Assembly (NCBI RefSeq): GCF_019974155.1
Contig: NZ_AP025158.1
Location: 1,674,001 to 1,738,000 of the forward strand
Direction of reading: 5' to 3'
Length of the DNA: 64,000 nucleotides
DNA from: Thermus thermophilus
GTDB lineage: Bacteria > Deinococcota > Deinococci > Deinococcales > Thermaceae
In this document: positions 1-64,000 of the stretch, in pieces
How the letters are laid out: each line of letters opens with the position of its first letter
Numbering within the stretch: position 1 is the first letter of the stretch
Notes under the pieces: model-generated
What the model was told of the DNA's origin: nothing
The model's database searches: none
The model's input: only the letters and a program-made list of their open reading frames with translations
Position numbers and translations under genes: made by a program

Positions 1-521
1 CCCTCGTAGTGGGCCCGGATGGCCGCCCCCGTCCTCCCCCACCGGTCGCCCGCGAGGTAGAGGAGGTCCCCGGGGAGGGCCCTCCGGGGCAAGGGAGCCT
101 CCGCCAGGGCGTAGCCGGAGACGGTGAGGGCCACCTCCTCCCCCCGGTTCGTGTCCCCCCCGAGGAGGAAGGCCCCAAGCCGCTTTGCCGCCTCCGCCGC
201 CCCGCGCACGAGCTCCAGGACGAAACTCTCCTCCAGGTCCTCGGGCAGGAAGAGGCCCAAGGTGAAGCCCAAGGGCCGCCCCATCTTGGCGAGGAGGTCC
301 GAGGCCGTGGCCGCCACCCCCCGAAACCCCACCTCAAAGGGCCCCATGCCCCTTAGGGCCACCTCCCGGTAGAGGAAGCCGTCCGTCTTGAGGAGCCAGG
401 CCCTTCCCTCCACCCAAACCCCCCCGGCGTCGTCCCCCGGGGGCAGGGGGGCCTCCGGGGGGTAGCCCAGGGGGGCGAGCCTTGCGAGGAGGGCCCGTTC
501 GCCCAGGTCCTTAAGCCGCAT
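1..521 (-). CDS. thiL: Thiamine-monophosphate kinase, C-terminus cut by window edge
   Basis: ThiL phosphorylates thiamine phosphate to thiamine diphosphate, the last step of cofactor synthesis. The reverse strand from the ATG at 521 reads MRLKDLGERALLARL, then PPGDDAG (metal/ATP site), GVAATASDLLAKMGRPLGF (SDLAAMGA-like motif) and LLGGDTNRG, the order seen in the PurM/ThiL fold. About 173 N-terminal residues are present; the family is about 300-330, so the rest lies before base 1. A -10 box TAGCCT sits six bases before the ATG with no Shine-Dalgarno, so the message is probably leaderless. It diverges from the ComB-like gene, and the start codons are only 27 bases apart. Confidence 0.85.
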   Translation of the reverse strand, partial: MRLKDLGERALLARLAPLGYPPEAPLPPGDDAGGVWVEGRAWLLKTDGFLYREVALRGMGPFEVGFRGVAATASDLLAKMGRPLGFTLGLFLPEDLEESFVLELVRGAAEAAKRLGAFLLGGDTNRGEEVALTVSGYALAEAPLPRRALPGDLLYLAGDRWGRTGAAIRAHYE

Positions 522-548
522 ACGCCCAGGCTAGGGTATCATGGCGGG

Positions 549-1265
549 GTGTGCCGGGTTGACCTGTGCCTAAGGCCGGCCCGGGGTCCCCTGATCCTGG
601 TGGAGGTCCTGCCCGCGGGAAGCGTCCTCACCCGCCTTCTCGCCCTGGGGGCGCGGGAGGTCTGGGTAGCCCCGGGGCCGAAGGTAGCCCGCCTCCTGGC
701 GGAGGCCTTCCCGGAGGAAGCCCTTCTCCTCGGGGAAGTGGAGGGGTTCCCCCCGGAGGGCTTTCACGGGAGGCTCTCCCTCCTGGACCTGGAGGCCGCC
801 GAGGTCCGGGGCAGGCGGGCCGTGCTCTCGGCCCCCACCCTGAACGCGAGCCTCCTCCCGGAGGAGGGGGAAGTGTACCTCGCGAGCCTGAGGAACGCCA
901 AGGCGATCCTCGAGGCCGCCCGGGGGCTCAAGGCGCCCACCCTGCGCCCCTCGGGGGCGCCCGAGCCCCTGCTTTCGGCGGTGGTGGCCCTGGGGTTTCT
1001 GGAGCGCAAGCTCGCCCCCGAGGCCCCGCCGAGCCTTCCCGCCCTGCTCCTCAAGGCCTTCCCTGACCCCCAAGAGGCCCTCTTCCAAAGCCCTGAGGGC
1101 CAGGCCCTCCACCGCCAGGGGCGCACCGAGGAGCTGGCCTGGGCGAGCCTCATCGGGGTGGACCCCGTGGTGCCCAAACTCGCCGAGGTCCGCCGCTTCC
1201 CCAAGGAGGCCCACGGGCTTAGCCAGGACCGGTACGCCCAAAGGTTCGTCCCATGGAACGGCTGA
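549..1265 (+). CDS. ComB-like protein (2-phosphosulfolactate phosphatase family)
   Basis: 238 aa, soluble, no signal peptide. The layout fits the ComB family: an N-terminal strand, then LLALGAREVWVAPG, LLLGEVEGFPPEGFHGRLS (like the family GE.gG..p.GF.lGNSP segment), VRGRRAVLSAPTLNASL and VYLASLRNAKAI. The family's NSP and TNGT motifs are altered, so activity on 2-phosphosulfolactate is doubtful; it may be a diverged phosphatase. The start is GTG at 549, six bases after TATCAT, with no ribosome site, suggesting a leaderless mRNA. It overlaps the next gene by 13 bases, so the two are co-translated. The family call is from remembered motifs. Confidence 0.5.
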   Translation: MCRVDLCLRPARGPLILVEVLPAGSVLTRLLALGAREVWVAPGPKVARLLAEAFPEEALLLGEVEGFPPEGFHGRLSLLDLEAAEVRGRRAVLSAPTLNASLLPEEGEVYLASLRNAKAILEAARGLKAPTLRPSGAPEPLLSAVVALGFLERKLAPEAPPSLPALLLKAFPDPQEALFQSPEGQALHRQGRTEELAWASLIGVDPVVPKLAEVRRFPKEAHGLSQDRYAQRFVPWNG

Positions 1266-1957
1266 CCCTCCTCGGCCTCCCCTTAGACCCCGTGGACATG
1301 GAGGAGGCCCTAAGGCGCCTCGGGGGCTTCCTCCAGGGGGAAAGGACCCACCAGGTGGTGACCCTGAACCCCGAGATCGCCGTAAGGGCCCAGGAGGACG
1401 AGGCCCTGAGGCGGGCCGTCCTCGAGGCCGAGCTCGTCACCCCGGACGGGGTGGGGATCCTCTGGGCGGTGCGGCGCCTCCACGGCCTTTCCCTCAAGGA
1501 ACGGGTCACGGGGATTGACCTCACCCTGGCCCTCCTCAAGCGTTTTCCCGGGGTCCGGGTCTACCTCCTCGGGGGGAAGCCGGGGGTGGCCGAGGGAGCC
1601 GCCCGGGAGGTGGAGCGCCTGGGGGGCGTGGTGGTGGGGCACCACCACGGCTACTTCCAGGAGGAGGCCCCGGTGGTGGCGGCCGTCCAAAAGGCCGCCC
1701 CCGACCTCCTCCTGGTGGGCATGGGGGAGCGTCAGGAAGCCTTCATCCACCGCCACAAGGCGGTGCTCGGGGCGAGGGTGGCCATGGGGGTGGGGGGCAC
1801 CCTGGACGTCCTGGCGGGAGAGGCCAAGCGCCCCCCCCTTTGGGCCCAGAGGCTCGGCCTGGAGTGGCTTCTGCGGGTGGGCCTGGACCCGAAGCGCTGG
1901 CGGAGGGCTCCCAGGCTTTTCCGCTTCGCCCACATGGTGCTTAGAGAAGGGCGCTAA
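1253..1957 (+). CDS. tagA: WecG/TagA/CpsF family glycosyltransferase
   Basis: 234 aa, GT26 family. These enzymes transfer N-acetylmannosamine (or a related sugar) to a polyprenyl-linked acceptor during wall or surface polymer synthesis at the inner membrane face. Diagnostic segments are HQVVTLNPEIAVRAQED, the T-P-D-G-V-G-I catalytic motif at about residues 63-69, RVTGIDL, VYLLGGKPGVAEGAA, PDLLLVGMGERQEAFI and ARVAMGVGGTLDVLAGEAKRPP, with the usual C-terminal helix WLLRVGLDPKRWRR. Length matches the family. Thermus has no wall teichoic acid, so the product is probably another surface glycan; that is inference. The ATG lies inside the end of the ComB-like gene. Confidence 0.88.
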   Translation: MERLTLLGLPLDPVDMEEALRRLGGFLQGERTHQVVTLNPEIAVRAQEDEALRRAVLEAELVTPDGVGILWAVRRLHGLSLKERVTGIDLTLALLKRFPGVRVYLLGGKPGVAEGAAREVERLGGVVVGHHHGYFQEEAPVVAAVQKAAPDLLLVGMGERQEAFIHRHKAVLGARVAMGVGGTLDVLAGEAKRPPLWAQRLGLEWLLRVGLDPKRWRRAPRLFRFAHMVLREGR

Positions 1958-1966
1958 AATGGGCCC

Positions 1967-3850
1967 ATGCGCTGGATTTCCGGCCTCCTCTTCCTGGGCC
2001 TCGCCCTCGCCCAAGGCCTCGTCCTGCCCTTTGAGGGCCCCAAGGGGTACGGCCTCGCCCAGGCCTTCGCCCAGGGGCTGAAGGCCCCGCCCCCCACCCT
2101 CCTCGCCCTCCTCCTCCCCGACCTCCCTTGGCGGGGAAGCTACGAGCTCGCCGGGGGGCTTTACACCCGGGCGGGGGCCCGGCTCGCCCGGGCGGCCACG
2201 GGGGCGGACTGGGTGCTCCTTGGGCGGGAGGAAGAACGGGGCCTCAGGCTCTTCCTGGCGGACGCCCAGGGGGCTAAGGAAGCCCTCTTCCCCACCCCAG
2301 AGCTCGCCTGGCTTTGGCTCCAGGGCCAGGGCCTCGCCCCAAGGCGCTCCCCCCTCCCCGCCCCCGGCCTCCCGGAGGAAAGGCTTCGCGCCCTGGCCCA
2401 AGGGGAGGACCCCGACCCCCTCCACCAATCGGCCCTGGACCTGAAGGAGGGCCGGGGAAGCGGGCTTCTTGAGGGGCTTCTCCCCCAAAAGCTCCTTCTC
2501 CTCTGGCAGGGGAGGCTTCCCCGGGCCTACGAGGCCTTCCGGCTCCTCGCCGAGGGGAAGCGGGAGGAGGCCTTGGCCCTGGCGGAGGCCATGGGGGAGG
2601 GGGACGTGCTGGAGCGCACGGCCGCCCACCTTCTCTTCCGGGCCCTGGAGGACGAGCGCTGGAAGGCCTCGGCGAGGCGGCTTGCGGAGGCCTTTCCTGA
2701 GCTTCCCCTGGCCTGGGAGGAGGTGAGCTTCGCCGCCTTCCAGGAAGGCCAGGGAAAGGAGGCCAAGGAGGCCCTCCTCAAGGCCCTCGCCCTCCGCCCG
2801 GACTACTGGCTCTACTGGACCAACCTGGGCTGGGCCTACTACCTCACCGGGGACCTCCCCCGGGCCATCCAGGCCTCGGAGAAGGCGGTGCGGCTTCAGC
2901 CGAACGCCACCGCCTACTACAACCTGGGCCTCTTTAGGGCCATCTACGGGGACTTCCTCGGGGCCAAGGCCGCCTACGACCGGGCCCTGAGGCTGGACGA
3001 GGGGGAGGACTACCCCGAGGCCCTGAAGGACCTGGAGGAACGGGAAGAGCCCCTCGCCCTCTTCTTCCGGGCTTACCTCGCAGAGCGGACGGGCTTGGAG
3101 GCCGAGCCCCTCTACCGGGCCTTCCTCGAGGCCTACCCCAGGCACCCCGCCGCCTTCGCCGCGCGAAGGGCCCTCGCCGCTCTAGAGGCGGGGGAGCTTT
3201 CCCTGGAGGTGGAGCGCCTCACCCTGGTCCCGGGCGGCCCGGACGCGCAGCCCTTCCGCGCCGGGGAGGCCATCTTCCCCGAGGTGCGGCTGGAGGGGCG
3301 GCCCTACCTCAGGCAAGCCTCCTTGTCCACCGCCCTCTACCGGGAGGGAAGGAAGGTGGCCGAGGAGGAGAAGCCCCTAGGCTTCCCGCCCCTCACCGTG
3401 GCCCTCCTCGAGGTGGCCCCCCCGGTGGTGCCGGAGGCCCCGGGGCGGTACCGCCTCGAGGTCCGCTACGCCGAGGCCCGGGCGGTCTTGGACCTGGAGG
3501 TGGGGGCGCCGAGCCTCGCCCGCAGGCTCTTCGCCCTGGGCCTCGAGGTGCGGGACCTCTCGGGTAGGCCCCTCCTCACCCCCAAGGAGGCCCTGGGGGA
3601 GGACGGGGAGCGGCTCCTTTTGGAGCGCACCCGAGAAGCCCTGACGGAGGCCGCCCCCCTGGCCACCACCGAGCGCCTCACCCAACCCTTGGCGAAGGGC
3701 CCCGTGGCCGGGAGGAGCGTCCAGGAGGTGCTGCGCGACCCCGACCCCGAAACCCTCCGGGCCTTCTTCCAGGCCGTGCTGGAAAACCCCGAACGGCTCG
3801 CGGAGACCGACGTGGTCAACGCCTTCGTCAACTGGCTCCTGGAGCCCTAA
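1967..3850 (+). CDS. Exported TPR-repeat protein
   Basis: 627 aa. A short signal peptide is visible (MRWISGLLFLGLALAQ, cleavage likely after ALAQ). The middle, about residues 190-400, is helical with tetratricopeptide repeats; the clearest is YWTNLGWAYYLTGDLPRAIQ followed by AYYNLGLFRAIYGDFLGAKA. The C-terminal third (after about 410) reads as beta-rich and is not recognised. A periplasmic or envelope scaffold is likely, partner unknown. The start is firm: TAAAAT at 1955-1960 precedes ATG by six bases, and its TAA is also the stop codon of tagA. A 627-residue TPR protein of this kind has no family name I can assign. Confidence 0.8.
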   Translation: MRWISGLLFLGLALAQGLVLPFEGPKGYGLAQAFAQGLKAPPPTLLALLLPDLPWRGSYELAGGLYTRAGARLARAATGADWVLLGREEERGLRLFLADAQGAKEALFPTPELAWLWLQGQGLAPRRSPLPAPGLPEERLRALAQGEDPDPLHQSALDLKEGRGSGLLEGLLPQKLLLLWQGRLPRAYEAFRLLAEGKREEALALAEAMGEGDVLERTAAHLLFRALEDERWKASARRLAEAFPELPLAWEEVSFAAFQEGQGKEAKEALLKALALRPDYWLYWTNLGWAYYLTGDLPRAIQASEKAVRLQPNATAYYNLGLFRAIYGDFLGAKAAYDRALRLDEGEDYPEALKDLEEREEPLALFFRAYLAERTGLEAEPLYRAFLEAYPRHPAAFAARRALAALEAGELSLEVERLTLVPGGPDAQPFRAGEAIFPEVRLEGRPYLRQASLSTALYREGRKVAEEEKPLGFPPLTVALLEVAPPVVPEAPGRYRLEVRYAEARAVLDLEVGAPSLARRLFALGLEVRDLSGRPLLTPKEALGEDGERLLLERTREALTEAAPLATTERLTQPLAKGPVAGRSVQEVLRDPDPETLRAFFQAVLENPERLAETDVVNAFVNWLLEP

Positions 3851-3873
3851 CCTAAGGGAAGGGAGGTGGAAGC

Positions 3874-4353
3874 GTGAACCTGGAGGCCAAGAAGAAGGTG
3901 CTGCGGAGCTTCACCTACGGGCTTTACGTCCTCACCGCCAAAGACGGGGACGAGGTGGCCGCGGGGACCGTGAACTGGGTGACCCAGGCCTCCTTCCAGC
4001 CCCCCCTGGTGGCGGTGGGGCTCAAGCGGGACAGCCACCTCCACGCCCTGGTGGAGCGCACGGGGAAGCTCGCCCTCATGACCCTGGCCCACGACCAGAA
4101 AGCCATCGCCCAGGACTTCTTCAAGCCCACGGTTCGGGAAGGGGACCGGCTGAACGGCCACCCCTTTGAGCCCTCCCCCACCTTCGGCCTCCCCCTCCTC
4201 ACGGAGCTCCCCTACTGGCTGGAGGCCGAGGTGCGCCACCTCTACCCGGGCGGGGACCACAGCCTGGTGGTGGCCGAGGTGGTGGAGGCGGGGGTGCGAA
4301 GGGAGGAGAAGCCCCTGGTCATGTGGGACACGGGCTGGTTCTACGGGGGCTGA
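3874..4353 (+). CDS. Flavin reductase-like domain flavoprotein
   Basis: 159 aa, the usual length for a single flavin-reductase-like (split-barrel) domain that binds FMN. Visible motifs are SFTYGLYVLTAKDGDEVAAGTVNWVTQASF (the GvvvvT.....aGmt.s...s pattern), PPLVAVGLKRDS, and the C-terminal HSLVVAEVVEAGV strand. Such proteins reduce free flavin for partner oxygenases or act as small electron carriers; the partner is not evident. The start is GTG 3874 with a good ribosome site (GGGAGGTGG) about seven bases upstream. Confidence 0.85.
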   Translation: MNLEAKKKVLRSFTYGLYVLTAKDGDEVAAGTVNWVTQASFQPPLVAVGLKRDSHLHALVERTGKLALMTLAHDQKAIAQDFFKPTVREGDRLNGHPFEPSPTFGLPLLTELPYWLEAEVRHLYPGGDHSLVVAEVVEAGVRREEKPLVMWDTGWFYGG

Positions 4354-4377
4354 GGCCACGGCAACCCCCCTTTACCG

Positions 4378-4404
4378 GGGCGGGGGCCTAAAGCGTCCCC
4401 GCCC
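4378..4404 (+). terminator. GC-rich hairpin after the flavin reductase gene
   Basis: Perfect 8-bp stem GGGCGGGG (4378-4385) and CCCCGCCC (4397-4404) with an 11-base loop, 25 bases after the stop codon. The following bases are TAGAAAAAA rather than a T tract, so it is not a classical intrinsic terminator; it may still stall polymerase or protect the 3' end. Confidence 0.4.
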
Positions 4405-4442
4405 TAGAAAAAACGCCCCTTCGGCGCTATACTTTTAAGGAT

Positions 4443-4979
4443 ATGGACTACACGACCACCACCAGCATCAACCTGGCCCGCCTCCTGAAGGAAGGGGGAA
4501 CGGCCCGCGCCCAAGGAGTGGTCCAGGAGGCCTTCGTGGTCGGGGAGGAACGCTTCCCCTTGCAAGGGGAGGCCTCTTGGCGGGTCGCCATTTCCTCCGT
4601 GGGGGGGAACGAGTACTGGCTCTCCGGGGAGGTGGAGGGGGTGGTGCTCATGGAGTGCCGCCGCTGCCTCAAGCCCACCCCGACCCGGATCCACGCCCAC
4701 TTCCAGCACCTCCTCCACTACGAGCCTGGCCTCGAGGAGGTCGTCTTCCACGAGGAGGGCGAGGAGGAGTTCTACGCCTTCGGCCTCCCCGACCTGGACC
4801 TTCTCCCCTTCCTCACCGAGGCCTTCGTCACCGAGATGCCCTACACCGTCCTCTGCGAGGAGGGGTGCAAAGGCCTCTGCCCCGTGTGCGGGGCGGACCG
4901 CAACGTGGAGGACTGCGGCCACGAACCGGAGGCCTTCCACCCCTTCCTCGGCCTCAAGGACCTCCTTCCGGAACTCTAG
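4443..4979 (+). CDS. yceD: YceD/DUF177 family 23S rRNA accumulation protein
   Basis: 178 aa. YceD-family proteins sit upstream of rpmF in many bacteria and help 23S rRNA/50S accumulation. The sequence has the expected acidic segment ([25 protein letters not shown]) and cysteine pattern: MECRRCLKP near residue 76, then [18 protein letters not shown] and a distal C-x-H, suggesting a structural zinc site. It lies directly upstream of rpmF (60 bases), the conserved arrangement. A TATACT -10 box lies nine bases before the ATG; the intervening AAGGA is too close to be a good ribosome site. Confidence 0.88.
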
Positions 4980-5038
4980 GCCTTCTGCTATACTACCTGG
5001 GGTTTAGCGGGGCTAGGCCCCCGAGTCTGGAGGAGAAG

Positions 5039-5221
5039 ATGGCGAAGCACCCTGTACCCAAGAAGAAGACCTCCAAGGCGCGCCGGGACGCCCGGCGGAG
5101 CCACCACGCCCTCACCCCCCCCACCCTGGTCCCCTGCCCCGAGTGCAAGACCATGAAGCCCCCCCACACCGTCTGCCCCGAGTGCGGCTACTACGCCGGG
5201 CGGAAGGTGTTGGAGGTCTGA
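5039..5221 (+). CDS. rpmF: 50S ribosomal protein L32
   Basis: 60 aa. Starts [20 protein letters not shown], the classic L32 N-terminus, and carries the zinc ribbon CPEC...CPEC (about residues 33-49), the four-cysteine form expected in thermophiles. The ATG has GGAGGAG six to ten bases upstream, and a TATACT box at 4989-4994 gives a normal leader of about 40 bases, so it can be transcribed separately from yceD. A strong terminator follows. Confidence 0.97.
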
Positions 5222-5313
5222 GCCTCCATGGGTTTCGCCGCACGGGATGCCCGAACGAGGACCGGAAGAGGCCTTTTTGGGGCCTCCGCCTAAGCCTTGG
5301 CGGGGCGCTTAGA

Positions 5314-5347
5314 AGGCCCCGGCCGCGGCCGGGGCCTCCGGCCTTTT
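5314..5347 (+). terminator. Rho-independent terminator of yceD-rpmF
   Basis: A perfect 24-base palindrome at 5314-5337 (arm AGGCCCCGGCCG) is followed by CTTTTT at 5343-5347. A second, smaller hairpin, GAGGCC/GGCCTC around a T-rich loop, lies just upstream near 5267-5285. Together they separate rpmF from the fab operon. Confidence 0.8.
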
Positions 5348-5364
5348 TGGGTATAGTAAAGCCC

Positions 5365-5385
5365 ATGACGGGAGGTCGGGCATGA
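5365..5385 (+). CDS. Six-codon leaderless upstream ORF coupled to fabH
   Basis: ATG at 5365 lies seven bases after the TATAGT -10 box (5352-5357) and encodes MTGGRA. Its TGA (5383-5385) overlaps the fabH ATG (5382-5384) as ATGA, and the fabH ribosome site GGGAGGT lies inside it. The geometry fits a leaderless leader peptide translationally coupled to fabH. It is too short to judge by codon use; it could equally be an accident of an ATG near the transcription start. Confidence 0.45.
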   Translation: MTGGRA

Positions 5386-6350
5386 GCGGGATCCTGGCCC
5401 TAGGGGCCTACGTCCCCGAGCGGGTCATGACCAACGCCGACTTTGAGGCCTACCTGGACACCTCGGACGAGTGGATCGTCACCCGCACCGGGATCAAGGA
5501 ACGGCGCATCGCCGCGGAGGACGAGTACACCTCGGACCTGGCCTTTAGAGCGGTGGAGGACCTCCTAAGGAGGCACCCCGGGGCCTTGGAGGGGGTGGAC
5601 GGGGTCATCGTGGCCACCAACACCCCGGACGCCCTCTTCCCCGACACCGCCGCCCTGGTGCAGGCCCGCTTCGGCCTCCAGGCCTTCGCCTACGACCTCC
5701 TCGCGGGCTGCCCCGGGTGGATCTACGCCCTGGCCCAGGCCCACGCCCTGGTGGAGGCGGGGCTTGCCCGCAAGGTGCTGGTGGTGGGGGCGGAGGCCCT
5801 TTCCAAGATCCTGGACTGGAACGACCGGGCCACCGCCGTCCTCTTCGGGGACGGGGGCGGGGCGGCCGTGGTGGGCAGGGTCAGGGAGGGGTTTGGCTTT
5901 AAGTCCTTCGTCCTAGGGGCGGACGGCACGGGGGGCAAGGAGCTCTACCACGCCTGCGTGGCCCCCCGCTTGCCCGACGGCACCTCCATGGAAAGGCGCC
6001 TCTACATGAACGGGCGGGAGGTCTTCAAGTTCGCCGTGCGGGTGATGAACACCGCCACCCTCGAGGCCATAGAGAAGGCGGGCCTCACCCCCGAGGAGAT
6101 CCGCCTCTTCGTCCCCCACCAGGCGAACCTCAGGATCATTGACGCCGCCCGGGAGCGCCTGGGCCTTCCCTGGGAAAGGGTGGCGGTGAACGTGGACCGC
6201 TACGGCAACACCTCCACGGCCTCCATCCCCTTGGCCCTAAAGGAGGCGGTGGACGAGGGGCGGATCCAAGAAGGGGACCACGTCCTTCTGGTCTCCTTCG
6301 GGGCGGGGCTCACCTGGGCCGCCGCCGTCCTCACCTGGGGGGGGGCCTGA
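5382..6350 (+). CDS. fabH: 3-oxoacyl-ACP synthase III (KAS III)
   Basis: 322 aa, full length. FabH condenses acyl-CoA with malonyl-ACP to begin fatty-acid synthesis. The triad is visible: Cys in LLAGCPGW (about residue 110), His in VPHQANLRI (about 246) and Asn in DRYGNTSTASIP (about 276). N-terminal LGAYVPERVMTNADFE and DEWIVTRTGIKERRI are typical. Because Thermus makes iso/anteiso branched acids, a preference for branched starter CoAs is likely (inference). First gene of the fab operon; it shares TGATG with fabD. Expression is probably linked to the small upstream ORF. Confidence 0.97.
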   Translation: MSGILALGAYVPERVMTNADFEAYLDTSDEWIVTRTGIKERRIAAEDEYTSDLAFRAVEDLLRRHPGALEGVDGVIVATNTPDALFPDTAALVQARFGLQAFAYDLLAGCPGWIYALAQAHALVEAGLARKVLVVGAEALSKILDWNDRATAVLFGDGGGAAVVGRVREGFGFKSFVLGADGTGGKELYHACVAPRLPDGTSMERRLYMNGREVFKFAVRVMNTATLEAIEKAGLTPEEIRLFVPHQANLRIIDAARERLGLPWERVAVNVDRYGNTSTASIPLALKEAVDEGRIQEGDHVLLVSFGAGLTWAAAVLTWGGA

Positions 6351-7267
6351 TGTACGCCGCCCTCTTCCCCGGGCAGGGCTCCCACCGGGTGGGGATGGGC
6401 AAGGCCCTCTACGAGGCCTTTCCCGCCGCCAGGGAGGTCCTGGACCGGGCCGAGGCCGCCCTACCCGGCCTCCTCAAGCTCATGTGGGAGGGCCCCGAGG
6501 AGGCCCTGACCCTCACGGAGAACCAGCAGCCCGCCCTCCTCGCCGCAGGCTACGCCGCCTACCGGGCCTTTTTGGAGGCGGGGGGAAAGCCCCCCGCCCT
6601 CGCCGCCGGGCACTCCTTAGGGGAGTGGACGGCCCACGTGGCCGCGGGCACCCTGGAGCTGGAAGACGCCCTAAGGCTCGTGCGCCTCAGGGGCAGGTAC
6701 ATGCAGGAGGCCGTCCCCTTGGGGGAAGGGGCCATGGCCGCGGTGCTGAAGCTTCCCCTGGAGGAGGTCCAAAAGGCTCTGGAGGGCCTTAAGGGGGTGG
6801 AGGTCGCCAACCTCAACGCCCCGGAGCAGACGGTGATCTCCGGGAGGAAGCAAGCGGTGGAGGAGGCCGCGGAAAGGCTCAAGGAGAGGCGGGCCCGGGT
6901 GGTCTTCCTCCCCGTCTCCGCCCCCTTCCACTCTTCCCTCATGGCCCCCGCGCGAAGGCGGCTGGCCGAGGACCTGGCCCAGGTTCCCCTGAAAAGCCCC
7001 CGCTTCCCCGTCTACTCCAACGTCACCGCGAGGCCCGAGGAGGACCCAGAGAGGATCCGGGCGCTTCTCCTGGAGCAGATCACCGCCCCGGTGCGCTGGG
7101 TGGAGATCCTAAGGGACATGGAGGCGAGGGGCGTCAAGCGCTTTTTGGAGTTCGGAAGCGGGGAGGTGCTTAAGGGCCTCGTCCTCCGCACCCTGAAGGA
7201 GGCCCAGGCCCTAAGCGTCCAGGACCCAGAAAGCCTGAGGAAAGCCCTGGAGGTGGAAGATGCGTAA
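6350..7267 (+). CDS. fabD: Malonyl-CoA:ACP transacylase
   Basis: 305 aa, the normal size. FabD loads malonyl groups onto AcpP. The nucleophile motif GHSLGEW (Ser about residue 88), [13 protein letters not shown] at the N-terminus, the Arg in [21 protein letters not shown] and the His in [11 protein letters not shown] are all present. Its ATG overlaps the fabH stop (TGATG) and its 3' end overlaps fabG by eight bases, so translation of the three genes is coupled. Confidence 0.96.
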
Positions 7268-7997
7268 GGCCCTCGTCACCGGAGCAAGCCGCGGCATCGG
7301 GCGGGCCATCGCCCTGAGGCTCGCGGAGGACGGCTTCGCCCTGGCCATCCACTACGGGAAGAACCGGGAGCAGGCGGAGGCGGTGGCCGAGGAGGCAAGG
7401 CGCCGGGGAAGCCCCCTGGTGGCGGTCCTCGGGGCGAACCTCCTGGAGGCCGAGGCGGCCACGGCCCTCGTCCACCAGGCGGCGGAGGCCTTAGGGGGCT
7501 TGGACACCCTGGTGAACAACGCCGGCATCACCCGGGACACCCTCCTCGTGCGCATGAAGGACGAGGACTGGGAGGCGGTCCTCGAGGCCAACCTCTCCGC
7601 CGTCTTCCGCACCACCCGGGAGGCGGTGAAGCTCATGATGAAGGCCCGCTTCGGCCGCATCGTGAACATCAGCAGCGTGGTGGGCCTCCTGGGCAACCCG
7701 GGCCAGGCCAACTACGTGGCCTCCAAGGCGGGGCTCATCGGCTTCACCCGGGCGGTGGCCAAGGAGTACGCCCAGCGGGGGATCACGGTGAACGCCGTGG
7801 CCCCGGGCTTCATTGAGACGGAGATGACGGAAAGGCTCCCCCAGGCGGTGAAGGAGGCCTACCTGAGGGAGATCCCCGCCGGGCGCTTCGGCCGCCCTGA
7901 GGAGGTGGCCGAGGCCGTGGCCTTCCTGGTTTCGGAGAGGGCGGGCTACATCACCGGCCAGACCCTGTGCGTGGACGGGGGGCTTACCCCCCACTGA
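7260..7997 (+). CDS. fabG: 3-oxoacyl-ACP reductase
   Basis: 245 aa short-chain dehydrogenase. The Rossmann motif [13 protein letters not shown], the NNAGITRD strand, catalytic Ser in [11 protein letters not shown], and Tyr-Lys in YVASKAG (about 150-154) are all present, and the C-terminus [14 protein letters not shown] is the FabG signature. It reduces 3-oxoacyl-ACP with NADPH in the elongation cycle. Placement between fabD and acpP supports FabG rather than a catabolic SDR. An acpP promoter lies 32 bases on. Confidence 0.96.
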
Positions 7998-8029
7998 GGT
8001 CGTGCTAAAATCCCCCCGGGAGGTTTTCC

Positions 8030-8272
8030 ATGACGGAGCAGGAGATCTTTGAGAAGGTGAAGGCGGTGATCGCGGACAAGCTCCAGGTGGAGCCGGAGAA
8101 GGTGACCCTCGAGGCCCGCTTCGTTGAGGACCTGGGGGCGGACAGCCTGGACACCGTGGAGCTCATCATGGGCCTGGAGGACGAGTTCGGCCTGGAGATC
8201 TCCGACGAGGAGGCCGAGAAGATCCGCACCGTCAAGGACGCGGTGGAGTACATCAGGACCAAGCTGGGCTAG
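8030..8272 (+). CDS. acpP: Acyl carrier protein
   Basis: 80 aa, acidic. The phosphopantetheine attachment motif [10 protein letters not shown] (Ser about residue 38) is intact. Start ATG 8030 has a strong ribosome site GGGAGGT, and a TAAAAT box near 8005 allows transcription independent of fabHDG, fitting the need for abundant ACP. A terminator follows. Confidence 0.97.
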
Positions 8273-8311
8273 GGGGCCCCGGCAAGGGTACAAGGGGCTT
8301 GCGACGCGGAT

Positions 8312-8347
8312 GGGGCGCGAAGGGCGCCCCGCCTTTCCTTTTTCCCG
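8312..8347 (+). terminator. Intrinsic terminator after acpP
   Basis: Perfect 7-bp stem GGGGCGC (8312-8318)/GCGCCCC (8324-8330) with loop GAAGG, followed by a T-rich tract (GCCTTTCCTTTTT). It isolates fabF, which has its own promoter 14 bases later. Confidence 0.8.
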
Positions 8348-8372
8348 GGGCGTTCCCGGGTATACTACGCCC

Positions 8373-9599
8373 ATGCGACGCGTGGTGGTCACCGGCCTAG
8401 GCGCCCTCACGCCCATCGGCGTGGGGCAGGAGGCCTTCCACAAGGCCCAGCTTGCGGGCCAAAGCGGGGTCAGGCCCATCACCCGCTTTGACGCCTCGGC
8501 CCTCCCCGTGCGCATCGCCGCCGAGGTGGACGTGGACCCCGAGGCCTACATTGACAAAAGGGAGCTTAGGCGCCTGGACCGCTTCGTCCAGTACGCCCTC
8601 ATCGCCGCCCACCTGGCCCTGGAGGACGCGGGGCTAAAGCCCGAGGCGCTTGACCCCGAGCGGGTGGGGACCCTGGTGGGCACGGGGATCGGGGGGATGG
8701 AGACCTGGGAGGCCCAAAGCAAGGTCTTCTTGGAGAGGGGCCCAAACCGCATCAGCCCCTTCTTCATCCCCATGATGATCGCCAACATGGCCTCGGCCCA
8801 CATCGCCATGCGCTACGGGTTCACCGGGCCTTCCTCCACGGTGGTCACCGCCTGCGCCACGGGGGCGGACGCCCTGGGAAGCGCCCTGCGCATGATCCAG
8901 CTCGGGGAGGCGGACGTCGTCCTCGCCGGGGGAACGGAGGCCGCCATCACCCCCATGGCCATCGGGGCCTTTGCCGTGATGCGGGCCCTTTCCACCAGGA
9001 ACGAGGAGCCCGAGAAGGCGAGCCGCCCCTTCACCCTCTCCCGGGACGGGTTCGTCATGGGGGAGGGGGCCGGGGTCTTGGTCCTGGAGGCGTACGAGCA
9101 CGCGAAGAAGCGGGGGGCCCGCATCTACGCCGAACTCGCGGGCTTTGGCCGCAGCGCCGACGCCCACCACATCACCGAGCCCCACCCCGAGGGGAAGGGC
9201 GCCGCCTTGGCCATGGCTCGGGCCCTGAAGGACGCGGGCATCGCCCCCGAACAGGTGGGCTACATCAACGCCCACGGCACCTCCACCCCCGTGGGGGACC
9301 GGGCGGAGGTCCTGGCCATCAAGCGGGTCTTCGGGGACCACGCCAAAAGGCTCATGGTCTCCAGCACCAAGAGCATGATCGGCCACCTCCTGGGAGCGGC
9401 GGGGGCGGTGGAGGCCATCGCCACGGTCCAGGCCCTCTACCACGGGGTCATCCCTCCCACGATCAACCTCGAGGACCCCGACCCCGAGCTGGACCTGGAC
9501 TTCGTCCCCGAGCCCCGGGAGGCCAAGGTGGACTATGCCCTCTCCAACTCCTTCGCCTTCGGGGGCCACAACGCCGTCCTGGTCTTCAAGAGGGTCTGA
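8373..9599 (+). CDS. fabF: 3-oxoacyl-ACP synthase II (KAS II)
   Basis: 408 aa, normal length. FabF elongates acyl-ACPs with malonyl-ACP. Active-site Cys in [13 protein letters not shown], first His in [13 protein letters not shown] and second His in [15 protein letters not shown] form the Cys-His-His triad; the C-terminus [17 protein letters not shown] is typical. The ATG at 8373 is six bases after TATACT (8361-8366) and has no ribosome site, so the mRNA is leaderless. Its TGA overlaps the next gene (TGATG). Confidence 0.97.
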
Positions 9600-10729
9600 T
9601 GCGGTTTTCCCGGGAAGCCCTTCTGGAGCTGGAGGCCAGCCGCCTCGCCCCCTACGCCCAGAAGGCGCGGGACACCCGGGGGCGGGCCCACCCCGAGCCC
9701 GAGTCCCTCTACCGCACCCCTTACCAGAAGGACCGGGACCGGATCCTCCACACCACCGCCTTCCGCCGCTTGGAGTACAAGACCCAGGTCTTTCCCAACT
9801 GGGCGGGGGACTACTACCGCACCCGCCTCACCCACACCCTGGAGGTGGCCCAGGTCTCCCGGTCCATCGCCCGCGCCCTCGGCCTCAACGAGGACCTCAC
9901 CGAGGCCATCGCCCTCTCCCACGACTTGGGCCACCCTCCCTTCGGCCACACGGGGGAGCACGTCCTGAACGCCCTCATGCAGGACCACGGGGGGTTTGAG
10001 CACAACGCCCAGGCCCTAAGGATCCTCACCCACCTGGAGGTGCGCTACCCCGGCTTCCGCGGCCTCAACCTCACCTACGAGGTCCTGGAGGGGATCGCCA
10101 CCCACGAGGCCGCCTACAGCCCGGGCTTCAAGCCCCTCTACGAGGGGCAGGGGACCCTCGAGGCCCAGGTGGTGGACCTCTCCGACGCCATCGCCTACGC
10201 CGCCCACGACCTGGACGACGGGCTCAGGGCGGGCCTCCTCCACCCCGAGGAGCTCAAGGAAGTGGAGCTCCTCCAGGCCCTGGCCCTGGAGGAGGGGCTG
10301 GACCTCCTGAGGCTTCCCGAGTTGGACCGCCGCGTCTTGGTGCGGCAACTCCTCGGCTACTTCATCACCGCCGCCATAGAGGCCACCCACCGGCAGGTGG
10401 AGGAGGCGGGCGTACAAAGCGCCGAGGCCGTGCGCCGCCACCCAAGCCGCCTCGCCGCCTTGGGGGAGGAGGCGGAAAAGGCCCTCAAGGCGCTCAAGGC
10501 CTTCCTCATGGAGCGCTTCTACCGCCACCCCGAGGTCCTCAGGGAAAGGCGCAAGGCGGAGGCGGTGCTGGAAGGCCTCTTCGCCGCCTACACCCGCTAC
10601 CCCGAGCTCCTTCCCCGGGAGGTGCAGGCCAAAATCCCCGAGGAGGGGCTGGAGCGGGCGGTGTGCGACTACATCGCCGGGATGACGGACCGCTTCGCCC
10701 TCGAGGCCTACCGCAGGCTCTCCCCCTGA
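9599..10729 (+). CDS. dgt: dNTP triphosphohydrolase (dGTPase-like HD protein)
   Basis: 376 aa. Hydrolyses deoxynucleoside triphosphates to nucleoside and triphosphate. The HD metal site is clear: RTRLTHTLEVAQVSR (His), ALSHDLGHPPFGHTGEHVL (H-D), and a distal Asp in DLSDAIAYAAHDLDDG. The N-terminal FRRLEYKTQVFP is diagnostic of the dGTPase subfamily. It follows fabF with a TGATG overlap, so it is co-translated with a lipid gene; whether this has meaning is unclear. Confidence 0.9.
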   Translation: MRFSREALLELEASRLAPYAQKARDTRGRAHPEPESLYRTPYQKDRDRILHTTAFRRLEYKTQVFPNWAGDYYRTRLTHTLEVAQVSRSIARALGLNEDLTEAIALSHDLGHPPFGHTGEHVLNALMQDHGGFEHNAQALRILTHLEVRYPGFRGLNLTYEVLEGIATHEAAYSPGFKPLYEGQGTLEAQVVDLSDAIAYAAHDLDDGLRAGLLHPEELKEVELLQALALEEGLDLLRLPELDRRVLVRQLLGYFITAAIEATHRQVEEAGVQSAEAVRRHPSRLAALGEEAEKALKALKAFLMERFYRHPEVLRERRKAEAVLEGLFAAYTRYPELLPREVQAKIPEEGLERAVCDYIAGMTDRFALEAYRRLSP

Positions 10730-10777
10730 GGGCGGCGCGTTCCGGCGAGAGGAAGGGAGGCGGGGTAGACTATAGGG

Positions 10778-11971
10778 GTGAAACCCCTAAGCTGGTCCAA
10801 GGCGTTCGGCAAAGGCGCGGGAAGGATCCAGGCCTCCACCATCCGGGAGCTGCTCAAGCTCACCCAGCGCCCCGGCGTCCTGAGCTTCGCCGGGGGGCTC
10901 CCGGCCCCCGAGCTCTTCCCCAAGGAGGAGGCGGCGGAGGCCGCGGCGCGGATCCTGCGGGAGAAGGGCGAGGTCGCCCTGCAGTACAGCCCCACCGAGG
11001 GCTACGCCCCCCTAAGGGCCTTCGTGGCGGCGTGGCTTGGTGTGGCCCCCGAGGAGGTCCTCATCACCACGGGAAGCCAGCAGGCCCTGGACCTCGTGGG
11101 CAAGGTCTTCCTGGACGAGGGAAGCCCCGTGCTGCTGGAGGCCCCAAGCTACCTGGGGGCCATCCAGGCCTTCCGCCTCCATGGCCCCCGCTTCCTCACG
11201 GTGCCCACCGGGGAGGAGGGCCCAGACCTGGACGCCCTGGAAGAGGTCCTCAAGGGAGAGCGCCCCCGCTTCCTCTACCTCATCCCCTCCTTCCAGAACC
11301 CCACGGGGGGCCTCATGCCCCTTCCCGCCCGGAAGCGGCTTTTGCAGAGGGTCATGGAGCGGGGCCTCGTGGTGGTGGAGGACGACGCCTACCGGGAGCT
11401 CTACTTCGGGGAGGCGCGTCTCCCAAGCCTCTTTGAGCTCGCCCGGGAGGCGGGCTACCCCGGGGTCATCTACCTGGGAAGCTTCTCCAAGGTCCTCTCC
11501 CCCGGGCTTCGCGTGGCCTTCGCCGTGGCCCACCCGGAGGCCCTAAAGAAGCTCGTCCAGGCCAAGCAGGGGGCCGACCTCCACACCCCCATGCTCAACC
11601 AGATGCTGGTCCACGAGCTCCTAAAGGAGGGCTTATCCGAACGCCTGGAACGGGTCCGCAGGGTCTACCGGGAAAAGGCCCAGGCCATGCTGGAGGCCCT
11701 AGACCGGGAGGTGCCCAAGGAGGTGCGCTACACGAGGCCCAAGGGCGGGATGTTTGTCTGGATGGAGCTCCCCAAGGGCCTTTCCGCCGAGGCCCTCTTC
11801 CAAAAGGCCCTCGAGGAGAACGTGGCCTTCGTGCCGGGAGGCCCCTTCTTCGCCAACGGGGGCGGGGAGAACACCCTGAGGCTCTCCTACGCCACCCTGG
11901 ACCGGCAGGGGATCGCCGAGGGCGTGCGGCGGCTCGGGCGGGCCTTGAAGTGGCTTTTGGCCGTGGTCTAG
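10778..11971 (+). CDS. lysN: 2-aminoadipate aminotransferase (LysN-type, PLP)
   Basis: 397 aa fold-type I aminotransferase of the PLP-dependent GntR-associated branch, but without an HTH domain. Motifs are SFAGGLPAPELFP, LQYSPTEGYAPLR, ITTGSQQALDLV, PSFQNPTGG, VVEDDAYRELYF and the PLP lysine in LGSFSKVLSPGLRVA; the substrate Arg is in NTLRLSYA. It matches the Thermus LysN that transaminates 2-oxoadipate (and related keto acids) in lysine synthesis through alpha-aminoadipate; this comes from memory of the protein. GTG 10778 follows TAGACT by six bases with no ribosome site (leaderless). Confidence 0.9.
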   Translation: MKPLSWSKAFGKGAGRIQASTIRELLKLTQRPGVLSFAGGLPAPELFPKEEAAEAAARILREKGEVALQYSPTEGYAPLRAFVAAWLGVAPEEVLITTGSQQALDLVGKVFLDEGSPVLLEAPSYLGAIQAFRLHGPRFLTVPTGEEGPDLDALEEVLKGERPRFLYLIPSFQNPTGGLMPLPARKRLLQRVMERGLVVVEDDAYRELYFGEARLPSLFELAREAGYPGVIYLGSFSKVLSPGLRVAFAVAHPEALKKLVQAKQGADLHTPMLNQMLVHELLKEGLSERLERVRRVYREKAQAMLEALDREVPKEVRYTRPKGGMFVWMELPKGLSAEALFQKALEENVAFVPGGPFFANGGGENTLRLSYATLDRQGIAEGVRRLGRALKWLLAVV

Positions 11972-12036
11972 CCTCCCAATCCTCTTACGAGCCTCCACCC
12001 ACGCTTCCGAGGGGAGGCGTTGCAGTATAGTTTTCG

Positions 12037-13197
12037 GTGATGGGCGAGAACGAAACCCTGACCACGGTTGTTAAGGACATTGTCGCCAAGCTTGAAAGCT
12101 GGCGCGGTATAAACGAAGCGGCTACAACACAAGCTATAATCTTACGGGTTCTCCAAGCCCTTGGTTGGGATATATGGAATCCCTATGAGGTCGTACCCCA
12201 AGATACAGGGGCTAAATATCGGCCAGATTTTGTGCTTCGCCTAAAAAAAGACAGGCCGGTCCTGGTTGTAGAAGTCAAGGCCCTAGATAAAACGCCCACT
12301 GACGACGACCGTACCCAGGTAGTTAACTACGCCAACGGTGAAGGAATCCGTTGGTCTATTCTCACCAACGGGAAGCTTTGGGAGTTTTTTGATAACAACA
12401 AGGTTGAGGCCAAGGCACCCGAGAAACGCGTCCTTTACTTTGATCTAGACAATCCGTCCGCCGCTGAGTACTTGAAAAAAACTCTTTCCAAGTCTTTCTG
12501 GGAAAACGAAAAGGCGCCTTCCGATCTTGCCGACATAGCCGAAACCATCCGGAAGGAAATCCAAACCCGGCAAAGCCTCGCCCAAGTTAAAGAAAAACTT
12601 AGAAAAGCCCTTGAAGAGGAATACCAACGCAACGAAAAAGGACTCCGAAAGGCTATGGAGAATGAACTTTCCGCCAACGAACGGGAGCTTGCAGAGCTAA
12701 ATTTTGGGGAACTTGTACAAGAACTTTTAGACCTGAGTCTTACCGACCCCACAGAGGCACTTAAAGAAAAATTAAAAAGGTATCCAGCAACCTCCGGCTT
12801 AACCGTTGAGATAAACGGGGAAAAATTCTTCGTCAAAAGTTGGCGCGAGTTTTACTGTGCTTTGGTAGAAACTGCCATACACTTGGGCAAAAAAGATGTA
12901 ATAAAAAGGCTACGGAGCAAGAAGGACATCGTGCCTACGCCTTCTCGCAAGACGAAAAGCGGAAAGCTTTACGACGAAAGTGCATTCAGAAAACTCAGCT
13001 CCGGGGAATACTTGTTTGTTCACCTTTCATCTGAAAGCATTCTCAGAAAACTCAAGGTTATTCTAAGTGATTTAGAGATACCGTTCCCTCTGCGGGTGAA
13101 AGATAAAAAAGGGAAGGAGTCCGAACTTAATAAAAAAGGGAAGGAGTCCGAACTTATCAGCCCCCTCACCTCCAACACCTCCCCGAGCACCTTCTGA
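12037..13197 (+). CDS. AT-rich, HsdR_N-like nuclease-domain protein (foreign)
   Basis: 386 aa. Composition differs sharply from its surroundings: A/T-ending codons, AAA/GAA runs and about 45% GC against about 70%, so it was acquired recently. Residues about 20-140 resemble the type I restriction HsdR N-terminal nuclease fold: TQAIILRVLQALGWDIWNP, YRPDFVL with the PD-like Asp, then VLVVEVKALDK (E-x-K) and VVNYANGEGIRWSILTNGKLWEF. A long charged helical region follows (170-240), then an unrecognised C-terminal domain (about 260-360: KSWREFYCALVETAIHLGK, SSGEYLFVHLSSESILRKL). No helicase motor is present. The start is GTG 12037 five bases after TATAGT, or ATG 12040. It converges with a DNA methyltransferase. 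Restriction or defence is likely but unproven. Confidence 0.7.
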   Translation: MMGENETLTTVVKDIVAKLESWRGINEAATTQAIILRVLQALGWDIWNPYEVVPQDTGAKYRPDFVLRLKKDRPVLVVEVKALDKTPTDDDRTQVVNYANGEGIRWSILTNGKLWEFFDNNKVEAKAPEKRVLYFDLDNPSAAEYLKKTLSKSFWENEKAPSDLADIAETIRKEIQTRQSLAQVKEKLRKALEEEYQRNEKGLRKAMENELSANERELAELNFGELVQELLDLSLTDPTEALKEKLKRYPATSGLTVEINGEKFFVKSWREFYCALVETAIHLGKKDVIKRLRSKKDIVPTPSRKTKSGKLYDESAFRKLSSGEYLFVHLSSESILRKLKVILSDLEIPFPLRVKDKKGKESELNKKGKESELISPLTSNTSPSTF

Positions 13198-14031
13198 GCG
13201 AAACGTCTTTGCGCCAAGGCCGCATAGCCTGGCACGAGCTCCACGCCCAAAGCCCTCCTCCCCCACCTCGCCGCGGCGATGAGGGTGGTCCCGGTCCCGG
13301 CGAAGGGGTCTAAAGACCACGTCCCCCACGAAGCTGAACATGCGCACCAGGCGCTCGGCGAGCTCCAAGGGGAAGGGGGCCGGGTGGTCCTTAGTGCTCT
13401 CCCCGGGGATGTCGTCCCAGATCTGGCGGAAGAAGCGGTGAAAGTCCTCCTTGGGAAGGCGGCTCTTCTCCCGCTGCTTTGGGGTGGGCTTGCGGTACCC
13501 CCCGGGCTTCCTTTGCATGAGGACGTACTCAATCTCCGTCTTGACGATGGCCCCGGGCTCGTAGGGCTTGCCCAGGAAGACGCCCCGCCCCTTTACCTCG
13601 AGGCTGGCGTTGGTGTGCTTGTGCCAGATGATGGGGTTCAGGTTGTCAAAGCCCATCTTGCGGCAGCGCACCTGGATGTCGGCGTGGAGGGGGAAGACGA
13701 GGTGGCGCCCATAGCGGCGCCGGGCTACGGCCACGTCCCCCACCACGACGACGAGCCTCCCCCCGGGAACGAGCACCCGGTGGACCTCCCGCCACACCCG
13801 GTCCAGCTCGTCCAGGAAGGCCTCGTAGTCCTCCACGTGGCCGAGTTGCCCCGGAACGTCCTCGTAGCGCTTCAGGGTCCAGTAGGGCGGGGAGGTCACC
13901 ACCAGGTGGACCGAGGCCTCGGGGAGGGAGGCCAGCACCTCCCGGGCGTCCCCCACGTGGAGGCGGTGAACCCCGGAAGGGGCGCCCTCCCCTTCTAAAA
14001 GGACCTCTTCGGGCCTCGCGAGGGAGCTCAT
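13020..14031 (-). pseudogene. Beta-class DNA methyltransferase, frameshifted
   Basis: N4-cytosine/N6-adenine type methyltransferase with motif IV (VVTSPPYWTLKRYED, about residue 40) before motif I, the beta-class order. From ATG 14031 the frame runs through IIWHKHTNA and EYVLMQRKPGG to LVRMFSFVGDVV, then meets a TTT at 13312-13314 where one extra T shifts the frame. The expected LDPFAGTGTTLIAAARWGRRALG (AdoMet-binding motif I) continues in the next frame. Without it the product cannot bind AdoMet. After about LEVRG (near 13160) the reading enters the antisense of the AT-rich nuclease. The start overlaps the rluD stop (ATGA), with a TATACT box inside rluD. High-GC codon use suggests an older resident than the nuclease. 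Confidence 0.8.
13103..13156 (+). repeat. Tandem 27-bp direct duplication in the nuclease 3' end
   Basis: Two identical, abutting 27-base units at 13103-13129 and 13130-13156, starting ATAAAAAAGGGAAGGAG. In the + frame they encode a repeated KKGKESEL block; in the antisense frame they repeat SSDSFPFL. Being in frame (nine codons), the duplication does not break the gene. Confidence 0.95.
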
Positions 14032-14954
14032 TGCGCCCCAGTATACCCCTCCCGCACCACCTCCTCCGGCCACCTCCCCCCCAGGGCCTCCCAGGCTCGG
14101 GCCATGTCCTGGGGCACGGGAGCGAGGAGCTCCAGGATCCGGCCCGTGCGGGGATGGGGGATGCGGAGCTCGTAGGCATGGAGGGCCTGGCGCGCGATAT
14201 GGGGGCTCTTTCTCCCGTAGAGCTCGTCCCCCAGGATGGGGGCCCCGAGGTACTTGAGGTGGACCCGGATCTGGTGGGTGCGCCCCGTGTGGGGTCTCGC
14301 CTCCACCAGGGCGTAAGGGCCTGCGGTGGCCAGGACCTGGAACTCGGTTTCGGCGTACCGGGCGGCGACGCCGCCCACGTGCATCTTGTGCCGTTCCCGG
14401 GGATGCCTCCCGATGGGGGCGACGAGGACCCCTTCCCGGGGGTGGCCCTCGGTGATGGCCAGGTAGCGCTTCATCACCAGGCGGTCGCGGAAGACCCGGG
14501 AGAGGGCCTCGAGGACCCCCCCGTGCTTGGCCACCACCAGGACGCCGCTCGTGTCCTTGTCCAGGCGGTGGACGATCCCAGGGCGGACGAGCTCGGGAGG
14601 CCCCTTCTCCACGGGCCCGTAGTAGCGGGCGAGGAGGAGGTTCACCACCGTGCCCGAGTAGACCCCGGGGGCGGGGTGGGTCAGGAGGCCCGGGGGCTTG
14701 TTCAGGGCCAGGACGTCCTCGTCCTCGTAGAGGATGGGAATGGGCAAGTCTTCGGGGAGGACCATGGGAGCCTCCTCCACGGGCTCCACCGCCACCTCCT
14801 CCCCTTTGAGCCGGTAGGCGGGCTTGAGAACCACCCGGTCCCCCACCCGGACCCGCCCAGCCTGGATCCAGGCCTGGGCCTTGGCCCGGCTCACGGAGAG
14901 GGCCTCCGCCACCGCCTGGTCCAGACGCACCCCTTCCCTACGAAAGCGCACCAC
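14028..14954 (-). CDS. rluD: RluD-family rRNA pseudouridine synthase
   Basis: 308 aa. N-terminal S4 RNA-binding domain (RLDQAVAEALSVSRAKAQAWIQAGRVRVG), then the catalytic domain with GIVHRLDKDTSGVLVVAK, where the Asp of HRLDKDTSG is catalytic, and RPHTGRTHQIRVHLKYLGAPILGD. RluA/C/D enzymes convert specific uridines in 23S rRNA; by analogy the target may be the helix 69 loop, but RluC-type specificity cannot be excluded. GTG 14954 (or 14951) follows TAGAAT by eight bases and has no ribosome site. Confidence 0.9.
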   Translation of the reverse strand: MVRFRREGVRLDQAVAEALSVSRAKAQAWIQAGRVRVGDRVVLKPAYRLKGEEVAVEPVEEAPMVLPEDLPIPILYEDEDVLALNKPPGLLTHPAPGVYSGTVVNLLLARYYGPVEKGPPELVRPGIVHRLDKDTSGVLVVAKHGGVLEALSRVFRDRLVMKRYLAITEGHPREGVLVAPIGRHPRERHKMHVGGVAARYAETEFQVLATAGPYALVEARPHTGRTHQIRVHLKYLGAPILGDELYGRKSPHIARQALHAYELRIPHPRTGRILELLAPVPQDMARAWEALGGRWPEEVVREGYTGAQ

Positions 14955-15001
14955 GAAGGCCCATTCTAACCCTTAAGGGGCCGGGTCTTCAGCGGCGTTT
15001 T

Positions 15002-15787
15002 TTAGAAACTGTGCTCCTCCCCGGGGAAGACCCCCTCCCGGACCTCCTGCGCGTACCGGCTCAAGGCCTCCTGGATGAGCCTGCCCGCCTCCAGGTAGCG
15101 CTTCACGAAGCGGGGCTTGAAGTCGCCGTAGAGCCCCACCACGTCGTGGAAGACGAGGACCTGGGCGTCCGTGTGGGGCCCGGCCCCGATCCCCACGGTG
15201 TGGATGGAAAGCCTCTCGGTGACCTCCTTGGCCAGGCGGGCGGGCACCATCTCCAAGACCACGCCGTAGGCCCCGGCCTCCTCCAAGGCCAAGGCCCCCT
15301 TGAGGATGCGCTCCGCCTCCTCGGGGCGCTGGCCTTGGAGCTTGTAGCCGCCAAGCTGGCTCGCCGTCTGGGGGGTGAGGCCCACATGGCCTAGGACCGG
15401 AACCCCCGCCCGCACCAGGCCCCGGACGATCTCCGCCACCTCCTCGCCCCCCTCCAGCTTCACCGCGTCCGCCCCTCCCTCCTTGAGGAGGCGCTCCGCG
15501 GCGAAGAGGGCCCGGTCCAGGGTGGCGTAGGCGAGGTAGGGGAGGTCGGCCACGAGAAAGGTCTCCGGGGCCCCCCTGCGGGCGGCCTTGGTGTGGTGGA
15601 GCATCTCCTCCAAGGTGACGGGGACCGTGGAGGGGTAGCCCAGAACCACCATCCCCAAGGAGTCCCCCACCAAAATGGCGTCCACCCCGGCCGCCTCGGC
15701 CAGGCGGGCCGTGGGGTAGTCGTAGGCGGTGAGGTAGACGAGCCGCTGGCCCTTGGCGTTGCGGAAGTCCTTCACCGTGCGCCGCAC
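15002..15787 (-). CDS. panB: 3-methyl-2-oxobutanoate hydroxymethyltransferase
   Basis: 261 aa from GTG 15787. PanB adds a hydroxymethyl group from methylene-THF to ketoisovalerate, making ketopantoate for coenzyme A. Signatures are [34 protein letters not shown] (metal Asp), [20 protein letters not shown], and [34 protein letters not shown]. The start is GTG with the -10 box TAGCCT seven bases upstream. A longer reading from an ATG further up would run into ruvB on the other strand and is unlikely. Confidence 0.95.
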
Positions 15788-15812
15788 GGGAATAAGGCTA
15801 TCATGGAAGAGC
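15788..15812. promoter_or_regulatory. 25-bp divergent leaderless promoter panB/ruvB
   Basis: Only 25 bases separate the two GTG starts. The plus-strand -10 TATCAT (15799-15804) and the minus-strand -10 TAGCCT (15800-15795) overlap by two bases. Polymerase cannot occupy both at once, and each -35 region lies inside the opposite gene. Confidence 0.7.
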
Positions 15813-16787
15813 GTGGAAGACCTCGCCCTTAGGCCCAAGACCCTGGACGAGTACATCGGCCAGGAGCGCCTGAAGCAAAAGCTCCGGGTCTACCTCGAGG
15901 CGGCCAAGGCCCGAAAAGAACCCTTGGAGCACCTCCTCCTCTTCGGCCCCCCGGGCCTGGGCAAGACCACCCTGGCCCACGTCATCGCCCACGAGCTTGG
16001 GGTCAACCTCCGGGTCACCTCGGGGCCCGCCATAGAGAAGCCCGGGGACCTCGCCGCCATCCTGGCCAACTCCCTGGAGGAAGGGGACATCCTCTTCATT
16101 GACGAGATCCACCGCTTGAGCCGCCAGGCCGAGGAGCACCTCTACCCCGCCATGGAGGACTTCGTCATGGACATCGTCATCGGCCAAGGTCCGGCGGCGA
16201 GGACCATCCGGCTGGAGCTTCCCCGCTTCACCCTGATCGGGGCCACCACCCGGCCCGGCCTCATCACCGCGCCCCTCTTGAGCCGCTTCGGCATCGTGGA
16301 GCACCTGGAGTACTACACCCCCGAGGAGCTGGCCCAGGGGGTGATGCGGGACGCCCGCCTCCTCGGGGTGAGGATCACGGAGGAGGCCGCCCTGGAGATC
16401 GGCAGGCGGAGCCGGGGCACCATGCGCGTCGCCAAGCGCCTCTTCCGGAGGGTGCGGGACTTCGCCCAGGTGGCAGGGGAGGAGGTCATCACCCGGGAGC
16501 GGGCCCTGGAGGCCCTTGCGGCCCTGGGGCTGGACGAGCTGGGCCTGGAGAAGCGGGACCGGGAGATCCTGGAGGTCCTCATCCTCCGCTTCGGCGGCGG
16601 CCCCGTGGGCCTCGCCACCTTGGCCACCGCCCTCTCCGAGGACCCGGGGACCTTGGAAGAGGTGCACGAACCCTACCTCATCCGCCAGGGCCTTCTGAAG
16701 CGCACTCCCCGGGGCCGGATGGCCACGGAACTGGCCTACCGCCACCTGGGCTATCCGCCCCCGGTGGGCCCGCTCTTGGAGCCGTGA
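15813..16787 (+). CDS. ruvB: Holliday junction branch migration helicase RuvB
   Basis: 324 aa AAA+ ATPase that drives branch migration with RuvA at recombination junctions. Walker [10 protein letters not shown] (about residue 45), Walker B FIDEIHRL, sensor 1 GATTRPG, Arg finger region LLSRFG and sensor 2 [10 protein letters not shown] are intact, and the C-terminal winged helix ends [16 protein letters not shown]. It matches the T. thermophilus RuvB I know at this length, which fixes the GTG start at 15813. Neither ruvA nor ruvC is adjacent. The TGA overlaps the next GTG (GTGA). Confidence 0.98.
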
Positions 16788-17815
16788 TCCGGGCCACGCT
16801 TTCCGAGCTGGACCTGGGGGAGCTCCTCAGGGCCCTGGAGGCGGCGCGGAAGAGCGCCGTGGTGAGCTTCCGGGGCCGGATCTACGGGCGCGTCCACCTC
16901 CTCGGGGGGCGGATCCTCTACGCCCGCACCGAGCCCGGCCCCCACCTCGGGGAGTACCTGGTCCGCCTGGGCCACCTCACCCTGGAGGAGGTGCAGGAGC
17001 TGGTGGAGCGCCAGGACCGGGAGAACCCCGGCACCCCTTTGGGGGCTTTGGCCCTGGAGCTCGGCCTCATCGGGGAGGAGGAGCTTAGGGAGGCCCTCAC
17101 CGCCCAGGTCCTCGAGGCCTTGGCCACCCTCCTGGGGGAGAAAGAGGGGGAGGTGGTGGCGGAGCCCATGGTGGAGGGAAGCCAGGTGGCTCTCCCCCTC
17201 ACCTTCGGCACCGGCTGGGCCCTCATGGAGGCGGCCCGCAAGCTGGACGAGTGGCGGCGGGGGCAGGTGGACCCGGACGAGGTCCTCCACCTCGTGGAAG
17301 ACCCCACCCGGCACCCCCTTCCCCCGGAGGCCTGGAGCGTTCTGGAGCACCTGGACGGGGTGCGGCGGGCAAGGAGCATCGCCCTCCTCTCGGGGCTTCC
17401 CGAGGAGGAGGTCTACCACCTCCTCCACGAGATGAAGGCGAGGGGCCTCCTCCGCCCCTCCACCCTCCTCCTCGAGGACCCCTTGGTGGCCGTCCTGGCG
17501 GAAAGCGGGGTGGTGCGGAGGCTCCTTCTTTACCTCCTCGAGGCCCACCGCTTCCGCGTCCTTCTGGCCCGGGACGTGGAGGGGCTCTTGCGCCTCCTCA
17601 AGTCCAGGCCCAAGGGGGTGATCCTCCAAGGGGAGAAGGCGGTGGAGGCGGCCCGCAAGGTGCGGGCCACCCCAGAAGGGCGGCTCGCCTCCCTATACTT
17701 GGTGAGCGAAACCCCACCGGGCCTCCTCCTCAGGCCCTTGAGGCTCCTCCACCTGCCCAAACCCTTAAGGAGCCAGGAGGTCCTGAAGGCCCTGGAGCCC
17801 CTGCGGAGGGGCTGA
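16784..17815 (+). CDS. DUF4388 (PATAN-type) domain protein
   Basis: 343 aa, soluble. The N-terminal ~110 residues match DUF4388: [44 protein letters not shown]...[15 protein letters not shown] second helical region (about 115-230) resembles a degenerate winged helix ([41 protein letters not shown]). The last 100 residues look like a receiver-like alpha/beta fold without phosphorylation Asp ([26 protein letters not shown]). DUF4388 proteins occur in gliding/pili and GTPase signalling systems; a second one is at 53.3-53.9 kb. Translationally coupled to ruvB, but a role in recombination is not implied. Confidence 0.7.
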
Positions 17816-17833
17816 TCCCGCCCCAGCGAAGCG

Positions 17834-19186
17834 CTAGTTCAGGCGCTTCCCCTCCCGCAAGAGGGCCTGGGCGCGCTCCACGTAGGCGGTGAGGGCGGCG
17901 TGCCACTCGTCCGCCGGGTGGAGGTAGGGCAACACCGCCTGGCCCCGGCGCACCATCTCCTCGGGGAAGCGGTAGCCGAGCTGGGCCAGGGTGTCCACCA
18001 CCATCTCCTGGGCCCCCACCCACTCCCGGCTTCCCTCCTCGGCGCTTTCCGCCGCCTTGCGGTAGTGCTCCAGGGCTTCCTCCAGGTGGAGGAGGTCGTA
18101 GGCCACGTGGCCCAGGACCAGCTCCCCCGCGGCCACCGCCCCCCGGGCCACGGCCTCCCGGGCGGCGGCCTCCGCCTCCTGGTAGCGCCCCTGGCGGTAG
18201 AGGGCCTCGGCCAGATCGGCGTAGGCCTGGGCCAGGTAGGGGTAGCCCTCCTCCCGCACCAGGGCCCGGAGGTACTCCTCGGCCTCGGAGTAGGCCCCGT
18301 GGTCCAGGGCCGCCACCCCCATCTCGTGGAGAACGTGGGGGCGCTCCCCGGCGTCCGCCCGGGCCAGGGCCTCCCGGAAGCTCGCCATGGCCTCCTCGTA
18401 GCGCCCGAGCTGGAGGAGGGCCTGCCCCTCCACCAAGGGGGTGCCGTAGGCCTTGTGGCCGCTCTCCTCCTCCAGGGCCAGGGCCTTGCGGATCTCCTCC
18501 AGGGCAAGGCCCGGGTTGCCCAAAAGGAGGTGGGCCCGGGCGAGGAGGTAGTGGCGGGTGGCGGCGTCCTCCGGGTCCTCCTCCCCCACCGCCGCCTCCG
18601 CCTCCTTCAGGGCGAGAAGGGCCCGCTCCCCCTCCCCGGCCTCCAGCCACATGGCGGCGGCGTCCAGGAGGAGCCAGTAGCGCTCAAGCCCCAAGGCGAT
18701 CCTCGCCCCCTCCTCGTAGGCCAAGGCGGCCTCCCCGTGGCGGCCAAGCCGCTCCAGGATCCGCCCCTTAAGCCCCTCGGCCCGCCAGGCCAGGTGGGGG
18801 GGGAGCCCCGCCTCGAGGGCCTCCAAGGCCTCCTCCAGCCTCCCCAGGTAGAAGAGGGCCTGGGCCTGGTGGTACCGCACCCGGGGGTCCCGGCTCGGGA
18901 GGAAGAGGGGAAGGACCTCCCGCTCGGGCCGCCCCTCCAGGGCGAGGAGCTCGGCGAGGAGGCTTCGGTAGAGGGGGTCGTACTCCAACCCTCCCAGGGC
19001 GTAGGCCTCCTCCAAGGCGTGGTGGGCCTTCTCCAGCCCCTCCTCCCCGTAGAGGGCGTAGACCTCGGCGAGGAGGAGCCAGGCCTCCTTGGCCTCCCTC
19101 CCCCGGCCGAAGAGGGCCTTCCGGGTGAGGAGGTCAATGGCGGTGTCGTAGTCCCCCTGGTGCAGGGCCTCGAGGACCCCCTTCAT
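17834..19186 (-). CDS. Large TPR-repeat protein (cytoplasmic)
   Basis: 450 aa without signal peptide. Nearly the whole chain is helical tetratricopeptide repeats: opening GVLEALHQGDYDTAIDLLTRKALFG, then blocks such as HYLLARAHLLLGNPGLALEEI, QALLQLGRYEEAMASFREAL, HEMGVAALDHGAYSEAEEYLR and AYADLAEALYRQGRYQEAEAA, each about 34-40 residues. A scaffold or regulator function is typical; no partner is evident. It converges with the DUF4388 gene (stops 18 bases apart). TATCCT lies nine bases before the ATG. Confidence 0.85.
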   Translation of the reverse strand: MKGVLEALHQGDYDTAIDLLTRKALFGRGREAKEAWLLLAEVYALYGEEGLEKAHHALEEAYALGGLEYDPLYRSLLAELLALEGRPEREVLPLFLPSRDPRVRYHQAQALFYLGRLEEALEALEAGLPPHLAWRAEGLKGRILERLGRHGEAALAYEEGARIALGLERYWLLLDAAAMWLEAGEGERALLALKEAEAAVGEEDPEDAATRHYLLARAHLLLGNPGLALEEIRKALALEEESGHKAYGTPLVEGQALLQLGRYEEAMASFREALARADAGERPHVLHEMGVAALDHGAYSEAEEYLRALVREEGYPYLAQAYADLAEALYRQGRYQEAEAAAREAVARGAVAAGELVLGHVAYDLLHLEEALEHYRKAAESAEEGSREWVGAQEMVVDTLAQLGYRFPEEMVRRGQAVLPYLHPADEWHAALTAYVERAQALLREGKRLN

Positions 19187-19259
19187 CGCCGCTAGAGGAT
19201 ACCACAGGCCTCAGTCCTCTCACCCGCCAGGCGCTACCATAGGGCAAGGGAGGTAGGCC

Positions 19260-21116
19260 TTGCCGCAGCGATTCAACCCTTTCAACCTGCTCCTTCTCGT
19301 CCTGTTGGGGTATCTCGTCTACACGGCCCTAAGCGGACCACCGGCCCCCACCCTCGCCTACACGGAGTTCCGGGAGCTGGTGCGCCAGGGGAAGGTGGCG
19401 GAGGTGACCCTGGAGGAGACCCGCATCAACGGGCTCCTCAAGGCCCCGGAGCGCTTCCCCACGCCCCAAGGGAGCGTCCAGGTCTCCCGGCGCTTCCAGG
19501 TTCCCCTGCCCCCCGCCCAGGTCCAAGACCCCGAACTCCTCCGCTTCCTGGAGGAAAACGGGGTGACGATCGTGACCAAGGCCCCCTCCATCTGGCCCCA
19601 GGTCCTCCTCTACGTGGGCCCCACGCTCATCCTCATCGCCTTCTTCTGGTTCTTCTTCATGCGGGCCCAAGGGGGCGCGGGCCAGGTGATGCAGTTCGGC
19701 CAGAGCCGGGCCCGGCTTTACGGCAAGGAGAAGCGCGTCAACACCACCTTCAAGGACGTGGCCGGCCACGAGGAGGCCAAGCGGGAGCTCATGGAGGTGG
19801 TGGACTTCCTCAAGAACCCCAAGAAGTACCTGGAGCTCGGGGCCGAGATCCCCAAGGGCGTCCTCCTGGTGGGCCCCCCCGGCACGGGCAAGACCCTCCT
19901 CGCCCGGGCGGTGGCGGGGGAGGCGGGGGTACCCTTCTTCTCCGTCTCCGCCAGCGAGTTCATGGAGATGTTCGTGGGCGTGGGGGCGAGCCGGGTGCGG
20001 AGCCTCTTTGAGGACGCCCGCAGGAACGCCCCCAGCATCATCTTCATTGACGAGCTGGACTCCATCGGCCGCAAGCGGGGCGCGGGGATCGGGGGCGGCC
20101 ACGACGAGCGGGAGCAGACCCTGAACCAGATCCTCTCGGAGATGGACGGGTTTGAGAAGGACACCTCCGTCATCGTCCTCGCCGCCACCAACCGCCCCGA
20201 CATCCTGGACCCCGCCCTGCTGCGCCCCGGGCGCTTTGACCGCCAGGTGGTGGTGGGCCTCCCCTCCCTGGAGGAGCGCAAGGAGATCCTCCTCGTCCAC
20301 ATGCGGGGCAAGCCCATCGCCGAGGACGTGGACGCCCTGGAGCTCGCCCACCTCACCCCGGGCTTCTCCGGGGCGGACCTCAAGAACCTGGTGAACGAGG
20401 CCGCCCTCCTCGCCGCCCGGAACGGGGAGAAGAGGATCCGCAAGGAGCACTTCCTCAAGGCCCTGGACAAGATCGTCCTCGGCCTGGAACGGCCCGCCCT
20501 GAAGCTCTCCGAGGAGGAAAGACGGGCCGTGGCCTACCACGAGGCGGGGCACGCCGTGGTGGGGGAGGTCCTGCCCCACGCCGACAAGACGGAGAAGGTC
20601 TCCATCGTCCCCCGGGGGATGGCCCTGGGGGCCCGCTGGAGCAAGCCCGAGGAGCGGGTCCTGGTCTCCCGGGAGCACCTCATGGACGAGCTCGCCGTGC
20701 TCATGGCGGGCCGGGTGGCGGAGGAGCTCTTCACGGGCACCGTGACCACGGGGGCCCAGGACGACTTCAAGCGGGCCACGGGGATCGCCAAGCGGATGGT
20801 CCTGGACTGGGGCATGGGGGAGCACTTCAAAAACGTCGCCTGGGGCTCGGACTCGGGGCCCGTCTTCTTGGGGGAGGAGATCGCCAAGAAGAAGGACCAC
20901 TCCGAGGAGACGGCCCGCCTCATTGACCAGGACATCCTGAAGATCCTGGACGAGGCCTACCAGCGGGCCAGGAAGGTGCTCGCCACCCACCGGGAGGCGG
21001 TGCACAAGATCGCCGAGGAGCTCCTTCGGGAAGAGACCATCCCCGGGGATCGGGTGAGGGCGATCCTCCGGGAGACCCAAGCGGTGGAGCGGGCCGAGGA
21101 CCTAGGGCAGGAATAG
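19260..21116 (+). CDS. ftsH: ATP-dependent zinc metalloprotease FtsH
   Basis: 618 aa. Inner-membrane AAA+ protease. Two membrane helices flank a small periplasmic domain ([16 protein letters not shown] at about 8-23 and [19 protein letters not shown] at about 115-135). The AAA module has [20 protein letters not shown] and [20 protein letters not shown]; the zinc protease site HEAGH is near residue 422 with a distal Asp in [15 protein letters not shown] at 19260 is the start, supported by GGGAGGT seven bases upstream. It matches the T. thermophilus FtsH of known structure. Its last 15 bases overlap the convergent HAD gene. Confidence 0.97.
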
Positions 21117-21530
21117 CTCCGCCCGCACGCCCATCCCCCGGGCCCGCTCCACCCAAAGGGGGTTGTCGTCCCAGTAGACCGCCTCCCCCGGGGCGAGGCC
21201 CAGGGCCTCTAGGGCCAGGGCAAGGGCCTCGAGCTTGTCCGGAGCGTGGTAGGCCAGGACCCCTTCGGGGGGCGGCAGGTCGGAGACGAGGTGGAAGGGC
21301 TCGGGGAAGGCGAGGCCCCGGGGGCGGAAGGCCTTGGGGTAGAGCCTCGAGGCCCCGGGGAAAAGGGCCTCCAGCGCCTGAGCCCCCTCCGCCTTGAGCT
21401 GAGGGAGGAGGGCGTAGAAGGCCTCCGAGAGGTAAAAGACGGGCTCTCCGCTCTCCTCGGCGAGGAGGCGGAGGAGCCTCGGTTCCACGGGCTCGCAGTA
21501 CACCCCGGAAAGGTCCAGGAGGTAGACCAC
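21102..21530 (-). CDS. Small HAD-like hydrolase
   Basis: 142 aa. The HAD fold is suggested by an N-terminal DLSGVY strand (in place of DxDGT) and a C-terminal [22 protein letters not shown], like motif IV plus the following loop of the IA subfamily. The nucleophile motif D-L-S-G-V lacks the usual second Asp, so phosphatase activity is uncertain. GTG 21530 follows TAGACT by six bases (leaderless), divergent from the SCP2 gene. Confidence 0.6.
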
Positions 21531-21575
21531 CCCTCGAGTCTACGGCTTATACTGGGTTCAAAGGAGGGGAAAGGG

Positions 21576-21968
21576 ATGGAGCTCTTCACCGAGGCCTGGG
21601 CCCAGGCGTACTGCCGGAAGCTGAACGAGAGCGAGGCCTACCGCAAGGCGGCGAGCACCTGGGAGGGCTCCTTGGCCCTTTCGGTGCGCCCGGACCCCAA
21701 GGCGGGGTTCCCCAAGGGGGCGGCCGTGGTCCTGGACCTCTGGCACGGGGCCTGCCGGGGGGCGAGGGCGGTGGAGGGGGAGGCGGAGGCGGACTTCGTC
21801 ATTGAGGCCGACCTCGCCACCTGGCAGGAGGTGCTGGAGGGGCGCCTCGAGCCCCTAAGCGCCCTCATGCGGGGGCTTTTGGAGCTCAAGAAGGGCACCA
21901 TCGCCGCCCTCGCCCCCTACGCCCAGGCGGCCCAGGAGCTCGTCAAAGTGGCCCGGGAGGTGTCATGA
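21576..21968 (+). CDS. SCP2 sterol-binding-domain protein
   Basis: 130 aa, a single SCP2 domain. These small proteins bind lipids or acyl-CoA in a hydrophobic tunnel. Typical features are FTEAWAQAYCRKLNESEAYRKAASTWEGSLALSV, the conserved segment ADFVIEADLATWQEVLEGRLEPLSALMRGLLELKKGTIAAL, and the final helix AQELVKVAREV. ATG 21576 has AAGGAGGGG upstream and a TATACT box at 21548-21553, so it has a normal leader of about 15 bases. Its TGA overlaps the dehydrogenase ATG. Confidence 0.85.
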   Translation: MELFTEAWAQAYCRKLNESEAYRKAASTWEGSLALSVRPDPKAGFPKGAAVVLDLWHGACRGARAVEGEAEADFVIEADLATWQEVLEGRLEPLSALMRGLLELKKGTIAALAPYAQAAQELVKVAREVS

Positions 21969-22999
21969 GGGCCGTGGTCTACAAGGGGCCCTTCCAGGTG
22001 GCGGTGGAGGAGGTCCCGGAACCCAGGCTGGAGGCGGACACGGACGCCCTCCTCGAGGTGGAGCTTTCCGCCATCTGCGGCTCCGACCTCCACATCTACC
22101 ACGGCAAGATCGCCGGGGTCCTCCCGGGGACGGTCCTCGGGCACGAGTTCGTGGGGCGCATCGTGGAGAAGGGCCCCCTGGTGCCCTTCCCCGTGGGGGA
22201 GCGGGTGGTGGGGAGCTTCCAGGTGGCCTGCGGGGCGTGCCCTGCCTGCCGCAAGGGCCAGTTCTTCGCCTGCTCCAGGGGTGGGGTCTTCGGCTTCGGC
22301 CTCGCCCTGGGCAACCTCCCGGGGGCCCAGGCGGAGCGGGTGCGGGTGCCCTTCGCCCGGCACACCCTCTTCCCCATCGGGGACCTCCCCGCCGAGGAGG
22401 CCATCCTCGCCGGGGACATCCTCACCACGGCCTACGGGGGGGTGAGGCCTTTCCTCGCCCCCGGCATGAGCGTGGCCGTGGTGGGCTCGGGGCCCGTGGG
22501 CCTCATGGCCCAGATGGTGGCCCACGCCCTGGGGGCAGGCCCCGTCTTCGCCATAGACCCGGAGGAGGCCCGCCTGGAGAAGGCCAAGGCCCTGGGAAGC
22601 CTTCCCATCCACCCCCAGGCGGAGGACCCCGTGGCCCGGGTGCGCCGGGAGACCGAGGGCCTGGGGGCGGACCTGGTGGTGGAGGCGGTGGGCGGGGACG
22701 GGGAGGCCCTGAAGCTCGCCCTGCGCCTCGCAGGCCCGGGGGGCGTGGTTTCCAGCCTGGGGGTGCCCACGGCGGAACGGCTGGACTACCCCTGGCTTCC
22801 CGCCTTCAGCCGGGGGATCACCCTGAGGAGCGCCCTCGCCAACGTTCCCCGCTGGATCGGAGAGGTCCTCGCTCTGCAGAAGGCGGGCAGGCTCAAGGGA
22901 AGCTTCGTCTTCAGCCACCGCCTCCCCCTGGAGGAGGCCCCCGAAGGCTACCGCCTCTTCCACGAGCGGAAGGCCACCAAGGTTGCCCTCGTGCCCTGA
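21965..22999 (+). CDS. Zinc-dependent alcohol dehydrogenase family protein
   Basis: 344 aa medium-chain dehydrogenase. Catalytic zinc ligands Cys in SAICGSDLHIYHG and His-Glu in VLGHEFVGRI are intact; the structural zinc lobe has CGACPACRKGQFFAC (four cysteines). The NAD(P) motif is VAVVGSGPVGLMA, followed by an acidic residue (AIDPEE), suggesting NAD. The substrate cannot be read from sequence; coupling with an SCP2 lipid-binding protein hints at a lipophilic alcohol. Confidence 0.85.
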   Translation: MRAVVYKGPFQVAVEEVPEPRLEADTDALLEVELSAICGSDLHIYHGKIAGVLPGTVLGHEFVGRIVEKGPLVPFPVGERVVGSFQVACGACPACRKGQFFACSRGGVFGFGLALGNLPGAQAERVRVPFARHTLFPIGDLPAEEAILAGDILTTAYGGVRPFLAPGMSVAVVGSGPVGLMAQMVAHALGAGPVFAIDPEEARLEKAKALGSLPIHPQAEDPVARVRRETEGLGADLVVEAVGGDGEALKLALRLAGPGGVVSSLGVPTAERLDYPWLPAFSRGITLRSALANVPRWIGEVLALQKAGRLKGSFVFSHRLPLEEAPEGYRLFHERKATKVALVP

Positions 23000-23024
23000 A
23001 ACCTTTTTGCCCTCTGACTCCCTC

Positions 23025-23052
23025 ATTATACCACGGTTTTCCCCGTTGTAAA
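23025..23052 (-). promoter_or_regulatory. Consensus-like promoter on the minus strand, antisense to the dehydrogenase
   Basis: Reading the minus strand, TTTACA (23052-23047), 16 bases, then TATAAT (23030-23025): nearly perfect sigma-A elements. It lies in the otherwise AT-richer gap between the dehydrogenase and the UspA-like gene and points into the dehydrogenase 3' end. No gene follows on that strand. The rest of the 168-base gap holds the promoter of the UspA-like gene and a weak dyad (TATACC/GGTATA, 23027-23060). Confidence 0.5.
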
Positions 23053-23167
23053 GGGGTATACAAAAAGCCGCGGGCCTTACGGGGTTTTTCGGGGGCGCAT
23101 CAGCCTTTACTGAAACGAGAACATGAAATCCGGCGCTACACTGGAAGCACAGGAAAGGAGGTACGGC

Positions 23168-23584
23168 ATGGCCCGATACCTAGTGGTGGCCCACCGCACG
23201 GCCAAAAGCCCGGAGCTCGCCGCCAAGCTCAAGGAGCTTTTGGCCCAAGACCCAGAGGCCCGCTTCGTCCTCCTGGTCCCGGCGGTCCCCCCGCCCGGGT
23301 GGGTCTACGAGGAGAACGAGGTGCGGCGCCGGGCCGAGGAGGAGGCGGAAGCGGCCAAGCGGGCCCTCGAGGCCCAAGGCATCCCCGTGGAGGAGGCCAA
23401 GGCGGGGGACATCTCCCCCCTCCTCGCCATAGAGGAGGAGCTCCTCGCCCATCCCGGGGCCTACCAAGCCATCGTCCTCTCCACCCTGCCCCCGGGGCTT
23501 TCCCGGTGGCTTAGGCTGGATGTCCACACCCAGGCGGAGCGCTTCGGTCTCCCGGTGATCCACGTCATCGCCCAGGCCGCCTAA
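23168..23584 (+). CDS. UspA-like small protein
   Basis: 138 aa. Resembles a universal-stress-protein alpha/beta fold: MARYLVVAHRTAKSPELAAKLKELL, FVLLVPAVPPPGW, a long helix with repeated Glu-Ala, AQGIPVEEAKAGDISPLLAIEEELLAHPGAYQAIVLSTLPPGLSRWL, and VIHVIA at the end. The ATP-binding G-x2-G-x9-G(S/T) motif is not clear, so it may be a non-ATP type. ATG 23168 has AAAGGAGG upstream and a TACACT box near 23143. Confidence 0.65.
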   Translation: MARYLVVAHRTAKSPELAAKLKELLAQDPEARFVLLVPAVPPPGWVYEENEVRRRAEEEAEAAKRALEAQGIPVEEAKAGDISPLLAIEEELLAHPGAYQAIVLSTLPPGLSRWLRLDVHTQAERFGLPVIHVIAQAA

Positions 23585-23613
23585 GCCCCCCGCGGCGGGG
23601 CTTCCTCGTTTTC
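23583..23613 (+). terminator. Terminator of the UspA-like gene
   Basis: AAGCCCC (23583-23589)/GGGGCTT (23597-23603), 7-bp stem with loop CCGCGGC, followed by CCTCGTTTTC. The stem begins in the stop codon. lptF starts 27 bases later with its own promoter. Confidence 0.6.
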
Positions 23614-23639
23614 TCATCCGCCTTGCGTATACTTCCCCC

Positions 23640-24650
23640 GTGCTGGGGCGCTACGTCCTCCGGGAGGTCCTCGTCCCTTATCTGGTGGGGGTCCTCCTCT
23701 TCGTGGCCCTCCTCACCTTTGACCTCCTCTCCAGCCTCTCGGGGGTCCTCCTCTCCCGGGGGGTGGGGGCCCGGGAGGTGGGGCTTCTCGTCCTCTACCG
23801 CCTGCCCTGGACCCTAAGCCTCGCCCTCCCCTTAGGGCTGGTCTTCGCCGTGCTGGTGGGGCTTGCGGGGCTCATCCGCCGCTCGGAGCTTAAGGCGGCC
23901 TACGCCGCGGGGGTCCCCCCTCTGGCCCTCCTCAGGCCCCTCGTCCTTCTGGCCCTCGCCGTAAGCCTCCTCAACCTCCTCAACCTGGCGGAGCTCAGGC
24001 CCCGGTCCCAGGAGGCCTACGACGGGCTCCTGGGCCGCATCCTCTACGGGGAGGGCGGGGCCTCCGGGGTCCTGCGCCGCCAGGTCTACGCCCCCCCGGG
24101 CCTCGGCGTCTACTTCGCCGAGGAGGTCTACCCCGAGCCAGAGGGAAACCGGCTCCGGGGGGTGCGGGTGGTGGACGAAAGGGGCCGGGTCTACAGCGCC
24201 GAGGAGGCCCTTTGGGACGAGGAGGGGTGGCGCCTTAGGGGCTACGTGGTGGAGGGGGAGGAGGTCCGGCCCTTTGAGGGCGTCCTCCCCTTCCCCGCCC
24301 GGTTCCGCCCCAAGGAGAGCCTGGGCTCCCGGGACCCCTACGACTCCACCCCCCTCGAGGAGCTCTGGGCCCGGGCCCAGGTGGAGCCCGAGGCCCGCTT
24401 CGCCTTCCACCGCCGCCTGGCCGACGCCCTGGGGGGCCTGGTCCTGGGGGCGGCCGCCGCCGCCTTAGGCCTCTCCTTGCGGGAGGCCGCCTGGGCCTTC
24501 CTGGGGGTGGTCCTCCTCATCTTCGGCTACTACGTCCTCTGGACCCTGGCCGCCCAGCTCGCCCGCTACGACGTAAGCCCCCTCCTCGCCTACCTCCCCG
24601 ACCTCTTCTACGGGGCCTTGGCGGGGGCGCTCGCCTGGAGGCTACGGTGA
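23640..24650 (+). CDS. lptF: LptF-type permease (YjgP/YjgQ family)
   Basis: 336 aa. Membrane half of an ABC exporter of the LPS-transport type. It has the N-terminal LGRYVLREVLVPYLVGVLLFVALLTFDL helix, a second and third helix near 55-115 (LPLGLVFAVLVGLAGLIRRSELKAAYAAG is the conserved coupling segment), a central periplasmic beta-jellyroll (about 120-235) and three C-terminal helices. GTG 23640 is six bases after TATACT (leaderless). It overlaps the second permease by four bases (GTGA). The ATPase LptB is not in this window. Confidence 0.85.
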   Translation: MLGRYVLREVLVPYLVGVLLFVALLTFDLLSSLSGVLLSRGVGAREVGLLVLYRLPWTLSLALPLGLVFAVLVGLAGLIRRSELKAAYAAGVPPLALLRPLVLLALAVSLLNLLNLAELRPRSQEAYDGLLGRILYGEGGASGVLRRQVYAPPGLGVYFAEEVYPEPEGNRLRGVRVVDERGRVYSAEEALWDEEGWRLRGYVVEGEEVRPFEGVLPFPARFRPKESLGSRDPYDSTPLEELWARAQVEPEARFAFHRRLADALGGLVLGAAAAALGLSLREAAWAFLGVVLLIFGYYVLWTLAAQLARYDVSPLLAYLPDLFYGALAGALAWRLR

Positions 24651-25690
24651 AGACCCTGGACCGCTACCTCTTGCGGGAAGCCCTGACCCTCTTCGGCGGC
24701 GGGCTCCTCGTCATCGTCCTCCTCTTCCTGGGCGGGGCGGTGTACGAGGTCCTGGCCCCCCTGGTGGCCAAGGGGGCCGACCCCTACACCCTCCTCCGCT
24801 ACCTCCTCTTCCGCACCCCCGAGGCCCTGGCCCGGGGCGCGCCCGTGGCCTACCTCTTCGCCCTCCTCGTCCTCCTCTCCCGCCTGGGGGAGGACGCGGA
24901 GCTCAAGGCCCTCCTGGCCCTCGGGGTGCGGCGGGAGCGCCTGCTCCTTCCCTTCCTCCTCCTCGGGGCCGCCATCGCCCTCGCCGCCTTCCTCCTCGGG
25001 GAGAGCCTCGTCCCCCAAGCCCTCGCCAAGGGGCAGGACCTCTTGAGGCGGGAGGTCCTGGAACGCCCCCGGGCCCTCCTCACCCCGGGGGCGACCTTCC
25101 AGGACGCCCAAGGCCGGGTGGTCTACGTGGGGGAGGTGGAAGGGGAGGCCATCGGGGCCCTAAGGGTCCTCTCCCGGGAGGAGGTCCTCCTCGCCGAACG
25201 GGGAAGCTTCCGCGGCGGGGTGCTGCACGTGGAGGAGGGGACCCGCATCACCTACGAGGGAAGCCGCCCCCGGACCCTGGCGCGCTTTCAGCGGGGGGAG
25301 CTGGTTCTCAAGGACCTCACCTTTGACCCCTGGCAGAACCCGGCGAACCGGATGACCCTGGCCGAGCTCCAAAAGGAGGTGCAAAGGCTTCGCCAGATGG
25401 GGGTGCGGGTGGGCCTCGAGGCCACCACCTACTACCGCCGCTTCGCCGAACCCCTGGCCGCCCCCGTCTTCGCCCTCTTCGCCGTGGGCCTCGCCTTCTA
25501 CCTCCTCGGGGGAAGCCGGAGCCTTGGGCTTGTGGGGGTGGCCGTCCTCACCTTCTTCTACTACGCCACCTGGAGCGTGGGGCGGATCATGGGGGAGCAA
25601 AACGCCCTAAACCCCATCCTCGCCGCCTGGGGGCCCAACCTCCTCTACGGGGCCTTGGGCCTTCTCCTCTTCCTGGGAGGGCGGCGGTGA
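24647..25690 (+). CDS. lptG: LptG-type permease (YjgP/YjgQ family)
   Basis: 347 aa, paralogue of the preceding permease with the same plan: TLDRYLLREALTLFGGGLLVIVLLFL, a coupling segment LLSRLGEDAELKALLALGVRRERLLLPFLLLGAAIAL, a periplasmic jellyroll (about 130-270, ATFQDAQGRVVYVGEVEGEAIG), and C-terminal helices. With LptF it would form the heterodimeric membrane core. F versus G assignment rests on order only. GTGA overlaps occur at both ends. Confidence 0.83.
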   Translation: MKTLDRYLLREALTLFGGGLLVIVLLFLGGAVYEVLAPLVAKGADPYTLLRYLLFRTPEALARGAPVAYLFALLVLLSRLGEDAELKALLALGVRRERLLLPFLLLGAAIALAAFLLGESLVPQALAKGQDLLRREVLERPRALLTPGATFQDAQGRVVYVGEVEGEAIGALRVLSREEVLLAERGSFRGGVLHVEEGTRITYEGSRPRTLARFQRGELVLKDLTFDPWQNPANRMTLAELQKEVQRLRQMGVRVGLEATTYYRRFAEPLAAPVFALFAVGLAFYLLGGSRSLGLVGVAVLTFFYYATWSVGRIMGEQNALNPILAAWGPNLLYGALGLLLFLGGRR

Positions 25691-28161
25691 GGTGGCTTCC
25701 CCTGCTCCTTTTCCTCCTTCTTCCCGCTCTCGCAGAGGAGAGGGTGATCAAGGTCCTGGAGGCGGAAAGGCTGGAGCTCAGGCAGGAAGGGGGGGAGGAG
25801 GTCTACGTCCTGGTGGGGGAACCCGTGCGCCTGGAGCGGGAGGGGGAGACGCTTGAGGCCAGGCGGGTGGTCTACTTCCGGGAAAGGCGGCTCCTCTTGC
25901 TCTCGGGAGGGGTGCGCTACCGGGACCGGGAGGGGCGCCTCATTGAGGCCGAGGAGCTCCAGGTGGACCTCGAGGACGAGGGCTTTGACGCCCTGGAGGT
26001 GCGCATAGAGGCCAAGGACCTCCTCCTCACCGGGCCCCTCTGCCAGCGGGCGGCGGGGGCGATCCTTCTGGAGGAGGGCTACGCCACCCCGTGCGCCTCC
26101 TGCGGCCAGGAGGTGCCGGACTACGCCTTCCGCGCCCGGGAGATCGTCCTCTACCCCGGGGACCGGGTGGTGGCCCGGGACGTGACCCTTCTGGTCCAGG
26201 AGAAGCCCGTCCTCACCCTGCCCGTCCTCCTCCTCTACCTCTCGGAGAGGCGGCCCCGCCTCGAGGTGGGCCAGGACGAGGGGGGCCTCTATGTGAAGGC
26301 CGACCTCCCCTACGCGGCCGCCTTCGGCCTCGGCTACACCCTCCTCCGCTACTACCAGGGCCGGGGCTACGGCTTCGGCCTGGACCACTACGGCACCGGG
26401 GAGGCCAAGGAGCGCTACTTCTTCCTCCACACCCCCCCCGACACCTTCCAGTACCGGGGGGAGTACGGCCTAAAGCGCCAGGAGTTTTCGGTCTCGGCCC
26501 TCATAGAGCGGGACGACACCCGGGAGAAGCTCACCCGCTTCCGCCTCGAGGCCCTCCTCCCCGGCACCCCCGCCCCCCAGGACTGGCGCTACGCCTTGCG
26601 GCTCGAGGGCTTCCTGGACCACGACCCCTCCACCCCCCCGCCCCGCACCCTCCAGCGCCTCCCCGAGCTGGAGGCGCAAAGCCCCACTCTCCGCCAAGGC
26701 CCCTTCAGCCTGCAGGCAGGGCTTCAGCTTGGGCGCTACCTGGCGGAGACCAACCCCCTAAACCGCTCCGCCCGGGCCCTCGGCCCCTACGCCGAGGCGG
26801 GCAGGCTTCTCCTCACCCACACGGAAAGCCTCGTCCTCGTCCCCTGGCCCGGGGCCAGCCTTCAGGCGGAAAACCGCTTCCGGGGCTTCTACTACACCAC
26901 CCAGAACCCCGACGGGAAGCCCGAGCGCCAGGTGGACTGGACCACCCGGGCCGCCCTGCGCCAAACCTTTGGGGGCTTCAGCCTCGAGGCGGGCTACCTG
27001 AGGAGCGTCCAGGAAGGGGAAAGCCCCTTCCGCTTTGACGCCTTGCCCCAGCGGAGGACCCACCAGGCCACCTTGGCCCTCGCCTTCCAGGAAAGGCCCC
27101 TGGCCCTGAGCCTAAAGGGGGGGTGGGACCTGGAGGGGAGCCGCTACCTCCCCTTGGAGGCCGAAGCCAGGCTCCAGGACCAGGGGTATAGCCTCCTCCT
27201 CTACCACAAGCGGGGCCTGGAGGAAGGCCCCCTGGAGACCCGCCTGGAGGGTAGCCTCACCCCCTACCCCTTCTCCTTGCGGGCAAGCCTCCGCTACGAC
27301 CACCCAAAGGCCCTCTTTGACCCCCTCCTCCTCCAGGGGGCCTACGCCCTCCCCGCAGGAAGCCTGAACCTCGCCCACCGCCACGGCCTGAACGGGGAAG
27401 GGCCCCTGGAGACGAGCCTCACCCTGGCCTACCGGGAAGGCCAGGAGGCCTACACCCTCCAGGCCCGGAGGGACTGGCCCAAAGACGCCCTCCAGGCCTC
27501 GGGGCAGGCCATCTTCGGCCCCCAAAGCCTCTCCCTCCAGGCCACCCTGGACCCCACCGCCCTCGCCTACCAGGCGGGCTTCCGCTCGGGAAGCGCCCCG
27601 GGGCCCCTTTGGGACCTCTTCCTCTCCGGGCGGTACCAGGAGGGCTTCCGGGGGACGAACCTCCGCCTCGGCCTCACCCAGGCCCTCCCCGAGGTGGCCT
27701 TCCGCCTCACGGCCAACCTCCACCTGCCGGAGGTGGAGGACGGGGGGGTCTACCTCAAGGACCTCGCCTTCTCTGGCGGCCTGGAGCTTTGGCCGCCCTT
27801 GCCCCCTGACGCCTCGGGGGAAAACGCCCTCCCCGGGCTTTCCCTCTCGGGAAGCCTCACCTACACCCGAAGGCCCACAAGCCCCGAAGGCTACGCCCTC
27901 GCCCTCCGGAACTTCGGCCCCACCCTCACCTTCCTCGGCCGGGAGAACACCCGGCTCCACCTCGCCGCCCTCCTCAGCCAGAACCTCCCTGGGGAACCCC
28001 TAAAGCCCCGCTTCGTCCTGGTCCTGGACCGGTGCTGCTGGGCCATGCGCTTCACCCTGGACGCGGCCAAGAGCGAGGTGCGCCTCGCCTTCCTCTACGG
28101 GGGGCAGGCGGCGGAGGTGCTCATGGACGAGGAAGGCGTGCGCTTGGGAGGTCTGCCGTGA
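25687..28161 (+). CDS. lptD: LptD/OstA-like outer-membrane assembly protein
   Basis: 824 aa. Signal peptide MRWLPLLLFLLLPALAEE, an OstA-like jellyroll (about 20-150: RVIKVLEAERLELRQ, LEARRVVYFRERRLLLLSGGVRYRDREGRLIEAEELQVDL) and a long beta-barrel with alternating aromatic strands to the end. Paired cysteines near residues 117-137 (LCQRAA..., PCASC) and a CCW motif near the C-terminus (LDRCCWAMRF) resemble the disulfide pairs of LptD. It would insert a lipid or glycolipid into the outer leaflet. Co-translated with lptG, which strongly supports an Lpt-like route. Confidence 0.85.
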   Translation: MRWLPLLLFLLLPALAEERVIKVLEAERLELRQEGGEEVYVLVGEPVRLEREGETLEARRVVYFRERRLLLLSGGVRYRDREGRLIEAEELQVDLEDEGFDALEVRIEAKDLLLTGPLCQRAAGAILLEEGYATPCASCGQEVPDYAFRAREIVLYPGDRVVARDVTLLVQEKPVLTLPVLLLYLSERRPRLEVGQDEGGLYVKADLPYAAAFGLGYTLLRYYQGRGYGFGLDHYGTGEAKERYFFLHTPPDTFQYRGEYGLKRQEFSVSALIERDDTREKLTRFRLEALLPGTPAPQDWRYALRLEGFLDHDPSTPPPRTLQRLPELEAQSPTLRQGPFSLQAGLQLGRYLAETNPLNRSARALGPYAEAGRLLLTHTESLVLVPWPGASLQAENRFRGFYYTTQNPDGKPERQVDWTTRAALRQTFGGFSLEAGYLRSVQEGESPFRFDALPQRRTHQATLALAFQERPLALSLKGGWDLEGSRYLPLEAEARLQDQGYSLLLYHKRGLEEGPLETRLEGSLTPYPFSLRASLRYDHPKALFDPLLLQGAYALPAGSLNLAHRHGLNGEGPLETSLTLAYREGQEAYTLQARRDWPKDALQASGQAIFGPQSLSLQATLDPTALAYQAGFRSGSAPGPLWDLFLSGRYQEGFRGTNLRLGLTQALPEVAFRLTANLHLPEVEDGGVYLKDLAFSGGLELWPPLPPDASGENALPGLSLSGSLTYTRRPTSPEGYALALRNFGPTLTFLGRENTRLHLAALLSQNLPGEPLKPRFVLVLDRCCWAMRFTLDAAKSEVRLAFLYGGQAAEVLMDEEGVRLGGLP

Positions 28162-29147
28162 AGCGGCTTGGGTTTCTCCTCCTTCTCCTCCTCACCGCCT
28201 GCACGGGAAGCCAGGAGCCCCCCCTTCCCGCCCTCCTGGCGGCGGGGGGAGAGGACGGGGTACGCTTCTACCGGGCCCAAGACCTCCAAAGGGGGACCGG
28301 AACCCCGGTGGAGACGTGGACGACCCCGGGCCTCCAGGACCTGGCCTACAGCCCCACCTTCCAGAGGCTCTACCTCCTCTTCCCCGACCGGGTGGAGGCC
28401 TACGACGCCTCGGGCTTCACCGAGGCCTCGGCCCCTAGAGGCACCCCCGCGGACCAGGGCTTGCCCCCAGGGGTGGACTGCACGGGGGGGTACCTCCGCC
28501 TCGGGCAAGGCGCCCTCCTCCTCCACTGCCCCGCCGTGGCCCGGGCCTTCCTCTGGCCTCTGGACGGGAGCGGAAACCTGGAGGAGGCCGACCTCACGGG
28601 CCTGGACCCCGCCGCCCGCCTCGCCCTCCTCCCCCAGGGGAGCCTGGACCTCCTGGCCTACCTCACCCGAAGCGCCCTGGGCTACCGCCCGGCCCAGGAC
28701 CCCCAGGGGACCCCTTCCCTGGAAAAGCCCCTTAGCCCTCCCTTGGACGCCGACCCCTTTGACCTCCGGATAGACGCCGCCAGGGGAAGGCTTCTCGGCC
28801 TGGGGAGGGCGGGCCTAAAGGCCTACCTTTACACCCTCCGGGGCGAGGCCCTGGGAAGCCAGGAGGTCCTGGGGGACTTCTTCGGCACCCCCCGCCTCGC
28901 CCTGGACCCCGTGGCGGGCCTTGCGGTCTATGGCCGGGGCTTCCAGGTCCTGGAGCCCAGGGCCTCTTCGGTCCAGGAGGCCTACACCGACTTCGCCGCA
29001 GGGGCCGTAGGCCAGGACGGGTACCTGTATCTGGCCTCGGGAAGCCTCCTCTACGTCTACGACCTCGTCCCCTCCCCGCCCCAAAGGGTGGCCACCCCCT
29101 CCTTGGGCTTCGCCCCCAAGGCCCTGGCCTTCCTCCCCGTAGAATAG
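28158..29147 (+). CDS. Predicted lipoprotein, beta-propeller-like
   Basis: 329 aa. Lipobox LLLLLLTAC at the N-terminus (Cys about residue 15). The rest is beta-rich with repeats resembling propeller blades (LQDLAYSPTFQRLYLLFPDRVEAYD, IDAARGRLLGLGRAGLKAYLYTLRG, LALDPVAGLAVYGRGFQVLEP, GAVGQDGYLYLASGSLLYVYD). It overlaps lptD by four bases, so it may be the Lpt partner lipoprotein in place of LptE; that is inference from position only. Confidence 0.7.
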   Translation: MKRLGFLLLLLLTACTGSQEPPLPALLAAGGEDGVRFYRAQDLQRGTGTPVETWTTPGLQDLAYSPTFQRLYLLFPDRVEAYDASGFTEASAPRGTPADQGLPPGVDCTGGYLRLGQGALLLHCPAVARAFLWPLDGSGNLEEADLTGLDPAARLALLPQGSLDLLAYLTRSALGYRPAQDPQGTPSLEKPLSPPLDADPFDLRIDAARGRLLGLGRAGLKAYLYTLRGEALGSQEVLGDFFGTPRLALDPVAGLAVYGRGFQVLEPRASSVQEAYTDFAAGAVGQDGYLYLASGSLLYVYDLVPSPPQRVATPSLGFAPKALAFLPVE

Positions 29148-29151
29148 GGGC

Positions 29152-29835
29152 ATGCTCCAAGGGAAGGCCTTTCTCGTCACCGGGGCCGGAGGGGCCCTAA
29201 GCCGGGCCCTCATCCCCGCCTTCCACCGGGCGGGGGCCAGGCTCTTCCTCTCCGACCCCAGGCCCGAGCGCATGGAGGAGCGGGCGCAGGCCGTGGGGGC
29301 CAAGACCTTCGTGGCCGACCTCACCCGGCTGGAGGAGGCCCTGGCCTTGGCCCGCTTCGTGGAGCGGGAAGCCCCCCTTTACGGGGTGGTGCACACCGTG
29401 GGGGGCTTCGCCGCCGGGCGGTTTTTGGACGCCGACCCCGGCCTTTACGACTGGATGCTGGACCTGAACCTCCGCACCACCTACAACCTCCTCAAGGCCG
29501 TCCTCCCCTACATGGAAAAGCGGGGGGAAGGCTTCTTCGCCGCCTTCGCCGCAGGGCCCGCCTGGACGGGGGCGGGGCCGGGGAGGGCCCTCTACACCAT
29601 GGCCAAGACCGCCCTGGCAAGCCTCCTGAGGTCCTTGCAGGGAGAGGTGGAGGGGGTGCGCTTTTTGGTGGTCTACCCCATGGGCACCCTGGACACCGAG
29701 GCCAACCGCAAGGCCATGCCCGAGGCGGACTTCTCCCGCTGGATCGCCCCCGAGCTCGTGGCGGAGATGGTGGTGGAGGCGGCGAAGGCTAAGGGCGGGA
29801 GGCTTCTTGAGCTTCCCATCTACCCGCCCCTCTAG
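29152..29835 (+). CDS. Short-chain dehydrogenase/reductase
   Basis: 227 aa. N-terminal FLVTGAGGALSRALIPAF is a Rossmann motif, VHTVGGFAAG replaces the NNAG strand, and Tyr-Lys occurs in ALYTMAKTALASLL, but the usual Ser is replaced in FFAAFAAGPAWTG, so catalysis may be atypical. Asp in LFLSDPR suggests NAD. ATG 29152 is six bases after TAGAAT (29140-29145), which shares a base with the lipoprotein stop (leaderless). Its 3' end overlaps the convergent VanZ-like gene by 47 bases. Confidence 0.8.
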   Translation: MLQGKAFLVTGAGGALSRALIPAFHRAGARLFLSDPRPERMEERAQAVGAKTFVADLTRLEEALALARFVEREAPLYGVVHTVGGFAAGRFLDADPGLYDWMLDLNLRTTYNLLKAVLPYMEKRGEGFFAAFAAGPAWTGAGPGRALYTMAKTALASLLRSLQGEVEGVRFLVVYPMGTLDTEANRKAMPEADFSRWIAPELVAEMVVEAAKAKGGRLLELPIYPPL

Positions 29836-30127
29836 CCCCCGCGTAGGCCCCGAGGAAGTCGGCCACCAGGTCCAGGCCGAAGGCCTCCCTCCCGGGGACA
29901 AGGCTTTGGTGCCACTCGTCCACCACCCCGTAAAAGGCGGCGAGGAGGAAGGCGGGGAGGAACCGCCCAAGGCCCCGCCGCCAAAGGGCCCCCAAAAGGG
30001 CGTAGGCGAGGAAGTGGGCGAGCTTGTCCCAAGGATGGGGAAGCCCGGCGCCCGTGGCGGGCCTGTCGGAAAGCCACCAGAGGGCCCCCATCCACAGGAG
30101 GGCGAGGAGAAGGTAAAGGGGGCGCAC
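29789..30127 (-). CDS. VanZ-like membrane protein
   Basis: 112 aa. Contains the VanZ signature WDKLAHFLAYALLGALW followed by FLLAAFYGVVDEWHQSLVPGREAFGLDLVADFLGAYAGA, with three to four hydrophobic segments (LYLLLALLWMGALWWLS first). Function of the family outside glycopeptide resistance is unknown. GTG 30127 overlaps the epimerase stop (TAGTG). Confidence 0.8.
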   Translation of the reverse strand: MRPLYLLLALLWMGALWWLSDRPATGAGLPHPWDKLAHFLAYALLGALWRRGLGRFLPAFLLAAFYGVVDEWHQSLVPGREAFGLDLVADFLGAYAGARGAGRWEAQEASRP

Positions 30128-30519
30128 TAGACTTCCACCAGCTCCCAAAGCACCCCGAGGCCGAAGCTTGGGTGGAGGAAGGCCACCCGGTGCCCCCCGA
30201 AGCCGGGCCTGGGGGCCTCATCTATAAGCCTCGCCCCTTCCGCCCTAAGCCGGGCGAGGTCCTCCTCTATCCGGGGCGTGGCGAAGGCCAGGTGGTGGAG
30301 GCCGGGGCCCCTTTTGGCGAGGAAGCGGCCCACGGGGGTCTCGGGGCCCAAGGGGGAAAGGAGCTCAAGGAGGGCTTCCCCCTCGCCCTGAAGCAGGGCC
30401 ACCCGCACCCCCTGGTGGGCCACCTCCCCTTCCGCCACCACCCGGAAGCCTAGGCTTTGGTAGCGGGCCTTGGCCTCCTCCAGGTCCTCCACGGCGATGC
30501 CCACGTGGTGGAGCCGCAT
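30127..30519 (-). CDS. mce: Methylmalonyl-CoA epimerase (glyoxalase fold)
   Basis: 130 aa VOC-superfamily protein. Metal ligands and sequence follow epimerases: MRLHHVGIAVEDLEEAKARYQSLGF, VRVALLQGEGEALLELLSP, GPGLHHLAFATPRIEEDLARL, and PRPGFGGHRVAFLHPSFGLGVLWELVEV. It interconverts the R and S forms of methylmalonyl-CoA in propionate and odd-chain/branched amino-acid breakdown. No mutase gene is in the window. ATG 30519 is six bases after TAGAAT, which touches the stop of the upstream gene. Confidence 0.88.
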   Translation of the reverse strand: MRLHHVGIAVEDLEEAKARYQSLGFRVVAEGEVAHQGVRVALLQGEGEALLELLSPLGPETPVGRFLAKRGPGLHHLAFATPRIEEDLARLRAEGARLIDEAPRPGFGGHRVAFLHPSFGLGVLWELVEV

Positions 30520-30523
30520 AGGG

Positions 30524-32161
30524 CTATTCTAGCCCTTCCAGGACCCCCTTGGCCGCCTGGAGCCCGCTGAAGAGGCACCCCCCCAGGAAGGTGCCCTCGA
30601 GGGCCTTGTACCCGTGGAAGGCCCCGCCCCCAAACCCCGCCGCCTCCCCCACGGCGAAAAGGCCCGGCAAGGGCTCCCCCGAGGGCCTAAGGGCTCTCCC
30701 CTTAAGGTCCGTCTGGATTCCCCCTAGGGTCTTGCGAGTGAGGGTCCAAAGCCTCACCGCCACCAAGGGCCCCTTTCCCGCGAGGAAGGGGTGGGGCTTG
30801 GCCACGCGGAAAAGCCGGTCCCCAAGATAGCGGCGGAAGGCGTGGACCATGAGGACCTGGCCGTCCTTGGCGAAGGGGTTGAGGAGTTCCCGGTCCCGGG
30901 CCTTCACCTCCCGCTCAAGCCTCCCCGGGTCCAGGACCCCGGGGGCCAGGGCCTCCATCTTGCGCATGAGCTCGGAGAGGTCCTGGGCCACGAGGAAGTC
31001 CTTCCCCCGCTCCAAGAAGGCCCGGACGGGGGCCGCGGGGCCCAGGAGGCGGTTTTTCACCACGCCGAGCCAGCTTTTCCCCGTGAGGTCCGGGTTCTGC
31101 TCCGAGCCCGAGAGGGCGAACTCTCTCTTCAGGGTGGGGAGGTCCAGGATGAACCAGCTCCAGTCAAAGCCGGTGCTTCGCAGGTACCGCAGGGTCTCCA
31201 AGGCGTCAAACCCGGGGAAGAGGGGCGGGGGAAGCCTCTTCCCCGTGGCGTCCACCCAGAGGGGGGAGGGCCCGGGGAGGATGCGGATCCCGTGGCCCGT
31301 CCAGATGGGGGTGTGGTTCTCCACCCCCTCGGGGTAGTGCCACATCCGGTCCAGGTTCACCAGGCGGACCCCCGCCCGCTCGGCGAGGAAGAGGCCGCTT
31401 CCGTCCACGTGGTCGGGAACGCCGGAGAGCATCCTCTTTGGGGGCCTTCCCATGCGCGCGGGCCAGTGGCGCCGCACCAGGTCCAGGTTGGCCCCGATCC
31501 CCCCCGTGGCCAGGACCACCGCCTGGGCCAAGAAGCGGAAGCCCCCCACCGCCTTGCGGCTCGTGGGCGCCCCCCGGGGCTTGGGGTCCTCCTCCAGGAC
31601 CACCCCGGCCACCCCCACCGCCTTTCCCCCCTCCACCAGGACCTCCTCCACCCGGTGGCGGAGGAGGACCCGGAGGGTGCCCTCCGCTTTAAGGGCTTCC
31701 ACCTTGCGGAGAAAAGGGGCTAAAAGCCCAGGCCCCGTCCCCCAGACGATGTGGAAGCGGGGGACGGAGTTCCCGTGGCCCGTGGCCAGGCCCCCGCCCC
31801 GCTCCGCCCAACCCACCACCGGGAAGAAGCGCACCCCCAAGGAGGCAAGCCAGGCCCGCTTCTCCCCCGCAGCGAACTCCAGATAGGCCTCCGCGAACTG
31901 CCTTCCCCAATAGTCCTCCTCTCGGTCGTAGCCCGCCGCCCCCATCCAGTCCTGGAAGGCGAGCTCCACCGAGTCCCGGACCCCCAGGCGCCTCTGCTCG
32001 GGGGAGTCCACCAAGAAAAGCCCCCCGAAGGACCAGAAGGCCTGCCCGCCGAGGTAAGGCTCCTGCTCCAGGAGGAGGACCCGCTTGCCCCTTTGGGCCA
32101 CCTCCGTGGCCACCACAAGGCCAGAAAGGCCCCCGCCCACCACCACAAGGTCGGCGTCCAT
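30524..32161 (-). CDS. FAD-dependent oxidoreductase (KsdD/fumarate-reductase-like)
   Basis: 545 aa. N-terminal dinucleotide motif LVVVGGGLSGLVVATEVAQRGKRVLLLEQ, GGQAFWSFGGLF, and a C-terminal FAD motif IQTDLKGRALRPSGEPLPGLFAVGEAAGFGGG followed by GTFLGGCLFSGLQAA, the plan of the fumarate reductase/3-ketosteroid dehydrogenase family. The substrate is unknown. TATAAT lies 11 bases before the ATG. It is followed closely by the epimerase (4 bases). Confidence 0.85.
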   Translation of the reverse strand: MDADLVVVGGGLSGLVVATEVAQRGKRVLLLEQEPYLGGQAFWSFGGLFLVDSPEQRRLGVRDSVELAFQDWMGAAGYDREEDYWGRQFAEAYLEFAAGEKRAWLASLGVRFFPVVGWAERGGGLATGHGNSVPRFHIVWGTGPGLLAPFLRKVEALKAEGTLRVLLRHRVEEVLVEGGKAVGVAGVVLEEDPKPRGAPTSRKAVGGFRFLAQAVVLATGGIGANLDLVRRHWPARMGRPPKRMLSGVPDHVDGSGLFLAERAGVRLVNLDRMWHYPEGVENHTPIWTGHGIRILPGPSPLWVDATGKRLPPPLFPGFDALETLRYLRSTGFDWSWFILDLPTLKREFALSGSEQNPDLTGKSWLGVVKNRLLGPAAPVRAFLERGKDFLVAQDLSELMRKMEALAPGVLDPGRLEREVKARDRELLNPFAKDGQVLMVHAFRRYLGDRLFRVAKPHPFLAGKGPLVAVRLWTLTRKTLGGIQTDLKGRALRPSGEPLPGLFAVGEAAGFGGGAFHGYKALEGTFLGGCLFSGLQAAKGVLEGLE

Positions 32162-32184
32162 AGGTTGGGGGCATTATACCCGGT

Positions 32185-33129
32185 TCAAAGGTCGTACCAG
32201 GGGGGCTTGCCCCGGAAGAGCTCCAGCTCCTGCCCCACCTCCTCCTTAGGGGCCTCCTCCAGCCGGATCACCTGGGGCGGGCAGCTCTCCACGCAGGCCC
32301 CGCACCCCGTGCAGGCCGCCACCTGGAGGTAGAGGACGTACTCCTCCCCCTCCCTCACCCGCCTCACCGCCTCCGTGGGGCAGACGTTGGTGCAGACGGG
32401 GCAGAGGGTGCACCCCTCCTCCACCCGGATCCGGGGCCAGCGGACCTCCGGGGCCCGGCTTGCGGCGAGGCGCCTAAGGCGGAGCTCGGCGGGAAGCTCC
32501 CCTTCTTTCTCCTCCAAAGCGGGCAGGGGAAGCTCGGGGACGAGGTCGGCGGCGGTGCGCTTGGCGCTTCCCAGGAGGGCCTGGAAAAGCTCCCGCCTTC
32601 CCACCTTTTCCCCTGGGAGTTCTCCCTCCACCACCTCCACCTCCACGGGGAAGTAGCGCCTCGCCTCCTCGGCCATCCGCTCCAGGTGTTCGGGAACCTG
32701 GGGGCCGCCCACCTTGCAGGTGGCGCACTCCCCCCGGGCGAGGACCACCTTGCCGAAGCGGCTTCCCGCCTCGGCCAATAGCCCCGGGGTGAGGCGGCCC
32801 AGGCACAACACCTCCTCGCCCTTCCCCTCGGCCTTGGAGCACCTAAGCTTCCCCTTGCCCCGGATCAGGGCCTCCTGGATGCCCCCCAAGGGGTACTCCA
32901 GGGCGACGCCGGGGCAGACCCCGGTGCAGAGGCCGCACCCTGTGCACAAGACCTCGTCCAGCTCCACCCGCCACCCCTCGAGCCGCACCGCCCCCTTGGG
33001 GCAGACCCCATAGCACCTGTCGCACCCCCCCACGCTGTTCTTGTAGAGGAGGCAGCGGGCCTCGGTGTAGCGGGGCCTCGGGTCCGTGGCCTTAAGGAAG
33101 GCGTTCAGGAGGTTGTCCAAAAGGCCCAT
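32185..33129 (-). CDS. Multi-cluster 4Fe-4S ferredoxin-domain protein
   Basis: 314 aa with several ferredoxin motifs: CDRCYGVCPKGAV (about 35-47), CTGCGLCTGVCPGVA (62-76), CTLCPVCTNVCPTEAV (about 240-255) and CTGCGACVESCPPQVI (about 273-288), enough for four 4Fe-4S clusters. Between them lies a region with LCLG and ECATCKVGG cysteines, like the NapF/HycB-type redox proteins. It may pass electrons to the adjacent FAD oxidoreductase or to the tungsten enzyme further on; this is inference from proximity. Confidence 0.82.
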   Translation of the reverse strand: MGLLDNLLNAFLKATDPRPRYTEARCLLYKNSVGGCDRCYGVCPKGAVRLEGWRVELDEVLCTGCGLCTGVCPGVALEYPLGGIQEALIRGKGKLRCSKAEGKGEEVLCLGRLTPGLLAEAGSRFGKVVLARGECATCKVGGPQVPEHLERMAEEARRYFPVEVEVVEGELPGEKVGRRELFQALLGSAKRTAADLVPELPLPALEEKEGELPAELRLRRLAASRAPEVRWPRIRVEEGCTLCPVCTNVCPTEAVRRVREGEEYVLYLQVAACTGCGACVESCPPQVIRLEEAPKEEVGQELELFRGKPPWYDL

Positions 33130-34196
33130 TACCCCTCGGGGAGGAGGTCCCTTATGGCCTCCAGGAAGCGCGCGAACTGGGCGAAGTCCATCTGCTGCTG
33201 GTTGTCGGAGAGGGCCACCTTGGGGTTGGGGTGGACCTCCACGTGCACCCCGTCCGCCCCCACGGCCAAGGCGGCGCGGGCCAGGGGGGCGAGGAGGTCC
33301 GTGCGCCCGGCGGCGTGGGTCACGTCCACGATCACGGGGAGGTGGGTCTCCTGCTTGGCGAGGGCCACGGCGGAGAGGTCCAGGGTGTTCCGGGTCCAGC
33401 GCTCAAAGGTGCGGATCCCCCGCTCCGCCAGGATCACCTGCTCGTTCCCCTGGGCGAGGATGTACTCGGCGGCGTAGAACCACTCCTCCATGGTGGCGGA
33501 AAGCCCCCGCTTTAAGAGGACGGGGCGCCGGGCCTTTCCCACCTCCTTGAGGAGGGCGAAGTTCTGCATGTTCCGGGCCCCGATCTGGAGGATGTCGGCG
33601 TACTCCGCCACCACCTCCACGTCCCGGGTGTCCATGACCTCGGTGACGAAGACCATGCCGAAGGCGTCCGCCGCCTTGCGGCCAAGCTTAAGCCCCTCCA
33701 CCCCGAGGCCCTGGAAGCCGTAGGGGCTCGTCCTGGGCTTGAAGGCCCCGCCCCGCAAGACCCTCACCCCCCGGGCCGCGAGGAAGCGGGCGGTTTCCAT
33801 CATCTGCTCCTCGCTCTCTATGGAGCAGGGCCCGGCGATGAGGAGGGGCTTTTCCCCGAAGACCACGTCCTTGACCCGCACCCTCGTGGGCTCGGGCTTG
33901 TGCTTCCTGGAGTAGAGGAACTTCTTCTGGTCCTGGCGCTCCTCGAGGTCCAGGCTCGCCTGGAAGATCTCCTTGAAGAGCTTCCTTATGGTCTCGTCGG
34001 GGAAGGGCCCGGGGTTTTCCGCGGTGAGGTAGGCCAGCATCTCCTCCTCCCGCTTGGGGTCGTAGTGGGGGAGGCCGAGCTCCGTCTGGATGCGGCCGAT
34101 CTCCTGCACCAGCCTCCCCCGCTCGGAGAGGAGGCGCAGGAGCTCCCGGTTCACCCGGTCCACCTCTTTGCGGAGGGCCAGGATGCGCTCGTCCAT
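33129..34196 (-). CDS. aroG: Bifunctional chorismate mutase / DAHP synthase
   Basis: 355 aa. N-terminal AroQ-type chorismate mutase (about 1-90: ILALRKEVDRVNRELLRLLSERGRLVQEIGRIQ), then a type I-beta DAHP synthase (PLLIAGPCSIESEEQMMETA, LRGGAFKPRTSPYGFQGLG, QIGARNMQNFALL, RGIRTFERWTRNTLDLSAV, DVTHAAGRTDLL). It makes DAHP from PEP and erythrose 4-phosphate; in this fusion the mutase domain usually provides chorismate/prephenate feedback. ATG follows TAGAAT by five bases (leaderless). TAATG overlap with the ferredoxin. Confidence 0.94.
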   Translation of the reverse strand: MDERILALRKEVDRVNRELLRLLSERGRLVQEIGRIQTELGLPHYDPKREEEMLAYLTAENPGPFPDETIRKLFKEIFQASLDLEERQDQKKFLYSRKHKPEPTRVRVKDVVFGEKPLLIAGPCSIESEEQMMETARFLAARGVRVLRGGAFKPRTSPYGFQGLGVEGLKLGRKAADAFGMVFVTEVMDTRDVEVVAEYADILQIGARNMQNFALLKEVGKARRPVLLKRGLSATMEEWFYAAEYILAQGNEQVILAERGIRTFERWTRNTLDLSAVALAKQETHLPVIVDVTHAAGRTDLLAPLARAALAVGADGVHVEVHPNPKVALSDNQQQMDFAQFARFLEAIRDLLPEG

Positions 34197-34229
34197 GGCC
34201 TATTCTATGGCCCGTCCGCCCCCAGGGTG

Positions 34230-34970
34230 TCAAGCGGCCTCCTGGGGCCTCTGCCTTTCCGCGAGGCGGGCCACCAGGACGGAAACCCAGTAGAGGACGA
34301 GGAGGGGGCCGCTCACGATGAAGAGGGAGACCACGTCCACCGTGGGGGTGATGACCGCGGCCAGGGTGAGGAGGAGGACCACGGCGATGCGCCAGTTGCG
34401 GGCGAGGAAGGAGGAGGTGAGGATCCCCAGGCGGGCCAGGAGGTAGCTCACCACCGGCATCTCAAAGACCACCCCCATGACGGTGAGCATCATGAGGATC
34501 TGGCCCATGTAGCGGCCGATGGAGATCTGGGGGGTGATCACGTCCCCCAAAAAGCCCAGGAGGAAGGGGACGGCGAAGGGCAGGAAGCCGTAGTAGGCGA
34601 AAAGCGCCCCCAGGGCGAAGCTGAACCCCGCCCCCAGGAGGAAGGGCACGGCCAGGCGCTTTTCGTGCTCGTAGAGCCCGGGGGCAATGAAGGCCCAGAC
34701 CTGGTAGACGATGAAGGGAAGGGCGAGCACAAGCCCCCCGAAGGCGGCCACCTTCAGGGAGACGAGGAAGGGCTCGGTGATGTCCAGGACGATGAGGTTG
34801 ACCTGGATGCCGTGGGCCTTGGCCGCGAGGTCCAAGGGCCTCCTCAACCACTCCAGAAGCTGGACCCTGAAGGTCCAGGCCACGCCCGTCCCCACGACCC
34901 AGGCGAGGAGGGACCAGAGGATGCGGGCGCGGAGCTCCTCGAGGTGCTCTACCAGGGGGGCTTCCTTCAA
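34230..34970 (-). CDS. tatC: Twin-arginine translocase subunit TatC
   Basis: 246 aa with six membrane helices. Signatures are LVEHLEELRARILWSLLAW at the N-terminus (Glu and Arg of the signal-recognition face), ITEPFLVSLKVAAFGGLVLALPFIVYQVWAFIAPGLYEHEK and FEMPVVSYLLARLGI. TatC receives the RR signal peptide of folded, often cofactor-bearing, exported proteins. Overlaps tatA by four bases; no tatB is present, so this is a minimal TatAC pair as in many Gram-positives. Confidence 0.95.
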   Translation of the reverse strand: MKEAPLVEHLEELRARILWSLLAWVVGTGVAWTFRVQLLEWLRRPLDLAAKAHGIQVNLIVLDITEPFLVSLKVAAFGGLVLALPFIVYQVWAFIAPGLYEHEKRLAVPFLLGAGFSFALGALFAYYGFLPFAVPFLLGFLGDVITPQISIGRYMGQILMMLTVMGVVFEMPVVSYLLARLGILTSSFLARNWRIAVVLLLTLAAVITPTVDVVSLFIVSGPLLVLYWVSVLVARLAERQRPQEAA

Positions 34971-35188
34971 GCCTTGGGCTCCTCCTTGGCCTCCTGGACG
35001 GCTGCGGGCTTGGGCTCGTCCTTCACCTCAATGCTCTTCTCCAGCTCCTCCCGGATCTCCTGGGCCCCCCGCTTGAACTCGCGGATGCTCTGCCCCAGGG
35101 CGCGGCCGAGCTCGGGGAGCTTCCTGGGCCCGAAGATGAGGAGGGCGACGAGGAGGATGACGAGGATCTCCGGCATGCCGAGGTTCAT
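34967..35188 (-). CDS. tatA: Twin-arginine translocase subunit TatA
   Basis: 73 aa. Starts MNLGMPEILVILLVALLIFGPRKLPELGRALGQSIREFKRG, the classic TatA membrane helix, FGP hinge and amphipathic helix, then a charged tail. Pore-forming component of the Tat export system. The ATG is six bases after TAGACT, so the mRNA is leaderless. Confidence 0.95.
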   Translation of the reverse strand: MNLGMPEILVILLVALLIFGPRKLPELGRALGQSIREFKRGAQEIREELEKSIEVKDEPKPAAVQEAKEEPKA

Positions 35189-35232
35189 GCCCTAAGTCTA
35201 GCACCCCGGGGCTGAAGGGAGGAGGAAGAGGG

Positions 35233-36594
35233 CTACCCTTCCCCGAGCTTTCTCAGGGCGTAGCCCTCGAGGTTCTTCTGCCGCTCCCGGGCCACGGCCA
35301 GGGCCCCCTCGGGCACGTCCTGGGTGATGACGCTCCCCGCCCCCACCAAAGCGCGGTCCCCCACCCGCACCGGGGCCACGAGGACGCTGTTGGAGCCGAT
35401 GAAGGCCTTCTTGCCGATATGGGTCTTGTGCTTGCGCTTGCCGTCGTAGTTCGCGGTGATGACCCCGGCCCCGATGTTCGCCCCCTCCCCCACCTCGGCG
35501 TCCCCCAGGTAGGCGAGGTGCCCCGCCTTCACCCCCTTGTGGAGGAGGCTATTCTTCACCTCCACGAAGTTCCCCACGTGGACCTCCTCCATGAGGACTG
35601 CCCCCGGGCGGAGCCTGGCGAAGGGCCCGGCGGAGGCCCCGGGGTGGAGGTGGGCCCCCTGGGCCACGGTGTGGGCGAGGACCCTGGCCCCGGGTTCCAG
35701 CACCGTGTCCTCGAGGACGGCGTAAGGCCCCACCTCGCACCCCTCGCCGACCCGGGTCCTCCCCTTGAGGACCGCCCCGGGCCAGAGGGTGACGTCGGGG
35801 GCAAGCTCCACCGAGGGCTCCAGGTAGATGGTCTCGGGGAGGATCATGCGCACCCCCTTCCGCATCCACTCGGCGCGAAGCCGCCCAAGGAGCACCCCCT
35901 CCACCCGGGCGAGCTCCTCCCGGGTGTTCACGCCAAGGGCCTCCTCCGCCACCCCCCGCACGGCCACCACCTTCTTGCCGTGGGTGCGGTAGATGGCGAT
36001 AAGGTCCGGGAGGTAGTACTCCCGGGCGGCGTTTTCGTTCCTCACTTCTTTAAGGGCCTGGAAGAGGAAGCCGTCAAAGGCGTAGGCCCCGGCGTTCACC
36101 TCCCGGATGGCCCGGACCTCAGGAGGCGCGTCCTTCTCCTCCACGTTCCCCAAGACCTCCTCCCCCTCGCGGAGGATCCGGCCGTAACCCGTGGGGTCAG
36201 GGAGCTCCACGGTGAGGAGGGCCATCCCCGCCCCCTCCCGCACCCTCTGGAGGAGGGCCTCGAGGGTCTTCGGGGAGAGGAGGGGGGTGTCCCCCTGGGT
36301 CACGAGGAAGGGGCCGGGGAAGTCCCGGAGGAGGCCTTCCGCCTGGAGAAGGGCGTGGGCGGTGCCGAGCTGCTCCCTTTGCCACACCACCTCCACGGGG
36401 TAGCCCTCCAGGGCCTCCACCACCTTCTCCCCCCCGTGGCCCACCACCACCGCGAGCCTCTCCGGCTTGAGGGCCAGGGCGGCCTCGAGGGCGTAAAGGA
36501 GCATGGGCTTCCCCAAAAGGGGGTGGAGCACCTTGGGCAGGCGGGACCGCATCCTGGTCCCCTGCCCCGCGGCCAGGATCACGTGGGCGTGCAT
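35233..36594 (-). CDS. glmU: Bifunctional GlmU (GlcN-1-P acetyltransferase / UTP uridylyltransferase)
   Basis: 453 aa. N-terminal uridylyltransferase: VILAAGQGTRMRSRLPKVLHPLLGKPM, QREQLGTAHALL, QGDTPLL, and NAGAYAFDG; C-terminal left-handed beta-helix with hexapeptide repeats (GPFARLRPGAVL, HVGNFVEVKNSLLHKGVKAGHLAYLGDAEVG, NIGAGVITANYDGKRKHKTHIGKKAFIGSN). Makes UDP-GlcNAc for peptidoglycan. ATG 36594 is chosen over 36603 because TAAGAT (36607-36602), whose TAA is the lgt stop, lies seven bases upstream. Confidence 0.96.
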   Translation of the reverse strand: MHAHVILAAGQGTRMRSRLPKVLHPLLGKPMLLYALEAALALKPERLAVVVGHGGEKVVEALEGYPVEVVWQREQLGTAHALLQAEGLLRDFPGPFLVTQGDTPLLSPKTLEALLQRVREGAGMALLTVELPDPTGYGRILREGEEVLGNVEEKDAPPEVRAIREVNAGAYAFDGFLFQALKEVRNENAAREYYLPDLIAIYRTHGKKVVAVRGVAEEALGVNTREELARVEGVLLGRLRAEWMRKGVRMILPETIYLEPSVELAPDVTLWPGAVLKGRTRVGEGCEVGPYAVLEDTVLEPGARVLAHTVAQGAHLHPGASAGPFARLRPGAVLMEEVHVGNFVEVKNSLLHKGVKAGHLAYLGDAEVGEGANIGAGVITANYDGKRKHKTHIGKKAFIGSNSVLVAPVRVGDRALVGAGSVITQDVPEGALAVARERQKNLEGYALRKLGEG

Positions 36595-36604
36595 GCCTCT
36601 CATC

Positions 36605-37441
36605 TTAGCGCCGAGACGCCTCCCCCTTTAGCCGGCGCAGCATGTAGAGGGAGAGGAGGACGAGGGGCAGGCTCACCACCTGGGTGGCGGTGAAGAGGCC
36701 GATGCCGAGCTCGTCGTTGCGGTAGACGGGAAGCCACAAGGGGTTCAGGCGGAAAGGCTCCTCCAGCACGGAGCGGAGGACGCTGTACCAGAGGACGAAC
36801 TGCCAGAAGGCGTAGCCGTAGAAGGGCCGCTTCCTAAGCCAGTAGAGGGAGAGGAAGAGGAGGATGAGCCCCACCACGGCCCCGTAGACCTGGGTGAGGT
36901 GCACGGGGCCCCGGAGGAGCTCGGCGCACCGGTAGACCTCGGAGATGTCGTCAATGCCGGGGCAGACCCCGGGAAAGCCCCTGGCCCACTCCGGCCAGGT
37001 GAAGCCGATGGGCAAGGTGGTGAGGCGGCCCACGGTGTCGGAGCCGTTCATGAGGTTGCCGATCCTCCCGGCGATGATCCCCAAGGCCACCCCCGGGGTG
37101 GCGGCGTCCAGGTAAGGCCACAAGGGGTAGCCCCGCCTCCGGTGGAAGTAGTAGAAGGTGAGGGCCCCCCCCAGGATGGCCCCGTGGAAGGAAAGGCCCC
37201 CGTGCCAGATGTAGAGGGCCTCGAGGGGGTTCTCCAGGAAGTAGCCGGGGGAGGTGAGGACGTACCCGAGCCGGGCCCCCACCACCCCAAAGACCACGGC
37301 CCAGAAGACCACGCGCTCAAAGGGCTCGAGGTCCCATCCCCAGGCCCTTAACCGGCGCCGGGCGAGCTCGTAGCCCAAGAAGATGGCCAGGGTGAGGAGG
37401 ACCCCGTACCAGCGGATGGCGAGGGGGCCGATCTGCACCAT
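36605..37441 (-). CDS. lgt: Prolipoprotein diacylglyceryl transferase
   Basis: 278 aa with seven membrane helices. Lgt adds diacylglycerol to lipobox cysteines. Features are [22 protein letters not shown] near the N-terminus, [14 protein letters not shown] (His of H-G-G-L-S-x-H-G), the Lgt signature [15 protein letters not shown] and a C-terminal RxxxEPFR (RSVLEEPFR). The start overlaps the glutaredoxin stop (TGATG at 37443-37439), so it is translationally coupled. Confidence 0.95.
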
Positions 37442-37686
37442 CACCGGGTCCACGTTCCACCCCCCAGGCGCGCCGCAAGCTCCATAAGCTCCTGCTCGCC
37501 AAAGGCCCCCTCGAGGAGCACCTCCTCCCCCCAAAGGAGCACCGGGACGCGGAAGGTGTACCGGGCGAAGAGCTCGGGATCGCGGTCCACGTCCCGCCGC
37601 ACGTAAGGAACCCCCAGGGCCCACAGGGCCCTCTCCGCCTTCTCGCAAAGCCCGCACCCTTCCCGGGTGACGAAGACCAGCTCCAT
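37441..37686 (-). CDS. Glutaredoxin-like thiol protein
   Basis: 81 aa. Thioredoxin-fold with CGLC near residue 10 ([17 protein letters not shown]), a conserved cis-Pro in RVPVLLW, and [17 protein letters not shown]. Such small proteins reduce disulfides or bind clusters; the partner is unknown. ATG 37686 is preferred; an in-frame start 12 bases earlier is possible. Followed directly by lgt. Confidence 0.8.
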
Positions 37687-37701
37687 GGCGGAAAGCATAC
37701 G

Positions 37702-38178
37702 TCAAAAGATGGCCTTGAGGACCAGGACCCCCATGGCCAGGTGGACGAGGACCTTGGCCACCACCCCGCCCATGAGCCCCACCAGGGTCCCCCAAGCCGC
37801 CCGCAGCGCCTCCTCCGGCCGCCTCCCCGAGAGGTACTCAAAGAGCCAAGCGAGGAGGAAGGGGAGGACCAAGACCCCCACCACCCCGAAGAAGAGCCCC
37901 AAAACGCCCCCCAAAAAGGCCCCCCAAAGCCCCGCCCGTCCCGCCCCGTAGCGCCTGGCCCCCACCAGGGCGGCCACGTTGTCCAAAAGCATGGCGAGGA
38001 GGGCCAGGGCTCCAAGCCCAAGCCACGTCCCCAGGGAAAGCTCCCGGAAGCCCACGAGGAGCTCGTGCACCAGGGCCCCGAAGAGGACCACCAAGGTGGC
38101 GGGGACGAAGGGGAGGAGGGTGAGGAGGACCCCGAGGACCCAGAGGGCCACGAAGAGCCAGTCGGCGAAGGCGTCCAC
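37702..38178 (-). CDS. DUF456 membrane protein
   Basis: 158 aa with four to five hydrophobic segments: [62 protein letters not shown] (the conserved DxxA...GA.R.GAS motif), [29 protein letters not shown] and the C-terminal [25 protein letters not shown]. Unknown function. GTG 38178 is seven bases after TACCCT (leaderless) and diverges from the DUF58 gene. Confidence 0.8.
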
Positions 38179-38241
38179 GGGACCGAGGGTAGCGGAAGGC
38201 GGGGTGAGAAGGGAAAGAGGCGGTAGAATGGCCCCACCGGC

Positions 38242-38916
38242 GTGGCCCGCTACCGCATCGCCACCAAGCCCTACCTCCCCTACCCCGGGGAGCGCCTGGC
38301 CCGGAGGAAGGGGCTTGGGGGGGAGTTTTACGAGCTCCGCCCCTACGCCCCGGGGGACGAGGTGCGGAGGGTCCACTGGCGGGCCTACGCCAAGACGGGA
38401 AGGCTTTACACCCGCCTGGAGACCGCCCCGGAAAGGGCCCGCTTCCGGATCTACCTGGACAGAAGCCCAAGCATGCGCCTCCACGGGAAGCTCCCCTACG
38501 CCGAGGAGGTGGCGGCCCTCCTCCTCAAGATCGCCCGCCAGGAGGACCCCCTGGCCCGCCTCGAGGGGGGAAGCCCCGAGGACCTCCGCCCCGGGAGGGG
38601 AGTCCTGGTCCTCGTCACCGACGGGCTTGACCCCCTCCCCTGGCCCAGGCTCCTCCCCAGGCGGGTGGTCCTGGTGCAGGTCCTCTCCCCCCTGGAGCTG
38701 GACCCGCCCCCCACGGAGGCCCTCCTCAAGGACGTGGAGACCGGGGAAACCCTCCCCGTGGGGCGGGAGGAGGTGGAGGCCTACAAGGAGGCCCTGGCCG
38801 CCCACCTCAAGGCCCTGCGCCTCCTCGCCCTCCTCCGGGGGCGCTACGCCCTCCTCCGGGTGGGGGAGCCTCCCCTTCCCGCCCTCCTACGCCAGGGCGT
38901 TCTGGAACTCCTCTAG
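38242..38916 (+). CDS. DUF58 domain protein (vWA-like)
   Basis: 224 aa, short for a DUF58 protein. Motifs are GEFYELRPYAPGDEVRRVHWRAYAKTGRLYTR, then FRIYLDRSPSMRLHGK, the metal-ion site-like DxSxS strand, and VLVLVTDGLDPLPWPRL. DUF58 proteins are often neighbours of MoxR AAA ATPases and transglutaminases; none is here. GTG 38242 is 12 bases after TAGAAT and lacks a ribosome site. Its 3' end overlaps the aldehyde oxidoreductase gene by 30 bases on the other strand. Confidence 0.8.
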   Translation: MARYRIATKPYLPYPGERLARRKGLGGEFYELRPYAPGDEVRRVHWRAYAKTGRLYTRLETAPERARFRIYLDRSPSMRLHGKLPYAEEVAALLLKIARQEDPLARLEGGSPEDLRPGRGVLVLVTDGLDPLPWPRLLPRRVVLVQVLSPLELDPPPTEALLKDVETGETLPVGREEVEAYKEALAAHLKALRLLALLRGRYALLRVGEPPLPALLRQGVLELL

Positions 38917-40749
38917 GCCCAAGGCCCTAAGCCTTTCGGGGGCCACGCCCTCCTCCCAGCCCGCAAGCCTCCGGTAGGCCTTGACCGCCTCCCGGAAGGC
39001 CAGGGGGTCTAAGCGGGCCTCGAGGTTCCCCTGGCGGAAGGGCTGGAAGAAGCGCTCGGGAAGCCGGTCCTCCTCCGGGGAGATCCCCTCCCGCAGGTTG
39101 AAAAGCCGGGTGAGCTGGAGCGTCCTCTCCCCCACCGCAAGCATCTCCTCCGGGGAAAGCCGCCAGCCCGTGGCGGCGTAGAGGGCCTCCCGCCACTCCT
39201 CCGGGGTCCAGGGGACGAAGTCGCAGAGCACCAGGCTGTTCACGAACCCCCGCTCCCGGGTCTTGGTCCAGAGCATCCGGATCTTGGCCTCGGAAAGGTC
39301 CTCTATGGGCAGGGGCTGGAAGTCCTCCCCGTAGAAGCGGAGCTCCTTCAGGGCCCTCCCCTCCTTGGCGAAGGCGGTGTCGTGGAGGTTGTGGTTGTGG
39401 TCCGCCCCCGTGGGGCTCACCGCATACCCCACCCCCAGGGCCCGCTTGTACCGGGGGTCGTGCATGGGCACCTCCTGCCCCTTCACGTGCATGGCGAGCT
39501 CGGGGTGGCCGATGGCTTCAGCAAGGCGCCTCGCCCCCTGGGCGAGAAGCTCCCCAAGCCTCCCCTCCCGCCTCGCCAGCTTCTCTATGGCGGCGATGAG
39601 GGCATCCCCGTTGCCGAAGCGAAGCCCCAGGCCCTCGTCGTCCAAATAGCCCTTCTCCACCGCCTCCATGGCGCAGGCAATGGTCACCCCCACCCCGATG
39701 ACGTCCAGGCCGTACTGGTTGCAGAGGGTGTTGGCCTTGGTCACGGCGTAGGGGTCGGTGACCCCGCAGGTGGAGCCCAAGGCCCCAAGCCCCTCGTACT
39801 CCGGCCCCCCGTACTCGGGGCGGACGTCGTACTTGCCCGTGCCCTCAATCTTCACCACCTGCTTGCAGCGGATGGCGCAGGCGTAGCAGGTGTCCCGGCC
39901 GATGCGGATGCCGAGGGCGTCCAGGCTGGTCCCGTCCAGGGCCTCGGCCCCCTCCAAAAAGCCATCCAGGAAGTTGTGGCTGGGGAGGACCCCCCGGAGG
40001 TTGAAGGGCTTCACCGTGCCCACGGTACCCATGGTGACGAGGCCCGCCGCCCGGTCCATGCGCTCCTTGGCCATGCGCCGGGCGAGCTCCTTGAGAAGGC
40101 CGGGGTCGTGGTAGGCGGGAAGGGTCTCCTTGTGGGCCCGGGCGGAGACCGCCTTGAGCCTTTTGGCCCCCATCACCGCCCCCAGGCCCCCCCGCCCGGC
40201 GAAGTGGGCCAGGTCGTGGATGACGTTGGCGGTGAGGACCCGGTTCTCCCCGGCGAGGCCGATCTGGGCCACGCGGGTGTTCCCCCCGTGGGCCTCCTTG
40301 AGGAGGGCCTCCACCTCCAGGGGGTCCTTGCCCCAGAGGTGGACCGCGGGGTGGACGGCCACCTCCCCTCCTTCCACGTGGAGGTAGACGGGGGCCTCCG
40401 CCTGGCCCAAGACCACGAGGGCGTCCAGACCCGCGTTCTTCAGCTCCGCCCCGAAGAAGCCGCCGCCCTCTGCGTCCCCGTACCCCCCGGTGAGGGGGCT
40501 CTTGGCGGCCACGGTGTTCCGCCCCGAGCCGGAGATGGGGGTGCCGGTGAGGACCCCGGGGGCGAAGACGAGGGCGTTCTCGGGGCCCAGGGGATCGGCC
40601 CCCTTGGGCACGTGCCTGAGGAGGAGGTAGGCGGCCAACGCCCTCCCCCCCAGGTAGCGCCGCCAGAAGGCCTCGCCAAAGCTTTCGTACCACACCTTCC
40701 CCGTGGAGAGGTCCACGAAGGCCACGCGGTCGTGATAGCCCTTGGGCAT
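38887..40749 (-). CDS. aor: Tungsten-containing aldehyde ferredoxin oxidoreductase
   Basis: 620 aa. AOR enzymes oxidise aldehydes to carboxylates with a tungsten-bis-pterin and a 4Fe-4S cluster, passing electrons to ferredoxin. N-terminal LGGRALAAYLLL, GRNTVAAKSPLTGGYGDAEGGGFFG (pterin binding), RGGLGAVMGAKRLKAV, the cluster cysteines CYACAIRC (about residues 290-297) with a fourth Cys in LVLCDF (about 510), and PTGADHNHNLHDTAF are present. ATG 40749 is six bases after TAAGCT, which lies at the foot of the preceding terminator hairpin. Confidence 0.92.
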   Translation of the reverse strand: MPKGYHDRVAFVDLSTGKVWYESFGEAFWRRYLGGRALAAYLLLRHVPKGADPLGPENALVFAPGVLTGTPISGSGRNTVAAKSPLTGGYGDAEGGGFFGAELKNAGLDALVVLGQAEAPVYLHVEGGEVAVHPAVHLWGKDPLEVEALLKEAHGGNTRVAQIGLAGENRVLTANVIHDLAHFAGRGGLGAVMGAKRLKAVSARAHKETLPAYHDPGLLKELARRMAKERMDRAAGLVTMGTVGTVKPFNLRGVLPSHNFLDGFLEGAEALDGTSLDALGIRIGRDTCYACAIRCKQVVKIEGTGKYDVRPEYGGPEYEGLGALGSTCGVTDPYAVTKANTLCNQYGLDVIGVGVTIACAMEAVEKGYLDDEGLGLRFGNGDALIAAIEKLARREGRLGELLAQGARRLAEAIGHPELAMHVKGQEVPMHDPRYKRALGVGYAVSPTGADHNHNLHDTAFAKEGRALKELRFYGEDFQPLPIEDLSEAKIRMLWTKTRERGFVNSLVLCDFVPWTPEEWREALYAATGWRLSPEEMLAVGERTLQLTRLFNLREGISPEEDRLPERFFQPFRQGNLEARLDPLAFREAVKAYRRLAGWEEGVAPERLRALGLEEFQNALA

Positions 40750-40757
40750 ACCTAAAG

Positions 40758-40798
40758 CTTACCCCCGCCCGGGGGCCTTCGCCTCGGGCGGGGGTAAG
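40758..40798 (-). terminator. Long hairpin between the ABC binding-protein gene and aor
   Basis: Perfect 14-bp inverted repeat: CTTACCCCCGCCCG (40758-40771) and CGGGCGGGGGTAAG (40785-40798), loop 13 bases. On the minus strand it sits nine bases after the binding-protein stop. There is only a short T stretch (CTTTAG) after it. The last bases TAAG are also the start of the aor -10 box. Confidence 0.75.
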
Positions 40799-40806
40799 GA
40801 AGAGGT

Positions 40807-42060
40807 TCAGCGGGTCTTGCCGGAAAGGAGGTCTTCCGCCAGCCTCTGGGCCTTGTCCAAGGCGGCCTTGGGGTCGGCCTTGTTGAGAATGGCCTCCTTG
40901 ATGGCCTGGCCCAGGATGTCAAAGCGGATCTGCTCCCACTCCGCCAAGGCGGGCTCAAACTTGGCGTAGCGGCTTTGGCGCACGATGGTGGCGTAGTCGG
41001 GGTTCTCGGCAGCGTAGGCCTGGTAGACGGGGTCCTTGAGGGCCCCCTCGGTGACGGGCACGTAGCCCGTGGCCGTGGCGAAGACGGCCTGGGCCCTGGG
41101 GGAGAGGACGAACTGGAGGAAGTCCTTGGCCACCGCCTGCTCCTCCTTAGAGGCCTGGCGGAAGACCACCAGGTTCGTCCCCTGGACGAGGCCGTAGCCC
41201 GGCTGGCCCTTGGTCCGGCCCGGCAGGGTGGCCACCCCGAGGTCAAACTTGGCCCCCTGGCGGTAGTAGGTGTAGCCCGCGGAGGTGTCCACGCTAAAGG
41301 CGTAGGGACCCGAGCCCAGGTTCTGGTTGATGTAGCCGGAGGTGATGGCCTTGGCCCACCCCTCCTTGACCCCGTTTTGCAGGAGGGTGAGGGCCTCCAC
41401 CGCCTCCTTGGAGTTCAGCACCAGCTTCCCGTCCTTGAGGTAGCTCCCGCCCAGGTTGAAGAAGAAGTAGGCGAAGGTGGAGGCGTCGGGCTGGAACCAG
41501 TAGACGGGGCCGCCCTCGGCCTGGGAAAGCCTCTTGGCGGTGGCCACGAACTCCTCGAGGCTCGCCGGCACCTTAGCCCCGTGCTTCTTCAGGAGGTCCT
41601 TGTTGTAGTAGAGGACCTGGATGCTCTTGTTGAAGGGCACCCCGTAGACCACGCCCCCGAAGCGCACGGCGTTCAGGAAGCTGAGGTTCACCCCTTGGAG
41701 CCTGACCCCCAGAGCCTCAATGGGCAGAAGGGCTTTGGCCTCGAGGTAGAGGGCGATGTTGTTCTCGTAGGCCTGGGCCATGGCCGGAACCTTCCCGGCG
41801 GCGAAGGCCGCCTTGATCTTGGTGGAAAGATCCCGGTACCCCCCCTGGGGCACGGGGCGGACGCACCGCCCCTGCTGGCCCTTGTTGAACTCCACCACCA
41901 GGTTCTCCAAGGCGGTCTTGGGGGCCCCCCCGGTGAAGCCGTGCCAGAGCTCGGCCACCACCTTGGCCTTGGCGCACTGCTCCTTGATCACGTCCTCCGG
42001 CTTGGCCTGCTGGGCGAAGGCCACGCCCAGCGCCGCCACCAGCAAAAGCGCCTTCTTCAT
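40807..42060 (-). CDS. ABC importer substrate-binding protein (UgpB/MalE family)
   Basis: 417 aa. Signal peptide MKKALLLVAALGVAFAQ (cleavage after AFA), no lipobox, so periplasmic. The sequence follows cluster D sugar/glycerol-phosphate binders: VVAELWHGFTGGAPKTALENLVVEFNK, PFNKSIQVLYYNKDLLKKHG, FFFNLGGSYLKDGKLVLNS, LVQGTNLVVFRQASKEEQAVAKDFLQF. The closest family in my judgment is UgpB (glycerol-3-phosphate or its diesters), but a sugar is possible. The two permeases follow; the ATPase is elsewhere. Confidence 0.85.
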   Translation of the reverse strand: MKKALLLVAALGVAFAQQAKPEDVIKEQCAKAKVVAELWHGFTGGAPKTALENLVVEFNKGQQGRCVRPVPQGGYRDLSTKIKAAFAAGKVPAMAQAYENNIALYLEAKALLPIEALGVRLQGVNLSFLNAVRFGGVVYGVPFNKSIQVLYYNKDLLKKHGAKVPASLEEFVATAKRLSQAEGGPVYWFQPDASTFAYFFFNLGGSYLKDGKLVLNSKEAVEALTLLQNGVKEGWAKAITSGYINQNLGSGPYAFSVDTSAGYTYYRQGAKFDLGVATLPGRTKGQPGYGLVQGTNLVVFRQASKEEQAVAKDFLQFVLSPRAQAVFATATGYVPVTEGALKDPVYQAYAAENPDYATIVRQSRYAKFEPALAEWEQIRFDILGQAIKEAILNKADPKAALDKAQRLAEDLLSGKTR

Positions 42061-42115
42061 ACCCTCATACCTCCGGGGAAAGTATACCCTGCCCCCCGTC
42101 AGGGCCCCGTCAAGC

Positions 42116-43309
42116 TCACTTCAGCCCCGTGCGGGCGATCCCCTGGATGAACTGCCGCTGGGCCACGAAGTAGCCCAGGACCACGGGGGCGATGACGAAG
42201 GCACTCGCGGCCATCAAGGCGCCGTAGTCCGAGCCCGCCTCGGAAACGAAGGCGAGGAGCCCAAGCTGCACCGTGCGCATCTCCGGGCTTTGGGTGACGA
42301 TGAGGGGCCAAAGCAGGGCGTTGTAGGCCCCGAGGAAGGTGAAGATCCCATAGGACACGAGCCCCGGCAGGCTCAAGGGCAAGGCGATGCGGAAAAGCTG
42401 GGTGAGGTAGCCGGCCCCGTCAATCCTGGCGGCGTCAAAGAGGTCCTGGGGAAGGGAGAGGTAGAACTGCCGCAGGAGAAAGATGCCGAAGACCGAGGCG
42501 AGCCAGGGGACGATGAGGGCGTAGTAGGTGTCCAGCCAGCCCAGCCGGGCGAGGAGGACGTAGTTGGGGATGAGGAGGACCTCCCCCGGGACCATCATGG
42601 TGGCCAGGATGAGGACGAAGACGGCCTCCTTTCCTGGGAAGGGGATGCGGGCCAGGGCGAAGGCGGCCAGGGCGGCGAGGAAGAGGCCCACCGCCACCTG
42701 GACGGAGGCAGTGAAGAAGCTCACGAAGAAGTACCGGCCCCAGGGGGCGGCGTCCCAGGCCTCGAGGTAGTTGTGGAACACGTACCCCAAGGCCCCGGGC
42801 ACCGCGTTCACCCACTCCAGCCGCCAGTACTCCCCCTGGGAGCGGAGGGCGTCCGGGGGCAGGGGGGGCTCCAAGGGCACCCCCTTGGGCCAGAGGACCA
42901 CCAGGGGGACCCGGCGGAAGCCGGCCTCCCCCGTGTTGGTGAGGCGGACCCACCACCCCCCCTCCCCCCGGGCCACCTCCACCTTGGTCCCGTCCGCCAC
43001 CGGGTCAAAGAAGGCCCCCGGGGAGCGGGGCACGAGGGCCCTCGGGGGAAGGCCTTCAGGGCCCGGGAAGAAGAGCTCCGCGCTCCTTCCGGGACCGAGG
43101 CCTCCCCAAAGGGGGCTATCCCCGAGCCTCGCCGCCTTGAACCAGTTCGCGGGCTTGATGCGCTCCGGCACCCACACCGGCTGGGCCTGCAGGGCCTCCT
43201 GGGGGCTTTTGAAGCTGGTGGCCAGCATCCAGTAGAAGGGGAAGGCCATGATCCCCCCGCCCACCAAAAGGACCAGGTGCACCCCGAGGAGCGAAAGCCT
43301 AAACCTCAT
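42116..43309 (-). CDS. ABC permease (UgpE/MalG family) with inserted domain
   Basis: 397 aa, about 110 longer than normal MalG/UgpE. TM1 (LLGVHLVLLVGGGIMAFPFYWMLATSFK) is followed, in place of the short loop, by about 110 residues (roughly 55-165) rich in Gly, Pro and beta-strand patterns (KVEVARGEGGWWVRLTNTGEAG, RRVPLVVLWPKG), before FHNYLEAWDAAPWGRYFFVS and the normal core. The EAA coupling motif is intact (LFDAARIDGAGYLTQLFRIALPLSLPG). The insert should lie on the periplasmic side, where it could touch the binding protein. The start overlaps the other permease by 11 bases. Confidence 0.85.
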   Translation of the reverse strand: MRFRLSLLGVHLVLLVGGGIMAFPFYWMLATSFKSPQEALQAQPVWVPERIKPANWFKAARLGDSPLWGGLGPGRSAELFFPGPEGLPPRALVPRSPGAFFDPVADGTKVEVARGEGGWWVRLTNTGEAGFRRVPLVVLWPKGVPLEPPLPPDALRSQGEYWRLEWVNAVPGALGYVFHNYLEAWDAAPWGRYFFVSFFTASVQVAVGLFLAALAAFALARIPFPGKEAVFVLILATMMVPGEVLLIPNYVLLARLGWLDTYYALIVPWLASVFGIFLLRQFYLSLPQDLFDAARIDGAGYLTQLFRIALPLSLPGLVSYGIFTFLGAYNALLWPLIVTQSPEMRTVQLGLLAFVSEAGSDYGALMAASAFVIAPVVLGYFVAQRQFIQGIARTGLK

Positions 43310-44495
43310 AGTTCACCCGCCTCTCCAGAACCCGGCGCTGGACCAGGGTGAGGGCCAGGATGATCAGGAAGGTGACCATGGCGATGGCGCTGGCGTAGGA
43401 GAAGTCCGAGTCGCGGAAGCCCTTGTTGTAGAGGTAGAAGGCCAGGGTCAGGGTGTCCTGCAGCACCCCGCCCGTGGGGGTGAGGACGTAGACCTGGGTG
43501 AAGACCTGGAAGGCCCCGATGAGCCCCAGGGTGAAGAGGAAGAAGGTGGTGGGCGAAAGGAGGGGCCAGGTGATGAGGCGGTGGCGCTGCCAGAAGGTGG
43601 CCCCGTCCAGCTCCGCGGCCTCGTAGTACTCCTTGGGGATGGCCTGGAGCCCCGCCAGGAGGATCACCACCTGGTAGCCCAAAAAGTGCCATACGCTCAT
43701 GGCCATGACGGCCACGAAGGCCAGGCTGGGCCCGGCCCAAAACCCCTGGACCTCTATCCCCAAGGGCCGGAGGAGGAGGGCGAAGACCCCGGTGGGGGTG
43801 TTCAGCCAGTCCAGGCCCGGGGTGCGGAGGAGCCAGTTGAGGAAGCCGAACTCCGGGTGGTAGATCCAGCGCCACACGGCGGCCGCCGCCGTGAGGGCGG
43901 TGATGTAGGGGAGGAAGAAGAGGGTCCGGTACAGCCCGAGGAAGGCCACCCGGGTGTTGAGGAGGATGGCCACGAAGGTGGCGAGGAGAAGCCCGGTGGG
44001 CACGGTGAAGACCACGTACCAGAAGGTGTTGCCCAAGGCGCGCCAGAAGAGGGGGTCCTCGAGGAGGATCCGGTAGTTCTGGAGCCCGGCGAAGGCCGCG
44101 GGCCTGAGGAAGTTCACCCGGTCAAAGAGACTGAGGTAAAAGGCGTAGAGGGTAGGAAAGACCTGCCACACCAGAAGGAGGGCGAGGGCCGGCCAAACCA
44201 GGGCCCAGCCGTAGAAGGCGGCCTGGGCCTTCTCCGGAAGGGTCCGCCCCAGGGCCAAGGCGGCGCCCAAGGGCCCGAGAAAGGCCAAAGGCGGGAAAAG
44301 AGGGGCCAAAAGCCCGAGGGCGAGGGGCACGGCCCGCCACCCTCCCCAAAGGAGCCCCCAGAGCGCAAGGGGGAGGTACCCGGCCCACAGGCCCCACGCC
44401 GCCCAGGCGGGGAGAAAGCCCAGCCTCTGGGCGTAGAGGCCGAGGGCGAGGAGCACCCCCACGCCCAAGATCCCGTGCAGGGGATAGGTCCTCAT
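43299..44495 (-). CDS. ABC permease (UgpA/MalF family)
   Basis: 398 aa with an unusually hydrophobic N-terminus (about 1-110: several helices such as LGVGVLLALGLYAQRLGF, WGLWAGYLPLALWGLLWGG, VPLALGLLAPLFPPLAFLGPLGAALALG) before the standard core. EAA motif YYEAAELDGATFWQRHRLITWPLLSPTTFF. TATACT lies ten bases before ATG 44495. It diverges from tsaB. First gene of the importer operon; substrate is set by the binding protein. Confidence 0.85.
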   Translation of the reverse strand: MRTYPLHGILGVGVLLALGLYAQRLGFLPAWAAWGLWAGYLPLALWGLLWGGWRAVPLALGLLAPLFPPLAFLGPLGAALALGRTLPEKAQAAFYGWALVWPALALLLVWQVFPTLYAFYLSLFDRVNFLRPAAFAGLQNYRILLEDPLFWRALGNTFWYVVFTVPTGLLLATFVAILLNTRVAFLGLYRTLFFLPYITALTAAAAVWRWIYHPEFGFLNWLLRTPGLDWLNTPTGVFALLLRPLGIEVQGFWAGPSLAFVAVMAMSVWHFLGYQVVILLAGLQAIPKEYYEAAELDGATFWQRHRLITWPLLSPTTFFLFTLGLIGAFQVFTQVYVLTPTGGVLQDTLTLAFYLYNKGFRDSDFSYASAIAMVTFLIILALTLVQRRVLERRVNYEV

Positions 44496-44526
44496 TCCCT
44501 GCCGGAGTATAGCAGGAGGCCCTAGG

Positions 44527-45075
44527 ATGGGGAGGATGTGGACGCTGGTCCTGGACACGGCCACCCCTTACCTCTCCCTGGGGCTCTTCCAGGGGGAGGC
44601 GGGGGTAGGCCGGGTCAAGCGGGTGGAACGGCGGCACGAGGAAGTCCTCTTCGGCCTCCTGGAGGAGGTCCTGAGGGAGGTTGGGGTCGGGCGCGAGGAG
44701 ATCGGCGCCCTGGTCTTGGGCGAGGGGCCGGGCTCCTACACGGGCCTGCGCATCGCCTTGGCCGCGGGCCTCGGCCTCGCCCAGGCCCTGGGAGCCAGGG
44801 TCTATGGGGTGAGCTCCCTCCTCGCCGCCTCTTGGCCCTTCCTTCAGGAAGGGGAGCCCCTCACCCCCCTCTTCACCGCTAGAAACGGCCTCTTCTACGG
44901 GGCCACCTACACCCTGGAAGGGGGAAGGCCCAAGGAGGTGGCCCCCCCGAGGAAGCTCAAGGCCCAGGAGCTCCCGCAGGAAGGCCGCCTCCTCCTGGAC
45001 CCTCCCCCCGACCCCCGGGCCCTCTACGAGCTCCTCCCCTTCGCCCACGAGGGGGTGGAGCCCCTCTACCTCTGA
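44527..45075 (+). CDS. tsaB: tRNA threonylcarbamoyladenosine protein TsaB
   Basis: 182 aa. ASKHA-fold scaffold partner of TsaD for t6A37 in tRNAs. Features are LVLDTATPYLSLGLFQ, RRHEEVLFGLLEEVLREVG, GEGPGSYTGLRIALAAGLGLAQALGARVYGVSSL and TPLFTARNGLFYGATYTLEGG. ATG 44527 has AGGAGG seven bases upstream; ATG 44536 is an alternative closer to family starts. A TATAGC box overlaps the opposing permease promoter. Confidence 0.93.
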   Translation: MGRMWTLVLDTATPYLSLGLFQGEAGVGRVKRVERRHEEVLFGLLEEVLREVGVGREEIGALVLGEGPGSYTGLRIALAAGLGLAQALGARVYGVSSLLAASWPFLQEGEPLTPLFTARNGLFYGATYTLEGGRPKEVAPPRKLKAQELPQEGRLLLDPPPDPRALYELLPFAHEGVEPLYL

Positions 45076-45117
45076 ACCGGGAAGGCCCGTGCCGGCGCAA
45101 GCGAGCCCAAGGCGGCC

Positions 45118-45768
45118 TCAGTCCCCCGCGGCCCTCGAGGCGGGCGCCCGGTAGAGGTGGCTCGGCAAGGGCTCCTGGAAGGAGCTCCCCCGGAGCCTCT
45201 CCGCCATCAGCACCAGGTTCTCCCCGGCGATGCGGGCGTCCTCCAAAAGCTCGGGGTTTTCCCTCAAGCGCCCCACGCCCCGATGGTGGGCGTAGACCAG
45301 GCCCAAGGGGGCGAGGACGAAGCCCATGTAGGAGAGGGGCAGGAGCATCTGGGCGAGGGCCTGGCTCGCCCCTTCCTCCTCCGCCACCGCCAGGAGGGCC
45401 ATGGGCTTGCCCAGGTTCAGGAGGCCCTGGTTCTCCATGGAGGTCATCCGCTCCAGGAGGGCCTTCATCCGGGAGGAGACGCTGAACCAGTAGACGGGCG
45501 TGGCGAAGACCACCGCGTCGGCGGAAAGGATCCGCTCCGCCACCTTGCCAAACCCGTCCCAGGGCCCCTGGACGCAGGTTTCCGGCCCGCAGGAAGCGGG
45601 ATCCACGGAGTAGTTGCCGGCGCAGAGGGGAAAGGGGTGCCGCACCAAATCCAGGCGCTCGGTGGTCGCCCCCTTGCGCCTGGCCGCCTCCAAAACCTCG
45701 TCCAAAAGCTCCGCCGTAAACCCGTCCGTCCTTGCCGATGCGTTCACGCCGAGGACGTGTAGGCCCAT
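45118..45768 (-). CDS. NAD(P)H-dependent FMN reductase family protein
   Basis: 216 aa flavodoxin-like fold: VLGVNASARTDGFTAELLDEVLEAARRKGATTERLDL, then a cysteine-rich patch PLCAGNYSVDPASCGPETC, ADAVVFATPVYWFSVSSRMKALLERMT (the tPvYw motif). The compact cysteine motif resembles iron-sulfur flavoproteins (Isf), though spacing is not exact. ATG 45768 has AAGGTGA upstream. Its promoter carries a clear dyad (next entry), so it is probably inducible. Confidence 0.8.
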   Translation of the reverse strand: MGLHVLGVNASARTDGFTAELLDEVLEAARRKGATTERLDLVRHPFPLCAGNYSVDPASCGPETCVQGPWDGFGKVAERILSADAVVFATPVYWFSVSSRMKALLERMTSMENQGLLNLGKPMALLAVAEEEGASQALAQMLLPLSYMGFVLAPLGLVYAHHRGVGRLRENPELLEDARIAGENLVLMAERLRGSSFQEPLPSHLYRAPASRAAGD

Positions 45769-45783
45769 AAATATCACCTTCGC

Positions 45784-45826
45784 ACTAAACCTCTTTTAGT
45801 TTACATCGCTCACCCGCCGTTGTCCA
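45784..45826 (-). promoter_or_regulatory. Promoter with operator-like dyad for the FMN reductase
   Basis: On the minus strand TGGACA (45826-45821), 17 bases, TAAACT (45803-45798) forms a good sigma-A promoter. A perfect 6-5-6 dyad ACTAAA-AGAGG-TTTAGT (45800-45784) overlaps the -10 and the start-site region, the position expected for a repressor operator. The -35 lies 13 bases outside the terminal repeat of the IS remnant. Confidence 0.65.
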
Positions 45827-45838
45827 GCCCATGTAATC

Positions 45839-46224
45839 GGTCAACACATCTGAGACTGGGGGACCAACTCCTCTTGCATCTTAGCCAAGAACTCCAAAGG
45901 CGCCAGCCCCCCCAGGGCCATGTGGGGCCTGCGGTGGTTGTAGTAGGTTTCCGCCAGCGGTAGTAGGTGGCCCGGCTGATTCCCACAAGCTCCTGGATTT
46001 CGGACCAGCCTACCCCATGCCTCCTAAACGCCTCTACCTGTTTGAGCTTGCGCAGCCGTTCCTGGACCAGGGGATCGCCGGCCCCCGCCGTCCCCAGCTC
46101 CTGGGCCTTCCTCGCTCCTCGCCAAATCGCTTTGCCAACCGTGGTAAGCTGCACCTGGGGGACTTCCTTCCGGAGTCGGTCCCCCTCTTTTTATCCCACC
46201 CTAGAGTCTCACATGTGTCTGTCC
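45839..46224. mobile_element. IS remnant with terminal repeats and internal deletion
   Basis: Imperfect inverted ends: 45839-45857 (GGTCAACACATCTGAGACT) and 46205-46224 (AGTCTCACATGTGTCTGTCC), about 16 of 19 matching. Only about 386 bases remain, a fraction of a complete element. It interrupts the space between the FMN reductase and the SDR. Confidence 0.75.
45841..46154 (-). pseudogene. Transposase remnant (HTH joined to rve C-terminus)
   Basis: The reverse strand from 46154 encodes an HTH region ([34 protein letters not shown]) and then, out of frame, the integrase-core tail [25 protein letters not shown]... ending QSQMC with stop at 45841. The central catalytic part is missing. The junction falls at similar TACTACC-type sequence (ATYYRW versus ETYYNH), suggesting deletion between short repeats. 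IS3/IS481-type family, not resolvable. Confidence 0.8.
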
Positions 46225-46277
46225 GGGTTCAGGGCCCCCCTCTTGACGGGGGGACTTGGGGGGAGAATCCTTCGGGT

Positions 46278-47048
46278 ATGGGCCTTTTCGCTGGCAAGGG
46301 GGTGCTGGTGACCGGAGGGGCCCGGGGCATCGGCCGGGCCATCGCCCAGGCCTTCGCCCGGGAGGGGGCCTTGGTGGCCCTGTGCGACCTCCGCCCGGAG
46401 GGGAAGGAGGTGGCGGAGGCCATCGGGGGAGTGTTTTTCCAGGTGGACCTCGAGGACGAGAGGGAGCGGGTGCGCTTCGTGGAGGAGGCCGCCTACGCCC
46501 TGGGCCGGGTGGACGTTCTGGTCAACAACGCCGCCATCGCCGCCCCCGGCTCGGCTCTCACGGTGCGGCTTCCCGAGTGGCGCAGGGTGCTTGAGGTCAA
46601 CCTCACCGCCCCCATGCACCTTTCCGCCTTGGCCGCGCGGGAGATGCGGAAGGTGGGCGGTGGGGCCATCGTCAACGTGGCCAGCGTGCAGGGGCTTTTC
46701 GCCGAGCAGGAGAACGCCGCCTACAACGCCTCCAAGGGGGGGCTTGTGAACCTCACCCGCTCCCTGGCCCTGGACCTCGCCCCCCTCCGCATCCGGGTGA
46801 ACGCGGTGGCGCCCGGGGCCATCGCCACGGAGGCGGTCCTGGAGGCCATCGCCCTCTCCCCGGACCCGGAGAGGACCCGGAAGGACTGGGAGGACCTCCA
46901 CGCCCTGAGGCGCCTGGGGAAGCCCGAGGAGGTGGCGGAGGCCGTCCTCTTCCTGGCCTCGGAGAAGGCCAGCTTCATCACCGGGGCCATCCTGCCCGTG
47001 GACGGCGGGATGACGGCGAGCTTCATGATGGCGGGGCGGCCGGTGTAG
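46278..47048 (+). CDS. SDR family oxidoreductase
   Basis: 256 aa classical short-chain dehydrogenase. [30 protein letters not shown] (Asp: NAD preference), NNAAIAAPG, Ser in [34 protein letters not shown] with Tyr-x3-Lys, and [13 protein letters not shown] at the end. Substrate unknown. ATG 46278 fits the family start; an in-frame extension upstream would read into the IS remnant and is unlikely. Confidence 0.88.
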
Positions 47049-47114
47049 GCCCCCACCGGGGCGAGGGGCCGGATGGCCCTCGCGGAGGCTTGGGAGGCCC
47101 GAAGGGCTTGGGGG

Positions 47115-47657
47115 CTACACGGCGTGGTCCTTGTAGGGCTCGCCCCGCAGGTCGGAGACCAGGTGGACGGCCACGTAGGCCCCGTCCCCGGCGCTGATGA
47201 TGGCGTGGCCCGGCACCTTGCCGCGGGCCACGCCGGCGGCGTAGACCCGGGGGTAGCTGGTCCGGCCCCCTTCGTCGGTGTCAATGTAGGCGCCGCGGCG
47301 GGTCAGCCCGAGGAGGCTCGGGAGGGTGGGGTCCTTGTGGGTGCAAAGGAGCAGGCGCTCCGCCTTCTCCACCCCTTCCTCGGTCTCCACTTCAAAGACG
47401 CCGCCCATGTCCCGCACCCCCTTCACCACCCCGGGGCGGACCTCGGCCCCGTACCGGCGGGCGTGGGCCTCGAGGCGGCGGAGGAGTTCTTCGCCGGAAG
47501 GCTCGTCCAGGAGGCCGGGGTAGTTGGGCACCCGGCTCACGCCCTTGACCTTGGAGCGGCCCCCGTCCAGGACCAGGACCTTAAGCCCGGCCCTGGCCAG
47601 GAAGAGGGCGGCGGAAAGCCCCGAGGGGCCACCTCCCACCACGATCACGTCCCACAT
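47115..47657 (-). CDS. Small FAD-binding thioredoxin-reductase-related protein
   Basis: 180 aa, about half a thioredoxin reductase. Has the FAD motif DVIVVGGGPSGLSAALFLARAGLKVLVLDGG, the YPGLLDEPSGEELLRRLEAHARRYGAEV segment, and the C-terminal FAD motif RVYAAGVARGKVPGHAIISAGDGAYVAVHLV. The NADPH domain and CxxC are absent; the only cysteine is in LLLCTHKD. A flavin-binding protein without classical disulfide chemistry. I recall a structural-genomics Thermus protein of this size. TATACT is nine bases before ATG. Confidence 0.85.
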   Translation of the reverse strand: MWDVIVVGGGPSGLSAALFLARAGLKVLVLDGGRSKVKGVSRVPNYPGLLDEPSGEELLRRLEAHARRYGAEVRPGVVKGVRDMGGVFEVETEEGVEKAERLLLCTHKDPTLPSLLGLTRRGAYIDTDEGGRTSYPRVYAAGVARGKVPGHAIISAGDGAYVAVHLVSDLRGEPYKDHAV

Positions 47658-47683
47658 ACCGCCCGTAGTATAATCGGCCCCGC
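47658..47683. promoter_or_regulatory. 26-bp divergent promoter, FAD protein / PASTA protein
   Basis: Plus -10 TATAAT (47669-47674) and minus -10 TATACT (47672-47667) overlap by four bases. Each is nine bases from its ATG, so the arrangement is symmetrical. Confidence 0.7.
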
Positions 47684-49003
47684 ATGCTCTTGGACGACCG
47701 CTACCCCGTTCTGGAGACGCTGGAGAGCCGGGACGGGGTGACCCTCTACCGGGTGGAGGGGGGGCTGGTCTTCTCCTTTGACGTCCGCACGCCCCAGGAC
47801 AAGGACCGCTTCTACCGCTACCGGGCGGCGATACGGCGCCTGGAGGAGCTCGGCCTCCTCGAGGCCCAGGTCTCGGCCAAGCCGGGGCGGTACTACGCCT
47901 TCTTTCCCGAACGGCCTCTGAGCGGGCGGCGCCCTCCTAAGGAGGTCCTGGCCGCTTTGGCCCCCTTCGGCTTCGGGCCGGAGCACGTGGCCATGGGGGA
48001 GGACGGGGTGGCCTACCTCGCCCCCTGGCCCCTCCGCCCGGGGGCCGCGAGGCGGGGCCGGGGGGGGTTTTGGTCCCGGGTGGCCCCGGGGCTTTTCCTC
48101 CTGGGCCTGGGCCTCCTCCTCTTGGCCCAGGGGCTTGACCGCTACTTCAACCCTCCCGAGTACGTGGTCCCCGACCTGGTGGGCAAGACCGCGCGGGAGG
48201 CTTTCCTTCTCCTCCGGGATACGGGGCTTGGCCTGGAGGTGGAGGAGGGGAACGACCCCTCGAGGCCCAAGGAGGTGGTGCTGGAGCAGGACCCCCCGCC
48301 CGGCACCCGCCTCCGGGCCGGGCGGGTGGTGCGCCTGGTCCTGAACCAGGCGCGGCTCGTGCCCGTCCCCGACCTCCGGGGCCTCCCCAGGGCGGAGGCG
48401 GAGGACTGGCTTTCAGGACTCGGCTTCCAGGTGGGGCGGGTGGCCGCGGTGGAGGCCGAGGAGGCGGCGGGGACCGTCCTCGCCACGAGCCCCCCTGCGG
48501 GGACGCCCATGGCCTACGGGGCCCGGGTGGACCTCCTGGTGGCGGGGGAGCGGTCCGGGGAGACGGTGGTCGTTCCCCGGCTCGTGGGCCTGAAGCGGGA
48601 GGACGCCCTCTTCCTGTTGAACGCCGCGGGGCTTTTGCCCCAGGTGGAGGAGGTGCCTTCGGGGGCGCCTGAGGGCCTGGTCCTGGCGCAGGTGCCGGGG
48701 CCGGGGGAGGCCGTCCTTTCCGGAAGCCCGGTGCGGCTTAGGGTGGCGGTCCAGGGGGCGGTCCAGCTGCCCGAGGCCTTCCCCGGGACCCCCCTCCGCT
48801 CCGTGGTTTTGGCCCTGGACCTGCCCCCCGAGGCCCAAGGCCGGCAGGTGCGCCTCCTCCTCGTGGACGCCCGGGGGGCCCAGGTGGTCTACGAGGGGCC
48901 GGGAGAGGAGGGCCTGAGGCTTTCGGGGACCTACCAGGTCCTGGGGGAGGCCCGCTTCCGCCTCTATTTGGACGGGGAGCTTTTCCAGGAGTGGGCGCCT
49001 TGA
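47684..49003 (+). CDS. PASTA-domain membrane protein with degenerate kinase-like N-terminus
   Basis: 439 aa. N-terminal ~110 residues read like a stripped kinase N-lobe ([28 protein letters not shown], then [21 protein letters not shown] and [10 protein letters not shown]) but lack a Gly loop, the VAIK lysine and any HRD/DFG. A single TM ([17 protein letters not shown], about 128-145) precedes three PASTA repeats (about 158-225, 226-294, 298-365: [66 protein letters not shown]) and a beta-rich tail. PASTA domains bind peptidoglycan or muropeptide. A non-catalytic wall sensor is likely. Confidence 0.8.
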
Positions 49004-49329
49004 GGGGAAGGTGGGCCGAGGAGGAGGCCCTGCGCTTCCTCCTCGGTAAGGGTTACCGCCTCCTTTGGAGGAACCGCCGCACCCCCTTCGGGGAGGTGGA
49101 CCTCTTTCTGGAAAAAGACGGGGTCTACGTGGTGGTGGAGGTGAAGCAGCGGGCCTCCAGCCGCTTCGGCGCCCCCCTGGAAGCCATCACCCCGGGGAAG
49201 GTGCGGAGGCTTCTCCAAAGCGCCCGCTTCCTCCTGGGCCGGGACGACCTGCCGGTGCGCCTCGAGGCCGTCCTCGTCCACGGCACCCCAAAGGACTTCC
49301 GCCTGGAGCACCTTGTGCTGGAGCTCTAG
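48991..49329 (+). CDS. yraN: YraN/UPF0102 family nuclease-fold protein
   Basis: 112 aa. Typical sequence: [76 protein letters not shown], including the restriction-like E-D...E-V-K core. Overlaps the PASTA gene by 13 bases (GTG 48991) or by 4 if TTG 49000 is used; family alignment fits either. Confidence 0.9.
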
Positions 49330-49343
49330 GGGTAAGCTTAGGC

Positions 49344-51137
49344 GTGTTTCGGAACCTTCGGGCCTACCTCGAGGCCTTGGAACGCCGGGGGGAGCTCCAC
49401 CGGGTGAGGGTCCCGGTGAGCGCCGAGCTGGAGATCGCCGAGATCGCGGACCGGGTGGTGAAAGGGGAAGGCCCCGCCCTCCTCTTTGAGCGGGTGGTGG
49501 GCAAGGACTTCCCCGTGGCCATCGGGCTTTTCGGCACGAGGGCGCGCACGGCCTTCGCCCTGGGGGTGGCGGACCTGGACGAGCTTTCGGGGAAGGTGGA
49601 GCGCCTCCTCGCCCTGGAGCCGGGGAAGGGGGGGCTTTCCGCCCTCCTGGGCCTCCTCCCCAAGCTTCCCCTCCTCCGGGGCTTCTTCCCCAGGCGGGTG
49701 CGGAAGGCCCCGGTGCAGGAGGTGGTGTGGCGGGGGGAGGAGGTGGACCTAGGGCGCCTTCCCGTCCTCAAGTGCTGGCCTCTGGACGGGGGGCCCTTCC
49801 TCACCCTGCCCCTCGTCATCACCAAGGACCCCGAGACCGGGGAGCTCAACCTCGGCATGTACCGCATGCAGGTCCTGGACAAAAGGAGCACCGCCATGCA
49901 CTGGCAATGGCACAAGGTGGGCCGCCGCCACCTGGAGAAGGCGAAGAGGCTGGGGAGGAGGCTGGAGGTGGCCGTGGCCCTGGGAGGGGACCCGGTCCTC
50001 ACCTACGCCGCCACCGCACCCCTCCCTCCCTTGCCGGGGGTGAGCGAGTTCCACCTGGCGGGCTTCCTCCGGGGGGCCCCCATTGAGCTTGCCCGGGGGG
50101 TGACCGTGGACCTCCCCGTGCCCGCGGAGGCGGAGTTTGTCCTCGAGGGCTACATTGACCCCGAGGAGCCCCTGGTGGAGGAGGGGCCTTTTGGGGACCA
50201 CACGGGCTTCTACACCCCCGTGGACCTCTACCCCCGCTTCCACGTCACCGCCCTTACCCACCGGAAGGGGGCCATCTACCCCGCCACCCTCGTGGGCGTT
50301 CCCCCCATGGAGGACGCCTACCTCATTGAGGCCACGGAAAGGCTCTTCCTCCCCGCCCTCCGCCTGGTGCTCCCCGAGGTGGTGGACTACCACATGCCCC
50401 CCGAGGGGGTGGCCCACAACTGGGTGAACGTGGCTTTGCGCAAGGAGTACCCGGGGCAGGCCTACAAGGTGGCCTACGGGATGCTGGGCCTGGGGCAGAT
50501 GATGTTCGCCAAGGTCATTGTGGCCGTGGACGCGGACGTTCCGGTCAAGCCCGGGTTTGCTGCCCTGCTTGAGGCCCTCAAGCACGCCCTTCCCGGGCGG
50601 GACACCCTCCTCCTAAGGGGCCCCGTGGACGTCCTGGACCACAGCTCCCGGGCCTTCGCCTTCGGGGGGAAGCTCGTCATTGACGGCACGCGGAAGCTTC
50701 CCGAGGAGGGGGGAGAGGCGTCCTTTATTCCCAAGGCCCACCCCACGCTTCCCGAAGATCCCGAGGTCCTGGCCCAGAGGCAGTGGCCGGGCCTCTGGGG
50801 GGTGGTGCTGGCGAAGCGCCGCCCCCACCAGGCCTGGGAGGTGGCGGAGAGGCTCCTCGGCACCCCGCAAAGCGCCGGGATCCGGCTTCTCCTCCTCGCC
50901 GACGAGGACACGGCCCTAAGCCCGGAGGAACTCCTCTGGTACGTCCTCAACAACATAGACCCCGAGCGGGACGCCCGGGTGATGCCGGGGGTAGAGGGGC
51001 CGGTCTTGGTCCTGGACGGCACGCGGAAGCTCCCCGAGGAGGGCTTCCAAAGGGTCTGGCCCGAGAGGGTCCGGATGGACCCCAGGGTGAAGGCCCTGGT
51101 GGACGCCCGCTGGGAGGAGTACGGCTTCAGGCCCTGA
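49344..51137 (+). CDS. ubiD: UbiD family prenylated-FMN decarboxylase
   Basis: 597 aa. Contains the UbiD elements: DLGRLPVLKCWPLDGGPFLTLPLVITKDPETGELNLGMYRMQVLDKRSTAMHWQWHKVGRRHL, the E-x2-R-x9-E-type region EFVLEGYIDPEEPLVEEGPFGDHTGFY, and MVGVPPMEDAYLIEATE-like YPATLVGVPPMEDAYLIEATERLFLP. These enzymes use prenylated FMN to decarboxylate aromatic or alpha,beta-unsaturated acids; in Thermus (futalosine menaquinone route) one acts in quinone synthesis, so that role is plausible. GTG 49344 lies five bases after TAAGCT. Its end overlaps the HD-GYP gene by 11 bases. Confidence 0.9.
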   Translation: MFRNLRAYLEALERRGELHRVRVPVSAELEIAEIADRVVKGEGPALLFERVVGKDFPVAIGLFGTRARTAFALGVADLDELSGKVERLLALEPGKGGLSALLGLLPKLPLLRGFFPRRVRKAPVQEVVWRGEEVDLGRLPVLKCWPLDGGPFLTLPLVITKDPETGELNLGMYRMQVLDKRSTAMHWQWHKVGRRHLEKAKRLGRRLEVAVALGGDPVLTYAATAPLPPLPGVSEFHLAGFLRGAPIELARGVTVDLPVPAEAEFVLEGYIDPEEPLVEEGPFGDHTGFYTPVDLYPRFHVTALTHRKGAIYPATLVGVPPMEDAYLIEATERLFLPALRLVLPEVVDYHMPPEGVAHNWVNVALRKEYPGQAYKVAYGMLGLGQMMFAKVIVAVDADVPVKPGFAALLEALKHALPGRDTLLLRGPVDVLDHSSRAFAFGGKLVIDGTRKLPEEGGEASFIPKAHPTLPEDPEVLAQRQWPGLWGVVLAKRRPHQAWEVAERLLGTPQSAGIRLLLLADEDTALSPEELLWYVLNNIDPERDARVMPGVEGPVLVLDGTRKLPEEGFQRVWPERVRMDPRVKALVDARWEEYGFRP

Positions 51138-52071
51138 GGAGGCGGTTTCGCAAAAGCCCCGACCGGAAGGCCCGCACCACCTCCCGGGAAAGCTTCCCCT
51201 TCCGCGCCTCCTCCTCCAGGGCCTCCAGGGCCTCGTGGGGCTTTAGGGGCTTGCGGTAGGTGCGCACGCTGGTGAGGGCATCGTAAATGTCCGCGGCGCT
51301 TAGGGCCTGCACCAGAAGGGGGATCTCCGTGAGCCCGTCGGGGTAGCCGGAGCCGTCCAGCTTCTCGTGGTGCCAGCGCACGTAGGGGCGGAGGCGGGGG
51401 TGGGCCCGGAGGGGCCCCAGGATCTCGTCCCCCCTCACGGGGTGCTCGCGGATGAGCCGCCACTCGTGCTCGCTTAGGGGGTGGTCTCCCCGGAGGATGT
51501 GGTCGGGGATGGCGATCTTGCCCACGTCGTGGAGGAGCGCCCCCATGTGCAGGTCTTCCCGCTCCTCTTCCCTGGCCCCGAGTTCCTCCGCGGCCAGGAG
51601 GGCGTACCGGGCCACCCGCTCCCCGTGGCCCGCGGTGTAGGCGTCCTTGGCCTCCACCGCCCGCATGAGCACGAGGAGGGTCCGCTCCAGGTCCTCTAGC
51701 TTCTCCTGAAGCCGCCTGCGCTCCAGGTGCCCCTTCACCCGGAGGCGGAGCTCGGCGAGGTCCACGGGCCGGTTGAGGAAGTCGTCGGCCCCCGCCTCTA
51801 TCCCCTTCAGGCGCACCTCCCGCTCCCCATCCGCGGTGAGGAGGATCACGGGAAGAAGGGGGTCTTGGGCCTTGAGGCTTTGGGTGAGCTCCAGGCCGTC
51901 CATGACGGGCATGTGGAGGTCGGTGAGGACCACGTGGGGAAGCCTGTCCCTGAGGAGGTCCAAGGCCTCCTTCCCGTTCCTCGCCTCCCACACCTCCACC
52001 TCCAAAGGGGCCAGGGCCCGCATGAGGAGGCGCCGCTGAACGGGGTCGTCGTCCACCACCAAGACCCGCAT
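51127..52071 (-). CDS. Response regulator with HD-GYP output (RpfG-like)
   Basis: 314 aa. Receiver domain 1-120 (RVLVVDDDPVQRRLL; phospho-acceptor Asp in VVLTDLHMPVMDGLELTQ; Lys replaced region DDFLNRPVDLAEL). A linker helix leads to an HD-GYP domain (about 140-310): TAGHGERVARYALLAAEEL, LHMGALLHDVGKIAIPDHIL, HPVRGDEIL, HHEKLDGSGYPDGL with the GYP signature. HD-GYP proteins hydrolyse cyclic di-GMP. It is the last gene of the minus-strand signalling cluster. Confidence 0.93.
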   Translation of the reverse strand: MRVLVVDDDPVQRRLLMRALAPLEVEVWEARNGKEALDLLRDRLPHVVLTDLHMPVMDGLELTQSLKAQDPLLPVILLTADGEREVRLKGIEAGADDFLNRPVDLAELRLRVKGHLERRRLQEKLEDLERTLLVLMRAVEAKDAYTAGHGERVARYALLAAEELGAREEEREDLHMGALLHDVGKIAIPDHILRGDHPLSEHEWRLIREHPVRGDEILGPLRAHPRLRPYVRWHHEKLDGSGYPDGLTEIPLLVQALSAADIYDALTSVRTYRKPLKPHEALEALEEEARKGKLSREVVRAFRSGLLRNRLLRA

Positions 52072-52081
52072 CCTGGCCCCC

Positions 52082-52444
52082 CTAAAGGAGTTCTCTCAGC
52101 TCCTTGGCCGCTTCGCGGGCCTCGAGGTGGATGAGGCCCAGGTTGGCCCCCTGGGGGGCGGCCACCGCCAAGACCCCCTTCTCCCCCGCCTCGTACACCA
52201 CCAGGTAGCCTCCCGCTCCCCGCACCACCGCCTCCTGGAAGTCCCCGAGGCGCAAGGTGGAGGCGATGCGCTTGCCGAGGCCCAAGGAGGTGGCGGCCAT
52301 GGCCGCGATGCGGGGGGCCTCGGCCTCGGGGAAGTCGTGGGCGATGGGAAGCCCGTCCTGGGAGGCCACCATCACCCCGCGGATCTCGGGTACGGCCGCC
52401 TTGAGGTTCTGGATGAGTTCCTGAAGCGCTTCTACCTTATTCAT
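52082..52444 (-). CDS. Roadblock/LC7 domain protein (CvnB/MglB-like)
   Basis: 120 aa single Roadblock domain: QELIQNLKAAVPEIRGVMVASQDGLPIAHDFPEAEAPRIAAMAATSLGLGKRIASTL, then LVVYEAGEKGVLAVAAPQGANLGLIHLEAREAAKELREL. Roadblock proteins form dimers that bind and activate small Ras-like GTPases; the GTPase gene is two genes upstream in the same operon. Confidence 0.92.
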   Translation of the reverse strand: MNKVEALQELIQNLKAAVPEIRGVMVASQDGLPIAHDFPEAEAPRIAAMAATSLGLGKRIASTLRLGDFQEAVVRGAGGYLVVYEAGEKGVLAVAAPQGANLGLIHLEAREAAKELRELL

Positions 52445-52459
52445 ATCCTCAACCTCCGC

Positions 52460-52774
52460 TTACTCCAAAGAAAGGAGAAGGTGCTCAATCCTGCCGAAGA
52501 GCCGGTAAGCCTCGCTCAAAAGCCCCTCCGCTTCTTCCCGCTTGCCTTCTTCAAAAAGCCGCACCGCCTTCTCGGTGACCTCGTGGAAGGCCTCGTGGAG
52601 GACGCCGAGCTCCTGGAACTCGGCCCTTTCCCCGTACCGCGGGGCGGCCTCCCGGTACCATCGGCCCAGGCTGCACTCCGTGGGCGCGCTCAGGGGAGGA
52701 AACTCCCCTCCTTCCAGGAAGCGGGCCACGTTTTCTAGGTACCGCATGTGGGCGAGGACGATGGCCTCAATCAT
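52460..52774 (-). CDS. Stand-alone CZB (chemoreceptor zinc-binding) domain protein
   Basis: 104 aa, just a CZB domain. The zinc ligands can be assigned: His9 (VLAHMRYLENV), Cys34 in the diagnostic TECSLGRWYREAAPRYG, His60 and His64 in VLHEAFHEVTEKAV. CZB domains are usually fused to chemoreceptors or diguanylate cyclases, where they sense zinc or HOCl through the Cys. Here it is separate and lies between the GTPase (eight-base overlap) and Roadblock genes. Confidence 0.85.
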   Translation of the reverse strand: MIEAIVLAHMRYLENVARFLEGGEFPPLSAPTECSLGRWYREAAPRYGERAEFQELGVLHEAFHEVTEKAVRLFEEGKREEAEGLLSEAYRLFGRIEHLLLSLE

Positions 52775-53286
52775 CTTTCCCCTCCTTCAGGGTGAGTTCT
52801 AAGAGCTTCTCCACGGCTCCAAAGGCCTCCTCCCGCCTCCTCGGGTCTAGGCCCACCACCCGCTCCTCGGGGAGGCGCAGGTAGAGGGCCACCTCCTCGG
52901 GCGTCCAGGCCTTGGGCAGGTCCAAGCGGGTGACCCCCACCAGGTAGGGCACGGGGTGGCGGGTGGTGAGGTGCTCCAGGATATAGCGGGCCTTGGGGAG
53001 CCCCTCGGGGCGGTCCCCGGCCACCAGGAGGAGAAGCCCCAAGGCCCCTTCCATGAGGACGTCCCACATGAAGCTGAAGCGCTCCTGCCCCGGGGTGCCG
53101 AAGAGGTGGACGGGGTAGGGCCCCACTTGGAGCACCCCAAAGTCCAGGGCCACGGTTGGTCTCCTTGCCCAGGTCTTCGCTCGCCTTGGCCTCCGTGGCG
53201 AGGAAGCCCTCCCCCAAAAGGGTCCGGGCCAGGGTGGTCTTCCCCGCGCCCACGGGGCCGGAGATCACGAGCTTTAGCGGGCCCAT
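52767..53286 (-). pseudogene. CvnD-type Ras-like GTPase (COG2229), one-base frameshift
   Basis: Frame 1 from ATG 53286 gives MGPLKLVISGPVGAGKTTLARTLLGEGFLATEAKASEDLGKET (P-loop GPVGAGKTT); the rest continues in the next frame as TVALDFGVLQVGPYPVHLFGTPGQERFSFMWDVLMEGALGLLLLVAGDRP, VTRLDLPKAW (NKxD-like) and the C-terminus. TTVA-DFG, FGTPGQ-RF-FMWD are signatures of the conservon GTPases of actinomycetes. The shift is an extra T at 53156/53157 on the plus strand (GGTTGG where GGTGG is expected). If real, the GTPase is inactive; a sequencing error is possible. Overlaps the DUF4388 gene by 13 bases. Confidence 0.8.
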
Positions 53287-53894
53287 AGGCTCCTCAGGCC
53301 CGAAAGGAGTCCCTGGAGGAGGCCCTTGTCCTTGGGCCTGGCCCCCATCTCCGCCCGCCGGACGGCCCCTAGCCCCTGGAGCTTGTAGAGGTAGAGGCGC
53401 ACCTGGTCCAGGGGGATGGAGAGGGCCTGGGCGAGCTCCCTGGCCGAGGCCCCCCGCTTGAGGTGGGGCAGGGCGAGCTGGAAGAACTCCTTGAAGCGTG
53501 GGTCCTCGGGGGAGCTCCCCGCCAGGCGGAAGCGGGCCTCGGGGGAGGGGAGGAAGGGGCGGTAATGCTCAAGCTCGTCCTGGAGCGTGGTGAGGGAGAG
53601 GAGGACCCTTTCCGTGGGCCAGTTCAGGCGCTCCTTGTGCCTGGGCCTGGCCCCGGGGTGGAACTCAAAGCTTCCCTCTTTGGCCAGGAGCAAGGCCTGC
53701 AGGGTGGCCTTGGCGCTCAAGGGGGGAAGGGGCTTGCCGTGCTGGTCAACGGAGCGGATCCGCCCGGGCTTGAGGTAGATGGTGGTGGGGGGGATCTCCT
53801 TGAGGTTCCAGACCTCCAAAGCCCCTTCTTTATGGGCGAGTAGGGAGAGGATCTCCCCCAGGGGCATGGAATCCAGGCTTCCGAATAGGGCCAT
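53274..53894 (-). CDS. DUF4388 domain protein with C-terminal helix-turn-helix
   Basis: 206 aa. N-terminal DUF4388 (about 1-100: FGSLDSMPLGEILSLLAHKEGALEVWNLKEIPPTTIYLKPGRIRSVDQHGKPLPPLSAKATLQALLLAKEGSFEF). A C-terminal winged-helix-like part follows (about 150-190: LKRGASARELAQALSIPLDQVRLYLYKLQGLGAVRRAE). DNA binding is possible. Start ATG 53894 has GGAGGAGG upstream. First gene of the operon; the gap to trmB (74 bases) contains the divergent promoters. Confidence 0.82.
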   Translation of the reverse strand: MALFGSLDSMPLGEILSLLAHKEGALEVWNLKEIPPTTIYLKPGRIRSVDQHGKPLPPLSAKATLQALLLAKEGSFEFHPGARPRHKERLNWPTERVLLSLTTLQDELEHYRPFLPSPEARFRLAGSSPEDPRFKEFFQLALPHLKRGASARELAQALSIPLDQVRLYLYKLQGLGAVRRAEMGARPKDKGLLQGLLSGLRSLWAR

Positions 53895-53968
53895 GGCAAC
53901 CTCCTCCTGAAACGCAAGGTACGCCCCCCCTTTGAAAAGGGTGTGAAGGCTCCCTATAATCCCTCCTC

Positions 53969-54805
53969 GTGCTGGTGCGCCCCGCCCTCCTGCCCGCCTG
54001 GCCCCCGGCCCTAAAGGACCTCTTCGGGCGGGAAGGCCCTTTGGTCCTGGAGATCGGCTTCGGGGACGGGCGCTTCACCGCGGAGCTTGCCAAGGAGCAC
54101 CCCGACTGGCTCGTCCTGGGGGCGGAGGTCTCGGCGGCGAGCGTCCTTAGGGCCTACCGGCGGATGAAGCGGGAGGGGGTGGAAAACGTCCGCCTCTACC
54201 ACGGGGAGGGGCCTTTCGCCCTCAGGAACCTGGTGCCCCCGGGGAGCCTCCACCGGGTCATCGTGAACTTCCCCGACCCCTGGCCCAAGAAGCGCCACCA
54301 GGAAAGGCGCCTCCTCCAGGAGGCCTTTTTCCGGAGGCTTTCCACGAGGCTTGGGGAAGGGGGGGCCCTCCTCCTCACCACGGACCACGAGGAGTATTTC
54401 GGCTTCGCCCTGGAGGAAGCGGAGCGCACCGGGCTCTACCGCATAGAGGTGGGGCCGCCCCCCGAGGCCCACCTGAAGACCAAGTACGCCCTCAAGTGGA
54501 AGGAGGTGGGAAGGACCTTCTTCCACGCGGTCTTCACCAAGGTGGCCGAGGACCCCACCCCTTGGTCCCCCATAAGGAGGTACGCCGTGGCCCACGCCCT
54601 GCTCAAAGGAGAGCTCCCGGAAACCCTTTCCCTGGAGAAGACCCCGGTGCCCGTTCCCGGGGGTGTGGCCGTCTTCTTGGAGGTGGCCCGGGGGAAGGAG
54701 GGGTTTTACGTCCTCATACCCTTTCTTGTTTTGTATTCTTCGTCCATGACCGTGGCCGACCACCTGACCCTGAACGAACTGTGGCGGAGGGTCAAGAAGG
54801 CTTGA
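53969..54805 (+). CDS. trmB: tRNA (guanine-N7-)-methyltransferase, altered C-terminus
   Basis: 278 aa. AdoMet motif [47 protein letters not shown] (the TrmB signature), [11 protein letters not shown], and [21 protein letters not shown]. It makes m7G46 in tRNA. GTG 53969 follows TATAAT by eight bases (leaderless). The last ~40 residues are outside the catalytic fold; residues 260-278 ([19 protein letters not shown]) sit behind an AT-rich, promoter-like stretch, and the TGA is supplied by the end of the adjacent IS, so the native C-terminus may differ. Confidence 0.88.
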
Positions 54806-54830
54806 TCCAGCCCCCTAAACTTAGACACTT

Positions 54831-55820
54831 TCACCCTGCCTCCCATGTGATGTCCTGTGTGCTTTGCCCCAGCGCCTCCTCCATCGCCTCCCTCGGCGTC
54901 CGATAACCGAGCCCCGAGTGCAGCCAGCTCTCGTGGTAGTAGCGTAGGCGCTCCTTCACCACCTCCTTTAGCTCCCCAAGGCTTCTGGCCTCCAAAAACT
55001 GGTCTCCTCCCTCCCCCTTGAACCGGGCAAAAAAGCTCTCCACCACAGGGTTTCCCTTAGCCCCCATCAGGCTGTAGGAAAGCCGCTGCCCGTCCCTGAG
55101 AAGAAGCGTCCCCACCCAGTCGTGGCTCAGGAAAGGTCCCCCCTGGTCATGGTGCACCAGGGCCCTGGGGAGCCTCCCCACCTGGGCCTGGAGAAAGGCC
55201 TTGGCCTCCTCCCACGCCTCCAGGGCCAGCTCCGCCGAGGGAGAAGGCCCTAAACCCCAGGCCACCACCATCCGGGTTCTGTGGGGAACGTAGCCGCCAA
55301 GGCGGCTGACCCAGGATGGGCACGAACCAGGCCTTCCCTCCCCGGTAGGGCAGGAGGGTGAAGTCGGTGTACAAGAGCTCAAAGGGCTCCGGTTCCCTCT
55401 GCCTGAGAAGGGAGGCCCTCAAGTCTGCTCTGTCCCCGGCCAGGAGGACGATCTGCAGCAGGGGGTTGGGCTTGGGCCTCCGAACGGTGCGCTTCAGGGA
55501 GAGGTGGAAGTCCTGCAGTAGGCGGTGGACCCGTTTGTGGTTGACCAGAATGCCCTTTCTGTGGAGCTCCTTGGTGACCCGGCGGTAGCCGTACTCGGGG
55601 TGCTCCAGCAAGACCTCTTCGATGGCCCCCTTGAGGCGGAGGTCTTCCTCCTCCCTTTTCCTGTCCGCCCCAAGCTAGGCTTCGCCTGACCCACCTTCTG
55701 CTTCCGGTAGTAGTACCAGGTGGCCCGAGGGATCTCCAGAGCGCTGAGGACGATGGGCAGGGGAGCCAGACCCTGGGCCAGCGCCTCGCGGGCCAGGTCG
55801 ATGCGCTCGCCCAGGGTCAT
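54831..55820 (-). pseudogene. IS3 orfB (DDE transposase), two or more frameshifts
   Basis: The catalytic parts are spread over three frames: MTLGERIDLAREALAQGLAPLPIVLSALEIPRATWYYYRKQ, then HPEYGYRRVTKELHRKGILVNHKRVHRLLQD and ELLYTDFTLLPYRGGKAWFVPIL (first D), then ALVHHDQGGPFLS (second D) and NPVVESFFARFKGEGGD (E). The reading frame is lost near 55660 and near 55310. Non-functional. Confidence 0.82.
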
Positions 55821-55839
55821 CCGCTTTACCTCCCCTGCC

Positions 55840-56171
55840 CTAGGGTCACGCGAAGCGTAGGTTCGGCTTTTTTAGGAGGGCGATCTCCACTTCCTTTTTG
55901 CCGATGAGCTGTTCCAGGTCACGGATCTTCTTCTCCAGCTCCTTCACAAGCTAGCCCTGACGGGCTGACCTTGGGTCTCGTTGGAGAAGATGGTGGCCCC
56001 CTTCTCCATGAGCTCCGCCTTCCACTTCACGATGGTGTTGGGGTGGACATTGTAGATGCGGGCGAGTTCCACCAGGCTCTTCTCCCCCTTGATGGCCTCC
56101 AGAGCTGCTTGAAACTTAACCTGTGGGGGTACCGCTTTGGGCTTCTTCACTAACCTCCCGGATGGGGTCAT
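55840..56171 (-). pseudogene. IS3 orfA (transposase HTH subunit), broken
   Basis: From ATG 56171: VPPQVKFQAALEAIKGEKSLVELARIYNVHPNTIVKWKAELMEKGATIF is the OrfA helix-turn-helix. It ends at a premature stop after QPVRASL; the leucine-zipper tail VKELEKKIRDLEQLIGKKEVEIALLKK continues in another frame to about 55850. Confidence 0.8.
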
Positions 56172-56210
56172 CCTACATCAAAGTTGGCGTCTAGTCTAGG
56201 GGGTCCACAT

Positions 56211-57382
56211 CTGAGCTCTCATCACTTTGAGGGCTGGGGCTTGACAAGGGAAGAGAAGAGGGGGGTAAGTAAGGTGTGCCGCCCACCACCCCCCTTTCCC
56301 AAGTTATCACCCTCTGGGTCCATAAGGTCTTCGCCTCCCTCAGGAAAACCATCCGCTCCAACCTCGCCCTCTTCCTGTCCACCCTCCTCACTACCCCCCT
56401 GGACCCCACCCTCTCCGACCTCGCCCGCAGAACCCCCCTCCCCACCCTGGCCCAAAGCCGCCTCAATCGCCTCTGGCGCTTCCTCCATCACCCCACCCTG
56501 CAAGACCCCTGGGCCCTCACCGAAGCCCTCCTCCCCCTCCTCGTCCCTCGTTTCCCCAAAGACCGCCCCCTCCCCCTCATCGTGGACTGGACCTTCACAG
56601 AGGACGGTAGGCACCAAGCCCTGGTGGCCGCCCTTCCCCTCAAGGGAAGGGCCCTGGTGGTGGCCTTCGCTCTTCACCCCCTCTCCCCTTTCCCCAGTCA
56701 AAACCGGGTGGAGGAGGAGTTCCTCCACCGCCTGGGCCGCGCCGTCCAGGACCTGGGATATACCCCCTCTTCCTCCTGGACCGCGGCTTTGACCGGGTCT
56801 CCCTGATGCGAAAGCTCCAGGGGTGGGGCATGGGCTTCCTCATCCGCCTGCGGCAGAACCGGGAGGTGGAACCCCAAGGGGGAAGCGCCTTCCCCTGAAG
56901 GAGGGCTACCGGCGTGTGGTCCACCCCCTGCGGGAGGAGGTCCGCCTTTTCGGACACGGTGGGGAGGGGGTAGAAGTCACCCTCCTGGTGTACCCAGGGG
57001 GTCGGGATCCCTGGTATCTGGCCTATTCGGGCCCTTTTGGGGGGGAGCCGCCCTATGGGTGGCGGATGTGGATTGAAGAGGGGTTTAGGGACCTGAAGGG
57101 GCAGGGGTTTGGGCTGGACCGCCATCGGCTGCGGACGGGGGCGAGCCTCAGGGGGTGGTTATGGCTTCTGGCCTTGGGGATGGCGCTCTTGGTCCTTCTG
57201 GGGGCGCGCTTGCAGGGCAGGGAATGGCTTCCCCGGCTTCTGGCCCATCCCGAGCGGCAAAGCCTCTTCCGTCTGGGCCGGATCGCCCTGGCCCAGGGGC
57301 CCCCGCCTTGGAGGGAAGCAGTGGTGGAGGAGCTGGTCAGGTTGCTTCAGGAACTGGGGGGAGGAAAGTGATGAGAGCTCAG
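56211..57382 (+). mobile_element. Decayed IS4-family element with perfect ends
   Basis: 1172 bases bounded by 18-bp perfect inverted repeats: CTGAGCTCTCATCACTTT (56211-56228) and AAAGTGATGAGAGCTCAG (57365-57382). The right end is 12 bases from the -35 of the 23S rRNA promoter. It abuts the IS3 element, separated by one base. Confidence 0.88.
56276..57371 (+). pseudogene. IS4-family transposase, two frameshifts
   Basis: DDE core across three frames: PLPLIVDWTFTEDGRHQAL (first D), then a shift near 56765 into LFLLDRGFDRVSLMRKLQGWGMGFLIRLRQNREVE (second D), then a second shift near 56875 into PLKEGYRRVVHPLREE, DPWYLAYSGPFGG and YGWRMWIEEGFRDLKGQGFGL (the YREK-like E). Inactive. Confidence 0.85.
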
Positions 57383-57394
57383 GCCCGGGGGATG

Positions 57395-57423
57395 TTGACA
57401 AGGAAAAGCCAGGGTGCTAACTT
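57395..57423 (+). promoter_or_regulatory. 23S rRNA operon promoter
   Basis: TTGACA (57395-57400), 17 bases, TAACTT (57418-57423). Strong consensus spacing; transcript would begin near 57430, about 75 bases before mature 23S. The 75-base leader is G-rich and should pair with the 3' side for processing. A promoter here, with no 16S gene, fits an rRNA unit transcribed on its own. Confidence 0.85.
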
Positions 57424-57504
57424 AGGGATTGCGCTGCCCTGAGGGGGGTAGCGGGGGATCTTGAAAGCTGGGGTGGATGAAGGGCTTTGAGGGTCCTTTG
57501 AGGG

Positions 57505-60389
<2,885 letters not shown>

Positions 60390-60468
60390 CATCCGCACTC
60401 ATCCCATCCCACCCCAGCAACCCCCTACCCCCCGCAGCGCGGGATTTTGAAAACCCAAAACACCAGAA

Positions 60469-60588
60469 TCCCCCGTGCCCATAGCGGCGTGGAACCACCC
60501 GTTCCCATTCCGAACACGGAAGTGAAACGCGCCAGCGCCGATGGTACTGGGCGGGCGACCGCCTGGGAGAGTAGGTCGGTGCGGGGGA
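60469..60588 (+). rRNA. rrf: 5S ribosomal RNA
   Basis: 120 nt: TCCCCCGTGCCCATAGCGGC at the start pairs with GTGCGGGGGA at the end; loop C motif CCGAACACGGAAGTG is present. It follows 23S by about 79 bases with no promoter visible. Confidence 0.96.
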
Positions 60589-60599
60589 TTTTCCCTTTC

Positions 60600-60675
<76 letters not shown>

Positions 60676-60680
60676 TCCCT

Positions 60681-60719
60681 AAACCCCCCAGGGAGTCCCC
60701 CTGGGGGGTTTCGCTTTTT
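60681..60719 (+). terminator. Terminator of the 23S-5S-tRNA-Gly unit
   Basis: Perfect 13-bp stem AAACCCCCCAGGG (60681-60693)/CCCTGGGGGGTTT (60699-60711), loop AGTCC, then TTTTT at 60715-60719. Strong intrinsic terminator. Confidence 0.93.
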
Positions 60720-60756
60720 CCCCGGCTGGGATAAGATGAGCGGCAAAGGGGGGAAG

Positions 60757-61734
60757 ATGAGGCTTTTAGACAACTACGGGCGCGTGATCAAGGACCTCCG
60801 CATCTCCGTCACCCCCCGGTGCAACCTCCACTGCCTCTACTGCCATCCCCTGGGCCTGGAGATGCGGGAGCCCCCGGGCACCCTCACCGTGGAGGAGGTG
60901 GACCACTTCCTCGAGGCCGCCTCCCTCCTCGGCCTCTCCTCCGTGCGCTTCACCGGGGGTGAGCCCCTGGTGCGGAAGGAGCTTCCCGAGATGATCGCCC
61001 GGGCCCGGGCGAAGGAAGGGGTGGAGGACGTGGCCATCACCACCAACGGCCTCCTCTTCGCCAAGCGGGCCAAGGAGCTCGTGGAGGCGGGGCTTAACCG
61101 GGTGAACATCTCCTTAGACGCCCTCACCCCCGAGGTCTTCGCCCGCATCACCCGGGGGGGGAAGGTGGAGCGGGTCCTCGAGGCCATAGAGAAGGCCCTG
61201 GAGCTCGGCCTCCACCCGGTGAAGCTCAACGCCGTGGTGATCCGGGGGATGAACGAGGAGGAGGTGGTGCCCCTGGCGGGGCTTTCCCTGGACCGACCCC
61301 TCCACGTGCGCTTCATTGAGTACATGCACCTGGACAACTCCGACCCCGAGGAGTACCGCCGCCGCTTCGTCCCCGGCAAAGAGACCCGGGCCCGGATTGA
61401 GGCGGTCTACGGCCCCCTGGAGCCCGTCCCCCACGACCCCACCTCCCCGGCCCGGGTCTTCAAGGTCCCCGGGGCCCAGGGCACGGTGGGCTTCATCAAC
61501 CCGGTGACGGAACCCTTTTGCTCCAACTGCTCCAGGCTCCGCCTCACCTCGGACAAGAAGCTCAGGCCCTGCCTCCTCACCGACCTGGAGATGGACATCG
61601 CCTGGGCCTTCGCCGCCCCCGAGCCCGTGGAGGCCCTGGTGGACGCCATCCTCATCGCCACGAACCGCAAGCCCGCCTTCGGCAACACCCTGCCCACCCT
61701 GCGCAAGCGGGTCATGCTGGGGATCGGCGGATAG
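60757..61734 (+). CDS. moaA: GTP 3',8-cyclase MoaA
   Basis: 325 aa radical SAM enzyme for the first step of molybdopterin (and tungstopterin) synthesis. First cluster CNLHCLYC (about residues 22-29), FTGGEPLVRKEL, NISLDALTPEVF, second cluster CSNCSRLRLTSDKKLRPC and the C-terminal Gly-Gly (GIGG). ATG 60757 has AAGGGGGG upstream; an in-frame ATG at 60736 is the alternative. It supports cofactor supply for enzymes such as the AOR in this window. Overlaps the transporter gene by 23 bases. Confidence 0.95.
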   Translation: MRLLDNYGRVIKDLRISVTPRCNLHCLYCHPLGLEMREPPGTLTVEEVDHFLEAASLLGLSSVRFTGGEPLVRKELPEMIARARAKEGVEDVAITTNGLLFAKRAKELVEAGLNRVNISLDALTPEVFARITRGGKVERVLEAIEKALELGLHPVKLNAVVIRGMNEEEVVPLAGLSLDRPLHVRFIEYMHLDNSDPEEYRRRFVPGKETRARIEAVYGPLEPVPHDPTSPARVFKVPGAQGTVGFINPVTEPFCSNCSRLRLTSDKKLRPCLLTDLEMDIAWAFAAPEPVEALVDAILIATNRKPAFGNTLPTLRKRVMLGIGG

Positions 61735-62542
61735 CCTGCAGGGTGGCCCCGATCACCAGAAAAGCCCCCAGGGCCCCCGTAAGGCCCATGCGCTCCCCCA
61801 GGAGGAGGAAGGCGAAGAGGGTGGCCCAGACCGGCTCCAGGGTGTAGAGGACGGCCGCCTGGGGCGCGGGGACGTGCCTCTGCCCCCAGGTCTGGAGCCA
61901 GGTGGTGAGGGCCGTGGCCACCACCCCCAGGTAGAGCACCGCTCCCCAGGGGACTTCCCAGGAAAGCCCCCCCTCCCAAAGGGCCCAGGGCCCGGCGAGG
62001 AGGGCCGTGCCCACCACCTGGACCGCGGTGAGGGGCAAGGAGGGGATGGCCTTGGCGTGGACCTCGAGGCGGACGATGTAAAGGGCATAGGTCACCGCCG
62101 TGACCAGGGTCCAGAGGTCCCCCACGTTGAAGGGAGGCTGGTTGGGATCGTAGGAGAGGAGCCCCACCCCCAAAAAGGCGAGAAGCGCCGCCACCCCCGC
62201 CCGCCCCACCCTCCTCCCGGCCAGGGAGAGGAGGAGGGGCACCAGGACCACGTTCAAGGCGGTGATGAAGGCGCTCCGGCTGGCGGAGGTGTACTGGAGG
62301 CCGATGGCCTGGCTGGCGTACCCCAGGAGGAGCCAGAAGGCGAGCTCCATCCCCGGCCCCCAAGCCCCCCTGGGAAGGCGCGCAAGCCAGGGGAGGAAGA
62401 AGAGGCTCGCCACCAGGAAGCGGAGGAAGACCAGGGCGCTTGCGGGCATGGCCTCCACGGCGCCCTTCACCACCACGAAGGTGGTGCCCCAGAGGAGGGT
62501 GAGGAGGTTCAGGGCGAGAAGGCCCAGGGCGTAGCCGCGCAT
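61712..62542 (-). CDS. EamA-family transporter (DMT superfamily)
   Basis: 276 aa with about ten hydrophobic segments in two EamA repeats: LNLLTLLWGTTFVVVKGAVEAMPASALVFLRFLVASLFF and, in the second half, VTAVTYALYIVRLEVHAK and ATALTTWLQTWGQRHVPAPQAAVLYTLEPVWATLFAFLLLGERM. An exporter of metabolites or amino acids is usual; the substrate is unknown. ATG 62542 is seven bases after TACACT (leaderless). Confidence 0.85.
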   Translation of the reverse strand: MRGYALGLLALNLLTLLWGTTFVVVKGAVEAMPASALVFLRFLVASLFFLPWLARLPRGAWGPGMELAFWLLLGYASQAIGLQYTSASRSAFITALNVVLVPLLLSLAGRRVGRAGVAALLAFLGVGLLSYDPNQPPFNVGDLWTLVTAVTYALYIVRLEVHAKAIPSLPLTAVQVVGTALLAGPWALWEGGLSWEVPWGAVLYLGVVATALTTWLQTWGQRHVPAPQAAVLYTLEPVWATLFAFLLLGERMGLTGALGAFLVIGATLQAIRRSPA

Positions 62543-62559
62543 GGCCTAAAGTGTAAGGC
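62543..62559. promoter_or_regulatory. 17-bp divergent leaderless promoter
   Basis: Between the two start codons lie 17 bases. Plus -10 TAAAGT (62547-62552) and minus -10 TACACT (62555-62550) overlap by three bases, and each is exactly seven bases from its ATG. The -35 regions must lie inside the opposing coding sequence. Confidence 0.75.
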
Positions 62560-63552
62560 ATGGTGCCCACGCCCGAGGCCATCCGGCAGGCCCTCCAAGA
62601 AAGGCTCCTCGCCCGCCTGGACCACCCCGACCCCCTTTACCGGGACCTCCTCCAGGACTACCCCAGGCGGGGGGGGAAGATGCTCCGGGGCCTCCTCACC
62701 GTGTACAGCGCCCTGGCCCACGGGGCGCCCTTGGAAGCGGGCCTGGAAGCCGCGACTGCCCTGGAGCTTTTCCAGAACTGGGTCCTGATCCACGACGACA
62801 TTGAGGACGGCTCCGAGGAGCGCCGGGGCCGGCCCGCCCTCCACCGCCTCCACCCCATGCCCCTGGCCCTGAACGCGGGGGACGCCCTGCACGCCGAGAT
62901 GTGGGGCCTCCTCGCGGAAGGCCTCGCCCGGGGGCTTTTCCCCCCGGAGGTCCTCTTGGAGTTCCACGAGGTGGTGCGGCGCACCGCCTACGGCCAGCAC
63001 CTGGACCTCCTCTGGACCCTAAGCGGGACCTTTGACCTGAGGCCGGAGGACTACTTCCGCATGGTGGCCCACAAGGCCGCCTACTACACCGCCGTGGCCC
63101 CCTTGCGCCTCGGGGCCCTCCTCGCCGGGAAGACCCCGCCCGCCGCCTACGAGGAGGGGGGGCTAAAGCTCGGCATGGCCTTCCAGATCGTGGACGACAT
63201 CCTGAACCTCGAGGGGGACGAGGCCTACGGCAAGGAGCGGGCCGGGGACCTCTACGAGGGCAAGCGCACCCTAATCCTCCTCCGCTTCCTGGAGGAGGCT
63301 TCCCCCGAGGAAAGGGCCCGGGCCCTCGCCCTCCTCGCCCTGCCCCGGGAGGCGAAGCCCGAGGCGGAGGTGGGTTGGCTTCTGGAAAGGCTCCTCGCCT
63401 CGAGGGCCCTGGCCTGGGCCAAGGCGGAGGCCAAGCGCCTCCAGGCCGAGGGCCTCGCCCTCCTGGAGGCCGCCTTCCGGGACCTCCCGGGGAAGGAGGC
63501 CCTGGACCACCTCCAGGGCCTTCTCGCCGCCTTGGTGGAGCGCAGGGCATAA
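62560..63552 (+). CDS. Polyprenyl diphosphate synthase (IspA/GGPPS type)
   Basis: 330 aa. All-alpha prenyltransferase: GKMLRGLLTVYSAL, first Asp motif LIHDDIEDGSEERRGRPALH (D-D-x2-D), a middle HKAAYYTAVAPLRLGALLAG, and second motif FQIVDDILNLEGD (D-D-x2-N). It condenses IPP onto allylic diphosphates, giving FPP, GGPP or longer (menaquinone or carotenoid chains). Product length cannot be read confidently. Confidence 0.9.
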   Translation: MVPTPEAIRQALQERLLARLDHPDPLYRDLLQDYPRRGGKMLRGLLTVYSALAHGAPLEAGLEAATALELFQNWVLIHDDIEDGSEERRGRPALHRLHPMPLALNAGDALHAEMWGLLAEGLARGLFPPEVLLEFHEVVRRTAYGQHLDLLWTLSGTFDLRPEDYFRMVAHKAAYYTAVAPLRLGALLAGKTPPAAYEEGGLKLGMAFQIVDDILNLEGDEAYGKERAGDLYEGKRTLILLRFLEEASPEERARALALLALPREAKPEAEVGWLLERLLASRALAWAKAEAKRLQAEGLALLEAAFRDLPGKEALDHLQGLLAALVERRA

Positions 63553-63559
63553 TGGGGCC

Positions 63560-63751
63560 ATGCAGGGGGTGCGCTTCCGGGTCATCACCGCCAACGACCC
63601 CGACATCCTCCAAGAGCGCCTGAACCGCTTCGTGGAGGACCTTTCCGAGGATGTGGTCCTCGTGGACGTGAAGTTCGCCGTGGCCGAGGGCCCCTCTCCC
63701 CTCTTCGCCGTCCTGGTGCAGTACAAGGAAGTGGAGGCGTGGAAGGAGTAG
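63560..63751 (+). CDS. Small conserved hypothetical protein
   Basis: 63 aa, acidic, alpha/beta pattern: MQGVRFRVITANDPDILQERLNRFVEDLSEDVVLVDVKFAVAEGPSPLFAVLVQYKEVEAWKE. It resembles a small ferredoxin-like beta-alpha-beta fold seen in YbgT/Cse60-type proteins, but I do not recognise a named family. ATG is six bases after CATAAT, which covers the ispA-type gene's stop codon. Overlaps the next ORF by 13 bases. Confidence 0.7.
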   Translation: MQGVRFRVITANDPDILQERLNRFVEDLSEDVVLVDVKFAVAEGPSPLFAVLVQYKEVEAWKE

Positions 63752-64000
63752 AGGCCTTCCTCTTCTTCCTCGCCCTCCGGGGCGAGGCCAAGCGGGAGGA
63801 GGTGCGGGCCCGGTTTCCCCGGCTCGTCCCCCTCCTCAAGGCTCTGGGAGAGGCGGTGGAGGCGCAGGGCGAAACCTTCAGGCTCGCCAAGCCCCTCCGC
63901 CTCTCCTGGTTCGCCCCCCTCTTCCAGGCCCAGTACTCCCCCCTCCTCCCCGAGGAGGAGCGGGCCCTCGCCCTGGAGCGGCTCGTGGAGGCCGCCTTCC
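63739..64000 (+). CDS. Unrecognised protein, N-terminal part only
   Basis: GTG 63739 opens a frame of 87 codons running off the window: MEGVEAFLFFLALRGEAKREEVRARFPRLVPLLKALGEAVEAQGETFRLAKPLRL... The first part resembles a small winged helix, as in the N-terminus of biotin ligases and other regulators, but the following residues do not settle it. Coupled to the preceding small gene. Confidence 0.5.
   Translation, partial: MEGVEAFLFFLALRGEAKREEVRARFPRLVPLLKALGEAVEAQGETFRLAKPLRLSWFAPLFQAQYSPLLPEEERALALERLVEAAF

Follow-up and report, generated by a model that had tools for sequence, protein, structure and literature searches.

Does a stand-alone zinc-binding domain encoded in a row of signaling genes report to the GTPase/Roadblock pair beside it, or to another product of the same operon? 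The question is raised by five genes in a 64,000-nucleotide stretch of Thermus thermophilus DNA (hereafter, the window; contig NZ_AP025158.1, positions 1,674,001 to 1,738,000) that encode, in this order and on the minus strand, a DUF4388 (PATAN) protein, a small GTPase, a CZB domain protein, a Roadblock/LC7 protein, and a REC-HD-GYP response regulator (Table 1). All these genes overlap or are separated by at most 15 bases: as calculated from the ORF coordinates, the DUF4388 and GTPase genes overlap by 13 bases and the GTPase and CZB genes by 4–8 bases, and the gaps between CZB and Roadblock and between Roadblock and REC are 15 and 10 bases, respectively. The original prediction, made from this DNA sequence, of five minus-strand genes with overlaps or gaps under 20 bases was thus confirmed with respect to domain types, order, strand, and spacing.

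Table 1. Features of the five-gene operon (positions in the window)
Feature	Position	Strand	Evidence
DUF4388 (PATAN) protein, 206 aa	53274..53894	-	Pfam E=1.2e-11; AlphaFold2 pLDDT 88.6
Small GTPase, N-terminal part, P-loop GPVGAGKT	53155..53286	-	residues 1–45 match in this frame
Small GTPase, rest in other frame (switch I, GTPGQ, VTRLD)	52767..53153	-	ORF and alignment
Separate 104-aa CZB protein (zinc-binding domain), ligands predicted	52460..52774	-	Pfam E=1.9e-12; pLDDT 96.5
Roadblock/LC7 (MglB/CvnB-like) protein, 120 aa, SQDG	52082..52444	-	Pfam Robl_LC7 E=3.5e-20; PDB relatives
REC-HD-GYP response regulator, 314 aa, putative c-di-GMP phosphodiesterase	51127..52071	-	Pfam Response_reg 2.3e-28, HD_5 1.7e-28

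Four more Thermus genomes (G051, G053, G068, and G069) have the same genes in the same order, flanked by trmB and ubiD, so the operon is more than a chance arrangement. A neighborhood of unrelated genes would agree with the patchy occurrence of the cassette across Thermus; however, the tight overlaps, the order shared by five Thermus genomes, the related order in genus g14, and the location of sensor genes within 2 kb of the GTPase gene in several phyla practically exclude it.

The CZB protein is a predicted zinc binder: the four predicted ligands (H9, C34, H60, and H64; 3His/1Cys) are invariant in 12/12 aligned CZBs, and the CSLGRWY motif fits the CX(L/F)GXW(Y/L) pattern described for CZB domains with 3His/1Cys zinc ligands (PMC8262984); the three CZBs of g14 have Met at the L/F place. 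The protein was modeled as a four-helix structure; a structure search with this model yielded no PDB match at E<=0.001, most entries being helical membrane receptors or unrelated bundles of helices, and the three matches among PDB sequences have designed-protein-like names, none being a CZB. In the DUF4388 protein, the PATAN domain (aa 5–108) is followed by a predicted winged helix (about aa 132–180) and a short C-terminal helix of low confidence. The DUF4388 profile was matched by 19/19 aligned relatives, and a structure search with the model gave no PDB match at E<=0.001, the best hit being the winged helix 2yu3 (E=0.022). The Roadblock protein, with 7f8m, CvnB5 (3leq, 4.2e-10), and MglB among its PDB relatives, contains an Asp-Gly pair (SQDG) as in coupled MglB homologs, and its gene adjoins the GTPase module in the Thermus copies, in an MglB-type coupling. 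The REC-HD-GYP protein contains HDVGK, HHEKLDGSGYP, Asp51 of the REC domain, and Arg101 where REC domains usually have Lys; it is a putative c-di-GMP phosphodiesterase. A link to chemotaxis was dropped given that no Hpt match was found in this genome.

The Roadblock and GTPase genes had originally been matched to the CvnB/CvnD pair of actinomycete conservons; a rival reading is a true conservon with CvnA and CvnC swapped for other parts. The Roadblock half of this claim holds, given the match to CvnB5; the GTPase half does not. In a midpoint-rooted tree of 58 GTPases (50 hand-picked from a set of 110 plus 8 from plasmids; the 110-row set, with the window copy as P0001, omits L037, L039–L043, L051, L117, and short matches), the three CvnD references, all from Streptomyces plasmids, form their own clade (100/99) adjoining other Actinomycetota sequences, and the window GTPase belongs to a 37-row clade (98/95) that excludes CvnD. 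Furthermore, none of the five operon genes encodes a histidine kinase domain (CvnA) detectable with Pfam, and only 1 of the 19 DUF4388 proteins matched DUF742 (CvnC), weakly (E=0.0033) and below the cut-off, compared with 1.8e-36 for a real CvnC; we therefore abandoned the kinship of the PATAN C-terminus with DUF742 and regard it as a generic winged helix. Some observations do accord with a conservon: GTPGQ in the G3 motif, together with Thr replacing the Group 1 Arg in G2, is common to MglA Groups 2–5 (PMC4316618); stand-alone accessory sensors are used by conservons too, according to the parts of PMC13343842 that we consulted; and the clade that holds CvnD includes two Chloroflexota globin-type GTPases (L181 and L185), so CvnD and globin-type GTPases are not far apart. 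Nevertheless, the tree and the lack of a kinase and a real DUF742 lead us to reject conservon membership, and we consider this reading very improbable.

The window GTPase, read through the frame break described below (TTVALDFG and GTPGQ), has the G3 motif and the Thr in G2 of Groups 2–5 and fits an MglA Group 5-like rather than a CvnD-type protein, an assignment made from motif and phylum. Its relatives deviate in G3, with GVPGQ in G051 and G069, which have the same sequence in the tree set, and GAPGQ in G053 and G068. PATAN (DUF4388) genes are on record as neighbors of certain mglA genes of Groups 1 and 5 (PMC4316618), so part of the gene set is not new. The new element is the CZB in a sensor slot.

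A clue to the role of the CZB protein comes from what fills the same slot elsewhere. In 30 Deinococcota loci, this GTPase is accompanied by a stand-alone protoglobin in 16, by a CZB in 8, by neither in 6, and by both in none. The occurrence of another soluble sensor family in the same slot of related operons, together with this lack of co-occurrence, supports the original suggestion that CZB is a likely input of the GTPase/Roadblock switch; the 6 loci with neither sensor count against it. The annotation covered 113 loci, 33 of them Deinococcota stretches and 80 named loci, with L111, L112, L113, L115, and L117 among the latter repeating the G069, G019, G005, G028, and G008 stretches, respectively; 71 extend at least 4 kb on both sides. 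All 49 protoglobin matches, in 41 loci, lie within 2 kb of a GTPase gene and none at 2–10 kb. Loci were annotated with our own profiles, iterated at E<=1e-4, with a Pfam check on a sample; split frames inflate the match counts, with two or more matches each from one CZB gene and two globin genes. Same-strand Roadblock genes accompany 48/49 globin matches and 12/12 CZB matches (11 loci), and one histidine is invariant in 48/48 filled rows of the globin alignment. Sensors were exchanged in the same slot between sister genera: g14, with CZB, is the sister group of g13, with protoglobin, in the 58-row GTPase tree (95/87) and in another tree (support 92). Most protoglobins of the phylum are encoded outside these operons (among the matches listed, 22 inside, the others elsewhere), as is the only protoglobin of this genome. 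In G063 (L048), a joined Roadblock-globin reading frame was observed, which we did not count as a fusion because both G063 copies have frame breaks in Roadblock.

Plasmids add to this variety. GTPase matches were found in 128 plasmid records (4 from Thermus and 10 from Deinococcus), of which 2 from Thermus, 3 from Deinococcus, and 3 from Streptomyces were examined. The globin version of the module, along with c-di-GMP enzymes, is present on T. brockianus pTB1 and T. oshimai pTHEOS01, and on Deinococcus plasmids, the slot is occupied by a family of 157–159 aa proteins that has no Pfam match, is unrelated to the globin, CZB, and Roadblock profiles, and, judging by eye, presumably resembles V4R domains. 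Precedents for such sensors are the globin fused to Roadblock in HGbRL (PMC4476040) and the stand-alone GAF or P450 accessory proteins of conservons (PMC13343842).

Alternatively, CZB could sense for the c-di-GMP enzyme (or for PATAN), with the GTPase and Roadblock genes merely co-expressed. CZBs are mainly known from chemoreceptors and c-di-GMP enzymes (PMC8262984); moreover, REC-HD-GYP adjoins the cassette in all five Thermus copies. A c-di-GMP enzyme nearby, which would suit a c-di-GMP output of the switch, does recur, within 8 kb at 10/17 loci of 12 genomes, which hold 8 to 37 GGDEF plus HD_5 matches each, but not at the three CZB operons of g14 (L055, L059, and L063), where CZB is paired with Roadblock and no HD-GYP or GGDEF match was found in the stretch examined; this counts against the alternative and against such an output alike. 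Furthermore, by distance, protoglobins and CZBs track the GTPase/Roadblock pair closely and c-di-GMP genes only loosely, and most Thermus genomes keep REC-HD-GYP without CZB. We consider this alternative unlikely and retain CZB as the candidate input of the GTPase/Roadblock switch.

Within Thermus, the GTPase-CZB-Roadblock cassette is present in 5/27 genomes, including this one, and REC-HD-GYP is retained without it in 15/27; a REC-HD-GYP ortholog was detected at E<=1e-90 in 22/27, again including this genome. Most Thermus without the cassette keep REC-HD-GYP, so the cassette is dispensable and the enzyme works without it. The original test of synteny across Thermus is passed by 4 of the 26 other genomes searched; 2 hold deletion remnants, and the set was not found in the rest. 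Mapped on a tree of 21 genomes (from which G061, a fragment, and the five Thermus genomes with no REC-HD-GYP match at E<=1e-90 are omitted), at least five changes, gains or losses, are required. The DUF4388 protein of G068 groups with those of G053 and G067 (91/93), in conflict with this tree, which hints at transfer; likely, both loss and transfer shaped the patchy distribution. Where the cassette is present, it is under purifying selection: pairwise dN/dS is 0.09–0.50 across the five genes, and, well below 1, 0.12–0.30 for CZB, 0.09–0.30 for the GTPase part, and 0.15–0.27 for Roadblock.

In this genome, the GTPase gene is not one open frame but is frameshifted near 53155–53160: ORF 52771–53286 includes the P-loop and leaves the GTPase frame after it, and ORF 52767–53153 holds switch I onward. 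The TTVA-DFG string on which the GTPase had been recognized straddles this break, which the original prediction missed along with the loss-prone distribution and the globin counterpart. A programmed frameshift was considered from the sequence and set aside: no slippery run was seen on inspection of the sequence at the break, and the gene is in frame in all four other cassette-bearing Thermus genomes. With its frame broken, this GTPase copy may be inactive, and the module could be a decaying relic here, with REC-HD-GYP, perhaps with PATAN, as the sole working part. Besides the frameshift, this reading draws on the remnants in G066 and G067, produced by separate in-operon deletions beside cassette-bearing sister genomes, and on the truncation or loss of DUF4388 in G058, G063, and G070; the CZB frame is split in G068. 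Against it, the post-break frame remains open for 128 codons and is constrained (dN/dS 0.20–0.30 versus three relatives), which suggests that the break arose recently or stems from a sequencing error; the other four operon genes are intact; and compared with the G051 stretch, only one of the eight window ORFs with a good counterpart, the GTPase, is split, in an admittedly small sample. We regard decay in this genome as a serious possibility that falls a little short of probable; it can be reconciled with a functional switch in the intact relatives.

The explanation that we favor, with modest confidence, is a GTPase/Roadblock switch whose cytosolic sensors can replace one another and whose outputs run through PATAN and c-di-GMP. 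Its core would consist of an MglA-family (Group 5-like) GTPase, a Roadblock partner, and a PATAN-winged-helix protein, joined by an exchangeable stand-alone sensor, a protoglobin, presumably haem-bound, in the globin-type loci and the CZB zinc domain here. Binding of zinc to the 3His/1Cys site, or its release through a redox change, would alter the contact of CZB with the Roadblock dimer and so move the GTPase from one nucleotide-bound form (GDP or GTP) to the other. Through the PATAN protein, the GTPase would then act on DNA or a pilus motor; at this Thermus locus, it and the REC-HD-GYP enzyme might jointly lower c-di-GMP. Against this explanation stand the GTPase frameshift in this genome, the split CZB frame of G068, the dispensability of the cassette in Thermus, the many protoglobins encoded elsewhere, the lack of PDB matches for both structure models, and the different globin class of HGbRL. 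More tentatively, and somewhat less probably, these loci could belong to a widespread operon class in which a PATAN/GTPase/Roadblock core has a plug-in slot for globin, CZB, or other small soluble proteins and conveys oxygen, redox, or zinc state through the GTPase state to a pilus or c-di-GMP output, the Thermus form having no operon histidine kinase.

To our knowledge, the inputs to bacterial MglA-type GTPases outside Myxococcus and conservons are poorly known. A slot that a globin and a zinc domain can each fill, in like operons and sister genera, names a likely input and provides matched pairs in which one GTPase/Roadblock core is combined with either type of sensor, for O2 or for zinc, suggesting that the GTPase switch accepts different sensors in this and related operons. 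If this is true, some stand-alone protoglobins and CZB proteins gain a concrete partner; in one survey, 27.1% of CZB sequences had no other detected domain, although some may be incomplete (PMC8262984).

Among known systems, Group 5 MglA/MglB (Wuichet and Sogaard-Andersen 2014, PMC4316618) shares with the operon the GTPase and Roadblock genes, GTPGQ in G3, Thr in G2, members in Deinococcus-Thermus, and, at times, PATAN genes nearby; it differs in that the main text of that paper includes no CZB, HD-GYP, globin, or zinc, and in that some CZB-type GTPases here have the variant G3 motifs. Actinobacterial conservons (CvnA-D, CvnE/CvnF; PMC13343842, consulted in part) likewise combine GTPase and Roadblock in an operon and have stand-alone accessory GAF and P450 proteins thought to be sensors; unlike them, the present operon has neither histidine kinase nor DUF742, its GTPase falls in a separate clade, and the sensors are CZB or globin, with no globin, CZB, or Thermus in the main text of that source. 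In HGbRL of Methylacidiphilum (PMC4476040), too, a haem globin is coupled with Roadblock/LC7, but as a fusion, with a globin of another class and, in the part of the source consulted, no reported PATAN. DgcZ and CZB chemoreceptors (PMC8262984, consulted in part, with no Roadblock or GTPase in its main text) share a cytosolic zinc domain with 3His/1Cys ligands and a link to c-di-GMP or taxis; however, DgcZ and TlpD carry the CZB and the output in one fused protein, whereas here it is a separate protein encoded in a GTPase operon.

The first gene to be transcribed encodes a DUF4388 (PATAN) protein; genes for a small GTPase, a stand-alone CZB domain, Roadblock/LC7 and a response regulator of the REC-HD-GYP type follow in this order, and the gene spacing is that of a single operon. 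The domains, order, strand and spacing of the original prediction were all recovered, but the GTPase, taken there as a whole gene, has a broken frame (Table). The genome that carries it comprises 2.17 Mb in 2 contigs. Read through the break, the GTPase shows the motifs GPVGAGKT, TTVALDFG, GTPGQ and VTRLD; it scores 43.6 bits against the small_GTP profile, barely above the cut-off of 42.5 bits, and matches MglA structures weakly (E=2.8e-4). The gene is in frame in all four other Thermus genomes with the GTPase-CZB-Roadblock cassette, and seven of the eight window ORFs compared with good counterparts in a stretch of the Thermus genome G051 are whole. Past the break, the frame is constrained (dN/dS 0.20-0.30 against three relatives), so that the break is either recent or a sequencing error. 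Split frames were also found in the CZB gene of G068, the DUF4388 gene of G045 and ubiD of G069; therefore, some breaks may be draft sequencing errors. As a separate observation, similarity of the trmB-like gene (start 53969) to its G051 relative ends at residue 249 of 311, beyond which lie transposase-like ORFs; this gene looks cut by mobile elements.

Table. Coordinates of the operon, the split GTPase gene and associated features
Feature	Coordinates	Strand or source	Remarks
Five-gene operon	51127-53894	minus	
GTPase, N-terminal piece	ORF 52771-53286	minus	P-loop, then frame lost near 53155-53160
GTPase, remainder	ORF 52767-53153	minus	rest of protein in other frame
Transposase-like ORFs	54715-57371	window	split over several frames; called by eye
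Unnamed slot protein, 157-159 aa	L197:4959-5432; L199:5140-5619	Deinococcus plasmids	no Pfam family

Across Deinococcota, the GTPase is matched at E<=1e-11 in 24 of 111 genomes, giving 30 loci when pieces are merged in G000, G008 and G014 and two remnants are set aside. The place near the GTPase/Roadblock pair, hereafter the sensor slot, was assigned using our own profiles and Pfam searches of the genomes, with Pfam checks on a sample: it holds protoglobin at 16 loci, CZB at 8 (five in Thermus, three in genus g14), neither at 6 and both at none. Genome-wide, there are 25 CZB matches in 22 of the 111 genomes, 8 of them in GTPase operons. Protoglobin is matched in 79 of the 111, and among the matches listed, 22 fall in the 30 GTPase loci; thus, most protoglobins are located elsewhere. 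The single protoglobin of the window genome lies far from the window. In twelve genomes of g4, a genus of the same family (L066-L077, L086-L088), CZB proteins are encoded away from such a GTPase, one of them near a GGDEF match.

The gene order is DUF4388-GTPase-CZB-Roadblock-REC-HD-GYP in Thermus, DUF4388-GTPase-Roadblock-CZB-DUF4388 in g14 and DUF4388-GTPase-Roadblock-protoglobin in genus g13. The GTPases of g13 and g14 are sisters (support 92 in one tree, 95/87 in another), and their two arrangements therefore represent one slot with two contents. Among the best 80 of 415 named loci, a choice that biases the sample to close relatives, 26 contain protoglobin and 3 CZB, two of the latter being Deinococcota already counted and one a proteobacterium (L186) with a GTPase of another clade. 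The globin version also occurs in Cyanobacteria, Chloroflexota, Pseudoxanthomonas, Pseudomonas and a WOR-3 genome. Every one of the 49 globin matches (41 loci) has a GTPase gene within 2 kb, and the range from 2 to 10 kb contains no globin match (of the 113 loci with a GTPase match, 71 extend 4 kb or more in both directions); a Roadblock gene shares the strand with 48 of the 49, and a single one of 61 sensor matches has no GTPase on its strand. One globin histidine, kept in all 48 filled alignment rows, is read as the putative proximal haem ligand, and H9, C34, H60 and H64, kept in all 12 aligned CZBs, fit the 3His/1Cys core described in PMC8262984 and PMC13370339. The globin counterpart in related operons strengthens the earlier idea that CZB is the likely input.

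Two Calothrix-type cyanobacteria (L130, L132) have two GTPase and Roadblock sets around a single protoglobin; one g13 locus (L060:19-6303) encodes a PAS-GGDEF-EAL protein, two REC-winged-helix regulators and a TPR-repeat histidine kinase just before the module; and L048 (G063:C1:1-20000) carries two modules ~10 kb apart on one contig, each with a broken Roadblock frame. Plasmids also encode the globin version. Thermus brockianus pTB1 has DUF4388, GTPase, protoglobin, a second, weak protoglobin, Roadblock, protoglobin, EAL and HD-GYP, and its GTPase sequence recurs in G051. In T. oshimai pTHEOS01 the set consists of DUF4388, GTPase, Roadblock, protoglobin and EAL. All three Deinococcus plasmids examined, from 10 records with a GTPase match, encode GTPase and Roadblock preceded by a PATAN-like gene, found by our own profile with no match from Pfam; in two, an unnamed protein occupies the slot directly after GTPase and Roadblock.

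Of the 27 Thermus genomes, 22 have a REC-HD-GYP match (E<=1e-90). These 22 loci comprise five with the cassette, two with its remnant (G066, G067), 11 with DUF4388 and REC-HD-GYP only, one with truncated DUF4388, two without DUF4388 and one fragment. Separate in-operon deletions in the two remnants (L041 and L051, respectively) have left part of the GTPase joined to the Roadblock end; both genomes have sisters with the cassette (G069, G053). Cassette presence changes at least five times on the 21-row tree, with which the clustering of G068 DUF4388 with G053/G067 conflicts. Thus, the cassette has been lost repeatedly while REC-HD-GYP stays, and probably has also been passed on repeatedly; it is dispensable in Thermus and perhaps tuned to a niche. 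Both remnants keep a short open frame ahead of REC-HD-GYP.

On the output side, a GGDEF or HD_5 match lies within 8 kb of 10 of 17 GTPase loci (12 genomes selected from those with the GTPase, remnants uncounted). The 12 genomes contain 8 to 37 such matches each, a density at which a match this close is expected for fewer than one in ten Thermus loci; because the loci are related, the comparison is no independent test. The seven loci with no match within 8 kb are in G063 (two), G001 (three), G005 and G028 (one each), and the three g14 CZB operons have no c-di-GMP enzyme match within the stretches read. Synechocystis PATAN-REC proteins interact with the pilus motor PilB1 (PMC9090330; similarly, PMC7690835), and PilF of T. 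thermophilus is reported to bind c-di-GMP (PMC11731258); the predicted DUF4388 structure begins with a mixed domain, continues with a winged helix and ends in a loose C-terminal helix. Given these precedents and the model, pilus control is a reasoned guess for the output of the operon.

The conservon label originally attached to this operon was not upheld. Published work describes GAF and P450 as conservon accessory proteins (2026; PMC13343842) and MglA Group 5 genes, some near PATAN genes (2014; PMC4316618). The one paper returned by a full-text search on DUF4388 and Thermus places DUF4388 beside a GTPase in a gene table; the accessible parts of two CZB papers, PMC8262984 included, make no mention of Roadblock. 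Full-text searches, with most subscription journals outside coverage, returned no paper joining Roadblock and GTPase with either DUF4388 or protoglobin. For globin, MglA and Roadblock together, searches of the same coverage returned one paper only, which describes a globin-Roadblock fusion in Methylacidiphilum (PMC4476040). A GTPase operon with a putative CZB or globin input is a testable principle.
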